Below, piece by piece: positions 1-64,000 of a stretch of 64,000 bases of DNA. The notes under the pieces were generated by a model that saw only the letters and a program-made list of their open reading frames with translations, did no database searches and had not been told where the DNA came from. The position numbers and the translations under genes are program-made. This stretch comes from Parachlorella kessleri (Eukaryota > Chlorophyta > Trebouxiophyceae > Chlorellales > Chlorellaceae). Location of the stretch: positions 1 to 64,000 of the forward strand of contig BBXU01000983.1 in the NCBI GenBank assembly GCA_001598975.1, in the 5' to 3' direction. Numbering within the stretch: the first letter of the stretch is position 1; every line of letters starts with the position of its first letter.

Positions 1-318
1 GGGGTTTGTCAGGGCACCACCAGCAGTTCGCACCTCATCACAGGCAGCAAAGCGCAGACAGCAATCATGCACAACATTCTAGGACCCGCTGGAAGGTACG
101 GAGGAAGGGGGCAGGGCAACCCACCACCACCACGTCGCCTGTCGAACCCTTCTGCGTTGTAACATCAGAACTCACCAGGTACACACCAGCAGCAAGCCAG
201 CGGTGGTAGGAGGGCAGGGCGACCGCCGCCGACCAAGTCCAGTGCGATCGCATCATCGGCGTCGCCGCCCTGTCGCGCCTCAAATAGCTATTATTATTTA
301 TAGGGCAATCAGGCAGTG
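1..318. other. Non-coding left flank
   Basis: No supported gene. The open frames here are short and overlap on both strands, and none matches a family I recognise. The stretch ends at the left arm of the inverted-repeat element. Confidence 0.4.
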
Positions 319-581
319 TGGCACCCGCCACACTGCTGTCTGACCCCTTCCTGTCACGTACATTTCCATCTTAAAATAGGGCAATTCCCCCCTCCACAAG
401 AAAACCCCTAGGGGCCCCTCCCGGGGCCCCACCCGGAGCTCCGCGGAGCCCCCACTATTTCAGGACGCTCTCTTTGGAGGGCATGCCCAAATTGGAGGTA
501 GGGGTGAACTGGACTGACATGGCTGGTTTAAGATGGAGATGCACGTGACAGGAAGGGGTCACAGCAGTGTGGCGGGCGCCA
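319..581. mobile_element. MITE-like element with ~55 bp inverted repeats
   Basis: The left arm (319-374) and the right arm (528-581) are near-perfect reverse complements of each other, with a few mismatches and small indels, and enclose about 150 bases. The left tip also folds on itself (313-334, nine-base arms around ACCC). The interior has a GC-rich palindromic tract near 405-455 and a fragment of the dispersed repeat family described below (about 495-527). There is no transposase frame, so if mobile it would be non-autonomous. I could not identify a clear target-site duplication. Confidence 0.6.
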
Positions 582-629
582 GCTGCGTCAAAAAGCAGGC
601 ATAATTAGAAAGGGGAGACAATGGCTGAT

Positions 630-900
630 TTGTTTAACGGGGGCAGGTCGTGCCAAATGAGAGTAAGGGTAAACTGTGCCGACAGGGCTGGAACCAAGCG
701 TGGTCTACCTGTTAATAGCATGGGTTGCAGGTAGTGCGAACAGGGGGTGAGAGCTGGGCTGACTGACAGGACTAGATGCAGAATGCGCCCGAGTCTTGCC
801 TGAGTTCTGAGCCAGTATTAGGAGCCAGTGTTACTGCTGGCAGGCAGTGCATACAGCGAGGAGATAGGGCTGGATGCAGTTATGATCTGGGGCTTCTGAG
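630..900 (+). repeat. Dispersed repeat family, degenerate copy
   Basis: Contains several diverged units around a GGCAGGTAGTGCGAACAG-like core followed by GACAGGACT-GATGCAG and a block reading GTCTTGCCTGAG then TGAGCCAGTA. The same ordered blocks recur at 45228-45560 (+), and in reverse complement at 9035-9085, 20811-20945, 46470-46545 and 46934-47062. Confidence 0.55.
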
Positions 901-1344
901 TTCGAATTGACACTGCGATCAGAGAGTTTCGTTACAAGAAACCAGGGCTTGATGTACCTGTAAGCAAAGCCCCAATGGCTTGTATGGAAGTACACCTGGA
1001 ACGTGTTCAAACATGCTCCCTGTACTAGCAGTCGACTGGCTCACACCAGCGACAACATAACGTGCAACAGGTACTGAATGCTTCAACACCGCAGGTGACA
1101 CATAACAAAAAGGGTGTACCAGAAGGAAGCAAAGACCCGGGGAGCTACCAGCTCCCCAACTACCCAGAGTAATCATTGATACCAGCGGGAAACATTGTGT
1201 TAGCAGTGCTTGAAGGAGGGGCTGTGTGGCAGGGTTTCATGTATCACAGGCACACACTGACTGTACCTCAGCCATGGACAGGCCCGGAAAGAATGTAGAG
1301 CTAAGCCCACAGAGCAGCATGCAAAAGATGGTGCTGCACTTCAT
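901..1344. other. 3' flank of the amino-acid transporter
   Basis: No gene seen. On the minus strand a TGTAA motif lies at 936-932, about 410 bases after the transporter stop, and may be its poly(A) signal. The spacing is long, so this is tentative. Confidence 0.35.
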
Positions 1345-4300
1345 TTACTTGGAGATGAGCACGTTGGCAACCCCCACAACGCCCATGGCCACACCAAGCA
1401 ATACACAGACCCATGCCAAGGCCCGGTACAGCGGCCGTCGCCTCTCTGTCTTCAGTATCAGCGCCCCTGGCAGGATGAAGGCCACTAGCACCTGCAGCAG
1501 CAGCAGTAGCAGAAGTGGGAGTGGTGGGGCTGCCGTGCTTTCTCCTGCTTGCAGCAGTGTCTCGAGCAGCGCTTCTCTTTCACTGCTGAGCAGTCCTGCT
1601 GGCTGCTTACAACTTGCCTATATGCCAGCTGAGACCTGTCTGAAGAGGATGCTACCATTGTGATGACAAACAAGCAGCGATAACAACCTCCACAGCCAGC
1701 GATAAACGATGATACTGTTTGCCTCGCGCACCCACCCAACAACCTTCCCCCCATTCTCACCCACCGCAGCAACCTTTGTTTTGCACTGCAGTGCACTGTT
1801 CATCACTCACCGCCGCTGTGGCGCCTGTGAGCGAGAGCGCTGTCCATACCGAGGGAACTAATATGGAGACAAGGTACAGCACCAGCAGCAGCACGTATGA
1901 CGTCAGAAGGAAGCCGGCTGTGGACAGGTGGGTGCGGCCAAAGGCCAGCTGGGCCACTGTTTCACGCAGTGCCCAGTTGAGCAGCGCAAACGTAGCCTGC
2001 AAGGGAGCACCCATGTCTTTTCAGCTAGCAGGAGCGGGTGCCCAGTGTGCTGCACATGCCCACCTGTGATCAGAAAGGAGTTGAGAACCAAGAGGTGCTC
2101 TTGCAGCAATGGGACCTCTTAGCCCACACCAACAAGAGGACCCCTACACCACACCTTGAGAATCCGCAATATGACTTGCACACATGGTCCCCGCAGGCCC
2201 AAAAAACAAGGAGCCAGCCCACGACCACGCCCTACCCCACCACCTCCCAACTTCCCCTAGCTGCCAAGGTTTCTAGCTGCCAGGAAAAACAGGGAGCGTG
2301 GGTCTTACCATTAGGCAGATACAGTAGCCCAGGCGGATGGCGAAGGACAGGATGTTGGCCGGTACTGGGCCCACCAGGTGGGCCAGGGTGCCCGGCACAA
2401 AGTTGTTCAGTATGTTTTCCTGCACGGCAGCATACCTTACCCTCAATGAGGCGCAGAAAGGCAAGCACAGGACGGCAGTGCTGCAAGGCAAAGCAGCCAG
2501 AGGCGAAGCCACGACATCCCACTACTTTACCAATCTCGCCGGCGTCTTTGGTTTCTTCGAGAACATGGAATACATCAGATACTCGGCCCCCTCCCCTGTC
2601 CTGGGGCCATGAACACCTCCACTGGCCACGTGCCTGGGTATCTGAGCCAAAGAGCATATAGCCTCCCGCCGCCACCAGGGTGAACAGGGTGGAGCAAAGA
2701 GTGAGCGCGCGCCTCACGACCATCATCATGCGTCGATTGGTGAAGCGGGCCAGGGAGTGGGCCTGCACAAGAGCAGCGTGAAAGCAGGCAGGAGCTTGCA
2801 TGCAGTCCCAGAGTCGCTGCACTGCCGGAGGCAGCACGGAGCCATATCCCTGCCGCTGCTAAATTTTAGCGCCGGCAGGAATCACAAGCCAGGCCTACCT
2901 ACGGCACAGCAGGCCAGACCTTTCTGCGCTGGCCCGATGCTTCAGGCAGTGTCTGGGCTGCCATAGCCAAAACCACAAAGCGCACCCAAACAGTACACCG
3001 CGGCGTGCCTCACTGTCTGGCTGAACCTGGCCAGGCAGGAGTGAGCGCCACAGCAAAACCCCCCAAAGAGGGGACTCACGATGGGGTGCACGTTGTAGTG
3101 GCACACGAAGCACATGGTGATCACGGGCAGCACCGCCAGCAGGTTGAGGGCGACCTTGGAGGGAGTCGTGCCCAGCATGTCCAGCGAGGGCAGCCAGTGG
3201 AAGTCGCCCACCTGGCAGGCGGAAGAACCAAAGAAGGAAGGGCGGGGTTCAGTGGGCAGGTGCTTGTGTTCCAGTTGCCAGTAGCTGTCCTTTGCTGCAG
3301 GATTGATACTTGCTCCCCTAGCGCAAGTTGATGTCCCAGGCTGGCATGAAGTCTGATGTTATGTGAAACGCAAAATAAGGGCCCGCCGGGTGGTGATGGC
3401 AAAGCAATGCTCCCACCAGACAAGGTCACCGGTCGCAGGCTGTCCGCTGTGGGTCATCGACCCTTGTGCAGGCCACCGCCGCTGAATACCTCGTCTGCCC
3501 TTCCGCAAACGCCACCCCAGCCACCGCCATCACCACAGCAGCGAAAGCTGACCTCCCAGTAGAGCTACGTCTCATGCAGGCCCACAGCCTCACCTGCCCC
3601 TTCGCAAAAGCCACCCCTGTCAGCGCCACCACCGAGGCTGCAAAGGCGCCGGCAATGGACACCCCAACCGTGGACATGGGCCCCAGCAGCGACAGATCGC
3701 GCAGGGACACCAGGGGCGCGAGGCACAGCAGGCACAGCATGCCCACCACAAAGGCACGCCCGGTGTACCACTGCCCCGCGTGCCCCGGGCCCAGCAGCAT
3801 GCTGATGAGGCCGTTGTAGTCGGGGGCAACGCCGGCAAGGATGTCGCCTGAGTGCAGCAGGGAAGGTGTTGGTCAAGGGCAGCGGCTGGGCAGACAGTGA
3901 GGGCCTGCCCTGGCGAGAGGGCGGGAGTGGCTGGCCCCACGAACGCTTCTGGTCAAACAAGCAGCAGGGATCTGGACATGCCCCCAGAAGCTTTGCCAAG
4001 CGCTCACAGCTTGCATTTATATAGGGCCGCCATACGAAGGTGTAAGGCTCTGGTGTTGCCATGCTCACCTATGATGATAAGATAGACCTGCATGCAACCA
4101 TTCAGGGTTGCTGTCGCACTGCACAACATCGGGCCACCCAGCGACTGGTGCAAACTCCATCAGTGGCGCTGCGCGACCATGCAATCAACGTGCTGCCACA
4201 ACTCCGCGCCGCTTACCACCATGGTTCCAGCATTGTTCAGAACTATTGACAGCTGCAGCAAAAGCCCTCCTGCCCGTCCAAACTGCGACCTGACCAGATC

Positions 4301-5411
4301 TGCGTACGTCCACTGCCGCGTCAGCCCTGATACCCTGCGATAAAACAACAGCCACCCGATTAGCTGTGCGACGCAAGCGCAGCAGACTTACAAGGAGATG
4401 TCACCCTACACAATTGGCAGCCGAGATGTTTACTGGCAGGCAGGTGCTCTGGACATGAACTAACAACAGAGGCAGGGCCTCTGAGGAAGGAAGCAAAGAG
4501 CACAAGGCAGCAAGCCGATGTACGCACCGAACCAGCCCAAACAGGGAGAAGTAGGACAGGCCAAACACAAGGCCCATCATGGTAGCCCCCAGCAGAATGC
4601 CCAGGGTTGCAAAGGTGCGAGGCAGCGCCATGATCCCAGCGCCAATGATGGTGGTTGCCAGGTTGGCTGTAGACTGCAGCAGGACTTGCATGAGATGTCT
4701 TAAATGTCTTGACGCTAGAGTGGCGAAGGCCAGGAGTATCTGTGACACTGCTGACGGGGTCCAGAAAGACGAAGTACATGGGTGTTGTATTTACGGCACA
4801 GACCAATGTAGGGCTTGCTGCCAGGGGAAGCGGAGGTCATGATAATCGGCCTGAGGTGAGGCACAGACAGGCAAAAGCAGTACCACCTTCCAGGCAGCAT
4901 GGAGTTGTGATAAGTACCAGCTTCAACTATCAAACGAGTTGAGTAAAGTAGATCTATGCCCTCATCCACACCACAACTGGAGTAGTCAACTGCACTCTTT
5001 CTCGCTGCAGTGCCATGCAACACACCAACCAAGCTGTCGGTTGAGCAGGCCACTTGCCTGCGTGACACTAGTGCCCCCATGTAGCAAATCATACTTCTCA
5101 ACAACAAGGGTGGAGGTTGCTCTACTCAGGAAGGTAAGGCTGTGTGCATGCTCCAGCTCTTCGTCGCTCCTGCTTGGGTACAGGTTGACAGCTTGTGAGT
5201 AGACACTTAGCCGAACGTCTATGAGAAACAGGCTCTTGCACCACTGCCCTTGTCACGTGCACAACTCAAGGGCCTTCAACCCAAAACAACACGAGAAATG
5301 CAACCTCGGGTTTAAAGCGCTTGGGACTCACTCGTTTGGCTCTTGTATTTGACTCTCAGCAGCCGTGCCAAGCAGTGGAGCCTCCAGATCATTTCCGTTA
5401 GCTGACGCCAT
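1345..5411 (-). CDS. AAAP/SLC38-type amino-acid transporter
   Basis: Multipass membrane carrier predicted to move amino acids, coupled to H+ or Na+ in this family. Ten exons give 448 residues: 5411-5332, 4698-4528, 4334-4217, 4087-4069, 3847-3594, 3211-3080, 2762-2634, 2419-2309, 1996-1811, 1491-1345. The first helix carries the family motif TTIIGAGIMALPRTFATLG. Later segments include a VYLIIIGD helix made partly by a 19-base exon, PVITMCFVCHYNVHPI and a C-terminal hydrophobic hairpin. The short acidic N-terminus has a di-leucine (EAPLLG), a possible sorting signal. The intron after exon 7 begins with GC (CAG|GCACGT). The start is the first ATG of the frame and faces ABA4 across about 330 bases. 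Family assignment is firm; substrate and membrane (plasma membrane or vacuole) are not visible. Confidence 0.88.
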
Positions 5412-5737
5412 GATCAACCCGAGCTGTAAAGCAGACAAGCAATAACCTCTGTCGCCCGCAGCAGAAGCCCCTAGGCATAAGCATGCAAGTCGGCAAACGA
5501 CGATAACTGTGATAGGTAAGAGAACCACAAAGTATAAGTGTATAAAACTTCTGAGAGGTGGAAGTCTTGCCGGCATGCTGCGGCAGCTGAAAGTTGCGCC
5601 CGGCCAGCTCATGCAAAGCAGCCTCAAGTGACTTAAGCTAGAGATCTGGATCGCGTCTTGGGTTTCTCTACTGTTTCTCTTCCCCTCTCAATCAAGTGAA
5701 GCAACCTCTAGCTTCGCTTTTATCCAATTTGTCTTTA
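5412..5737. promoter_or_regulatory. Divergent promoter, transporter / ABA4
   Basis: About 326 bases separate the two start codons on opposite strands, so both promoters and 5' UTRs must lie here or overlap. I see no clear TATA box. The assignment is by position only. Confidence 0.5.
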
Positions 5738-7198
5738 ATGCGGACCTCCTGTCACACCCCCACAGGGACATGCAGACGTTGGCTCGGGCCTTGGTGCTGC
5801 TCAGGGCGTCAGTTGACCATGCTTGTTCAAACACGTGTACCACTTCGTACCCGACCAGGAGCTTTTAGCAGGACACCAGGGCAGCGGCAACAACATAGAC
5901 ACAGCAGGCCACTTGCGCCGTGCGTAGCGGTGCCTCTGCCAGAGGCCCTCACAGCAAGTTTGTTTGCCGCCAGCACTCTATATGCGGCAGCCCTAGGAGC
6001 CCTGGTGGGTCTAACATCCCTAGGCTTTGCAGCGCGACAACCACTGCTAGTCTGGCCCTTCTCATTCATGGTACTTGAAAAATTGTTCAGCAGGGGGTCT
6101 TCACGGCTTCCTGCCTAAACCTTGGGTTGCTTACTCGCCCTTCAATGGCCGATCAACGCCTGAACACACCTCAGTAAAGACTGCTTGCATGTGCGTTGTG
6201 TGGTGCAGATGGTGCTAGCCCCGCACTCCGAGCGGACAAAGAGTTGGATGCGCCCAGTCACTGTCCTACTCCCCCTCGCCATTGTGTATGGGGTGCTACT
6301 GGGCTGCTCCTGGGAGCCGGATACTCTCTCCATCATTCTGCCAGGAAGTTGGGAGGAGGGTCTTAAGGGTAAGCTCTATTTGGACAGCTGTAGCAGGGAA
6401 AAAACGTCGTCCCTGCTGGCTCTGTTGAGGCCAAGTTATCTCCCCCCCCCTCCCCCCGCATCCCTTCCAAAGCCAGTGCCTCCTGCCAGCACCAGCACCA
6501 GTGAGACATGGACACTGTATGCGTTTCAGTTCCTAGGTATTGATCAAATGCAACCCCGATGGAGTGTGATATCCTGGTTGCATTCGGCACCTTCTGTCAT
6601 CCTGCCTCACCTCCCAGTCCCACCCTGCCTGCCTGCAGGTGGTTTCAAGCCCCAATTCTTTCCACAGCTTCAGGGCATCATGTCGCTCTTCTCGCGCTTG
6701 GTCACTGCAGCGTCACTGTGGGTGCATCTGCTGGCCATCAACCTATTTGCGGCGCGCAGCGTCTACCTGGAAGGTAGGACTAAGTGGCCACGCGAGCAAG
6801 CTTAGCCATGCATACCGGGCTTCCGCTTGCTTGCGGTCAGCACAGGTTGTGGTGGACTGGCATCGGGCCTGACGCTGTACTGCAGCCAGCACCAGGGAGG
6901 GGACTCTTTAACCGCTGATGCAAGGAAGTGGACGAGCCGCTCTTCCTGGTGCACCAATGCATTATTGCTTGCAAGCTACAGGGTTGGAGCTCGGTGTCCC
7001 TACGTGGCACAGCATATTGCTGTGCTTCACTCTGTCGCCCCTTGGCCTCCTATCGCACTTCCTTACCAAGGTGAGATGAGCCTAGGCTTGTTGCTGGCGG
7101 TGGGTGTGAGTGAGATACTCAGGGCTGCGTTCACAGTTATGTCTGAATCTCCATTGTCCTTTGCAGTTGCCAAGGCTGACAAACCCATCGTTGGCTGA
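5738..7198 (+). CDS. ABA4: ABA4-type neoxanthin synthesis protein (DUF4281)
   Basis: Plastid membrane protein needed to turn violaxanthin into neoxanthin in plants. Exons 5738-6004, 6209-6368, 6639-6773 and 6982-7070 are in frame and give 217 codons. Family landmarks are ALMVLAPHSERTKS across the first junction, GVLLGCSWEPDTLS, GGFKPQFFPQLQGIMSLFS, ASLWVHLLAINLFAARSVY and LLCFTLSPLGLLSHFLTK. The N-terminus is Arg/Ser/Pro-rich, as expected of a transit peptide. Start 5738 is the first ATG in the open frame; 5819 is an alternative. The C-terminus is ambiguous: reading through exon 4 stops at 7079; an acceptor at 7174 gives a short tail ending at 7198 (used here); the stronger acceptor at 7166 gives a 71-residue tail ending at 7382. 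Identity is secure; the ending needs a transcript. Confidence 0.88.
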
Positions 7199-7487
7199 TG
7201 GTGTAGGGAGCTCTGCGCCAGTTGAAGCCAACCTCCACCGTGACCACCACCTGAATATTCGCCAGATGAGGTTCCTCCTGGTACCCTCCCGCAGTGCCCT
7301 TCAGTGTAGCAACTCTGTAAAGATATTGTTTCAAGTGCTGGCGAGTGCAGGCCTGTTGGGCTCTCCTAACGACTTATTATGAGAACCGCATATTCTCTCG
7401 GCGGGCGCATGCGCCTCACAGCATGCTGCCGCCCAGCCACAACTTCCGTCGAGGGTCGCCCAGCCACACAGTACACCGTGCTAGCCC
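7199..7487. other. ABA4 3' flank and ELIP upstream region
   Basis: No independent gene is supported. The open frame running to 7382 would be the long alternative tail of ABA4. Confidence 0.4.
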
Positions 7488-7494
7488 TATATAA
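7488..7494 (+). promoter_or_regulatory. TATA box of the ELIP gene
   Basis: TATATAA lies 94 bases before the ELIP start codon. That spacing suits a TATA box with a short pyrimidine-rich leader. It is the clearest core promoter in the window and fits a strongly inducible light-stress gene. Confidence 0.6.
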
Positions 7495-7587
7495 GGCACT
7501 TCTGCCATTCGAAGTACTAAGCCAACCTTTATCTCTTCCCCAGTTTGCTTCCCAGTCTACACATACCCACCTCATATCATAGTCGCC

Positions 7588-8586
7588 ATGATTGCCCTTC
7601 GCGCCTCCATCTCTCGTCCCTTCGTTGCCGGCAAGGCATGCGCCAAGCCCCAGCGTATTCAGCGCCGCGCTTTCACCGTGCGGGCCACCACCGAGGGCCC
7701 AAACTCTACAAGCAACGAGGCCACCCCTGTGGCCCCTCCCACTCCCGTTGCCCCTCCCACTCCCAGGACTCCTGGCTTTGGTGGTAAGCAGCTTGCATAG
7801 GAGGATTGGCACTCTGCTGGAGCGCTCTGCTAGACTTGAATAGATAGCTAGTACTGCAAGGGCTAACCATTGACAGGGTACGCTGTGGTGGTGCAGAGGT
7901 GATGGCTTTCAGCGGCCCTGCTCCAGAGGTCGTGAACGGCCGGTGAGTAGCACAGCGACCATGCACTGAAGTGTAATTTGCCCCGCTTGCTTGAGGAACC
8001 CGGCCAGCTGCAGACACGTCCCCAGCCAGTAGCTGCAAGCCACGGTGCCAATCACCCTGGTGACCCTGCTTGCTGTGAACTGCAGGCTGGCCATGCTGGG
8101 CTTCCTTGCTGCCCTGGGTGCTGAGCTCAGCTCCTCTGAGTCCATCCTGGCCCAGATCCAGAACCCTGGCTCGTCCTCATGGATCCTCTACACCTTTGTG
8201 CTCTTCATTGGTGAGTGTCTGTAGTGCTTAGGCCGCAAGGCTGGCTGTGTTGGCGCTAGGTGGGAAGGAGGAGTTCGTTGCCATATATGTCCTACTATCC
8301 TGCCACCATCTTGGCTATGGTCAGGAATGCTTCCAGCACCAGTCGAACGTGCAGCTGCATTGGAATAGTCTGCATGTTAAAATATTGGGAATGGTTGGCT
8401 CTAGATTTCACCCACTGTTTCTGCCTGTCTGCAGGTGCTAGCCTCATTCCCCTGTTCAAGGGTGCCAAGAATGAGGCCTTTGGCCCCTTCTCTCCCAAGG
8501 CCGAGCTGATCAATGGCCGGGCAGCCATGATTGGCTTTGCCGCCATGCTGGCTATTGAGGCAGTCAAGGGCTCCGCCCTGTTCTGA
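7588..8586 (+). CDS. ELIP: Early light-induced protein (ELIP/Cbr-like)
   Basis: Three-helix chlorophyll/carotenoid-binding protein of the thylakoid, induced by high light. Four exons (7588-7783, 7897-7942, 8086-8210, 8435-8586) give 172 residues. The start ATG at 7588 follows a TATA box and opens a transit peptide (MIALRASISRPFVAGKACAK) with a likely processing site near FTVRA. A proline linker with tandem PVAPPTP follows. Helix 1 (EVVNGRLAMLGFLAALGAEL) and helix 3 (KAELINGRAAMIGFAAMLAI) carry the chlorophyll-ligand motif E..NGR.AM.G; helix 2 (WILYTFVLFIGASLIPLFKG) is degenerate, as in ELIPs. Length and helix order match ELIPs rather than one-helix proteins. A TGTAA signal lies at 8941-8945. 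Confidence 0.92.
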
Positions 8587-8940
8587 AAATGGCCAAGCTT
8601 GTAATCCACCCTCAGCGTTGATGGATGTGGGTTGGTGAAATGCTTGCCTAAAATGCATGTTTGTGACCTTGTAGCTTGAATGTATCCAACATTCATACCC
8701 TCAACCCCCTTCTGCAGTGAATCTGTGGGTATATTTCTGTTGCTCCCTCTGTTGCCATTTCATTCCTCTCCTCTCTCAGACTAGTCTAACTCATTACCTT
8801 TGATGGTTGGACGTATGTCCTAGGGGTCGTACTAACCCCTCTTCTTCAGTACGTGATAGCTTAGACTCAGTTGTCACTTTTAAACAACTGCGCATGATAG
8901 AATCCTGGGTTATCACCCTTGCTGTCCGGGATTGGAAAGG

Positions 8941-8945
8941 TGTAA
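8941..8945 (+). terminator. TGTAA poly(A) signal, ELIP
   Basis: TGTAA is the usual green-algal polyadenylation signal. This copy is about 355 bases after the ELIP stop, with AT-rich sequence after it. Placement is inferred. Confidence 0.45.
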
Positions 8946-9034
8946 ACACCCCAATGAGAACATGAATTGTGACTGTGAGAATAGAGAATAAATACTATTT
9001 AAAACATTTGCACTCCAAGCCAACCATCTATGCA

Positions 9035-9085
9035 ATCACACCCTATCTCCACTCTGTCTACACTACCTGCCACCCTTACTTATAA
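9035..9085 (-). repeat. Dispersed repeat family, short copy
   Basis: The reverse complement reads GGGTGGCAGGTAGTG then AGATAGGGTG. It matches the core of the array at 45345-45400. Confidence 0.5.
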
Positions 9086-9326
9086 CACACAATGTGAAAC
9101 AAAAGGCCAATGAAGTAAAGCCACTGCACTCACCATGGCAATGTTGTGCGTTGAACAGTGCGTACGAGGCTGAGTAAGCAGGATATGATATCACAGTTGC
9201 ACAGCCACATAACAAGCAAGCAAACTAGGCCAGGGCTGCCAGAGGATATACCTGAAGACACTATATCTGCCTGGAGAGGCTTGCCTGGCGAGGCTTGCAC
9301 AATGACACAAGGATCGCAGTAGCCTG

Positions 9327-12300
9327 TCAATTCAGATCATAGTCAAGGTCCACCTTGCGAAGGTTGATGCGCTGATCATTGAAGACTTGCAATGTCGGCG
9401 CCAGAATGCGATTGTAGCGGTCTGCAGCAGGACAAACCCAAGTGAACAGCCTACAACCAGCACATTGCCTTCATAGGTCAACGGTGATGCAGCCGCATGT
9501 GGCGGTGACAGAAGCGGCCTTCTCTGAATTGCTGCAGACTTTCACAAAGTTCCATAACAACCAACACTGTCACTGCAGGGCAGGCTCTCCCTTACTCCAC
9601 ACAGTCTGCTGGGCCCTGGCCGCCCAGCCAGCTACACACTGTTCACTTACCGAAGTAGAGTAGCTGCTTGATGAGCAGAGCAAACTCGCGAGGGAAGCGG
9701 ATGCCGTGGATCTCCCCCACGCGCACCAGGTCCAGCATGACGCGGTTGACCTGCAGTCCGGCTACACATGGCCGTTGCTGAGCTGTGCCTAGCCTTGGTA
9801 CACGTGCCAGGGGCCTCCCAAACTGGGTGGGGACCAAAACCATCACATGTAGCAGTCTTCACACGTCTGCTACCAAAGATGCGCTGCACACCAGGGCAGC
9901 CAGCACCTGTCCCTCCTTCTCCTCATCTACAAGCTGTCATCATGCCCGCTGCACCCGCTAGAGGCCTTAACCCCAACTGCGCCTGTCTTTTTCACAGCTG
10001 GGGTGCAAGCTGCCCCCACACTTGCCTGGGCATCCTCCGCTGCCTCTGAGGCCGTCACCTCCCCAGTGCCAGCCTGAATGATGAGCTGCGAGTCGATTTG
10101 CTGGATGCTGGAAAAGAGCTCCTCCAGGTCGCGTGCAAAGGCCTGCATGCTCACAATGCAGTGTTCACTGAGCAGCAGAGCATCTTGCTTGACAGGATCG
10201 GTGCTATGACAAGCAGGTGGCCGCCTGGGGGCCACCCCCCTGCTTGTGCGACTCTCTAAAGGGTACCACGCTCCCTCGCCGGCCCTGCGGCCAGCTTTGC
10301 CTGCTGCGCAGAACAACCAACACGGCCTGCCACACCGCCCCTGCATACCCAGCGCAGTCCGGCAATTATATGCGGGCCTGCTACGGAAGCCTGACCTGAA
10401 TGTACAAACAAGCAAAACCTGCGGCCCCTGGGCACCGCTAATCCCCTCCTCACAACCAACCTCCGGCTTACCGGGATGTCCACCGCCTCGTTGGTCACGC
10501 CGATGGTGGCTAGCGCACGCGCCATGGTTATGTAATCATTAGACACCGTGGCGGTCAGGAGCGCCTCCACGGCTCTCCAGGTGACCGGGGAGATGCGGCC
10601 GACGATGCCAAAGTCTATGAAGCCCACACGGCCGTCGCGCAGCACAAGCAGGTTGCCTGCTCACACCAGGACTGGCCAGTGATAAAAAGCGACAAGAGCA
10701 GTGGGTGCCACACAGCAGCACTCAAGTGAGAAGAAAACGTGCCTGATGGTACTAATGAGTGCTGGGCCATCCAGCGCTTTTCAGTTGCCTTGCTACATCG
10801 TTCGCAACTGCCGCACCCCAGCGGGAAGTTGATGCACATGCTGCACTTGTGGCGATGTCAACAGCCTGCTGGGCAGAGAGACCGCCAAAAAACCATGCAG
10901 GCACACCGGCAGCAAAGTGCACATGCTGCGCCCGGGGCTCACGCTGAAGGGGCACCCCTGCCCCGCCCCACCAACCACTCCCCCCCTGCCTCTGCGGCTG
11001 TGCCACTTAACCCACATTAGCACGACCATCAGCCCAGCCGGCCATACCTGCGTGGACGTCCGCATGGAAGGTGGGGCAGCCCACCACGCTGCCAAACCAC
11101 ACGTTGAGCGCGTTGATCAGCACCAGCTCCGGCTGGACGCCGGTGATGGAACTAATCGCGCTCAAGTCGGTGAGGGGCACCCCCCGCAGCCGGTCCATGA
11201 CCAGAACCCTGCAGAAGCAACTGGCAACACAGGGCTTGGAGCGTGCTGTGCAATTTAAAGGCTCGGGGTGGGTGTGCGCAGCCCTGAGCGGCGTAGATTG
11301 TGACTGCTCAGAGCTTGCATGCATGTTGCCACATATTTCAACCATAACGAGCCTTCAGGTAGCAGTGGAAGTTCCCCATCAGTTTGTGCGGGATGCATGC
11401 AACCCCTGCCCGCTCACCGCTGCGTGGAATACTGCTTGTAGGCAGATGGGCAGGTGGCCAGCGGCCGCAACCCGCTGCGGTCTAGATAGTCCCCAAATTC
11501 CTGCGGAACATGGAAAAGGCAGGTTATGCACTTGGCCTTGAGGAGTACTGTGAACACAGCTCCGCCGGCAACTGAACATACGCGTCAACTGGCCGCCACA
11601 TGAGCAAGCAAGGTAAGGGAAGAGCTCAAGTCTGCTGCTACCTGACCAAGCCGCCACCCATGTTGCAGACACACCATGTTAGGGCTAAGATTTGGGCAAC
11701 TTCTCGTTCAAATCTCTGTCAGCAAGCAATACAGCCTGGCAGCACCCTGCCAACCAGCCAACTGCTGCGCCGCCCGGGGCGCAACAAGACTAACCTAGCA
11801 GATGGCCCAGGGTGGGGAACGCAGAGCCATGCGCTCGTTGCCTCTGCACAACCCCTCAGCAGAAGCCCACTGACCTGCAGGTGCTGCGCCTCTTTGGTGA
11901 AGTCCACCTCATCAAGCATGGACGCCCGTATGTCCCCCACCACCGCGCTGAGGGAGGCTCGAGACAGCTGGGGCTGGGCAAACTCCAGGAACCGGGTGGC
12001 AATGTACAAAAAGTTGAGGTCTGCAGGGGGACACGTCCTACCCAATTTTGCAAAGTGCTCAGCTAAAACATACTCGGATGCGGGACAGCATTGCACAACG
12101 AATGAGGGCTTTCTGTTTGCCAGTCCCGCAGGCCAAGTGTCTACATCAATCAAACAAAGTACCCAATTTTCCCAAAAACCGGTGCCAAAGGCATGAACCT
12201 GACTGCCGCAGGAGTGCATGACTCAGTATTGATAAATAGAACGGGCGAGTATGAAGGGCAGGCATGGGACCCTCCTTGAGGCACCGCTTCCGCCCCACCC

Positions 12301-14212
12301 ACCTGTAGTGAGCACATCCTGCACCCCAGGCTTCAGGACTTTAATCACCACCTCCTTGTTGCTGCCACGCAGCACTGCAGCATGCACCTGCAGCACAGCC
12401 AATCCCCTATCAGCTGACAATGTGGACAATAAGGGACCCTAGACAACATTCCAGCGCACCAAGATCAATTTGTCATCCGGCCACGCCAGAGGTTTGACGA
12501 GAGGCGCAGCATACATTAGGCACTTAACCCTTGAGGTTGCTGCTGATGGGAAGGCGTCACTCTACTGAGCTGCATGCCCCAGAGCTGGCAGCAAATGACC
12601 ACAGATTCAGAGACGGGCTGCCAAAGTCAATCAGGAACGGCATTAAACAACCACTGCGACACTAATCGGCTCCCTACCCTCTCGGAAGCACTTGGTGCTG
12701 TCCTGTTGGAGTAGCATTGAACTCATCCTATATCATGTGTTGAACCTCCGCTCACCTGCGCTATGGATGCTGATGCCAGGGGGGTGGCGTCTACTGACAC
12801 AAAGACATCCTCCAGCGACATGCGCAGCTCAGACTCCACGGTCCGCCTGCCCATGAATGGAACTCAAGCATGTTGTGTGACGTTGTATGTGACAAAGCCG
12901 GTGCTGTCTCCTTAGACCCACAAGATGCACACACCCTTAGGAAGCAGCTCCCATTACTTAGATTTCAAGATCTTTGTTCCTTTCCCCATAGAGGCCAAGA
13001 ACTGCAGGGACCCAGACCGAACACTCTTAATGACCGCCACCGCTCCAGCACCAAAAGGTGTGCCTCAAGCTTTATGCGCACGAAAACTTTGCTACGCTCG
13101 CCCGGCCAGAAGCAGTGTAGGGAGCAGACCCTCATGAGATACAGACTAGTAGGCAGCCCCGACCCCCCTCCCAGCTGCATCAACAACCTCCACCTGATGA
13201 CAGAGAAGGGCACCGGAGTGGTCTGGTCCAGGCACTTCTGAAACTCCAACACATACTCGGGCGGGAAGAGGGTGGGGGACGAGGCGATGAACTGGCCAAG
13301 CTTAATGTACCTGCAGCATGACACATCCTGCAGCTGGCTATTGCTGACTGCGCAGGCGCCGGCAAACGGCTATGCACAACACGGACATCCAAGGGCAAGG
13401 TTGTCCTGGCTGGGTATGCTCATGGGCTAGCTGGCTGGGCGCACACACTTCTTTCAAGGCGCCTCGTGCTGCAAACCGCAATGCATGACAAAAAAAAAGC
13501 AGGGCGAAGCGCATGTGGCCAGCAGGACACAGCAAGCGTACTTGCGCCATCAAGCAAGCAGTGCAAGACCCCAGCAGTGCATCCTCTCACGTGGCGCCCA
13601 GACGCTCAAACAGCTTCCTCAGCACAACAGGTGGTGTGTCAGGAGCGCCACCCTGCAGCCCTTGCACCGACTCCCGAGCAATTGATAGCACTGCCTGCAC
13701 TGCTTGAGCAGTACGTGCTACCCCGCGCGGTCCTGTCATCAAGAAAAGGCGAAACTGTGAGTTTAGAGAACAACTGCGACATCGGCCTCGCTGTTGCTGG
13801 AGCCCGGGCCTAAACTTCCTCGCTGCCACAACGAGGCTCGGCGACATTCCCAGCGCACCGTTCAAAGTGCTACCTAGCAAGGATGTGTTCCACGAAGGTA
13901 CTAGGATCAAAGTGAAAAGTGAGTCGAACAACTGCATAGCCGGCAGGTGCCCACAGCCTCACCTGTGGCCACTGCCAGCTGCCCAGTCTCTTGCAACAGC
14001 TTGCTCAGCTCCTGGAGCCTGCTAGCGGCGCTCTGGGCGCCAAAGGGAGGGGCGGTGGAGGCTGATGCGGTGAAAGATGGAGGTGGTGGGGGCGGTGCAG
14101 ACGTGCTGGAAGCCCTTGCTAAAGGGCGAACTGCGTAACCCCTGCTTGGGCGCTTGGAAGGCCAGGAGCGCGGCGAGACTCGCAGCACTGGGACCTTCAA
14201 GAGCAGCATCAT
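9327..14212 (-). CDS. Plant-type ABC1 (UbiB/AarF) atypical kinase
   Basis: ABC1 kinases regulate quinone and prenyl-lipid metabolism; plant plastid members sit on plastoglobules. Twelve exons give 512 residues: 14212-13963, 13699-13591, 13310-13194, 12846-12756, 12387-12303, 12020-11875, 11500-11418, 11208-11048, 10656-10472, 10142-10026, 9750-9651, 9421-9327. Family motifs in order are KxGQ (TYIKLGQFIASSPTLFP), the Ala-rich loop (PLASASIAQVHAA), the ATP-site lysine (EVVIKVLKPG), LDEVDFTKEAQ, the catalytic HADVHAGN and DFG (RVGFIDFGIVGRIS). The Ser/Arg-rich start (MMLLLKVPVLRVSPRSWPSK) resembles a transit peptide. The C-terminal region (FPREFALLIKQLLYF) fits a plant plastid subgroup, which I could not number. 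Intron 10 has a GC donor (CAG|GCAAGT). All catalytic residues are present, so activity is likely. Confidence 0.9.
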
Positions 14213-14742
14213 GCCAACAATAGAGCTCAGAGAGGTGTCCTTCTTGTGTGTGCAGGCAGATGATCAGTGTGTGGTGGGCACACTGTTTCAGACCAGCCTG
14301 CCTACAATTACGGACGTTCACTCAAACGTGCTAGTAACCAGGCTGCAAAGCCCGCTCTCTGCGTCTAGCGGCTGCATGAGCGTCTGGCGCTCAGTTGGTC
14401 ATTGATCGTCATGACTGAGTCTAACCCCAGGTCCATCTGCCTGGCCAGTAGTACTGCGCCCCAGACACCGTTCAATCCTTCAGTTCAACATGAAAGGTCC
14501 CGACAGGTAAAGTTGGGCGGCTGCCTTGCGCATTCTTCTCTAGGCACAACCGGGCACCAATGGGAACTTTGCAGCAGGCGCATATGCAAGGAAATGGGAG
14601 CAAGGGTTACAGGAGCTCTACATGGCACGACACATAAGTAACACAGGCACAGGAGGTAGACTCGGCTTCTCAGCGCAACCTTCACTAAGCGCCGGTTTCA
14701 AGGGAAGACTATACTGCTGTTGGCTTGTGGCCCCTGCCCTGG
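14213..14742. other. Gap between ABC1 kinase start and TPR-like gene
   Basis: Holds the kinase promoter on the minus strand and the 3' UTR of the next gene. A minus-strand TGTAA at 14611-14607, about 130 bases after that gene's stop, is a plausible poly(A) signal. No other gene seen. Confidence 0.45.
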
Positions 14743-15482
14743 TCAGTCGACTGCTGGCCTCCAAAGACGCTTCAGGAACGCCAGCACACTCTGAAGCCGG
14801 TTGGTCACGGCAGCAATGCAGTGCTTCGCGGTTGCAAAGCACCTCTCAAGCGGTGTTAGCGGCCGTTGCGTGATGGCAGCTTCGGCATCATCAACGAGCT
14901 GCTGAATGCCTGCAGACCACAGGAACCTGTTGCCATCAGTTGTTTGGTATTTGTTTGTGTATGTCAGACACAACCCCACATGCGATGCAGCCTCATGCTT
15001 ATCGGAGTTTTGTCAGCCAACAACACACTGTCGGCCCACTGCCTCTTCCCCCGCTGCAAGCCAAGCTCTTTGCACAGGATACATTGACACTCCAATCCTG
15101 GCAAAGCGCCGCCAACCGCCTACACTGCCGTTAATTTCCCATAAGAGGGACCAACCAAAGCCAGACCTGGATAGCCTGGGTTTAGCTGCTGAGCCTGCAC
15201 GAATGATCTCTTAGCCAGGTGGTACTCCCGGTGTACCATGTGGGCAAGCCCCTGTAATACCAGGTCCGCTGCTTGGCCTTTGCTGCTCATCCGCAATCCT
15301 CTGCGCCATGGGCCAGCAAGCCATAACAGATCTGTCAGAACAGCTGCACAGGTATTTGTTTGAATAGGAGCGATAGTGTTATTCCCGGCTAGCTTCGGCG
15401 GCGGCAACACCTTTGTTGGAATAGATGAACTAAGGACTTCAGCACCAAAGGCCATGGGCAGTCCGTGCAAGGCGCATGTCAT
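14743..15482 (-). CDS. Small protein with a TPR-like motif, function unknown
   Basis: Two exons (15482-15167 and 14909-14743) join in phase to give about 160 residues. Across the junction the protein reads ADLVLQGLAHMVHREYHLAK, then SFVQAQQLNPGYPGIQQLVD. This helix-turn-helix with a closing NPGYPG resembles one TPR repeat, or the N-terminal helical region of HLJ1/DNAJB12-type J proteins, but no J domain follows. The C-terminus is basic and amphipathic (LQSVLAFLKRLWRPAVD). Start 15482 is the first ATG in frame; ATGs at 15455 and just before the TPR-like motif are alternatives. I do not recognise the family. Clean splice phasing, a good downstream poly(A) motif and protein-like composition support it being real. 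Confidence 0.55.
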
Positions 15483-16105
15483 GAGATGTCTCGTCACCTG
15501 GTTTGGTCCAAGCTGGTATTGCGTGTAGTGCTCACAAGGTAGTAGCCTGGATACTGAGGTAAATGATAGCAACAGCTTGCCGGAGCTAGCTTGTTTTGAT
15601 CTAGCTTAGATGTATTGCGCCCTGCGCGCCTTCTGCAAACTCTCGAAGGCAGTTGCCCAGCGTTCCTAGAGATTGTACAGGGCACGTCCATGTTTAGAGT
15701 GCTGGTCCCTAGCAGTACAGTGGCACGCATGCTGACGTTAGACTGCCTCCCTGCCTCTCATTGCCATGGCTGGCTGAGCGCTCAAGGCGCTCCCGCCCTG
15801 TCGCTTCATACCCAAGACGACTGTACTATTATCGGATGATGTTGTTGAGGGGCTTGCCGATAACTGCACTGTTTTCTTGTCGGTACAAGCTGCAAGTATT
15901 GGGTCACCCGAATTAGGATCGCCGGCAACAGGCCTATCGTCACTATTGTTGGAAGATCGGGGTGAGACACTTGCCTGCCTAGAGTGCTCAGTGGTTCAAT
16001 TGAAGGGTTCACAGTCGCCACTGGAGAAGGTCGTGTGCCTACTCATGACCTGCACAGCAGGTCCCTTGGTCGACCATGATATGACGCCTGTATCCTGGCT
16101 GCAGA
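15483..16105. promoter_or_regulatory. Divergent upstream region, TPR-like / OBAP
   Basis: The two genes diverge across about 620 bases. A 71-codon minus-strand frame at 15806-16021 has no supporting similarity, so I treat the stretch as promoter DNA. Confidence 0.4.
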
Positions 16106-19100
16106 ATGGCTGCTGGGAGTGCCTCTGAGGCTGCTGGTGAGGTGGCCAAGCAGGTAGCAGAGTATGACCCTGTCCATCACACTTCGCAAGGTGCACCAGC
16201 AGCGACCCCAGGCCAGGGCGCCCCAGAGCAGAAGGAGGTCAGTTATTTCCAGCCTCAACGTGGTCCTGCCTCATGACAACTGCTTGAACCAAAGGCCCGC
16301 CCGCTGCATGGAAGTGTCTGGCTCGTGTGTGGATGTGGGGCGGCATGCCAGCAATGTGCCATATAGCCCCGGGCATCTCACCAATACCACCGTACCCGCT
16401 ACCCCCGGCTTCCTCCATGCAGCTATTTGACAGCAACTTGCTGTCACAGGTTTCTTCTCTATGGTTCTCACCTGTCTGTATGCATCTTCTAATGGTGACA
16501 ACAGTGCAGCAGCCCCACCCGGGCTTGCAACTGTGCCTTAAAGAGGTTTGACTTGCAGGGTACTGGCGGGGGAGATGTAGACGAGCAACCTGCCGAGGTT
16601 GATAAGGCTGTACAGCAGTACGACCCTGTTCATCACACCGGCGCCACCCCAGCCCCTGGGGAGTCACAAGCCAAGGGCTCAACCTCAGCTGGTGGGGCGG
16701 GGACGGCCACAGAGCGGGCAGCCCAGGCAGGCACTGGCCAGCGGCAGGCTGCGGGCCAAGGGCAGCATGGTAGCAGCCCTCTTGACCCCGGGGTTGACGA
16801 GGTGCGAGACCCGGAAGATTTGATATTATCTGTTTGAAGGCTAGCTGAGAACAGATTCTACAATACAACTGTGATGCTCATTGCCACCAGAGATGTTGGT
16901 AGAATGCAGTATGATCCCCAGGTATGTGTCACGGCCTTGCTGGTGGCTGGTCATATGCCCGACCCACATGCGCTGCGGTGATGCCCTCACATCTGCTACC
17001 TTCCCAAGCAGGATGCCAAGGAGAGTGAGACCAAGAGCCAGGTGCCAGGCAAGCCTGTGGAGCTGTCCACCAAGGTGCTGGATACCGGGAGGGACCTGCT
17101 GCAGCGCTTTGCGCCGCTCAAGTCGGTGCACGAGCACGTGTGCGGCTTCCACTTCTATGCCCACGATATGACCCGCCAGGTAAGATTCCCGCCGGGAACA
17201 AGGTGTGGGAGGCTCTCGCTTCATGGTGCTTTCTTGGCTGGTGGGGTGACTGGCAGGCTGAGCCTGGACTGCCACAGTTGCCAGTGCTTGCAGATTTTGG
17301 AGGTCAAGTGGCCTTGACAACCAGTGCCTGCAGCGACCATTGCTACTGCCTGAGTGTAGTCGGGACAGAGGGCAGGTAGCCAGTGGTGGGTGCAGCAACC
17401 ATGTACCCAAGGTCACGCTCACAGGCAGCATGATGGAAGCGGTTTTTGGCTGCCAGGTTGAGGCCCACCACTACTGCGCCCACCTTTCTGAGGAGTTCCG
17501 GCAGTGCATCATCTATGGTGAGTAGCGCACAGCAGGTAGGGTAGCTTGCGGGGTGCCGGTGGAGTTCGCGATGACTCAGAATGAGGGGATTGAACCCGCC
17601 CCCCCTCCCTGTTTTCTGCTGCTCCAGGGGGTTTCCGAATTCCTGCAGCGACCTACTATTGTTAAGGTTTCCCTGCCATTCCTGCGGTGAACTGCAAAAT
17701 TGTTGAAGGGGGGGGCTTCAGCCACGCCTAAGCAGCAAGCTTGCTCCTCCCTTGCTACAATGCCTGCGGGGACAGTTGCCGCCACGCCTGCTGAATTGTG
17801 TGCGTGCCCTCTCACTGTCCGCTTGACTTTGCTTGCCACAACCCGTGGGCTGAGCACCATGGTCGACCCGCCTTTCCTCAGCACTGGCTGCCTTCCCTGC
17901 CTGTTTGCAGACTCTGACCAACCTGGAGCGCGGCTGTTAGGCATTGAGTACATCATCAGCGAAAGGCTGTTCAAGGAGCTTCCAGAAGAGGAGAAGAAAC
18001 TTTGGCACAGCCACAAGTGAGTATGCGGCGGCAGTTTTCAACCAATCCTGTAGATGTACACCATGCTGGCCTGTTTCTTTGCAGATGTAGACTTATTACT
18101 TGGCGAGGTACAGTTCATGCTAACACTGTTAAGCTTGCCAACCCGGCAACCCTGAGTTGGGCCCTCCACCAAGGGTTGGGTGGTGATTTGCCGCAGGTAC
18201 GAGATCAGCTCCGGGATCCTCATTGCTCCCAGGGTGCCAGGCATTGCTGAGCGGCAGGACATGCAGGCAAGTGGGCTCGGGAGGCTCTGCCAGGCTCTAT
18301 TCTGCCTAGAGGTGTACAATATGTTGAGCGTCAGGGCGGTTGTAGCGTTCAGTGAAGAAGCGTGGGAGAGACCTGCACAGCATGTTGACATACTTGATGA
18401 GTAACTGCCGCCTGCTCAGTGCCTTGTCGTGTCAATGTGTGTCAGAATGGACACTGGAAGATGCAGCTTCATTGGCAGCAAGCTTTCTAAGAGGTTTGCT
18501 GTGCATTACTGAACATGGTGCAGAAGCTCGCTTTCACCTACGGCAAGGCGTTCCACTTTTGGCAGATCGACCGTGGTGACACGGTCCCCCTAGGTAAGGC
18601 CATGCCTCCCAGCCAAGCAACTGCACTGACCTATGAGCAATTCCGCTGAGGTAGTAAGACGTGATTGCAAATGTTGCGAGCTGGCTTTGCTCCTGCTGTT
18701 TGGGATGGCACGCAATATTGCTGCCACAGCCGCATTGAAGTTTGGCGAATGAGGCTCTGCATAATACCATGTCAGCCGCACCTGGATTGCAGTTGCTGTA
18801 CGCCCAGCGTCTTGCGAGGCGTACCAGCGGCAAGTTTGGAAAGGATTTGGTTGCGCAGCCCCCGCACCTGGATTGCCCAGATGCTTGTGAGCCATGCTGA
18901 GTGACACGCCACGATCCCCATGACGAGGCTAGGGCTGGCTGGCCTTGTCGGCCCGCCCCTTGGCCTGTGCATGTGTGTATGTGCATGCGTGTGTGTATAC
19001 GTCGGGTGTGTGCCCTGTGTGCAGGCCCTCCGCAGCTCATGATGTCCTACACTGCTGACGGCCAGATGGATGAGCGCCAGCTGGCGGAGCGAGATGCACG

Positions 19101-19683
19101 CTATGGCGTGAGCTCCAAGGACAAGCGCAGGGAGCGGGAGGTGCTCAACTACCCGGAGGTACTTGTGCTGCAGCCCAGCATCAGACACCCGATGCTTGCC
19201 GCCTTGTTTGCCTCGGGTCACTGAAAGTAGTGCACAGCTCGTATCACCTGTCAGCCTCACCACTGCGCTCGTGATTGGCTGGTAGATGGCTAAGTGACCG
19301 AGGTGGAAGTGGTCGGTAAGGGTTTGGGGCAGCCCGAAAGATCCAGCTCCATTGAAAAGCTGGGCATTTGTGTGCCTCAAGCGCAGGTGTGGTCAGGGAG
19401 AGAGGGAGCGCAGCGCAGTGCTGCGGGTGTCTGCTGTGATTTGACAAGGTGTACCATTCCTGGCTGCTGTCCTGTTGAGCACTTGCACTGGCCTTCCTAA
19501 AGGACCGTGACGCTCCAAGCGGGCGTATGACTTGTGTCTTTTTGCTCTGCCTGGCTGCAGAAGCTGGACCCTGCTGTGGACCACTGGCAAAATCTTGGGG
19601 GGCAGGCCTGGCAAACGGATATGGTCAAGCAGCCTTTTAAGACATGGCCTGGGGGAATGGCTCCTCGACGGGCTGAGGAGTGA
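16106..19683 (+). CDS. OBAP: Oil-body-associated protein (OBAP, DUF1264)
   Basis: Lipid-droplet protein of the plant OBAP family, linked to oil-body size and stability. Nine exons give 368 residues: 16106-16237, 16559-16801, 17012-17179, 17457-17517, 17911-18016, 18197-18266, 18524-18593, 19025-19158, 19561-19683. The DUF1264 core runs from [20 protein letters not shown] through [76 protein letters not shown] and a [13 protein letters not shown]-terminus. The N-terminal ~125 residues are low-complexity and hold two copies of a VxxYDPVHHT unit, one in each of exons 1 and 2. The ATG at 16106 follows an in-frame stop. The intron after exon 6 uses a GC donor (CAG|GCAAGT). Confidence 0.93.
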
Positions 19684-20532
19684 CGGGCAAGGGAGTAAAG
19701 TATGGGTGTCGGTGGAAGTAGCAACCTTGGTGGCTGCCCAAGTAGTAATATTTCATGAGCGACCACTGACCTTCAGTTGTCTGCTGATAAGCCGAGACGT
19801 GGGCATGGCAAGAGTGAAGTTGAGTCTGGTAACATGGACCGCAGTCAATGATGCCGGCAAGTTAGCAGTTGAGTGACAAACTGCCAGCTTCATATTCCAA
19901 CCATATACCAAGCTGAGCATGCCTGTCATCGTGTATGCCATATACGTTGCTCAATACAAAATAATGGTGTGGTGTGAGTATGGATGCTGGGGTTTGTCGA
20001 CCCCTCAGGTTATTAAAAATAAGATGAATAATGCTTCGCTGCACCGTGTGCTCAGCCTTGTCCTTGGTTCCGACGCTCCCGCTTTACACAAGTTCCAATT
20101 TACCAGTGATGCGTTCTAGTGCACCAGTGACAGGAAGCAGGCCTAGGCACTTGCATGTTCGCCTCAAGCAGCCAGTGTAGACCACCATAAGCTCATCCTC
20201 ACTCGTAACAAACTCTCTGCCTCTAGTTCAGTGCCAACCTTAAGGTGACAACCTCGGATCAATGCCATCATTCGAGTTGCAACCAGCAAGATGCATTGCT
20301 ATATAGGCTAGTATATGCTGTCGCCTTCTAATGATAGCATGGAGCGCACAGGTAGCAAGCCCTGCCACAAGAACTATTACCACACCGCTACGACCGGCTG
20401 TGTGTGAGTCTGACAAGTGCAGACATTGAATGCAGGCATTACAGAGGGCTCGCCTCTTGTTCAGGAAGCAACACGCCCCCTGCCAGCCAGCCACAATGCG
20501 CCGCACGACCACAGATCACAGATACCTACACT
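19684..20532. other. Convergent 3' flanks of OBAP and eIF4E
   Basis: No gene seen. A minus-strand TGTAA at 20443-20439, about 90 bases after the eIF4E stop, is a good poly(A) candidate. I found no equivalent for OBAP. Confidence 0.45.
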
Positions 20533-22846
20533 TTAGACAGTGTACCGTTCTTTGGCTTTTCTGTCGTCCTTCTTGGCATCAGACTGCACACAAAGGAAAA
20601 CATGGATCATTCCAGCTCCGCAATAATACCAGGCGCATTGCTTCCCTGGCACGAACTTCTGCTGCTTGCCTCGGATATGTAATATCACTACAATAAGGGA
20701 GCCGCCTGGTCACCGCAACATCTGCAGATGGCTGCTTCACCTCCACAATGGCTCAATAGCTTTCAACCGCACGCTCAGCCCATGCCCACAATGTCAGGCC
20801 CAAACAATTGGGGAGAGACCTACTGGCTCAGATCTCAGGCAAGATACAGAGCATATCTGCATAAACCCCTGTCAGCCCAATATACCAGTACCCCCCTCTG
20901 ATCGCATTACCTGCCACCCTGAATAAATACAGTGCCCCGTGCAGCCACGCCCCGCATCCAGGCGCTGTCCAATACACCCTGTGTAAACACACTACGGCAA
21001 ACTGCACCCTACCAGGCCACCCAAGCGGAAACCATCCCAGCCCCACTCACGTGTGCCATGAAGCCGATCCTAACGGTCTCGGGAATATTGAGGAACTCTT
21101 TGAGCTGCCGCCCGATGCCAACCTGTAGAGCGAACACGGGGCGCCATTCAGCACACAGGTTTCCTCCTGCCAGCCGGGCCTGGTTGGTGTGCCGACGTGG
21201 AGCTGCCCCTCTGCTGCACCCACCTCTTGATCATTTACACCAAGCGCACCACATCCCACCTTAAGCTACTCCCTCCCCTCCTAAACCGCACTTGACCGAG
21301 AATACGCCCGAACAATAACACGCCGACAAGCATAATCATTAAAAATTCTGAGCAGAGCACAGGGGCAGCGTGCGAGGCTGCATCTGCACCGACCTCAGAC
21401 CGGCCTTCCGCTTCTGCCCTGTACCCCTTCTGAGCGTCCCCTTGAGACGACAGATCACACGACAGCAGTGCAAAAAAGCCGGATAAGCCAGGTCCCAACG
21501 CACCTGCGCCGCCTCATTGGAGGCTGTCTTGCTCCAGACCTGCAGCCGGTCCTGCTTGGGCCGCACGTTCACCACGATGCCGCACACCTCGTCACCGTCA
21601 TCCCACTGCTCACCAATAGCCGCAAGCACCTGCAGGGTGCTCGCCAGCAGCGGTCACCAGCATATACAGCTTCAAGCGACAGCTCTGTTGCTTTCCAAAG
21701 CCCTCTACGCCTAGCGGCAAGGGTGCCTGAACTGCGTTGAAGTACAGTCCAAGCAAGATGGTTCGAGGCCTGCTATTACTTTGTCATGTTGCACATGGAG
21801 CAGTGCAATGCCCTTCACTGCGCGGCATGACCGCCACCCAGATCTTGACCAGCGGTGCGACCAATGCTGCACCACTAGGCTGGCCCAGCCAGGCGGCCAG
21901 GCTGTTCCGGCATGCCACAGCCCGCTAGCAACTATCCCACCTCGCCCTGATATGGCAGCACTAGGCTGGAGCATCGCCTGGTGCCGCAGTAGGCTGTCCC
22001 TTAGGCGCTGAAAGACCCCTGAAGGACCCCTGAGCCACACTACCTCCAACATCCTCTCCTGACACGACTGGCTGGCTCACCGCATGCAGCCACATGGTGT
22101 CCAGCAGCTGCTTCTGGCCCTTGGGCACCATGACCTTCCATGACCCGCCCGCCTCGCACTTGGGGTCTTCCCACTTGGGCTCGATGCCCTCGCGGAACAG
22201 ATGCAGGTCGCTGCCCGGAGACAGCCGGCTAGGCGGGATGATGTTGTTGTACAAGCTGCGCAACATGGTAGGCCACCCAAGGTCATACGTCCAGCCAGGC
22301 ATGGGCGGTGGGCAATGCGGCTGGGAGGAGCCCCAAAGCAACGGCTTCCAGCAGGGGCGACAAACCCCGGCTACACCTGCTAAGCTGTTCATCTTGCGCT
22401 TCCTCTAATGTTCCTTAACAGCAAGGGCCTTCTCCATGCTTTCAGGGCAAGCAGCTGCACTTGCACCAACACCTCCAAGCAAGCGCTGCCGTCAATAAGG
22501 TCAGCCCGCCAGCTCCCCAGCGCATGGCACGAGCCTGTGCGCGCCATACTCACCACCAGAAGTCCTCTACTGTGTCAAACGTGTACACTGTTCGCAGCGT
22601 TTGTCCCCATGTTGCCTGCAAAGTGGAAGCGCATCATAAGTCAAGGCCCAGGCTCTACTGCCAGTAGCCAAGCAACATGCAAGAGTGGTGCAGCCTGCCT
22701 TGACGAACCTGCTTCTGCTTGCCGTTTGGATTATCAAACCACAGCGTCCACTTGGTCTCTAGCGGGTGCTTCTTTGAGAAGTCTGGCTCGTTCTTGTCCG
22801 GCGATACCTCACCCTCTTCCCTTGGGTTGCTGGTAGGCTCTGTCAT
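20533..22846 (-). CDS. EIF4E: Eukaryotic translation initiation factor 4E
   Basis: Cap-binding subunit of eIF4F, cytosolic. Six exons (22846-22709, 22615-22554, 22255-22081, 21629-21504, 21122-21051, 20583-20533) give 207 residues, the usual length. Cap-binding and structural landmarks are HPLETKWTLWFDNPNGKQKQ, ATWGQTLRTVYTFDTVEDFW, LYNNIIPPSRLSPGSDLHLF, GIEPKWEDPKCEAGGSWKV, GEQWDDGDEVCGIVVNVRPK and a basic KERYTV end. The tryptophans that stack on m7G in the family appear in these blocks. The start is an ATG followed by an acidic, disordered N-terminus, typical of the family. The last intron contains a copy of the dispersed repeat (20811-20945). Confidence 0.95.
20811..20945 (-). repeat. Dispersed repeat family, copy in the last eIF4E intron
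   Basis: Shares long blocks with 46934-47062: GGGGAGAGA-C-TACTGGCTCAGA, TCAGGCAAGA, CTGCAT...CCCTGTC, then TCGCATTACCTGCCACCCT and AATAAATA. It is in sense orientation relative to eIF4E if 45228-45560 defines the forward strand. Confidence 0.65.
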
Positions 22847-24177
22847 GACTACTTGAGGTTTGTAGCACAAGTGCACGCTGCAACTTTGGCGCTACTTCCT
22901 GCTGTGATCACAAAATAGATTGATGTGCGCCTGGTGCTGGGCAGTAGTAACTCTGGAATGGAACTTTATTTGTATGATGGCTTTCAACCCGCAATAGCCT
23001 TGCCAACGATGTACCATGCTTAGCAGCCTCCTCCTTTAGGGTGCAGGGTACAGCGCCCTGCCACCCTCAATAAATACAGCGCCCTGTGTGACCTTCAATC
23101 GCATCGTGGCTGGACTTTGCACTCATTTCTTTGTCGCAATCTCACGCTGCCTGCAGACACCAATGTAATGTCATCCTGCTCGATGCACATGCGACATGCT
23201 TCCATCGAACCAGTTACCCGGCCGGACCAAAAACTGCTGGTTCAGGTATCCTGTGGCGTATAGACAAGACAGCCCTGATGCTACGCCTTTGGTACTTACA
23301 ACGGGTCTAGATTTGGCCTGGCAGTGGTGCCCATAACACACCATCAGAAATCGCCTTGGAGTCGCTATTTGTTACGCCACCAATGGATTGTACCTTCAGC
23401 AAGCCAAGCTCACCAAATCAATTTGCAGCACGAGTGTTCATACACATTTTTCTCAAGCAGAAGCCAGGCGGCGGTGCACGCTTCAGCAAGCAAGAGCAGC
23501 ACAAAACGAAGAAAAAGGCAATACATGGGCAGTCCTCACCAAACGATGCAAAGCTGCACAAAGACATTCGCAGAATACTCATACACCAGGCCGCTCTCGC
23601 CTCTGAGTACAACATTGCCCGCTTGCAGAGGCTGTGCATTGCGGGACGCACCAGCCCGCAGACGCATTGCCCGCTTGCCCGACCGCCAGAGTCCAAGCCG
23701 AACTCCAACACAGCCACAGGGCGCCAACCTTCACCAAGCGCCACGGCGATCCCATGGGACTGCCTAGTTGTGCCGCAGGCAGCATATTTTACCTCAACTC
23801 CCGCATGCCATCATGACATTGTGTTGCTACCGGCGCCTACACATCACTCATCCTTATTGACAGTCACATCCTCAGATATCCTGCGAGCAGCCAAGCTCCA
23901 ACTATGTATAACTACAAGTTTGGAAAAGTGACGGCACAGCTGCGCAACTTGCCCAGTCAATGCTCTGCTGCCGTCCCAGGAATGCAGCAATGTATCATAG
24001 ACCATACATGAATGGAAAGCTCAAACATATATCTAGTTAATCATTACTCATTAGAAGTATGCAAGTATGAGGAAATAAGCAGTAGTGGCGGGTCCTCATG
24101 TACATGCACCTCACAACATTCGTGATGCCAGCGCACCCGCCACCAAGTCAGTGAAACATATGGAAAGGGACTACCAC
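22847..24177. other. Region between eIF4E start and ERG28 end
   Basis: About 1.3 kb without a supported gene. A repeat-family fragment lies at about 23040-23095 (CTGCCACCCTCAATAAATAC). The open frames of up to 191 codons near 23356-23931 start at TTG, match nothing I recognise and overlap frames on the other strand. The region should hold the eIF4E promoter and the ERG28 3' UTR. Confidence 0.4.
23040..23095 (-). repeat. Dispersed repeat family, fragment
   Basis: Contains the CTGCCACCCTCAATAAATAC block shared with 20811-20945 and 46934-47062, followed by AGCGCCCTGTGTG. Confidence 0.45.
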
Positions 24178-25233
24178 TTACGTGGGCTCCGCACGCACAG
24201 CAAAGTTGGTGTAATAATTCCATCCAGCCGCCATCCATAGTGCAGAGATGCCTGCATAGTAACCAAATTGCCGCAGTATGCACTCAGAGCAATCTCAAAG
24301 GGCTGCCGCCATGCCAACACAGCATGCCTGCCCCCATGATTATCTCACTTGTGTGCACATTGTAGGCCCCAAGAACCAATCTCTACCCCGCCCTCCCCTC
24401 CCTCCTTAGTGCGCACGCTCCTTCCAAGCCAAGAAAGCGGGTGCTTAGCTATGCTTGTCCCTCAAACTCCTTTGAGATTATGCCTGGTCACAGGATATGT
24501 GCTCAGTAGTCCGCGTTTCGCTTGGCACAGGGTAGCTCACCTGCCACCACCATCGGTTGGAGGGCAAACTGCCATGCCATGGTCTTGAAGACCACCAGCT
24601 CCAGCGAAAAATGCAGCAGCGCCAGCACAAACGACAGCAGCGTGGCCCCATATATGGACGGCACGCAGGGATTACGCGCGCATATAAGGCAGAGCAGGCA
24701 CGTTGTGAGCGTCCACGCCGCAAAAGTTCGTCCTGTTAGGTCCGTTACTGCAGGCAGTGGCCATTGAAGGTTGCTCTAACCACCCTTGAAACCCTGACTT
24801 GAGGGCTGAGGCCAGCCAGGTCGATTATGTCACAGCAAATTGCGGCCTCTGACTAAAGTCCGGTCCACCTTCGTTGTAACTTTTGTGAAGGCTCAGGAAA
24901 GGGAACGGCACAAGGACCCCCCTCTCTAGCGCCAGAGGGTGACCGCAGCACGCCGTCGAGCGCAAGCCTTGCAGCACCTCTTGATGCGGTGCGCCTCGTA
25001 GCAAACCTACCTAGCTCAGGCTTCTTTGTGTATAGGTTTGTTTGAAACCGGTGGGGTGCTGCATAGCCCAGGCCAACTGCAGCAGCACACAGCAACCTGT
25101 GAGAGACTGGTAGCCCTGGCAGTCCAAGCATGCCCCGACAGCACGCCTGCATGGTACTCAAGTGCCCACCTGAGAACAAGCGAAGGAGAGCTACAAATAC
25201 TAGCCAGCGCCGCAGCGCCTGCAAAGAGTCCAT
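24178..25233 (-). CDS. ERG28: ERG28-like sterol biosynthesis scaffold
   Basis: Small ER membrane protein that tethers the sterol C-4 demethylation enzymes. Four exons (25233-25170, 25058-25011, 24747-24541, 24251-24178) give 130 residues with four hydrophobic segments, as in the family. The start reads MDSLQALRRWLVFVALLRLF. The signature TDLTGRTFAAWTLTTCLLCL matches the conserved GRTF-WTL block of plant and animal ERG28, followed by LLSFVLALLHFSLELVVFKT and an aromatic last helix (LWMAAGWNYY). All phases agree. The protein is short and well conserved, so the call is firm. It diverges from the glutathione peroxidase gene across about 350 bases. Confidence 0.9.
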
Positions 25234-25580
25234 TTCACGTGGAGTTTAGCAAGAGTCAGGAGTGCTGCAAGTGATCAGAGCATCTAGACACCCTTCGTCC
25301 TACCGTGACTGACGGCATTATCTCTAGCCCGGCCAGCCGCAAGGGTGCTCTGACCCTGTGCGCAGCGGGCCGTCAGGCAGCTCTCAAATACCCCGGTGGT
25401 GGTTCGCACGAGTTAACGTTGCACAACCTCCCTCCTTCACAGGCCCACCTAGATCAAGCCAGGCTGAGAACCAGGGCGCAACACCTCTTTGAGCGCTCAT
25501 GCTCCCGCCACTGTCTTACAACCTCTTCTGTGCCTCATCCCCATGTCTTAGGCTCGTCGTTTCGCATCATCTGGGGGAGC
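25234..25580. promoter_or_regulatory. Divergent promoter, ERG28 / GPX
   Basis: The 347 bases between the two opposing start codons must hold both promoters and leaders. No TATA box is obvious. The frame upstream of 25581 is open but lacks an earlier in-frame ATG. Confidence 0.45.
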
Positions 25581-26995
25581 ATGCAGCTCACCTGCTTCAA
25601 GGTGAAGGCCTTGCAAGCCCCAGAACGGAGAAGATATACATGTCATGGGCGAGTTAGGGTGGTAGCTTCGGCTGCAAGCCATGAGCACCGCGATGAATCC
25701 TGTTCTAGCAGGCGTGCCCTACTTGTTGGCACGGCGGCTTTGACGCTATTGCCTGGCACCTCCAGAATTGCGCGAGCTAGCTCAGATTCCATTTACAGCC
25801 TGTCGGCCCTACAGTATGGCCAGGAGGTCAGCTTCGAGCAGTTTAGAGGCCAGGTAAGCCTCGAGTTAAGACAATATGCACCACAAGTGACGCAGTAGCC
25901 TCGGTGGTACCCCTGGTGGTTGTATGGCATCTTTGCGGCGAATCTTTGCTTGCACTAAGAACAGAAGTCCTGCCGGTGGTGCTCCCTTTGTTGCTGCGCA
26001 GGTCACGGTGGTACTTAATGTGGCCAGTGAATGACCTCTTCAAAACGTGAACTATCCTGGTCTGAGGGCGTTGTACGACAAGTACAAAGACCAGGGGTTC
26101 ACCCTTGTAGCCTTCCCCTGCAATCAGTTTGGGGGTGAGGTCCCCACCCTGACCTTCAGCAGGGCGCTGGATAACACATACTGCTCAGCTGTGCCTGGTC
26201 ACATTTGGCATCTTTACGGCACTGGTGGGATCACTGCTATGTCGCCCTCTGCTAGCTGAAGCCAGCCCGCGTCATCCCGCTTTCTTCCTTGTTTGTATAC
26301 AGGCCAAGCTCCAGGCACCTCAGAGGAGGAGCGGCAGTGGGCTTTCCGCAAGTTTGGCTTTGAGTTCCCCGTCATGGTAAACCACCGCACGCATGTGTGG
26401 TGCACTGCTTTGATCTTGCCCAGTGAGTCCTAGTGTGGAGGATATTCTTGATAGAAAGCCCTGTGAACAGACAGCACTTAATATAGTTGTTTGCTTGCAT
26501 TTCCAGGACAAAATAGAGGTTAACGGTCCCAACACGCACCCCATCTACAAGGTGCAGTTGATGGAGAGGCAGCACTGACACTGGGCTGTTTTGGAGCTGC
26601 TCTCCAGCCCGCAGCTCACTAACCAGGCCTGCTTGGGGTCACCATCTCCTTCCTTTCAGGCTGTCTGACCCACATGTCCAACATTGCGTGTTGTGTCACT
26701 GAGGCTGCCTGTGCTTTTTGTTCATCGCCCCGTTCAGGTGCTGAAGCAGCAGCAGCCAGTCTCACAGCCGTCCTCCTCGCAGCCGCCTCCAGGGGAGCCC
26801 GGCCGTATCGAGTGGAACTACACCAAGTTCCTGGTGTCGCGCGAGGGAGTCGCGCTGCGGCGGTACAAGCCTGGGTTTGATCCACTCGAGTTTGAGGGAG
26901 ATGTGCTGCTGGCGCTGGCTGGCAAGGCGCCCCTCCCTGTGGAGTGCTTTGCACACCCTGGTAGGAAGGTATGCAAGGTGGAACATTACCTTTAG
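25581..26995 (+). CDS. GPX: Glutathione peroxidase, likely selenoprotein
   Basis: Thiol/seleno-peroxidase that reduces hydroperoxides. Five exons (25581-25853, 26002-26134, 26303-26376, 26507-26551, 26738-26995) give 260 residues if the TGA at 26032-26034 is read as selenocysteine 102. The context is [19 protein letters not shown], where the family has NVAS-x-(C/U)-G-x-T-x-x-NY. The frame continues through [39 protein letters not shown] and [19 protein letters not shown]. The tetrad partners Gln (CNQFGG), Trp and Asn (EWNYTKF) are all present. The N-terminus looks like a bipartite plastid leader: a Ser/Arg-rich part, then [20 protein letters not shown] ending in ARA, a twin-arginine lumen-targeting pattern. 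A SECIS-like hairpin follows at 27239-27283. If TGA were a stop the protein would be an inactive 101-residue leader fragment, which the intact downstream exons argue against. Confidence 0.88.
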
Positions 26996-27238
26996 TAGCC
27001 TTCACTGAGGCCACCGTGGTTGCTATAGTTCAAGGTTCAAACACCTTAGTATGATTACTGGCAGTTGTGGGCCTTTTTGTTCGAAAGGGAAACGAGAGGA
27101 CAAACACTGGTCGCTCGTTGCTCTTCACCATTTGACCTCCACAGCATGCCTTTAAGTTCCTGCTTGGTGGGGGTTGGACAAGGTGTTAGTGCGCGGACAG
27201 GTTCAGCTGCCACATGTGCTGGCAAGGTGGCCTCGACT

Positions 27239-27283
27239 ATGACGGCTGCATGGGAAATCCCTGCTGGGATGCCTGCTGCCTGA
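27239..27283 (+). promoter_or_regulatory. Candidate type II SECIS element
   Basis: A SECIS directs selenocysteine insertion at in-frame UGA in eukaryotes. Here 5' AUGA (27239-27242) and 3' UGA (27281-27283) can form the non-canonical G-A quartet. A helix follows (27244-27246 and 27248-27253 against 27280-27278 and 27276-27272, with a U-U mismatch). Unpaired AAA sits at 27255-27257, twelve bases after the quartet, the expected spacing. The apical loop then forms an extra four-base-pair mini-stem, UCCC (27258-27261) with GGGA (27266-27269), closing a UGCU loop; that is the type II mark. It lies 244 bases after the GPX stop and before the TGTAA signal. Helix I below the quartet is weak by eye. 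Confidence 0.75.
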
Positions 27284-27431
27284 CCTGCTGGGCTGCAAAG
27301 GGAGCTGCCACGCCCTCGGTGGCTACTCTTGCAACCATTCGAGGCCTCTTTGTCCAAGCGTATGTGGTTGCTGTTTTCATGCCCAGTCGTGCTGTTCGTA
27401 CGCCTTCCGTTGGCTTGGGGGCGGCCAGAAC

Positions 27432-27436
27432 TGTAA
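27432..27436 (+). terminator. TGTAA poly(A) signal, GPX
   Basis: Green-algal poly(A) motif placed after the SECIS-like hairpin and about 40 bases before the next start codon. It would keep the hairpin inside the GPX mRNA. Confidence 0.5.
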
Positions 27437-27476
27437 TCCTCACCCCGTCCAAGGGTGCTGGCGCCCCTTTGGGCGC

Positions 27477-30400
27477 ATGGAAGCTTCAGGCGCTACGTCC
27501 GCACAGCAGCGGCCGGCAATACACCTCGAGCTTGCATCTGATCACAAAGGAAGGACGTTTGAGATCTCCAATGGTAGCACCAACGTGAGTAGACGACGGG
27601 ATGATGGGGACAGCTCAGGAGGCATCCTCTGCTCTTTCGTATGGCAAACTGGCTAAGCTTCTGTGCGATGTTGAGGGAGGAGTGTGCAGCGAAGAAAATG
27701 GCGATATGCGCGCACAGCGTGTTCCCAAGGGCCGCCAGCCTTCGGTGCGCCATCTTGCACCATCATGTCAGCTGGGCCCAGGAGCGCTGCAGTGCGAGCC
27801 TCGTCTCCAAGCAGAACGCCCTCTGTAAAAGTTCCATGGGCAGCTTTGACGCAGGCTTGGCCTTCTAGTGGAGCAAGGCGAGGTGGTGCTGTCCACAGCC
27901 AACCTGTTGCACAGCGGACCCTTTGCCTTCAGACTGAACCCCGCGAGCAGCACCATAGCAGGGACGGCAGCGCTACAAAATAAAGTATTGCTTGCCACAG
28001 AGGAAAGGAGGCAAGTGCAGTAGCCAGGTTGCGGCGACTTATAGGCAGCAGGCAGGAACCTCTTGCATCTCTGGTACTCTAGGTGGTTCAGTGCCATTAT
28101 CTAGTGTAAAGGCTGCCATGCGAACACAGCCTGTGATCCGGTCTGGTAGCCTGCCTCTAACCATGCTGCCATCCTGCCGCTCACTGAGGCACACGCAGGC
28201 CGGCAGGGGCGGCATGGCATGATGTGGACGACTCGTTTGCCCTGGCGGCTCCCATAAATGCCTCTGGCAGTGCCACAGCCCATGCAGCAGCGAGGCGGAC
28301 CCCTCAGCCTCCCGAAGGTGCCGCAGCTCCAGCTAGGGATACCCCTGCCGCTGGCGCCGCTACTCTTGGTGCACTGTACCTGGGGTTCAGCCAGCAGGAG
28401 CACATAGATGCCGCACACACGAGGGGCTTGCTGCTGGTGGCCCTGCAGCTGGCACCGCTGCTGTCAGCGAGCAGCAGCAAGTGCCTGTACTGGGCTGACG
28501 TCGTGCTTGGGAATCTGCACCCGGAAGAGAGAGGGCCAGCAACCCCTCGGCGGGCAGCCTTCACAAGCTGGTCAACAGATGCAGATTTGAGGCAGGGTAG
28601 TGCAACAACCTCAGGGGAGCTGGAGCTGGAACCCTCCAGCGATGAGGAGAGTTGGGAGGAAACAGACGAGGAGGAAGGAGAGCAGCAGGGCCAGCTAGCA
28701 GCCACCCCAGAGTGGGGAGCTGGGGCGTGCGGTGACGACAGGCAAGGCGGCCCGCCAGATGACCCTTCTGGCGGCGCAGCCGCCCTGCTCGCACTGGGCG
28801 GGGTTGCTGCCGAGCCCGCGGCGGCAGCAGGCAAGTTGGCAGGCTCAGGCTTGCCGCCAGAGCCTCACTCACGTGCTGCCGAGAGGGTGGAAGCGCTGCC
28901 TGGGCCAAGCATCAGCAGCCCACGGCAGGCGCTGCCGCAGCACCCGGCGGTAGGGCGGTTGAAGAGTTGGGAGGAAGGCGACGCCAGCGCCAGCAGCAGC
29001 AGCACCAGCAGCAGCTGGGGTGGGCGGCCGGAGGCAGGCCCTTCTGTGGCAGGCCTGAAGAAGGCTAGCAAGGGGAGCGAGGAAGGGGAGCTTGGTGAAC
29101 CCAGCAGCCCTGACAGCGATGGAAAGCCAGGTAGGAGGGGTGGAGTTGCGCGGCTTGCATAGGCGCAGAAGCACAGCTGTCAGTGCCTGGTAAGGCATGT
29201 TATGACTTAGCTTACCATCCTGGCTTAGTACAGTCAGTGCATCCCATTGCGCAACTCTACTGACTTCCAGATGGGAGGCGACCCCTAACTCGAGCACCAA
29301 TGTGCCCTTCAAGTCGACTACTAGAATACCATCCAGCCCAAGATGTTAGCTCTTCCCCAGGACACGCTCAACGCCTTTGGCCCTGCAGGGAAGTGTGTGT
29401 TGCTGCCGGCGGTCGCGCAGCCGGCCACCCTGCGGCAGGCGGGCATGAGCCGCCTCACGCTGCGCTTTGCTGACCCGCTCACAGAGAGCGCCTTCCGCGC
29501 CTGGCACTACGCCTGCCTGGCCAAGGTTAGGGCCAGCAAGTGCCTGCGGACGCTGTGGAAACCACACTGTATTGAAGCCCTTGCCCAGCAGGGGGGCCTC
29601 TAAAGTCTTGCGCTGCCAGGCATGCCATGCATGCCCTTCTCCCATAGCACCTGGCTCCACACCCTGGCATTGTTACCTGTGCATATTTGCAAAATGGTAT
29701 GTGTATGGATCGGGAGTGAGGCGCATTTGGAGCAGTGCTTAGCCGCCCCCCATGTGGTCCGTGTAGTTGCCATAGCGGCACATGACAGACAGCCCTGTAC
29801 GATATTGTGCGGTGTGGCCAACGGTGCTAAACCATGTATTTCCCGGTCGCTGCAGCTGGATGCCATGGCCCTGGCTTTCATGATGCTCATCCACCTGGTG
29901 CTGTGTGCCGCCAACCCTGACTGGTAAGCACATGGTCACCAGCAGAAACGCCTGCACAGCAGGCTTTGCAATGACTTTGGCAGTGAACAGCAAAGGGTCA
30001 GGGCAGTAGGCTCATTGTTGGTCCAACGTGGGTGTTCCTGTCAAGGACAGCCCCTGCAGCGTTGTATGTCCACTGCCATGGCAGCTGCATGGCATGGGCC
30101 TGGCCTGCGCTGCAGCGGTGTGTGCGTGGAGCCACCTGTCTGTCACGAGGCCAGTCGTGCCGGTCCTCGTCCGCTGTTGCAGCAGGAGCCGCGTCATGCA
30201 CCCCCACTGGCCGCTGGGCCTGGTCCCCGCGCTCCCTCTGGCTCTCCTCCTCCTTAGCCCGCAAAGGTAGGCAAGGAGCCTCCCCAGCAAGCTTGCTCAT
30301 AAAGTGCCTACCATGCCTGAGCTGAGTGGTCTTTCGGCCATCAGAGCTTGAGCAGTGCAAGCGCTTGTGGACTAGGGTCCCCATCCATCATCCCACGTGC

Positions 30401-31869
30401 GGCTCTGCAACTGCCATGTGCAGGGGTGCACCCTCTCCATGGCCGCTCCTCATGCTCCTGCATGCAGGTATATCCGCTGGAGGGACGCCGTTTTGGTCGC
30501 TCTGAATGCCTACATTAGCACCTGGCAGCTGCTGGCCGCATGGCCGCCGCCCGGCCGGGGGCCCACGGTCCCGCCGGTGGCCGCCAGCCCGGGCTACCAC
30601 CCCGCCTCCCGCCTGCCCTGGCTGGCAATGGAGGCGCTGTACATGGACGGCTTCATGTGGCTGCTGGTGGTGGCCATGGCGTGCCAGGTGTGCTGTCATG
30701 GGTGTCGCATCAGGGAAGACTGGAAATCTCATGCTAGCACGCCTAGCGGTTCGCTGAGTGAGTGAGTGTAGCTATATCCAGCTGGGCTGCAGTTTGGTGC
30801 CTTGGCTAGCTCCTTGCAATCAGATGCGAGCAGCACCCAGCACCTGGATGGAAAGAGCATCGGCAATGGTTGCGGCTGTGCAGACTGCTAGACCCGGAGA
30901 GACACAGTGGCCAGCCCAGGGTCGGTCAGAACCAAGCACGTCCCAGGATCTCGACAACACTTTGCTGCCCTCCTGCCTGCAGATGCGCTTCAGCGTGCAC
31001 GCCCCCGTGCAGCTGCTCAACTTTGTGGCTGCCGGCCTGCTCTTCCACTCAGCCTGCCTAGCCAAGCTGGGCCTGGCTGGTCAGGACCTCTCGGCAGCAG
31101 CAGGAGCCCCTCTCGGTGTCACTTGGGCTGCTGGCAGGGAAGCAGGCCAGGGCCATCAAGTGTTCTCCTGCATGGTCGTCCTTGCAGCCAAGGTGAGGCA
31201 TGCAACGGGGCCAGGATGCGCTGTGAGAGAAGGTGCATGTGGCAGGGAAGGGTTATGGGTCGGGGGTTTGCAGAGCTATGTGGACGTGCCAGCCCAAGCT
31301 GCCTCCCACGCATTGCTGCGGTGCTCACCATGGTCTGTGGCGGTTCCTGCTGGTTTCCTGCCTTATGGCTATTGGAGGTGGCACGCTGAAGCGGTCTGTG
31401 GTTGCGATGTCCTATGACTGACAATGAAGAATTGATAGGCACAATGCCCTACAGCAGCATATCTTGGTGTGGATGCGGCCGCCTGGCAAAAGCACCTAGG
31501 ACTGGGACACAAAACTTTACACTGACTAGTGACCCTGTGGCTGACAGGGGAGTAGTGCACTTGCTAGAGTAGCTGGCACGTGGGTTGCTGGGTTGCTGCG
31601 ATGTCTCCTGGCAAGCAGTCAGATCCCCAGCAGTGACAGGCTGGCATGTTCCCTTCTTGTGACGCACGGGTGGCCAAACATCAGCTAGACAAACACGAGC
31701 TACCCTTCGTCTCCACAGCTACGGACATAGCCACTTCTTCTTGCAGGTCTTCCTGCTGGCTGTTGCTGTTCCCCTGCTGGCGCTGCGAAGGGTGGAGCTG
31801 GGGGCGCGCACAATCTTCCTGTCGCACCAGGCCCGCCTGGCTCAACAGACCGCAGTCCAGGAGTTGTAA
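27477..31869 (+). CDS. Multipass membrane protein with acidic/Ser-rich region, unknown family
   Basis: A model of ten exons gives 729 residues: 27477-27584, 27782-27824, 27869-28010, 28199-29130, 29389-29525, 29856-29923, 30060-30266, 30468-30687, 30983-31192, 31747-31869. The N-terminal soluble part (AIHLELASDHKGRTFEISNG) leads to a long exon with LGALYLGFSQQEHIDAAHTR and then a disordered acidic stretch (EPSSDEESWEETDEEEGEQQ). After FADPLTESAFRAWHYACLAK come about six hydrophobic segments, among them LAFMMLIHLVLCA, LVPALPLALLLL, FMWLLVVAMACQ, LLNFVAAGLLFHSACLA and VFLLAVAVPLLALRRVEL. The second exon and the 44-base intron after it are the weakest part. The exon ending at 28010 uses a GC donor (AG|GCAAGT). 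I do not recognise the family; the plan (soluble N-part, then a helix bundle) suits a receptor or regulator, but that is a guess. Confidence 0.6.
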
Positions 31870-32484
31870 GCAGCTTGTGCAGCGGGCTACGGGCCGCAGC
31901 AAGGCAGGTGCCGGGCCACACAAGCAAGGCTGTGCGGATGTTTGCAATCGTGGGATGTGTTTATTGAAGAGTCTGGTGCATCTGTTGGATCACTCTGCAA
32001 TGGCGCCCTTTTAAAGATGGGTCCTGCAGTGGTTTGGGGCACAGTGGGCACCACCACCTGGGTGTGCTGTTATCTTGTTGGCCCTCTGATGGTCAGTTAA
32101 ATAACTTGGGTGCTGCCAAGGATATTGTGCTTTTGTGCATGTTGTGTTGCTTTGCAGGCTTGAGAGGTCCCGGTGCGTTGAGTTTTGCATGCCAGTCTTT
32201 GGTGCTGTTATTCTGTCGAATGCTCTTATTGAATTCTTTGGTGGCTTTTCTACCAAGCCGAGGGTTGCGATTCTTAGTGTACGTTGTTTGTTTTACATAT
32301 ATGAAAGTCAAATTACACCAGGGTGTTGTTTTGCATTTAGCCCCATCAAGTGTCGCCGCTCGCACTGCCTTGAGTTTTAGCGCCTATGGTGTTTGTTCTC
32401 AGTGCAAGCAACGTCAGGTACCAAGACGAGTTGTACAGCCAATTGAGGTGCGGTGCGCTACATAAATTGCCTATCCCAGGAACG
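31870..32484. other. Convergent 3' flanks, membrane protein / arrestin A
   Basis: No gene seen. Minus-strand TGTAA motifs at 32317-32313 and 32297-32293, roughly 170-190 bases after the arrestin stop, are good poly(A) candidates for it. Confidence 0.45.
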
Positions 32485-35400
32485 TTATATCAGTGTGTCC
32501 GCCTGCTTCTCTTGCTGCTGGCTGCCGCTGCTGTGGCCCTTGAAGGTCATGGCCTTTTGCCAGAAGGGGCTCTGTGGGCTGAGGGCGTCCGGTGGCAGGG
32601 GTGGCGCACTGGGCACTTCGATCGCCACAGGGTCGTAGATCTGCAAGCAAGTGGGAGCGTTTGCTGTGAGAGAAAGTGAACTTGTTGGGGTGTGCATGTT
32701 ACCCCTTCAAGCTTGTTGGCAGTGCCCAGCTGTTGAGACTCTAAGCTTTACACACCAGCAAACATTGATATGTGGGCAAGTCCCTCGCTGAAACATAGGC
32801 CCTTGCATGCCCACGCCTGCTCCACCCTCCCATACCCAATGGTGCAGCAGTGGCCCCGAATGAGGGTGGCCTCAGCCCCCAACCCCTCCCTAGCCCCTTG
32901 GTGGGGACCAGCTCTTCTTCCCTCACCCTTAGCAGCACGCAGGCAGGGAGGCCAACCCTCGGTGCAGTTGCATACCTTGCATGCAGTGTTCCACAGCGAC
33001 TCCCTGCCGCAGTCCCTCCCAGTAATTCCTATCACCATTAAGCAATACCTCCAGCCTCAACCATCAACACACCTTGCTGAGTCCCAACTCCGGGGGTGGC
33101 TTAGCGAGAGTATTCACCACCTCCCTTCATTAGCCATTCCCCAGCTGCAGCAGCCTTGCCCCCCAACCGTCTCTTACCCTAACACACACCACGCTCTCCC
33201 ACGAGTGAACATACATCCTCTAAATCCCTACACTTCACCACCGCCCTCCCCCATCACCCACCCACCCACCCACCTTGCTGGGCTGCCACTCTGGCGGAGG
33301 CTGCGCGAAGAACACGGCGTCCTGCGGCTGCGGCGGGTGAATTATCACCGGGGTCATCATCTTCAGGTCTGACACACACCGGCCCCCCTTCAGCACCACC
33401 TCCACAAAGTAGTCGCACTGAATCAGCTGGCCGTGGGTGGTGGGAGGCAAGCTGGGAGGCAGGGCGAGGGGGATGAGCCTGCACGAAGGGGGTAACAAAT
33501 GAGAGGTTCGTGTGCTACGACTCAAACTTCACTGCATGGCACATACAAGCAAGCTACAGCAGAGGAGTTGCACTGAGCCAGCTTATCACCGGCCATGGCT
33601 GCAGCGCAGGTGGGCCGCGAGCATTTTGACACTCTACCAGTAGCCCCAGCTGTCAGTCTGGCTTTCAGCTGTCCAGAAGAAAGGAGTTGCAACGCGCTGT
33701 GAGCTGATGGCCATACCTTGCAAGGCCACCCCTAAGAGTTGTGTAGCTAGGCACCCCTGGGTACGTGTGTTTGCACACAGTGTCCTTCTCGGTGCGTTTC
33801 CAAGCGAAGTCAGCCTGGAGGACCACCCTCCGCACCAGTCGCACCTGCAAGGCAAGCAGCGCCGGCAGCCAAGGCTTCAGCCACAGATACAACCAGCCCC
33901 TGCAATTTCTTAGCAGTGTTGGCAAGCTATCCGCTTGCCGCAGTGAGCAAACACCCCAACTGCTCGCGGGCTAGAAGGCTGCACCAGCAGAACCTCCAAG
34001 GGATTATGCAACACATGCACCTCCACAGCCTTGAAGCCATCTGAAGACTGGTTGTCTGCCTGCAGCCGGATCTGGGCCTGCTGCCCCGCCACATAGTGAT
34101 CTCGGTCCACATCTATCAGCGCCGAGGCATGGCCCCGCCGGAAGCAACAGCAGAAGTACACCTCCGCTTCCTACAGGAGCAAAAGAAGGTAGGCTGCTGA
34201 TGTTGAGCTGCTGCAAGGCTGCACAGAGAAGCCAAAGTTGAAAAGCACCTCAGTCGCCAAAGTATAATGGAGATTGATGTAAGTTGCTGGGGCAGTCTGC
34301 ATTTCTTGTGAACGAGCAACATAGTTAGTTCGCACGGACTGGAAGCAAAAACTAGCAGGCTTCAACCCTGTGATGCAGGCAGGTCGCCGGGCTCTTACCG
34401 CCTGCTGCATCACAGAGGATGGCACAGTCTGCAGCCGCTGATACACCAGCAGCTGCTGGGAGGCCTTGATTGACGGGCTGAACATGCCCGGGGTGTGGCA
34501 GCAGGCCTTCACCTTGTAGATTACATCAGCCCTGCAGCCAACTAGGGCAGGGAATTCCACCACGGTTCCGGCATTTTCATGGCGTACCTACCTGGTTAGG
34601 CCAGCTGCATCTTGACCCAAAAAATAGAACTACTAGGCAAAGGAGCGTTTTGCAAGGCCACTTAAGGGAATGGAAGGCAGCAAGGCTGCCTGCCCCAAAA
34701 GCCTCAGAGTGTAGCCGGGCTTACCTGCAGTCGCCCCGCGAATAAGAAAACGACCCTGGCAGGTTGTGTGGGAGAGCAAACACAAATCCAAACTGATACT
34801 GCCCAGCTGCAAGGCTGCCAGAAGGTCCCAGAGGCACCTGCAGCAGTGCTTGTGATTGGTTGGCTTCTCAGCTGGCAGCAGGGGGAAAGAAGCTGTTGCA
34901 CTATCCAGCAAGCTTGCAGTCGATCAAACAGTGTGCTAGAAAGGGGTGACACGACGGCTAGCTGCTTTTTTCTCCGTATGAGCCCGTCTGACAGAGGCAG
35001 GTCCAGGCTGGATGCGAGCTTATTGCGCTTTTCAAGAACAAGTGCACACATAGCACTTGAGTTTGGCTAATACCTTGACTTTAAAGAACTCCTTCCTGCC
35101 ACTACGTGGCTCCTGCCGGCTCTCTGTGCGCGACCCCCCGTTTCCATCGCTCACTGTGTGGGATACTGACTCGTTGTAGTGGGTCCTCTCCAGCCCAGTC
35201 ACCTGGTAGGGCGGTTGCAAATCTTAGGGTAGGATAACGGGGTTCAGCAGCGGTTGGCAGCCCGATGCTGCAGACAACCCAGCGCTATCTAGTCGCTGCA
35301 CGCTCACAACTTTTCTGGGCAGGCCCGCACCTTTAGCTCTATCCCCGTGGTTGTTACGTTCTGTGCGCAGCTTAAGCACACCACCCCCCGTACTACATCA

Positions 35401-35507
35401 CCGGCATAATACCCAGTTGGCGAATCGCACTGGATCCAAATGGCAGAGGTGGAGCTTGAGTTGCCCATGAGCGTCAGTGGATCGTCAACTGTGATGAGGT
35501 GTTGCAT
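32485..35507 (-). CDS. Arrestin-domain protein, tandem copy A
   Basis: Two-lobed arrestin-fold adaptor, probably in membrane-protein trafficking. Eight exons from the ATG at 35468 give 383 residues: 35468-35331, 35202-35074, 34837-34725, 34531-34399, 34170-34021, 33844-33717, 33478-33274, 32640-32485. Family blocks are DSPTGYYAGDVVRGVVCL, IELKVTGLERTHYNES, LAAGQYQFGFVFALPHNLPG, DVIYKVKACCHTPG, VDRDHYVAGQQAQIRLQAD, RGGLAR followed by LPPSLPPTTHGQLIQCDYFV, and LKGGRCVSDLKMMTPVII. The N-terminus MGNSSS suits N-myristoylation; an in-frame upstream ATG at 35507 (conserved in copy B) would add 13 residues and abolish it. A Cys cluster (YFCCCFRRGHAS) could be palmitoylated. No PPxY motif is seen, unlike animal and yeast alpha-arrestins. 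Confidence 0.87.
33244..33273. repeat. CCCA/CACC microsatellite, arrestin A last intron
   Basis: A CACCCACCCACC run directly after the donor of exon 7 (minus strand). A related but longer tract occupies the same place in copy B. Confidence 0.6.
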
Positions 35508-36111
35508 CCGAGTGCAGGGGTGCTATTATTCAAGTCCACCTCATGCCAGGCGTGCTGAGGTGCAGGCGCAGGCGGGGCAATTCTGGGCTGGAGACACCCA
35601 TGGAGGCACCTTTGACCTGGACCCTCCAATGCAGCAGCTTGAGCCTTCTCAGCATGGAACTCAGCAACTCAAAGGCACTTTTGGCTGGTGGACCAACAGC
35701 TCAGCCTCACCAACCAGGGAGCAGCGCAGCAAGCTCCAGGAGATTATGTGTGTGCGCTGCAAGCTGCCGCAGTATGTAAGAGTCCCCGTGGGCCACCAGT
35801 GTAAGGTTGTGGTCCTCAACTAGACCACAACAAGGGCGCTAGCTTCCTTGACGCATGGCTTGCGCAGGACATTCTACTTCAGATTCCGCCTATAGCACGA
35901 GCAGGCACTGCAATAACAGACCAAAGCTGGCCAGCCTTTGCATGACCTGGCAGCTTTGGCTGGTGGCAACACAGGTAAGAAAATCCTTATTGCCTCTGCG
36001 CTGGGAGTTGAAAAAGTCAGTTCGGGGCCCTGCCTTGGCTTGCCAGTGCCCAAGATGTGCATCCGCATAACGTGCAGTACATCAGATGAGTTTTGCCTAG
36101 GCCAGCAGAGA
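35508..36111. promoter_or_regulatory. Upstream region of arrestin A, partly duplicated
   Basis: About 600 bases between copy A's first ATG and copy B's stop. The part at 35900-36060 clearly resembles 39325-39490 upstream of copy B (shared GGTGGCAACACA and CTGCGCTGG blocks). Single-base indels break any shared reading frame, so I read it as a duplicated promoter or leader rather than a gene. Confidence 0.5.
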
Positions 36112-38965
36112 CTATATCAATGCATCTGCCTGCTTCCCTTGCTGCTGGCCGCCGTTGCTGTGGCTCCCGATGCTCATGGCCTTTTGCCAGAAGGGGCTCT
36201 GTGGGCTGAGGGCGTCCGGTGGCAGGGGTGGTGCGCTGGGCACTTTAATCGCCACAGGGTCATAGATCTGTAAGGAAGGGGGGGATGCAGGAGGAGTTTG
36301 CAGAGCCATGGGCGGTTGAGGTGAACTATACCCCTTGAACATTAGCATATTGCAAATGCCCAGCAGTGAAGGTCACAAGCTCGTCACGCCAGCAAACATT
36401 AGCATGTGTCCAAGTCGCTTCCCAAGATTTAGCCCTGGCAAGCTGATGACTACGCCACCCTGTAATGCCCAATGGTGCAGCATCGGACCCCTTCACTTGC
36501 TTCATCGCCAACCCCCACGGGGCCCACACTAGCCCATTGTTGGGTTTCAGCTCATTTTCCTTCAACAGCCCCCCCCCCCACCCACCCACACACCCACATA
36601 CACACACGTACTCACAAACACACACACACAAGACACACCTTGCTGGGCTGCCACTCTGGCGGCGGCTGCGTGTAGAACACTGCGCCCTGCCGCTGCGGCG
36701 GGTGGACTACCACTGGAGTCTTCAATTTCAGGTCTGACACGCACCAGCCCCCCTTGAGCACCACCTTCACGCAGTAGTCGCACTGGATCAACTGGCCATG
36801 GGTGGTGGGAGGCAAGCTGGGTGGCAAGGCGAGGAGAAACAGCCTGCATGGACAGGGTGGTAAATAAGGGGTTCGTAGGCTACTTCTACACATCCGCACT
36901 CCATCACATGCACATCCATGCCACAGCAACACTACTTGGACATGCACTAAGCCAGCGGAACTTATCGCGATACTTGATATCAAGTAATGCAGCGTAGGTG
37001 AGCCAGGAAGCGCTGTGACACGAGATTACAAAAGCCCAGCTGTCAGTCTGGTATCAGCCAATTAGGACATAGAAGGGGAAAAAAATTGGTGAGCTGATGA
37101 CCATACCTTGCGAGCCCACCCTTCAAGGTTGTGTAGCTAGGCACCCCTGGGTAGACTTGCTTGCATACAGTGTCTTTCTGGGTTCGTTTCCGACCAAGGT
37201 CAGCCTTCAAGACTACCTTTCGCACCAGGCACACCTACGAGGCAAGCAGCGCCGGCAGCCAAGGCGTCAGTTACAGACACAACCAGCCCCTGCGCTCTCC
37301 AGCAGTGCTGGCAAGCCCAATTGCCGTTGACTACTCATAGGACAAGCACCCCAAATGCTGGTCAATTGAAAGGATGCACCAGCAGAAGCTCAAAGAGAGT
37401 GGGCGACACGGGCACCTCCACAGTCTTGAAGGCATCTGAGGACTGGTTATCTGCCTGCAGCCGGATTTGAGCCTGCTGCCCCGCCACATAGTGATCTCGG
37501 TCCACATCTGTTGAAGCCGAGGCATGGCCCCGCCGGAAGCAACAGCAGAAGTATACCTCCACTTCCTACAGGAGTGACAGAAAGCAGGCTGCTGAGTCAT
37601 CTTGTAGCTGCTCAGGCTACATAGAGAAGCCCAAGCTCAACAGCAACTCAGTTGCTGAGGTATGACCGAAGGTAAGCAATAACGAGCGACAGGGGCACTG
37701 TGCATTCTACTGCACAGAGGCAACATTACTAGCTCCTAAAACCTCACAGATTGGATGGCCTGCTATACCAAAGTTCAGGTGGGTCATCTACGGCCCTTAC
37801 CGCCTGCTGCGTCACAGAGGATGGCACAGTCTGTAGCCGCTGGTACACCAGCAGCTGCTGGGAGGCCTTAATTGACTTGCTGAACATGCCCGGGGTGTGG
37901 CAGCAGGCCTTCACTTTGTAGACCACATCAGCCCTACAGTCCCACCGAACCGGGGAACTTTACCCACGGCTCGGACACCTTCATAGAGTACCTGGTAGGG
38001 CCAGCTGCTTTCCTTCTGAAAAGCACATACGCGTTAGGCAAAGAGGCCCCGTATTGAGAGTAGAAGGCACCGCGCTGCCTGCGCCAGGGGCCTTACAGTG
38101 CCGCTGGGCTCACCTGGCATCGCCCTGCGAATAAGAGAATGACCCCGGCAGGTTGTTTGGAAGGGCAAAGACAAATCCAAACTGGTACTGCCCTGCTGCA
38201 AGGATGCCCGAAGGTCTCAGAGGCACCTGCAGCAGTGCGTGTGGCAGGCAGACCCCTTGAATGGCAGCAGGAGGAACCTGAAGGGAGTGTACTATACAGC
38301 AAGCTTGCAGTCGACCGAACAGTTTGCCCGAAAGAGGTGACACGACGGCTAGCTGCTGTTTCCCCCGAATGATCCCACCTACAAAGGCATGTCCAGGCTG
38401 GTTGCGAGTGCTTATTGTGCTTTTGTGAGACACATTGCACACAGCGCCCATCGGGTTGGGCTATACCTTAACTTTGAAGAAGTCCTTCCTGCCATTTCGT
38501 GACACACGCCGGGTAGAAGTTCTTCCGTTGATTGTCTGGGTTACTGACTCGGTATAGTGGGTCTTCTCCAGCCCAGTCACCTGGTAGGGCGGTTTGAGGC
38601 TTCATGAGACTCAAGTCTCATTATAGGATGACAGGGGTTCAAACTAGCCACAGGATAGGATTCAGCGGTTTGCCCTCCCCTCTCCAACTCAATTTTCAGG
38701 GAGGAATACATAGCGGCGCTCCGTTCCGAGCGCCGAGCGCTATCTAGGCAGCCCTGGCCCCGTGCATGCTCTAGTCTTTAGGGCAGGCCCGCACCTTCAG
38801 GTCTATCCCCGTGGTTGTTACGTCCTGTGCGCAGCTTAAGCACACCACCCCCCGCACTACATCACCGGCATAATACCCAGTTGGCGAATCGCATTGGATC
38901 ACAATGGCGGAGCTTGAGTTGCCCATGCTCGTCTGTGGACCGTGCAGTGTGACGACGCGGTGCAT
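36112..38965 (-). CDS. Arrestin-domain protein, tandem copy B
   Basis: Paralogue of copy A on the same strand, immediately upstream of it. Eight exons from the ATG at 38926 give 376 residues: 38926-38795, 38580-38467, 38226-38114, 37933-37801, 37565-37416, 37234-37107, 36843-36639, 36267-36112. Exons 3 to 8 have exactly the same lengths as in copy A (113, 133, 150, 128, 205, 156). The coding sequence is close throughout, for example CDSPTGYYAGDVVRGVVCL, LAAGQYQFGFVFALPNNLPG, TPGMFSKSIKASQQLLVYQR and SPQSPFWQKAM. Exons 1 and 2 are shorter, and the variable loop after THYTESV differs. MGNSSS and the CCCF cluster are kept, as is the in-frame upstream ATG (38965). Both copies look intact, with no stops or splice losses. 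Confidence 0.87.
36572..36638. repeat. CA-rich microsatellite, arrestin B last intron
   Basis: Poly-C, CCCA and CA repeats immediately after the exon 7 donor (minus strand), at the position of the shorter tract in copy A. Confidence 0.65.
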
Positions 38966-39867
38966 CCAGGATGCACGGATGATGATCTTAAGGAAACCTC
39001 TGAGGAAAGCGCGTAATGTCAGGCGTGCTGAGGGTGGTTCAGGCGCAGCTGGACCCTTCGATAACAGCAGGGTCCAGCCTTCTCAGCAAGGAATATAGCA
39101 ACTCAAAGGCGCACTGGGTGGTGGACCGGCAGCCCAGCCTCACCAACCCCATGGAGCAGCGCAGTGCTCAAGCTCCAAGAGATCAAGCGCACGCTGCCAA
39201 GCTGCCGCTGCACGTACAAGTCTCACCAGTGTAAACTCATGTTCTTTAAACTGACCTCAGCAAGATCACTAGCTACCTTGGCTTTTGGCTTGCGCAGGAC
39301 GTTTGACATCAAACTCCCAATACAGATAAGCAGGGTGTGCAGGACTCGACAAAGCTGTCCAGCTTTTGGCACAACCTGGCAGCTTGGCTGGTGGCAACAC
39401 ATGTAAGAGACTTTTCACTGCGTCTGCGCTGGCAGTATAAGAGGTCAGTTGGGGACCCTGCCATGGGATGCCAGTGCCCAAGGGGTGAGCATAAGGAGGC
39501 CTCCGCATTCAACCGTACTAACAATCTCTTAGTTCAGGTTCCTCACTAATATCCTTGTCAACAGATACACGTACGTTATGATGGTTCACTACCGTACCAT
39601 GGGCGGATGTACCGACGCAGTGCGGAAGCTTGGACCAAGGGCATGACATATATTTTTTCTTGGCAGCCACCACAGCATCACCGGCCCCTGTCTGCCCCAA
39701 ATGGTCGCACCCCTCCTGAGGCAGTACGGTACCTCAGTTATTGGCGGGACTCGCCGCCTGGTGCGGTGTTCTGCAAGGCCTAAGACGCTGGAGGCCCTTT
39801 CCTTGCGAAGAACACCATCCCACGGTGCTTGGGATAGCTGCAGGGGTGTCAAGCAGGCATCCGCACC
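38966..39867. promoter_or_regulatory. Divergent upstream region, arrestin B / eL14
   Basis: About 900 bases between opposing start codons. The proximal part up to about 39530 resembles the upstream region of copy A and marks the edge of the duplicated unit. The rest should carry the eL14 promoter. No other gene is supported. Confidence 0.45.
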
Positions 39868-41836
39868 ATGCCTTTCAAGAGGTGAGGCGTTCACGAGCAG
39901 GGAAGGGCTGCCTAACACCGCTTCCTTATAGTCACCGAATTATCTGTTTGGCTGTGGGACACCTCATAACATGATGCTTGCATGATACTTGTTTCCGTGT
40001 CGAAAAGCTATGAGCGCGCGTGTTCACGGTTCTTTATATCTGTGTTGGCAGGTACGTGGAGATTGGCCGTGTGGCCATGATTAACTACGGCCCTGAGTAC
40101 GGCAAGCTGGTGGTCATCTCAGACGTGGTCGACCAGAACAGGGTGAGGCCAGGCGGGCGATGGCAGCAGGAGGCAACTTTGTGTGCTGGGCAGTACCAGG
40201 GCTGGCACGGGCCCGCATGCAGTGACAAGGAGTGGGCTGTCAGCTGAGGAAAGGCAGCTGCCTTGGCAAGGCCCACTACACGATTGAAAGCGGTGGTGCG
40301 GCTGTTGGTGCGGCTATTGAAGACCTGGCTGAGAGGAGCTTGGCAGAGGCCTGTAGTGCCCATGGCCGCACAGTCCGGAGTGATTGGAGCTGGAGTAGGC
40401 AGCCCCGTCCAGTGGGGCAACAGGGCGGCAACTTGGGCGCACGGCCAGCAGCCACAGCCTTAGCGTGTTTGGAGCAGGGGCAGCCAGCATTGTTGCAGAC
40501 ATCTATGTAGGCAGGTCCATAGGACCTGCTGAGCACCTGGGCCACTGCAGCGCCCTTGGGCCACTGCAGCGCGTCCGGGCTCTGAGGCATGACATGTCCG
40601 TCACGGGCAACTGTTTGTGCCCTCGCAGGCCCTGATTGACCGGCCCGACGAGACCCGCCGTGTGGAGAACTTCAAGCGCCTTGCAATCACTGACTTCAAG
40701 GTGGAGATTCCCCGCCTGGCCAAGAAGTCCGTGCTGAAGAAGGCCCTGGAGGAGGCTGGTGCGTGGGACGCAAGATAATGGAACTTGTGGCGCGGCGCGT
40801 GGGGGTGGGGGTGGGGGGGGGGGGTTTGGGGGGGCAGGAGGTCTGTGGCGGCATCGGGTACAGGGCAATGGCATTGATCGGATGCCGCAGACGTGGAGTG
40901 TGTGGCTGCACAGGGCTAGGTTTTCCTATTCTAGGCTAGAAGTGATAGGCTCCGAGGGCTGGTGGCCCGAGGCGGCTGAGGGGGATGGCGCAGTACTGCC
41001 GTCAGGAGGACACAAAGTCTCACTGGCTTTCGAGTGGGGCAGCACGGAGGATGTGGACGTACACAAATCAAAATGTGACTCGAGGGACGGGAGATTGTTT
41101 CAGCCAAGCAGTAATTTTTGGATTGTTATGGCGGCATCAGCGGCAGCGTGTGGTATTGTAGTAAGTGTGAAGCTATGGCTTCGCCCAGGTGGCAACTGTA
41201 TCGGTGACGTTGAGATTATTTTGTGGATATGGGTTTGTGGGTATGGAACACTTCATCGGTTGCTGGATATGGGACAATTCATTGGTTGCCTCAAAAATGG
41301 ACAGTGCCGGGGAGGTGGCGTGGGGTTGCCAGGGTCTGGCTCGCCTTTACCTCAGGCTCTTGGGGAGATATTGAAGACGTCAAATCATCTTAACTAGCTT
41401 TGTTGAAGATAATGCCAGATCTGCTGAGGGGTTTGCTAAGGAGTGTGCACGCCTTGATCTTGCTGCAGATGTGTTCAACAAGTTTGCTGCTAGCGCCTGG
41501 GGCCAGAAGCTGGCCAAGCGTGCCGCCAAGGCCGACCAGACTGACTTTGACCGCTACAAGGCCATGGTCCAGAAGATCAAGCGCAGCGCACAGGTGAGGA
41601 TATGGCGCTGCATGAGCGGTGGTCCGGCTTTATTGAGGAAAGTGGCGTGTGAGGCACCCCTGGTTAGTTTTATGGTGCGTGTGCGGCAAGGAGTGCGCCG
41701 TAGTATCAATGGGTGGCTGACTGGGTGCAAGTAGGTCTCATGCCAGCAGGCGGGCAGAAGATTGAGGCTTTGCACCATCTGCTGGCTGCAGGTTAGGAAA
41801 GCTTTCAACCAGCTGAAGAAGCAGGCCGCCAAGTGA
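39868..41836 (+). CDS. RPL14: 60S ribosomal protein L14 (eL14)
   Basis: Structural protein of the cytosolic large subunit. Five exons (39868-39881, 40052-40142, 40629-40758, 41469-41593, 41792-41836) give 134 residues. A 14-base first exon encodes MPFKR, then [20 protein letters not shown] (KOW-type fold), [40 protein letters not shown] and a basic C-terminal helix ending [14 protein letters not shown]. Tiny first exons are common in ribosomal-protein genes. All splice sites are GT-AG. A TGTAA signal at 41871-41875 is only 35 bases after the stop. The third intron contains a long G tract. Confidence 0.96.
40800..40837 (+). repeat. G-rich tract in eL14 intron 3
   Basis: Runs of five to twelve G separated by single T or C. 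It could form a G-quadruplex in DNA or pre-mRNA. Confidence 0.6.
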
Positions 41837-42848
41837 GCATGGGCCGTGCAGCTCAGCAGCCGCTTCCTCCTGTAATAGATCCTCAAGGGTATCTCTGTGA
41901 GACAAGGAGCTACGGCAGGAGTGGCAGGCATCATGAACACGCATGGCAGCACCGCACTCGTCACCCTTGGAAGGTTGGCTGCCGGGCGAGCTGTATCGTG
42001 AAGCAGGCTGGGTGGGTGCTCATTGCGCAAGTCAGTCATCAGCACTCCGAGCAGTCAAATGACAAACCCAGGCATTGTGGGGTGCGCTCTGGAGTGCTGC
42101 CCTCTGGCCCAGGTCATGACTGCTCAGTGCACAGGATGTTTGCAGAGTTGCGTAAGGGGCGGCTGCAGAAACATGGTGGTTGTGGAGGCCCTGCCATTAT
42201 GACGACACTTTCATGCAAAGCCATCCTGGCAACCGACTGACATGCTTGCTAACCTTCAAGGTACAAGTTGTTCTTCAATGTCCAGCCCCGCTATCTCCAG
42301 CAGTGTGTGGGTGTCAGTTGCATGAGCTGCTAGCACACACGGATGCACTAACCATCGTGTGGTCGGGCCATTACTGAGTGGGTGGGAAGTGGTAATGTCC
42401 CAACCCTTTCAACACATTCCACCCCTGCCCCTTCGCATTAGCTGCAGCTGCCACCTTTTGCTTACACAGCTTTACCCTCTACCGCTCTGCTCACATTCAT
42501 ATTCAACAAGTACAGTTTCACCACTATCTTTCCAATGCTCGCATTTGCATGCCACCATAAACAAATCAAACAATGCCATCTTGATTGATCAGTTATGACA
42601 GGCTGACGTATCAACTGCAGCAGCAGTTGGGCACAACTTCATGACGGGCCATACAGGATCACTGCACGCAACGCATGCGCGCAGCATGCTCCACCGCAAT
42701 TGAAGCCACACCAGCTTTGCAGGAGGTTGGTGTTGTCTCCTGGGGTTGTCACCGACTTCTTTAAGCGCAACAGCCCTGGCCTGCAAGTCCCAACCACCAG
42801 GGTGACCGCTGCGCCTAGATCGCTGAGGGACCAATTGAACAGACAGCC
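41837..42848. other. Gap between eL14 and MTHFR
   Basis: eL14 3' UTR, then the MTHFR promoter region. A pyrimidine-rich stretch lies at 42415-42500. No gene is supported. Confidence 0.45.
41871..41875 (+). terminator. TGTAA poly(A) signal, eL14
   Basis: Green-algal poly(A) motif 35 bases after the eL14 stop codon. Confidence 0.5.
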
Positions 42849-45692
<2,844 letters not shown>

Positions 45693-46892
45693 GACAAGTT
45701 TGTGAGGGACCGCCACTGGGTAAGCCCTGAAGTGTGTCTTCGGCACAGGAGAGTAGAAGAAAATGTAGAAAATGTTGGGTGCACATCTCAACCCGCATCG
45801 AGCGTAAAGACAGCTTGTCTTTTCTGAAGCTTGCCCTTAGAGGTGGCCAGGCAGCTGCTCCTTGGTCCGATTTGCCGTGTCCCGGCGCCAGACGAGCTCT
45901 GTGGTAGCAACTGACTTGCAGACCCCTGGTTTCTTGCTCTGGCTCCTGCTTGTCTGTGCTGTTAGCTCTTTCCACAGGTAGGTCATTTCTCTTTTGGACA
46001 GTACACAGTGGTGCGCGTGGGACCAGTCTTGGGCCCAAAATTAGCCAGCATAGTATCATTACCGCCTTTTAAAGACTAGGGCAAAGATGAGGGTGGATGT
46101 GGGCTGGGGCACCGCTTTCCTTACAGGGGGCCCCCAGTTGAGACTCCTTCCTGCTAGCTTTGACGATGGCAGCTAGTGTACCTCACGTCTACTAAGTCAG
46201 AGATTTATCTCAACTTATTTAAGATCCTGGAAATGTCGCATTCCTTCATGCTGCTGCTCACGGCAGCAGACTGCTAGTAATCCTCACAGCGGGACCTGAT
46301 GGTGCTGATAGGTAGCCAACTGCAACAGCAGCCTCTGTCGCACCGCGGCTGCCTGCACCGCTAGTTGCAGCCCTGCAAGCAACAAAAGCAAGCCCATGTG
46401 GCTTCAAAGCGGGGGTTATCATGACATAAATTTAGGTACATGCATGCTGCCCTAATAACTCACAGCTACACATTTCCAGTATACCTCCATACCTCCCCTC
46501 TGATTGCATTACCTGCCACCCTAAATATAACATTTCCTCTCCAGATCTTTGCATTGCCGTGGTGCGTCCCGCTATATGCTGGGTGCACAGGCTCTGCTAC
46601 GCATTTCCTGTCAAACTATGGCAGCCTCAGCAAGACTGTCAACTAAAAAGGGAACCCCTCCGCTGTTCCCACCTAGCTCATTCCATTCTAGGGCTATGTC
46701 GCTACATGTCTGGCGGCCTGGCTCGCAGGCACCAACTACAGTTGTCACCTCTACCCGTCATTCTTCAGTGATGAAGTCAGGGTGAGCACAACTACAATAA
46801 GCCTGTCTGCCTGCTCTGCTCGCCTGTTGCGCTTCCTGCTGCTCCCTGCTGGCTTTCTTTCAGGCCTAACACTGTTCTCTACTGCCCCTGCT
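45693..46892. other. Region between MTHFR and VMA22
   Basis: Convergent 3' flanks of about 1.2 kb. A repeat-family copy lies at 46470-46545. No trace of an MTHFR C-terminal domain and no other gene found. Confidence 0.45.
46470..46545 (-). repeat. Dispersed repeat family, copy
   Basis: Shares TACCTCCCCTCTGATTGCAT followed by TACCTGCCACCCTAAATA with the copies at 20811-20945 and 46934-47062. Confidence 0.6.
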
Positions 46893-48769
46893 TCAGTTGA
46901 GCTGCATCTCCTCTTCCAGTGGCCTTAGCTTATCTTGGGGAGAGAATTACTGGCTCAGAAATCAGGCAAGACTCAGGCTCATTCTGCATTCAACCCTGTC
47001 CGCCCAGTATCCCAATACCTCCTCCCTGCTCGCATTCCCTGCACCCTCAATAAATAAACCAGGTGGAGTCCCACCATCGTGCACAGAACCAGCTATCCTC
47101 GAGGCGGAGTACAGAGGATCACTTGCCTTCCAAAAAGTTCCTCTCCGCCTCCCGCAGCTGAGGCGCCACCAATGCCCCGAACCACTGCAACGGCTTCTTT
47201 TTAGGACGGCTGGTGCTTTGGTCCTCAGCTCCTACGCCGCTGCATACACAACGCCTCCCAGTGAGCACTGTGTAGGCTGCCGTGGCTGCTCGAGCACATC
47301 CACGAATGGTTCAGGCCACTACGCATAGCCATGCATCAACAGGCGAAGCAGCACGGCTAAGAGGCTGAAGCATGGCAACTTGCATGCTTGCCCCATGCCC
47401 GCCTACTTTCCTTGAGGCAAGTAAGATGCCATTGCAAGGTGCATCTGCAGCTATAAACTGCAGAGCTGTGACGATGACTACCAACTAACTTAGCTAACTT
47501 AGAGGCAGCAGTCTAGCCTGACACTAAGCGACACTAAGCAACTTGCCACCTGCCCTATAATTCCCTCAGATCCCACTCCAAACAGGAGGGCACAATTGGG
47601 GAGACGCGGGCCGTCTATGGGAATCCGATACGCGGGCGAGCCAGCACCACAGCACTCAGCCCGCCCTTCTGCCCCGGCTACAAAAGAGAGCCAGCCATGA
47701 CTCGAGTACCTGGCACAAGTGCCAGCATCATCCGCATCTAGGCAGTGGTACTTGGCTGCAAGCTCCTGAAGGAAGCTGCTGGTATCCTCAGACAAGTGTA
47801 GTGCTGCCACGGCTTCTGAGATAGAAGGTGCAATGCTGCCCTGTCCACCACTGACACCATCCCCACTGGGGTTTACGTTAGTGCTGCTGCCACTGCTGGT
47901 TGCTTGCTGTTGAGTAGCAGCGGCTTCCGTTGTGTTACTCTCATCTAGGGTGCCATCGCCCCCAACAGTGCTTCTGGCTTCAACCGGCTGGGCCTGGGTT
48001 GCTGTTGCAGCCGCTACAGACGACAGTGGCACGGGCAACTCCTGTGTCGCACTCCCACGTTTGCTGCTAGCAGCCTGGGTGGATGTGCTCTGAACCAGCT
48101 GCAGCTCCCCTGGCTCTGTAGGCAGAAAAGGGCGCAGCAGAGGCCTCTGTCAAATTGAACCTGATACTCGAAGCAAGGCAATCTCATACCCACTATCACG
48201 CCCAGAAAAGTTACTGCTAGCTAGCTAAGACTGACAGTTACTGGCCCAACCTACGGACAGATGTTGTGGAGCATGTAGCAACCTGCTACTCCTGTAAACA
48301 GTCCAAGTCATTGTTTTAAAAAAGGCTTGTTTGTGAAAAAGCCTCAGCGAAACAAGTGCTGCGGGTCAGGCCACAAGGAAAAAAATCGTAACGGCTTCCA
48401 GCCCTGTGTGTGCACTTCACTCCCCTCCATGCGCAACCCTCTAACATACCCAACACCTGCCCACCTGTCACAGCCACCCTCCTTGTGGCGTGCATGTGGA
48501 CCGGGTACTGCAAGCTAGATACCTTGTCGCCCCCCATGGAATACCGGCCTGCCGAGATATTCAGGAAGCCCGTGCGCAGTGTTTGGCACAGGTGGTGCTG
48601 CAACTCCAAATATTGCTGCGAGCAACAAGTTTACTACTTAGGCTTGCGGCAGGTGGGTTCTGCCCCTGATCCATGACGCAAGGCTTTGGATCACATGATG
48701 TGCAGTGTTCACCTCCAGCAGGTCCAGCACTGCAACAAAAGCCGTCTCCCGTTTGATGTTGTTCTCCAT
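46893..48769 (-). CDS. VMA22: VMA22/CCDC115-like V-ATPase assembly factor
   Basis: ER chaperone-like factor needed to assemble the V-ATPase Vo sector. Five exons (48769-48713, 48615-48465, 48115-47710, 47239-47127, 46933-46893) give 255 residues. The N-terminal coiled coil leads into the signature TLRTGFLNISAGRYSMGGDK plus VSSLQYPVHMHATRRV. A long Ser/Thr/Gln-rich linker follows in exon 3. Exon 4 holds the second signature, KKPLQWFGALVAPQLREAER, equivalent to the DPLRWFG-LVPP-LR block. Exon 4 either reads on to a stop at 47119 or splices from a GC donor (AAG|GCAAGT) to a final short exon with DKLRPLEEEMQLN. The last exon is the least certain; the rest is solid. A repeat copy lies in that last intron. 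Confidence 0.8.
46934..47062 (-). repeat. Dispersed repeat family, copy in the last VMA22 intron
   Basis: Most complete match to 20811-20945, with the same order of blocks and the terminal CCCTCAATAAATAAA. It is in sense orientation relative to VMA22. Confidence 0.65.
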
Positions 48770-49821
48770 CTTGATAGCCTGGTAAAAGTATGTGCATGCG
48801 GGTCATAAGCAAAGAGTCTTTTGGAGCGCGAAGGCTCCCGCCGCCTTACAGCAGATGGGGGAGGGGGTCTACCGTGTTGCGAAGCTAGTGCGAAAGGGGC
48901 TGTGTGACCAAACCCAAGTGGCCGCACAGCACCTTACGTCTTCCTTCTTCGGGCGCCTGAGGGTGCAAAGGTGCACGCACAGGGAATTGCAATTGGACTC
49001 CCGCGTCTCCGGCCAAAGTCAAAAACGGTCGCCCGAGCATCCCAAGCAGGTCTGATCGCACTACACTTCATTAAGAACTTGGTATTTATTATATGCTAGC
49101 GACAGGGCCCAACTTGCATACCTAACCCTTGCTACAGCCGCACTGAACTTGCATGCTCTCTGATGAGCTCTTATTCTTGCCCATCTTGTACCAAGTCTAG
49201 TCACCGTGGGCCTTTTTCCCACCAAACCCAACGCTTCCGCCTCCGGACAGGGCAGAAACGCAGCATGGCATTGCAACAGCTCTGCACTACTAGCGCGCTC
49301 ATGCAGCAGGTCGACCGCCCTAAGTTCAAGGCTTATGTTAGACCTAGGCCAAGAAGCCCAGTACTGTGCGAAACGCGCGATGCTGGGCTGGTCGGTGCCG
49401 TCATACCAATTACTTGCCCTTTGAGGTTGACCATTTGAAAGTATTTGTGCAGGTCTGCCGTCCCATAGCAATTGGACTTCTTTGTCGTCTTCAGGCCCTA
49501 AGCTGCAGCTCAAGTGCTCTCCCAGCAGGCTTCTCAGGAGGTGGGTTCAATGGATGCAGCTCTTCCTTTGAGTGTTGATGGCCTGCTGCACCTGTGGATG
49601 AACCCAGGCTTAACGCACTGGATGTGATTTCATGGTCATGCTTCACATCGCTGCCACCGCAGGTCGCTTGCTTCACAGCGGCGCCCACCCACGACTCAGG
49701 CGGCGAAGGGTGAGACTTGGTGGAGGCGCCTGCCAGTTGCCCCTTTCTTGTAACACAGCGCGTGTCCTGCTCACTGCCAAAACTAGCTGTGCTTAACCTA
49801 TCTGCCTAGTTGTGCCTACAG
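48770..49821. other. Divergent region, VMA22 / Deg protease
   Basis: About 1 kb. A 150-codon minus-strand frame (49061-49513) starts at TTG, has no internal Met and matches nothing I know; I do not call it. An upstream Deg exon is possible at about 49664-49709 (acceptor and donor present, in phase with the ATG at 49822), but it has no recognisable content. Confidence 0.4.
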
Positions 49822-52800
49822 ATGGACTGCGAAGAGGGCCTCTCACCCAAGTCTTCTCCCACACTGCGCAAGGCGCGCGACAGCATGGGCGCCTCTATTT
49901 TCTCAAGTGCCTTCAGGGGGCCATCGCTCATGCCGCCGCCGCAAGGCGCAGGTCAGCATACTGCGACTGCTTTTGACAGCTTGGGTCTGCATGGATGGGG
50001 CTGTTCAAAGAAATGCATCCTCTAAATGGCATGTTTTCTCGATTGCTGCGCTAGTCTCGCCGCGTGCAGGTTGCAAGCCAGATCAATAGTAGGCAGGCTT
50101 CTATTTTAGCATTAATTAATTAATCATATTCGCTTCCCACAGCGAGAGCATGGCATGCGGCCCCGTTGTATTGCTATTGTACTGTCAATACAGCATGCCT
50201 CTTGGCTGTGAACACGCAGATTTCAGCACGTCGGCAGCGCCGCTGTCGCCCTCTATCGGCTTGACAACGCCTAACCAAATGGAGACGCAACCCTCCCTGA
50301 CCGACCTAGTGAGAGAAGATGCAGGTGGGAAGAAGTTCGCTTGATTGTGCGAGACTAGGTGCCATGTTGGGGGAATGGAAGGCCGATGAGCATCGAGGAC
50401 ATGCGGCAGGGCGTCGGCTTTGGCACGGGATATGTCGGTCCTGGGAGGGTGTGATGGGTGATGTGGTTGTTATGTATTTCGGCAGCGGGCTCTCTCACCT
50501 AGGTTACTGCATGGCACTGTTTGCCGTGTTGCCTGCAACTGCGTTGGTTGATTTCATCGTTGTGGCAAGAATGGCGCGTAACGATGTGTTTGCAGCGGCG
50601 TCAGTCAACTCCACGCCTGTGTCAGAGGCAGAGGGGACTGCCCAGGTGACGCTGCCGCCCATCCTTGGACTCTCCCAGCACAACAAGAATGGAAGCAGTA
50701 GCAATGACTTCAAGTCTGAGAGTGAGTGCTGTTGCAGGCATCTTGCCGCTTCTTGGCTGCTCTTCTGCTGACCTGACATTCCTATCCCAATTTGCCTGTC
50801 CTCCTGCATAGTCCACATCATGCAAGTCCATTACCTATTGACACTTCCACTCAACCACTTCGGGATCCCATGCAGCCACCATTGCTGCGCACCATCACCA
50901 GGAGATGCACCACAGCTCACTGTCCACACATCTGGCGCTGCCACCCCATGCACACAATGTGCCGCCACCGCACCACCTGCCCAATCACAAAGCCCCACAT
51001 ACCGAGGACAGCATGGAAGGTGCGGCAGCATGCGGGCGGCTGTGGAGTGATCCCAACATCTGGGGGAATAACATGCTGAGTATTTCATGATGGCTGTGAT
51101 TTCTTGGCGTGCTTGCAGTCATTCTCGACCCTGCCACCCCTCGCACACCCAAGCATCAGCTGGCGGAGCAGGTCATGACGACCGGCACCACTGCCCAGGT
51201 GCTCAAGCGGCACATGGACGCTGTCATCAAGGTAAGGGTATGGCATTGGGCCACCTGTTGGTACTGTTGCCGTGGAGACTTCCGCACGGTTGTTGCCTCG
51301 GCATTGTCACCCAACTCGCTAGTGCATGTTCTGCTTTTTATGTGCAGTGCCCAGCGGAGTATTTTAATGGCGTCTGTGAGCCGTCCGTGTTGCTCTTCAG
51401 GTGTTTGCTACCCACACCAAGCCCAACTTTGAGCTTCCTTGGCAGCGGCGCCAGCAGTACACCTCCAAGAGCACCGGCTTTGCTGTCAAAACCGAGGATG
51501 GAGAGCGGTGGCTGCTGACAAATGCACACTCTGTGTCTTATGCGACCACGGTAAGCTACAGGGGCTGGCATGGTGGGTGGAATTAGGACTCTGTAAGCGT
51601 GCTGGCGGGGAGTGCATGGCATTGCAGCTGCTTACCCAATTTGGTGATGGAGAGAAAGCACAAGTTTGCAGTGGCAAGTTTTGAAAGTGCAAGCTGGTTC
51701 TTCGCGCTGCTGTCTCACTGTTCCTGCTGGTCCCTCCTGCTGCTGCAGGTTCAGCTGAAGCGGCGTGGGGACGATGAGAAGTACATGGCGCGTGTGCTGG
51801 CCATTGGCACCGAGTGCGATCTGGCGCTGCTCTCTGGTGCGAATCATGCTGGGGTGATCCTGCTAGTTGATTGTGGCTGACCGTCCTTAAGCAGGGCTTG
51901 AACCGGCCATAGTGTCTGTGGTTTCTGTACATGGTGTGCACTCCATGACGCCATCGGACCTGCTGTTCTTTCCATACAACAAAAGTGAGTATGTGCTGCG
52001 TGTACAGTGGAGGACGATGAGTTCTGGGATGGTGTTACCCCGTTGGAGCTTGGAGAGCTGCCGGCGCTGCAGGAGAACGTAGCAGTGCTGGGTTACCCCA
52101 TTGGAGGTGAGGAGGGCTGCTCTAGGATGTTGTGCTTGATTTGGCTCTGCAGGCATGGCTGGTGTTGGCCTTGCAGAAGTGCAGCGAGCGGGGGCAGGCT
52201 AAGTTTAAGGTGGCGGTCCTAGGGCTGGGGGCCTGCTTGCCAGGAGGGTGTTCAGGGGTGCAGGTGGTTAAGTTCCCGTTGAAAACTACACTTGTGGCAC
52301 TGCATGTATATGTTCGCTTGCTTGTTCTTGCAGGGGACAGCCTGGCTATCAGCGCGGGTGTGGTGAGCCGCGTGCAGATGACACACTACAGCCACGGCTG
52401 CATGAGCCTGCTGGCAGTGCAGACGGACGCCGCTATCAACAGTGGCAACTCAGGTACGGCATCTCTCTCAGAACATCTTTACCATCTATAGCAGCAAATG
52501 GTACTTGTACATTGCAGGAGGCTTGCTGCCACCGTGCTACTGCCTTGGAGGGTTGGCACTCGTGCTAGTTGTTTTGTTACCCTCGACAGACAGCACCCTT
52601 GTGACTGCGATTGGATGTATGGCTTGGGTGTGCAGGTGGCCCAGTCATGAATGCCAGGGGGCAGTGCATCGGTGTGGCCTTCCAGTCATTGACAGGTGAC
52701 ACCCAGAGCATCGGCTATGTGATCCCCACCTCGGTGGTACGCCATTTCATGAACGACTACACCAGGTGAGCCCTGCCCACAGGTACTGGGCTCTCGCTTC

Positions 52801-55750
52801 ATTTGCCTGTTCGGATTTGGAATGGGTATTGAAGGACTGCTCCAGCCTTTATGGGGTGTTGTGGCCAGTTTCTCAAAACAAGCTCAGCCCTGCAGGTGTG
52901 TATGGGTTTGTTGCAAGTATTTGCTGTTTGTGAGCTTAGTACTCGAGTCAATTGACACATGCAAATGAGTTTGGTGCTTAGCCTACATGTTGCAAGTTTG
53001 CCATACAGGAACAAGCGCTATACAGGCTTCCCTTCTCTCAACATCACTTGGCAGGAGATGGACAGCAAGGCCCTCAAGCGCGCCTATGGAATGGCCCCCC
53101 ATCAGAAAGGCAGGCAGTTCTTCCCTCTTCAGTAGTAGCCTTGCTAATGTCTAGTGAAGCGCATAAGGGCTGGGGTGTCTTGCATTAAGATCATGAGCTG
53201 CGTATGTTCTGTCTGACCCGTTCTCGTAGCATTTCTTGTATTGCCTTTGTTGCTGGAATAGGTGGCACTAGGGCTGGAGAAGGTAGAAAACCGGAGGCAA
53301 TGGTGTTAGGAGCTCATGAGTTATGAGCTTGGTCTGTACGGGCGCAACACCAGCAACTCCAACAAGACCTCAAGCCCAAACAAGTTCTGTTAACTGACTT
53401 TTGCAGGCGTGCTGCTGCGCGGCCTGGCTGCTGCCTCTGAGGAGGCAAAGATACTCAAGGCAGACGACATCCTACTGAGGATCGACGGGGTGGAGGTAAG
53501 GAAGAACGCTTTGTGGGTTTTAGTGCCTGCTGGTCAGGTACTGGGTAGATGTGAGCACTGCTTGATCGCTGTGCGCTGCTGCTGCTGCCGCCACCATTGT
53601 GCTAACCCACCTAAGCACCTAGTTGCATTCAGTTGTGATGCCTTCTTGCAGCTGGGCAATGATGGCTCGGTGCCGTTCCGCCACGGCGAGCGGGTTGACT
53701 TCAAGTACCTCATTACTCACAAGGCAAGCCAGGCTCATGTGGTCAGGATATGTTGAGCCTGCCTAGCATGCTGCCCCTGGCATGATTAGCAGTTTCTGAT
53801 GGTAGCTGGCATCAATCACTGGGCCGGCTGAGAGAAATGGCGGTGGGTGCCTGGGTCTCTATGCATGCTCCATTTGTCTGGCATGTCCTGCTGCTTGCTA
53901 TGTTGGGTGTTGGGAAGGAGCACTGAGCCTTGTAGCACCTACCTGGCCCTGCTTGCAGTTTGTGGGTGATGTAGTCAAGCTGGACATCTTGCGCGACGGC
54001 AAGGAGCGGTCGGTGGAGGTAAGATCGTGCCCTTTCGGCTATTTGCTGCTATTGATCGTCACCGTCTTGGCATCCTGTCAAATCCTAGTCCCTTGCGCTG
54101 AGCGACTGGGGAGCTGCTTTGCCGGTGTGTCTGCGCTCAAGTTGGCCCCATGCCCAGCTTGCCTCCTGGACACCAACCTGGTTCTCTTTCTTCTGCAGGT
54201 GCGGCTCAAGGAGTTCCAGCACTTGGTGCCGCCCCACCTGCACAACGGCACCCCCAGCTACTTCCTGGTGGGAGGCTTGGTCTTCACCGCCTGCTCAGGT
54301 GAGTGCTGTGTTTTGCTGCTAAGCCGCACGTGTCTAGGCTAGGCTTGCACTGGGTGGGGTGTAGCCATGCTGCTTGTTTTCAGAGCATGGAGCTGGGTTA
54401 GGCAGGTATTTGCTGAGCTCGACGTTACCAGCTAGCAATGGGTTCAGTAGAGCAGATACATACCCTGGGGAATATACATCTCATACATCTCATCCTTGCT
54501 GCTGCAGATCCGTACCTGGTCCAGCGGTATGGCGGACTGGGCTCCTCCCCTGTCCGCCTCATGGCCAAGACCTACTTTGGGCTCAAGGAGAGCGCTGATC
54601 AGCAGGTGCGGACCACAGGGATAGGCTGCGGCTGTCGTGAGATGCCTGGCGCAGTAGCTTTTGTGACATGCCCTGGGTTCCCAGTCACTGTGCCCGAGGT
54701 CCTGGCGTTGTATGGCTCTAGCCATCCCCGACAGCCAAATTGCGCGTGCCGCTAGTGGTAGGTAGCCCAGGGGCATGCAGAGTACCAGTTGAGTAGTGGC
54801 CTTGTCGCTTGGCTTTGCTGCAGGTGGTTGTCCTGTCGCACATCCTGGCCTGCAACGCTACCATGGGCTACGAGAGCACTGTGGGTGAGTATGAAGTAGA
54901 TCTGCCGAGCTTTTGCCGTAGCTGTCGCTAGATGTAGTTAGCGTGTAGGCTGTGGTCAACCCCCTGGGGGCACAGGGCTGGAAGTGCATAGCAGCGCTTC
55001 GCCGAGTTTGTACTCCAGCAGATCAATTGTTTGCACCCACCGAGTAAGTCTTGCTAGAATGCACCAGCAGCAAGTCTAGCGTGTGCAACAGGGCTTGGCA
55101 TCGTGTTGTTTGTAGAGTCCCCCTACCTGACCCCCCTTGCAAGGCCTCGACCAGTGGTGGGTGGCATTTGTACATGCAGTCAAATATCTTGGCCCTTCCG
55201 TCGGGTGCTGTGCTGCAGGCATCAAGGACTCCCCAGTGCTGTCCTTCAATGGCAGCAAGGTGCAGAACCTGGCACATCTGGCGCGCTTGGTGGTGGACGC
55301 GCTGGACGACCCCAAGCAGCAGTACCTGCGCTTCGACCTGGAGTCATCCAGCAAGGTGTGTGGGACGATGAGGGGTGGTTGGAGGACAGAAGCCCCTCGT
55401 AAGCCGTCTGGCAGGGCTGGGGTAGTAGAGTAGTTGTAACACTGTATGAAGTGAGGCTGAAAGGGGGGGCCAGGTGGCATGCCCACGTTGCGATACAATC
55501 AGTTGGGCAGGAACGTCAACCAAGGGTTATGGGGCCTGCGTCAACGCTTCCATACCGTAGCTGATGTGCCTTGCCTGGGGTGGTGCAGGTTGTGCTACTA
55601 GAGGCCAATGCAGCCAAGGAGTGCACCCAGAAGATCATGGATGACCACTCTATTGGCAACCAAATGAGCAAGGACGTGGAGGCAGCGATCAGTAAAGCGC
55701 GTGAGGAGAAGGCGCCGCTTCAGCAAGAGCCAGAAGTGGCTACTGCCTGA
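49822..55750 (+). CDS. Deg/HtrA-family serine protease (Deg2/Deg9 type)
   Basis: ATP-independent serine protease with PDZ-like C-terminal domains. Nineteen exons give 694 residues: 49822-49951, 50220-50324, 50596-50721, 50876-51019, 51119-51231, 51401-51550, 51749-51836, 52008-52106, 52334-52453, 52636-52765, 53009-53109, 53407-53495, 53652-53723, 53959-54018, 54199-54298, 54508-54605, 54824-54884, 55219-55355, 55589-55750. The catalytic triad is visible: His in [14 protein letters not shown], Asp in [10 protein letters not shown], Ser in [13 protein letters not shown]. Plant-type landmarks follow: [56 protein letters not shown] and [19 protein letters not shown]. The ~170-residue N-terminus is disordered with a His-rich segment and lacks a clear transit peptide, which favours a Deg9-like (nuclear) over a Deg2-like (plastid) role, but this is uncertain. 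Introns 11 and 13 have GC donors. Confidence 0.9.
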
Positions 55751-57310
55751 GGAAGGTGTGGGCCCCTGGGGCAGGCTAGTGAGCAGAGTTGGTGGTGGAC
55801 CCGTGTCACGGCAGGGTGCGCACAGGTGGAGGTGGTCAGATCCTAGCCCTGTCTGTAGGCCCAGATTACCAATGGTAATCTGCGAGGTGGTGTGTAGAAG
55901 CCCAAGGTGAGCGGCTGCATTGCTAGTACGTGCTATTACAAGCTGGTTAACCCCTTCACCAAATTGCGCGTCGTATGTAAGTCTTTCTTTGTCAAACGCC
56001 AGCCTGGCATGCAGTGTAGAGTAGTGGGATTTTCCCTTGTGTAAGCATGGGCCTCACGTGTATTGCTGCCATAGTTGTGAGCGCAACCGGCAATGCTGGC
56101 ATGCCTTCCTTTGTATCATGCTTGTTTGCATGTAAGTCATCCTGAGATGAGACGCCCCAGCGCCTTCCCTCCTCTTTTTTTCTACTAGCGTTCTTTTTCT
56201 GTGTCTGGCAACCTGGACCGTCCATTTTGCAAGAATTTTGGTATCTGTCTCTCCAAGTCGCATGTCGTCCTTAGCATATCTTTGCCGGTTACATGCCCAT
56301 CTGTGTCCTTGATGCCTAAAGCAGGATCAAGCTGTGTACATGCACCATGTGGCAATGAGAATCATTGCAATGACAAGGCAGGACTATTGTGTACCGCTCA
56401 ACAAGTGAAGCTTAGAATGAAAGGGTCTACCTACCCTTCACTAGTCTGCCTACCCTGACCCGACCTGGGGGCATGTAATGGTGCCCCCCATTAATTGCTA
56501 AGCTACCTAACAAGTTGTTCAAAGGACTCCCTAACACAAAAGTGGCATGTACAACAAGTTCGTGATGAACCGTGGCCAAGATACTCAAGGTGGCAAGCCA
56601 GGGGTAGCAGGAGGACGTTCAATCAACCAAGGTATGGGGACGAACACAGACAGCCGTTTGGCCAATTACTCAAGGCCAAAGTCACGATGCAGTCCATGTC
56701 AAGCCACTGGTAGGGCACCAACATCGCAGCAATGTGCCGCCACTTCTGGTACGCTAGCAAAGCCCACTCAAAGGAAGAGGTTTCGAGGTATATGGCAAAG
56801 ATACAGACAGAACCGCTTGCAATCGTGCTACACACACCTGCGCGGCATCACTGCAAGGCTGGCTACTCCAGGGTCTGGAGCCGGCCGCCAGGCAGCAGAT
56901 GCACAGACATCTGTACAGCCCATGCTGCAAAACAGCTGCAAAAAGGTGGGCAAACCTGCGCACATAGTGTTTTGACTTCTAGGTAGACTATTAAAACAGA
57001 CGCACCAAGTGGTGCTGTGGCTAGGGCCCCGGACACGGACCTTCCCGTCCTGAACTACCGCAGTTCGCTTGCAAACAACCCCGCTCCCATGCCCGCAGGC
57101 AGGCCTTTGCCACCGAGCAGCTAGCCATGCCTGCGACAGTGCCAGTCCGGCACTCAAGCCCCTGCCCTTCCCCGTGTAGCTCCCTCAGCGGCTGCCGGCA
57201 AGGCTGGCCGCCCTCCGCACGCTACCCCACCCATCCACGGCTGCCGTGCGTGCGGGTGGGTCCCTGCCCTGGCAGCGAGCTGGCGCCTGCACCGACACCC
57301 CCACTGGGCC
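55751..57310. other. Convergent 3' flanks, Deg protease / transcription factor
   Basis: About 1.5 kb. TGTAA motifs at 55976-55980 and 56131-56135 suit the Deg transcript. An ATG-started frame of 142 codons at 56547-56975 is Gln/Arg/Ser-rich and unlike any family I know; it may be chance. No firm gene. Confidence 0.45.
55976..55980 (+). terminator. TGTAA poly(A) signal, Deg protease
   Basis: Green-algal poly(A) motif 226 bases after the Deg stop codon. A second copy at 56131-56135 is an alternative. Confidence 0.4.
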
Positions 57311-60300
57311 TCAGGAGACCGCCGACGACACCCCCGGCTCTTGCTTGATGCTGGCGGCGGCAAAGGCCGACTCGCCATGCATGAGGGCCTCGGCGGCAGT
57401 CTCCAGGGCTGCAGCCAAGCGGGGCACAGACTGATCAGTGCAAGTCGTGCGTGAGGCTGCTGTGGATTGTGGGAGTGGGGCGGCAGGCAGGCACCCGCGG
57501 CCTCCCGACTTGCGAAGGAGTGGTACTTGCAAGCCTGCCCAGCGACCACTGAGCCTCTGTAGGTGAGCCGCCCCAGCAGCCGTGCAGGCCTCTGCCCACG
57601 CATATGACACGCACAAGTACAAAGCGAAGCTCAATGAGCTTGCACACAACACCTTGTTAGCCGGCAGCACTCACTCGGCTGGAAGCTCTCAAAGATGTCG
57701 TCCAGGGCGGAGGGGGTGGGCGTGCTGATGCTGTTGGGGCTGTGGGCCATGCGCAGGGGGCTGAGGTCAGAGCCCTGGAGCAGGCGAGGGGGGCTCAGGG
57801 GGGGCGCCGGGGAGGGGTCCAGGCCCACCGCCCCCATCAGGGAGGGGTCCATCTTGCCTGCACCAGGGGCACACGCCACAGTGGAAAGACTTTCAAATGG
57901 TAAAGACAGCTAGCTCCACTGCACCAGCCGCTGAGCTTGGCGGGCTTGCTCCCACATGAGCCGGGCCATGGAATAGATGATGCTGCCTACATAACATGTG
58001 CTAGGCACGGCTAGCAGGAGGCATGCGTCAGGGGACACATACATCGTGGCGCACTAAGGACTGCACGCTGCAAGATGCTCACCTTGCATGGGGCTCATGC
58101 GCGGGGCTGCCATCGCTTGCTCTGCTGCTAGGTTCGTCAGTCCGGGGCCCGCCGAAAAAACAGTTCTGCATGTTGCTGCTGATGTTGTTGCTGCTGGTGG
58201 TGGTGCTGCAGGGCAGCCATCTGGGCATGTTGCTGCTGGGCCAGCTGGGCCTTGCCAGCGGCGTTGCCACCCTCCTGGAACAGATTGAAAGTGGAGCCGA
58301 AGGAGGTTATCTGGTCCTGGTCGCGCTGCTGCTGCTGCTGCTGCTGGTGCTGTTGTTGCAGCTGCAGCTGCACCCCCGCCGCCAGGCCCCTGCTGCTGTG
58401 CTGCTGCAGCTGCGCATGGGGCGGCAGCTGCGGAGGGTGCATGCTGGCCAGCAGCAGCTGCCGCTGCAGCTGCACCCCGCCCGCTGGGCTCCCGGCGCCT
58501 CCCCCCGCCGCCTGCTGTGCCTGCTGGGGCGGCTGCTGGGTGCTCAGCGGCGAGGCGGGCAGCTGCAGCCCCGGCAGGAAGGCGGTGGCGTTGCTCAGGC
58601 TGCTGGGGTTGCCGCCGCCGCCGGCCACGGCCGCCTGGTGCAGGGACGCGCCCAGGTGCAGGCCGGCAGAGTGGCGGCGCAGGGGCGACTTGGTGGGGGA
58701 GCCGCCAGGCGACAGGTTGGGGAGCTCGACGATGGGGGAGCCGGGGCCGGGGGCTTGGCTTTTCATCAGGATCTCAAGAAAGGCCTGCAGCAGAGTCAAG
58801 GTTGTGCGGCTGGGATCAGGGATGGGACTCTTAGCAGGACCACCCAGCCCCCGGGACACCCCAGCAGTGCCGGGTGGGGAAGCGGCACGCACAACCTCAG
58901 CTACCCAGCAGAGGAAGTACCAGAGCAGGGTGGCAGGCAAAGCAGAGCTACCCAGCGAGCCCCATTGCTCCCGAGATGAGGGGTCGACAGGGCAGCAACA
59001 CAAGTAAGTACCCACAGGCAGCTGACACAAGAGCGCTCACCGTGATTGGGTCGTCACCAGAGCTGGTGGGGTCGAGCGAGCCCTGAGGCAGCATTAAGGA
59101 GCGTGCCGGCAGCTGCAGCTGGCTCAGGCCCAGCTGCCCCATCCCACCACCACCTGCCATGCCGGGCAGGTCGGCCAGGAGCTGCTGCGGGGCGTGGGGG
59201 GAAGACAGGTTGAGCTGTGCCTGCTGTTGTTGCTGCTGCTGCTGAAACTGGAGCAGCTGCTGCTGCTGCTGCTGCTGCAAGGGCTGCTGCTGGTGGTGGA
59301 TCTGCAACTGCTGCAGGTTCAGGTGGATCTGCGGCTGGTGGCCGGCCTGGCTCACCGCCAGCCTGCCACCGCCCGGCAGCAGCCCCAGCCCTGCCATGCC
59401 ATGCTCCGCCTGCTGCTGTTGCTGCCCGATGAACAGCCCGGGGAAGCCCCCCGCCTGCTGCTGCTGCTGCTGCGCCGGCTGGCCAAAGGCGGCAGCGGGC
59501 CGGCGGTCGGGGGAGGTGCGCAGCGGGGACCCAGACCCGCCCTGCTGCTGGCGGTAGGGGCTCAGCACGGGGGATCGGGTGCCGCCGGCAGCGCCTCCGA
59601 GGGAGAGTGGGTGCGACTGGAGGAACTGCGGCAGGGGGAGGTCCGCGTCGAGGCCCTGCAGGCCCAGCGGGTAGTGGTCCATGTCCAGGGGCCCCAGCAT
59701 GCTGCGCGCGGCCTGCTGCTGCATCTGCAGATGGGAGGGGAAGGCAGGAGGGGTCTATGCTAGGAGTGTCTCCTTAGTACTTGTGGGTTCAGCAGGCAGC
59801 CGAGCTGATGCTGCCATGCACATGGCCGACCAAGCAAGCTTCAGCCGACAAACCCTTTGCCAGATCCTGGCACCGCCAGTGAGAACAGTGACATAAGACA
59901 AAAGACAGACAGGACAGCCCAATGCGCCGCCATTTTTTTAATTGCAGGCCCCTGGCCGTGCTCACCTGCAGTTGCTGCTGCGCCTGCTGAGCTCCCAGGG
60001 AGGACTGGGCCTGGTGCAGGCCAAAGGCTCCCAGCAGCGAGGAGGCGCCCCCCTGGGGCTGGTGGGCGCCCACGCCCGCCCCGCCCGCCCCCGCCAGCTG
60101 GTGTGAGGTATTGCTGTTGGTGGCGCCTGGGGAGGGGAGGGACTGGGTGGGGGTGCCAGAGGGGGTGGAGTCGTCATAGTGCTGGTGCTCCATCTGCAGG
60201 CGGCGGCAACAAGGACGGACACACTGTCAAGCCAGGGTGGGCAGGAGGGGCGTTGGCAGCAGGAGAGCCTGTAGGCAGCCGGCAGCTCTTGCCGCAGTTG

Positions 60301-63300
60301 AGTCACGGGCCGCTGGAGCAGACAGGTATACATGTCAAGCTCGGGACCCCCTTGATTGTCACCAGGGTGGTAGAAATATATTGGAGAGGGTGGGCCAGCG
60401 CATGCAGCAGGGGCGCCACCGGCACGCAGCTGGGCGCGCCGTGGCCTCCGTCCAGTGATACACATTGCAGCCAGCCCAATGGCGCCGGTGCCGTGAGCCC
60501 CAACCCGGTGGCTGGTCTGCCCTCCTTTGCACCCTTGCACACACCTGGTTTGGGCGCCTGGGGGGCAGCTGGCGCACGGGGGCGACGTCGGCGTAGGAGG
60601 CGGCCCCTCCCCTGCGAGGCACGTAGTCCGGGTCTTCCCTGCCCAGGGACAGCCGCCGCCGGGTGCGCCTGTCGCTGCCGCCTGCACGCATCACACGCGC
60701 GGCGGGGTAGCGTTGGATAGGTTACAGCAGCTGGAAGGGCAGCTCTTGGGAGGGGGAAAAATGGACAGCATGTAGCACAATCTTGAGGCGCTGGGTGCAC
60801 CAGTGAGCATGCATACTGAGCAGCGTGCAAGGGGCCCACAGTCGTTCTGGTCCCACCAAACCTGTTGGCTGCAGTTGCCAGGGTTCCAATGCAGGCTCCA
60901 CTATCACCAGAAGCCCACCACCGCAAGTGGGGGACATAGATGCAACACACGCCCCTGGCCAAGAAACCGACTAGGCTCGGCGCACACAACTCACCGCGCC
61001 CCTCCAGCTGCGAGAAGTCCTCCTGCTTGATGTGCGGGTGGTGTTGGTGGTGGGCGCCCTGCAGAGTGGAGCCCCTCAGGCGCTTCTCGCCGCCAGAGGA
61101 GGAGTGGTGGGAGTGGTCGACGCTGTCTGCAGAGGAGGTGGGCCGCGGCCGCCCCGCCGGCGTGCGGGCCACGGGGCTCCCCGCCTGCATTACATGCACA
61201 GCAAGGTTGGCGGGATAAAGCGGCGCGCTGGCCTGCCAGCTGGTCAGGGGCTTTGGAGGGCAGCTGCAGTAGGACGGTGCCCCAGGTAGACACACAGGAT
61301 TCCAAGGGACGCTATGGATGGTGGGTATCTTGAAGGGTTGCCTGCCACCTGGCCGGCACAAGAAGGCAAGCAAGCAGGCACAAGAAAGACAACGCCCAGG
61401 GCAGGTCATGCGCCGTCCTTGGCACATAACGGGGCATGACGTAAGGGAAGGAATGCCCTCTGCAAGGTCTCACCGCGCGAGCACCATGCGGATGGCGGGG
61501 AGGGTTCGCAGCAGGGGTCAGCATGGGCAGCGCCTCGGTGGAGGAGGGCACGCCCACCCAACCCTCCCAAGAGGACCTGCACCACCAAGATGGCAGGAGC
61601 ACCGGTGAGGCGCAGCAGCTTTCGAGATGGCTGACATTCTCACACACAGCTAGCTTCAAGCATCTAGGACGGGCCACACATGGTGGCTGCAGAGCAGGCC
61701 GCGGCAGCAAGCAAAACACCCGGGTCATGGGCAGCACCCTGAGAACCCACCACCCATCATGCAAGGACTCGGCCACCTCACAAACGCTGGCTGCAGCCAA
61801 GGCAGACATACACCCATCTCCGCTCCATGCCAAACCATAACTCACGGTATCTGCGCATGGAGCAGGATGTGGGCGGCCCCCGTGGGCACGTCGTTGTTGG
61901 CCAGCACCCTGATGGGCGGCGACACGCAGGTTGACAGGCGCCGCCGGCCGCCTTGGTCGTATACGGCCACCACCAGGCGGAAGGACTTCACCCCCACGTG
62001 GGTGCCGGCCTCATCAAACGAGAGGTAGAAGTAGCGAGGGTCCTGCGTGCGGAGACAGGGGAGAGCAGCAGAGGTGAGCGAGGCCGATGGGACAGAGAGC
62101 TGGCTAGCTGAAAGCAGCGAGTGCTGGCATCACCCGCACGACCCCCACACCCGACCACCTAACTCATGTGCAGACTCGCAACACAGTGCGAGTCTGCACT
62201 GATTACAGTACATTGCACTGAATACAAGTCGCTCCCCTGTTGGAAGCGAACAATAGGCCCATTGTAACCTGCGTGTCTGCGAGTTAGTGCTGGGTGCAAG
62301 GCTCACCTTCATGTTGTTGTTGGTGCGGTCTGTGAGGTCTGGGCTGGGTGAGGTGCCCCAGGCTCGCTTGCCCAGCTTGCCAAAGCGCTGGATGGCGCGC
62401 AGCACGGGCCCGGAGCAGCCCTTCTGGCAGGCGGCGCGGTCCACAAGCGTCCTGCAACAATGTGGGCAGGGTAGCATGGCAGCTGTGAGGGCCGGGCATT
62501 GGCAGCAGCGTGGCATGACAGCAATTCCTTCCACCCCGTGGCACCCACGTGTAGTTGCTGGAGGCACCATGCAGCCACCAGGGCAGTCAATGATATCCGA
62601 ATGCATGTAATCTGGCCTGAAGCAGCGAGAGGTCAAGCAGGCCTTGCACATCCTAGTACCTCCCGCCTCACACCGGCGCCCCACCTGACCTTTGTGCTTG
62701 CCATCACCTATCAACCCATGTTGCTGGCAGCGACCCCGTTTTGCCACCAGCTCATCGACGGGGACCCCCTTCCAGGCCAAATACATCTCATAGCACCTAA
62801 TGACGATAGTCTCTTTTGGAAGTCCATCCCTACAACCTGTATTGTTGACACGCACCACTCATACTGCTCCTCCTCCTGGGAGCGCCCAGCGCCAGAGCCG
62901 CTGCCCTGCCCAGAGCCGCTGGCCCCCCCGCCGCCGGAAGCGCCACCCCCACCGCTGCCGGCCGCCCCCGGTGCACCGCCTGCAGAGTGGTGCTGGCTAC
63001 CGCCCGCCTCCACCAGGCTGGCCGCATCATAGCACAGAAAGGCGTGGACCTGGACCCGGTACTCGTTGGCCAGCTGTACTTGGAAGCTGACAGCCGATTC
63101 CTGCAGGGGCACACGTGAAGGCCAGAATGATTTAGCGGAGCAGGCGTGCCAATCGACAGCCATCAAGGACACTGAAAGCTGCCGGAGTCAAGGCTTTTCT
63201 AGCAGCCCTGAGTGCCATCGTCCCTGGATGCCATCGTGGGAAGCCGATGACCCAAGGTGCCTGCAACCCGCAACGTTGCCAGGTGCCTGGACAGCAGCTT

Positions 63301-63954
63301 CGTGCTGCCTGCTTTGAGAGCCTTTCCTATGCCCTCTCCCCCTCCATTAGTTTGTCTACCAGACCGTCATTCAATAACCTTCCCTGCCGCTCACCCGGAC
63401 TTCCTCCTTGAAGTTGTCGGTGCCCGTGTTGACCGCCTGCTTCACCGACAGCATGCGGCCGCCCTCCCCCGCCTCGCACAGGACCAGCTCCACCTGGTTG
63501 TAGCTCCATCGCCGCTTGCCTAGCTTGTAGGCACTGCACAACAAAGCCGCCGGTGGCAGGGTGAGCTTGCCGCCAGGACCAACCAGCCCCCAAGGTGTGC
63601 ATACCTGGGAGAACTCTAGCTACCCTGCTGCATGGACTGCTGACATCGGTCAAGGAAAAGGGCTGGCTATGCAGCAGCACTCGAGGATGGGACACTCCTG
63701 ACAACTGTCGCGCCCGCCTGTAATTTGTCTCGTGGATGGTGCTCTGCCCACATGCAACATCTGCGCCGCTGGCAGCATGCACACCAACCCATGTGGTGGG
63801 CACCAACAAGTCTCACAGATACTGCGGCTTACAAACGCTGCACTTCTGGGTTCGAGCCTCACCGTATCTCAGGCACCTCTCCTTGCAGTGCCTCTTGCAG
63901 GCTCACTGCAGAGTGCGTCAAAATGGGGCATGGCTGCAGGCCGCCTTGGCTCAT
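57311..63954 (-). CDS. Large Gln-rich probable transcription factor
   Basis: Fourteen exons give 1042 residues: 63954-63863, 63533-63395, 63100-62856, 62451-62307, 62042-61846, 61576-61474, 61184-60995, 60681-60545, 60193-59966, 59724-59041, 58784-58271, 58205-58083, 57857-57675, 57459-57311. The N-terminal ~250 residues look like a beta-rich fold: LGKRRWSYNQVELVLCEAGE, VSFQVQLANEYRVQVHAFL, QRFGKLGKRAW, DPRYFYLSFDEAGTHVGVKS and FRLVVAVYD, then SPPIRVLANNDVPTGAA. That pattern recalls immunoglobulin-like DNA-binding domains (Ndt80/Rel/p53-like), but I cannot name the family. The rest is disordered: poly-Gln, Gly/Ser, and two IKQE SUMO-type sites. The start at 63954 follows an in-frame stop. The 65-base intron at 58270-58206 is uncertain; reading through it stops at 58137. 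Confidence 0.72.
58322..58372. repeat. CAG/CTG repeat in the transcription factor
   Basis: Interrupted CTG triplets (CAG on the coding strand) encoding a QLQLQQQHQQQQQQQ-type tract in exon 11. Confidence 0.7.
59224..59290. repeat. CAG/CTG repeat in the transcription factor
   Basis: CTG triplets (CAG on the coding strand) encoding two glutamine runs split by LLQF in exon 10. More short Gln runs follow at 59414-59475. Confidence 0.75.
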
Positions 63955-64000
63955 CCCCTGGGGCACTGCCTTGCTAATGGATCACTGCAGATCTGCGGGG

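Follow-up and report, generated by a model that had tools for sequence, protein, structure and literature searches.

The gene at positions 25581-26995 of the window (the whole 64,000-nucleotide stretch of Parachlorella kessleri DNA analysed here) raises the question of whether a stop codon inside its reading frame marks a defective gene or is read as selenocysteine (Sec). The gene lies on the forward strand, codes for a glutathione peroxidase (GPX) in five exons and contains one TGA inside the frame. The spliced frame comprises 783 nt and 260 residues, and its single internal TGA is codon 102 (26032-26034, forward strand). Exon 1 (25581-25853), which encodes the N-terminal targeting region and the start of the GPX fold (residues 1-91), was reconstructed from the frame and lies outside the coverage of P0001, a public protein described below. 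Exon 2 (26002-26134), with the catalytic strand-loop NVASEUPLQNVNY, is supported by the frame, by P0001 and by structure alignments. Exon 3 (26303-26376), exon 4 (26507-26551) and exon 5 (26738-26995), the last of which contains Trp201-Asn202 and the stop codon, are supported by the frame and P0001. The introns are 148, 168, 130 and 186 nt long, and GT-AG borders were found in all four. No in-frame ATG other than the start codon at 25581 occurs between the GPX fold and the preceding stop at 25272.

An earlier note on this DNA had described a spliced GPX frame with a TGA at the catalytic Cys/Sec position, codon 102, and the alignments bear this out. In phmmer comparisons, residue 102 aligned with the NVAS-x-C cysteine of the solved GPX structures 2vup and 2p5q (Sec, U, was entered as C in phmmer and the alignment programs), and the coordinates 26029-26037 given for this site do read GAA TGA CCT. 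The active site of GPXs consists of four residues, namely Cys or Sec, Gln, Trp and Asn. The partner residues, which the note had called intact, are all in place as Gln133, Trp201 and Asn202. The frame is also open on both sides of the TGA over the length of a GPX, as had been claimed: the protein scored 107.6 bits against Pfam GSHPx (PF00255, cut-off 27), and its downstream part matches P0001. This protein of 154 residues, with the source label 'lgn', corresponds to the spliced window frame from residue 107 to the end with 153 of 154 residues identical; the sole mismatch is the initial M of P0001, opposite a GTG codon of the window. P0001 supports the three junctions 3' of the TGA and the stop at 26995; its span includes neither the start codon nor the junction of exons 1 and 2. 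Because P0001 is already spliced, it is most likely derived from cDNA, and because it begins just after the TGA, its source probably has an in-frame stop there too. The nearest named matches by score, among the matches listed, were from Chlorella ohadii and Micractinium conductrix, and a viral structure library returned at E ≤ 0.001 only the GPXs of two poxviruses and of phages.

Within 26002-26080, no acceptor AG is available by which exon 1 could bypass the TGA and stay in frame. The first suitable AG is at 26081-26082, so that removal of the TGA by splicing would cost residues 92-118. The TGA is beyond chance: it occupies the sole position where the family has Cys or Sec, the frame is kept on both sides, and there is no splice bypass.

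The window protein has 1472 homologues, and the 120 listed ones were analysed. A C-terminal motif, C..[HK]PG..C, was found in 67 of these 120. At the column of residue 102, these 67 tail-bearing rows had no residue in 57 cases, Trp in two, other residues in eight and Cys in none. The 53 tail-less rows had Cys in 43 cases (41 of them in the N-x-AS-x-C context), no residue in nine and Val in one (P0058). The NVAS-x-Cys arrangement was thus present in 0 of the 67 tail-bearing relatives versus 41 of the 53 others. The eight rows with unrelated letters at this column (P0002, P0003, P0021, P0024, P0038, P0039, P0075 and P0081) are read as models spliced or framed around a TGA. P0045 and P0069, which both fall in the Sec clade described below, have a Cys at column 102 in models that lack NVAS, and this Cys is, by its sequence context, a stray one. 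Trp was found in P0004 (NVASEWPLQNVNY) and P0011 (NIASEWPLNNVNY), where it is best read as a TGA translated under a code in which TGA means Trp; the P0004 model apparently also continues past its terminal TGA. We infer the TGA at the catalytic codon of the relatives from these protein models.

It was also observed that the 67 tail-bearing relatives (among P0001-P0081, and P0107) are cut or spliced at the catalytic codon in the databases, with the two Trp exceptions, because the codon is read as a stop. The truncation or mangling of such genes by annotation, which had been anticipated, is seen in these entries.

A quick tree of 72 rows, calculated without bootstrap from 69 of the 120 listed homologues together with the window GPX and both of its paralogues, placed the window GPX inside a 48-row clade (SH-aLRT 98) together with Chlamydomonas GPX2. 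The earlier note had proposed an alignment with algal GPX selenoproteins; in this tree, the window gene groups with GPX2. The clade consists of 44 rows with the tail motif plus P0045, P0050, P0058 and P0069, and the 24 rows outside it include both Cys paralogues of the same genome, of which the one on C824 has a long branch and an unsure place. Branching within the clade is poorly resolved. A GPX fold was predicted for the relative P0004.

A hairpin at 27231-27291 on the forward strand, starting 235 nt 3' of the GPX stop, resembles a SECIS element. In it, ATGA (27239-27242) is followed after 12 nt by AAA, then by a small apical hairpin and finally by TGA (27281-27283), with the three core elements in register, and the predicted fold of the region, with an open core between an outer and an inner helix, is SECIS-like. 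When 25200-29000 was searched with the complete set of Rfam models, two matches reached E ≤ 10, the better being SECIS_1 at this site (20.0 bits, E 2.3). The score lies below the RF00031 gathering score of 35, and the hairpin is classed as SECIS-like, not as a member of RF00031; at gathering thresholds, the Rfam scan of the whole window returned no match. In the whole genome (50.86 Mb), SECIS_1 at E ≤ 10, with 133 of 446 first-look candidates scored, gave two matches, the GPX element (E 7.3) and one on C112 (25.4 bits, E 0.24). The score of the GPX element alone proves nothing genome-wide. When scaled by our own arithmetic to 1 kb on one strand behind the stop, the same match has an E of about 7e-5. 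Our own SECIS descriptor had a single match over the two strands of the window, at this very site, and matched in 4 of 60 first-order Markov resamplings (mean 0.07 per resampled window), a flattering background rate since the descriptor was composed after the match was known. The folding energy of the region is ordinary (z -1.33, with 20 of 200 shuffles equally stable), and a generic ATGA..AA..TGAT pattern was uninformative over the window, with 16 matches versus 15.8 expected. Green algae use TGTAA as a polyadenylation signal, and a TGTAA 3' of the hairpin at 27432-27436 (forward strand) is, by its position, a possible one.

The earlier note had proposed a search of the genome for the Sec machinery, and the outcome was divided: the elongation factor eEFSec was found, and tRNA-Sec was not found in limited searches. 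SepSecS was represented by seven PF05889 matches on C31 (best E 3.9e-15 in the genome search). For eEFSec, PF21208 gave two matches above cut-off on C54, with a TGA inside one of the two, and for an open reading frame at this locus the match to 5izk, a selenocysteine-specific elongation factor, had an E of 1e-19, compared with 0.0026 for an EF-Tu. A PSTK-like gene on C55 was matched by TIGR03575 with a best E of 3e-9, far below the whole-protein cut-off, and contains a TGA within the match. Other P-loop families score equal or better on its first open reading frame, and Pfam recognised a P-loop in one open reading frame of this locus and, weakly, KTI12.

No tRNA-Sec was found with RF01852 (default, E ≤ 10; 53 of 4787 first-look candidates scored) or with three patterns. 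Of the ten RF01852 matches at E ≤ 10, ARAGORN called seven as ordinary tRNAs (two Gly, two Ser, Asn, Pro and one without a determined anticodon) and found no tRNA in the three weakest, L028-L030, of which L028 has a TTCAAA loop and no recognisable T arm. None of the pattern matches L020, L021 (a tRNA-Leu) and L031-L034 is a tRNA-Sec. The patterns presuppose an unbroken TTCAAA loop and would miss the gene if an intron were present in the anticodon loop; passages of one study (PMC5330540) report such intron-containing tRNA-Sec genes for Daphnia. For selenophosphate synthetase, genome searches with TIGR00476 or E. coli SelD returned no candidate, which carries no weight in searches run without a positive control. 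The draft assembly, the limited search or a tRNA intron could account for these missing genes. Liang et al. 2019, in the text consulted, describe the full Sec machinery in all sequenced genomes but one of three core chlorophyte classes (PMC6627142).

Considering the in-frame TGA at the catalytic position, it is highly probable that the window contains a nuclear green-alga gene for a Sec-containing GPX of the Chlamydomonas GPX2 type. The selenoprotein reading put forward in the earlier note is supported by the SECIS-like element, the Sec-machinery genes, the lack of NVAS-x-Cys in the tail-bearing listed relatives and the position in the GPX2 clade. One stop in an otherwise open frame would also be expected if a Cys GPX had acquired a nonsense mutation or if the assembly contained a wrong base, and the window gene could be redundant given the two other GPX genes of the Cys type in this genome. 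However, the remaining frame is intact with its introns all GT-AG, the spliced public copy P0001 is identical downstream and likewise begins after the TGA, the tail-bearing relatives have a gap at the same residue, and a SECIS-like element lies downstream, so that we regard a pseudogene or an error as very improbable.

A protein lacking Sec would also result if the TGA were spliced out alternatively or read through with an ordinary amino acid. The database models P0003, P0006, P0018 and P0021 omit the TGA, and the TGAC at codon 102 is a leaky stop context. However, the in-frame acceptor at 26081-26082 would remove the catalytic loop together with the TGA, and plain readthrough would leave the SECIS-like element and the Sec factors unexplained; a Sec-less product is, in our estimate, extremely improbable. 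Given P0001, the relatives and the acceptor positions, an assembly error, a pseudogene and splicing around the TGA are all unlikely.

For the preferred reading as a Sec-containing GPX, the element and the machinery genes suggest that the ribosome would read UGA codon 102 as Sec, and we propose that it does so because the Sec factors are brought in by the 3' UTR hairpin. As expected from the family, the selenol would act with Gln133, Trp201 and Asn202 in the reduction of peroxides. Import of the protein into the chloroplast is probable, perhaps with onward transport to the thylakoid lumen via a twin-arginine signal. Since the plant-type resolving Cys is Ala in this protein, the oxidised Sec would be regenerated either by an outside thiol or by the conserved C-terminal C-x8-C pair.

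The closest known system is GPX2 of Chlamydomonas reinhardtii (Cre08.g358525, CHLRE_08g358525, P0021), which falls in the same 48-row clade and shares the C-terminal CVLHPGRKVC and an SRR stretch near the N-terminus. It differs in coming from another species, with 57% identity across 72% of the window protein, and its database model P0021 is without a Sec residue. That Sec GPXs occur in green algae such as Chlamydomonas, as the earlier note had stated, agrees with PMC9404770, which, in the parts consulted, lists GPX2 as a selenoprotein and gives two Sec GPXs, with Sec confirmed by mass spectrometry in one and the other based on EST and genome data. According to sections of two other papers, GPX is one of the four algal selenoproteins with the widest distribution (PMC7539508), and Chlamydomonas has two described Sec GPXs that are targeted to the chloroplast (PMC3095285). 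The novelty of the window gene is modest, given that its counterpart in Chlamydomonas is already a published selenoprotein.

Unlike the animal Sec enzyme GPX4, the algal protein is extended at its N-terminus, where it carries a twin-arginine stretch, and ends in the C-x8-C tail; for nearly all listed rows, the alignment to the model of P0004 does not reach past residue 191. Poplar GPX5 (2p5q), a plant Cys GPX, shares the GPX domain and aligned at E 1.5e-35, but it has Cys instead of Sec and a Cys in VCTRF, which we take to be the resolving Cys, where the window protein has Ala in WAFRK. The two paralogues in the same genome, detected with Pfam at C824:2472-3026 and in the C328:20368 region (L002-L004), likewise have a GPX domain above the Pfam cut-off, but they carry Cys (NVASHCGFT and NVASQCGFT) and fall outside the Sec clade, with the place of C824 unsure. 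The C824 paralogue apparently has a long glutamine-rich stretch ahead of its GPX domain.

The C-terminal C-x8-C motif is formed by Cys245 and Cys254 (26945-26974, forward strand) and was recognised from the sequence and the alignment of relatives. The plant resolving place is Ala in the window protein and in 67 of 67 tail-bearing listed rows, and the spacing of the tail cysteines is kept despite varied letters between them in P0045, P0050, P0053 and P0058. The conserved tail may replace the plant resolving Cys. A twin-arginine and a hydrophobic stretch at residues 44-67 (25710-25781, forward strand), noticed by eye, resemble a Tat-type signal, and a regular expression found SRR-type stretches in 7 (P0002, P0021, P0024, P0025, P0032, P0075 and P0081) of the 67 tail-bearing relatives, many of which are without an N-terminus. 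At the level of sequence, the twin-arginine stretch suggests an address in the thylakoid lumen. The clade might then represent an obligate-Sec peroxidase of the thylakoid lumen with its own relay, in which C-x8-C resolves the selenenic acid and no soluble glutathione is needed, a proposal that we consider unlikely. If it were true, the enzyme would be a lumenal selenoenzyme carried folded across the thylakoid membrane.

It is slightly more probable than not that C-x8-C is instead a structural disulfide or a metal site, and that the enzyme resides in the stroma, not in the lumen, with glutathione or thioredoxin as its reductant, as in other GPXs. In the P0004 model, the tail cysteines fall within ordered segments (pLDDT blocks 94 and 87), which fits a structural element. 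Chloroplast GPx has been described as stromal and the Chlamydomonas enzymes as chloroplast-targeted, in the portion of PMC3095285 consulted. However, this reading must also accommodate the Ala at the plant resolving place and the kept Cys spacing, neither of which decides between the two readings of the tail.

The other genomic SECIS_1 match accompanies a second candidate. A three-exon gene at C112:44911-45042, 45161-45277 and 45379-45516 (L014 723-1565, forward strand), in our own model built from sequence alone, has an in-frame TGA at C112:45227. The match at C112:45689-45753, 172 nt 3' of the stop, is the best SECIS_1 match reported in the genome, with its 25.4 bits below the gathering score. 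The protein scored 88 bits against DUF3253 (PF11625, cut-off 22.1), and NCBIfam gave no match for it. At the position of the TGA, each of the 120 listed homologues (of 358 in total) has a Cys, and those listed with organism names are bacterial. The stretch around the TGA reads ATC-U-PSEA, a Cys-Sec dyad. The model of the homologue P0131 (pLDDT 92.9) had one match at E ≤ 0.001, the Rhodococcus protein 2ns0 (E 5.5e-9), and its next matches, from E 0.04, include several that are winged-helix or DNA-binding by title. A literature text search found neither 'DUF3253' nor selenoprotein together with 'DUF2256', and 'DUF' is absent from the main text, as far as consulted, of a survey of 42 algal selenoprotein families. 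The DUF3253 gene is a candidate and, if the reading is right, would be a new selenoprotein family.

The window gene adds a genome-supported selenoprotein of the GPX2 type. It keeps Sec although the genome also contains two Cys paralogues. The N-terminus and the C-x8-C tail of the protein raise the testable question of how reduction of a selenoperoxidase would proceed in the thylakoid lumen or close to it.
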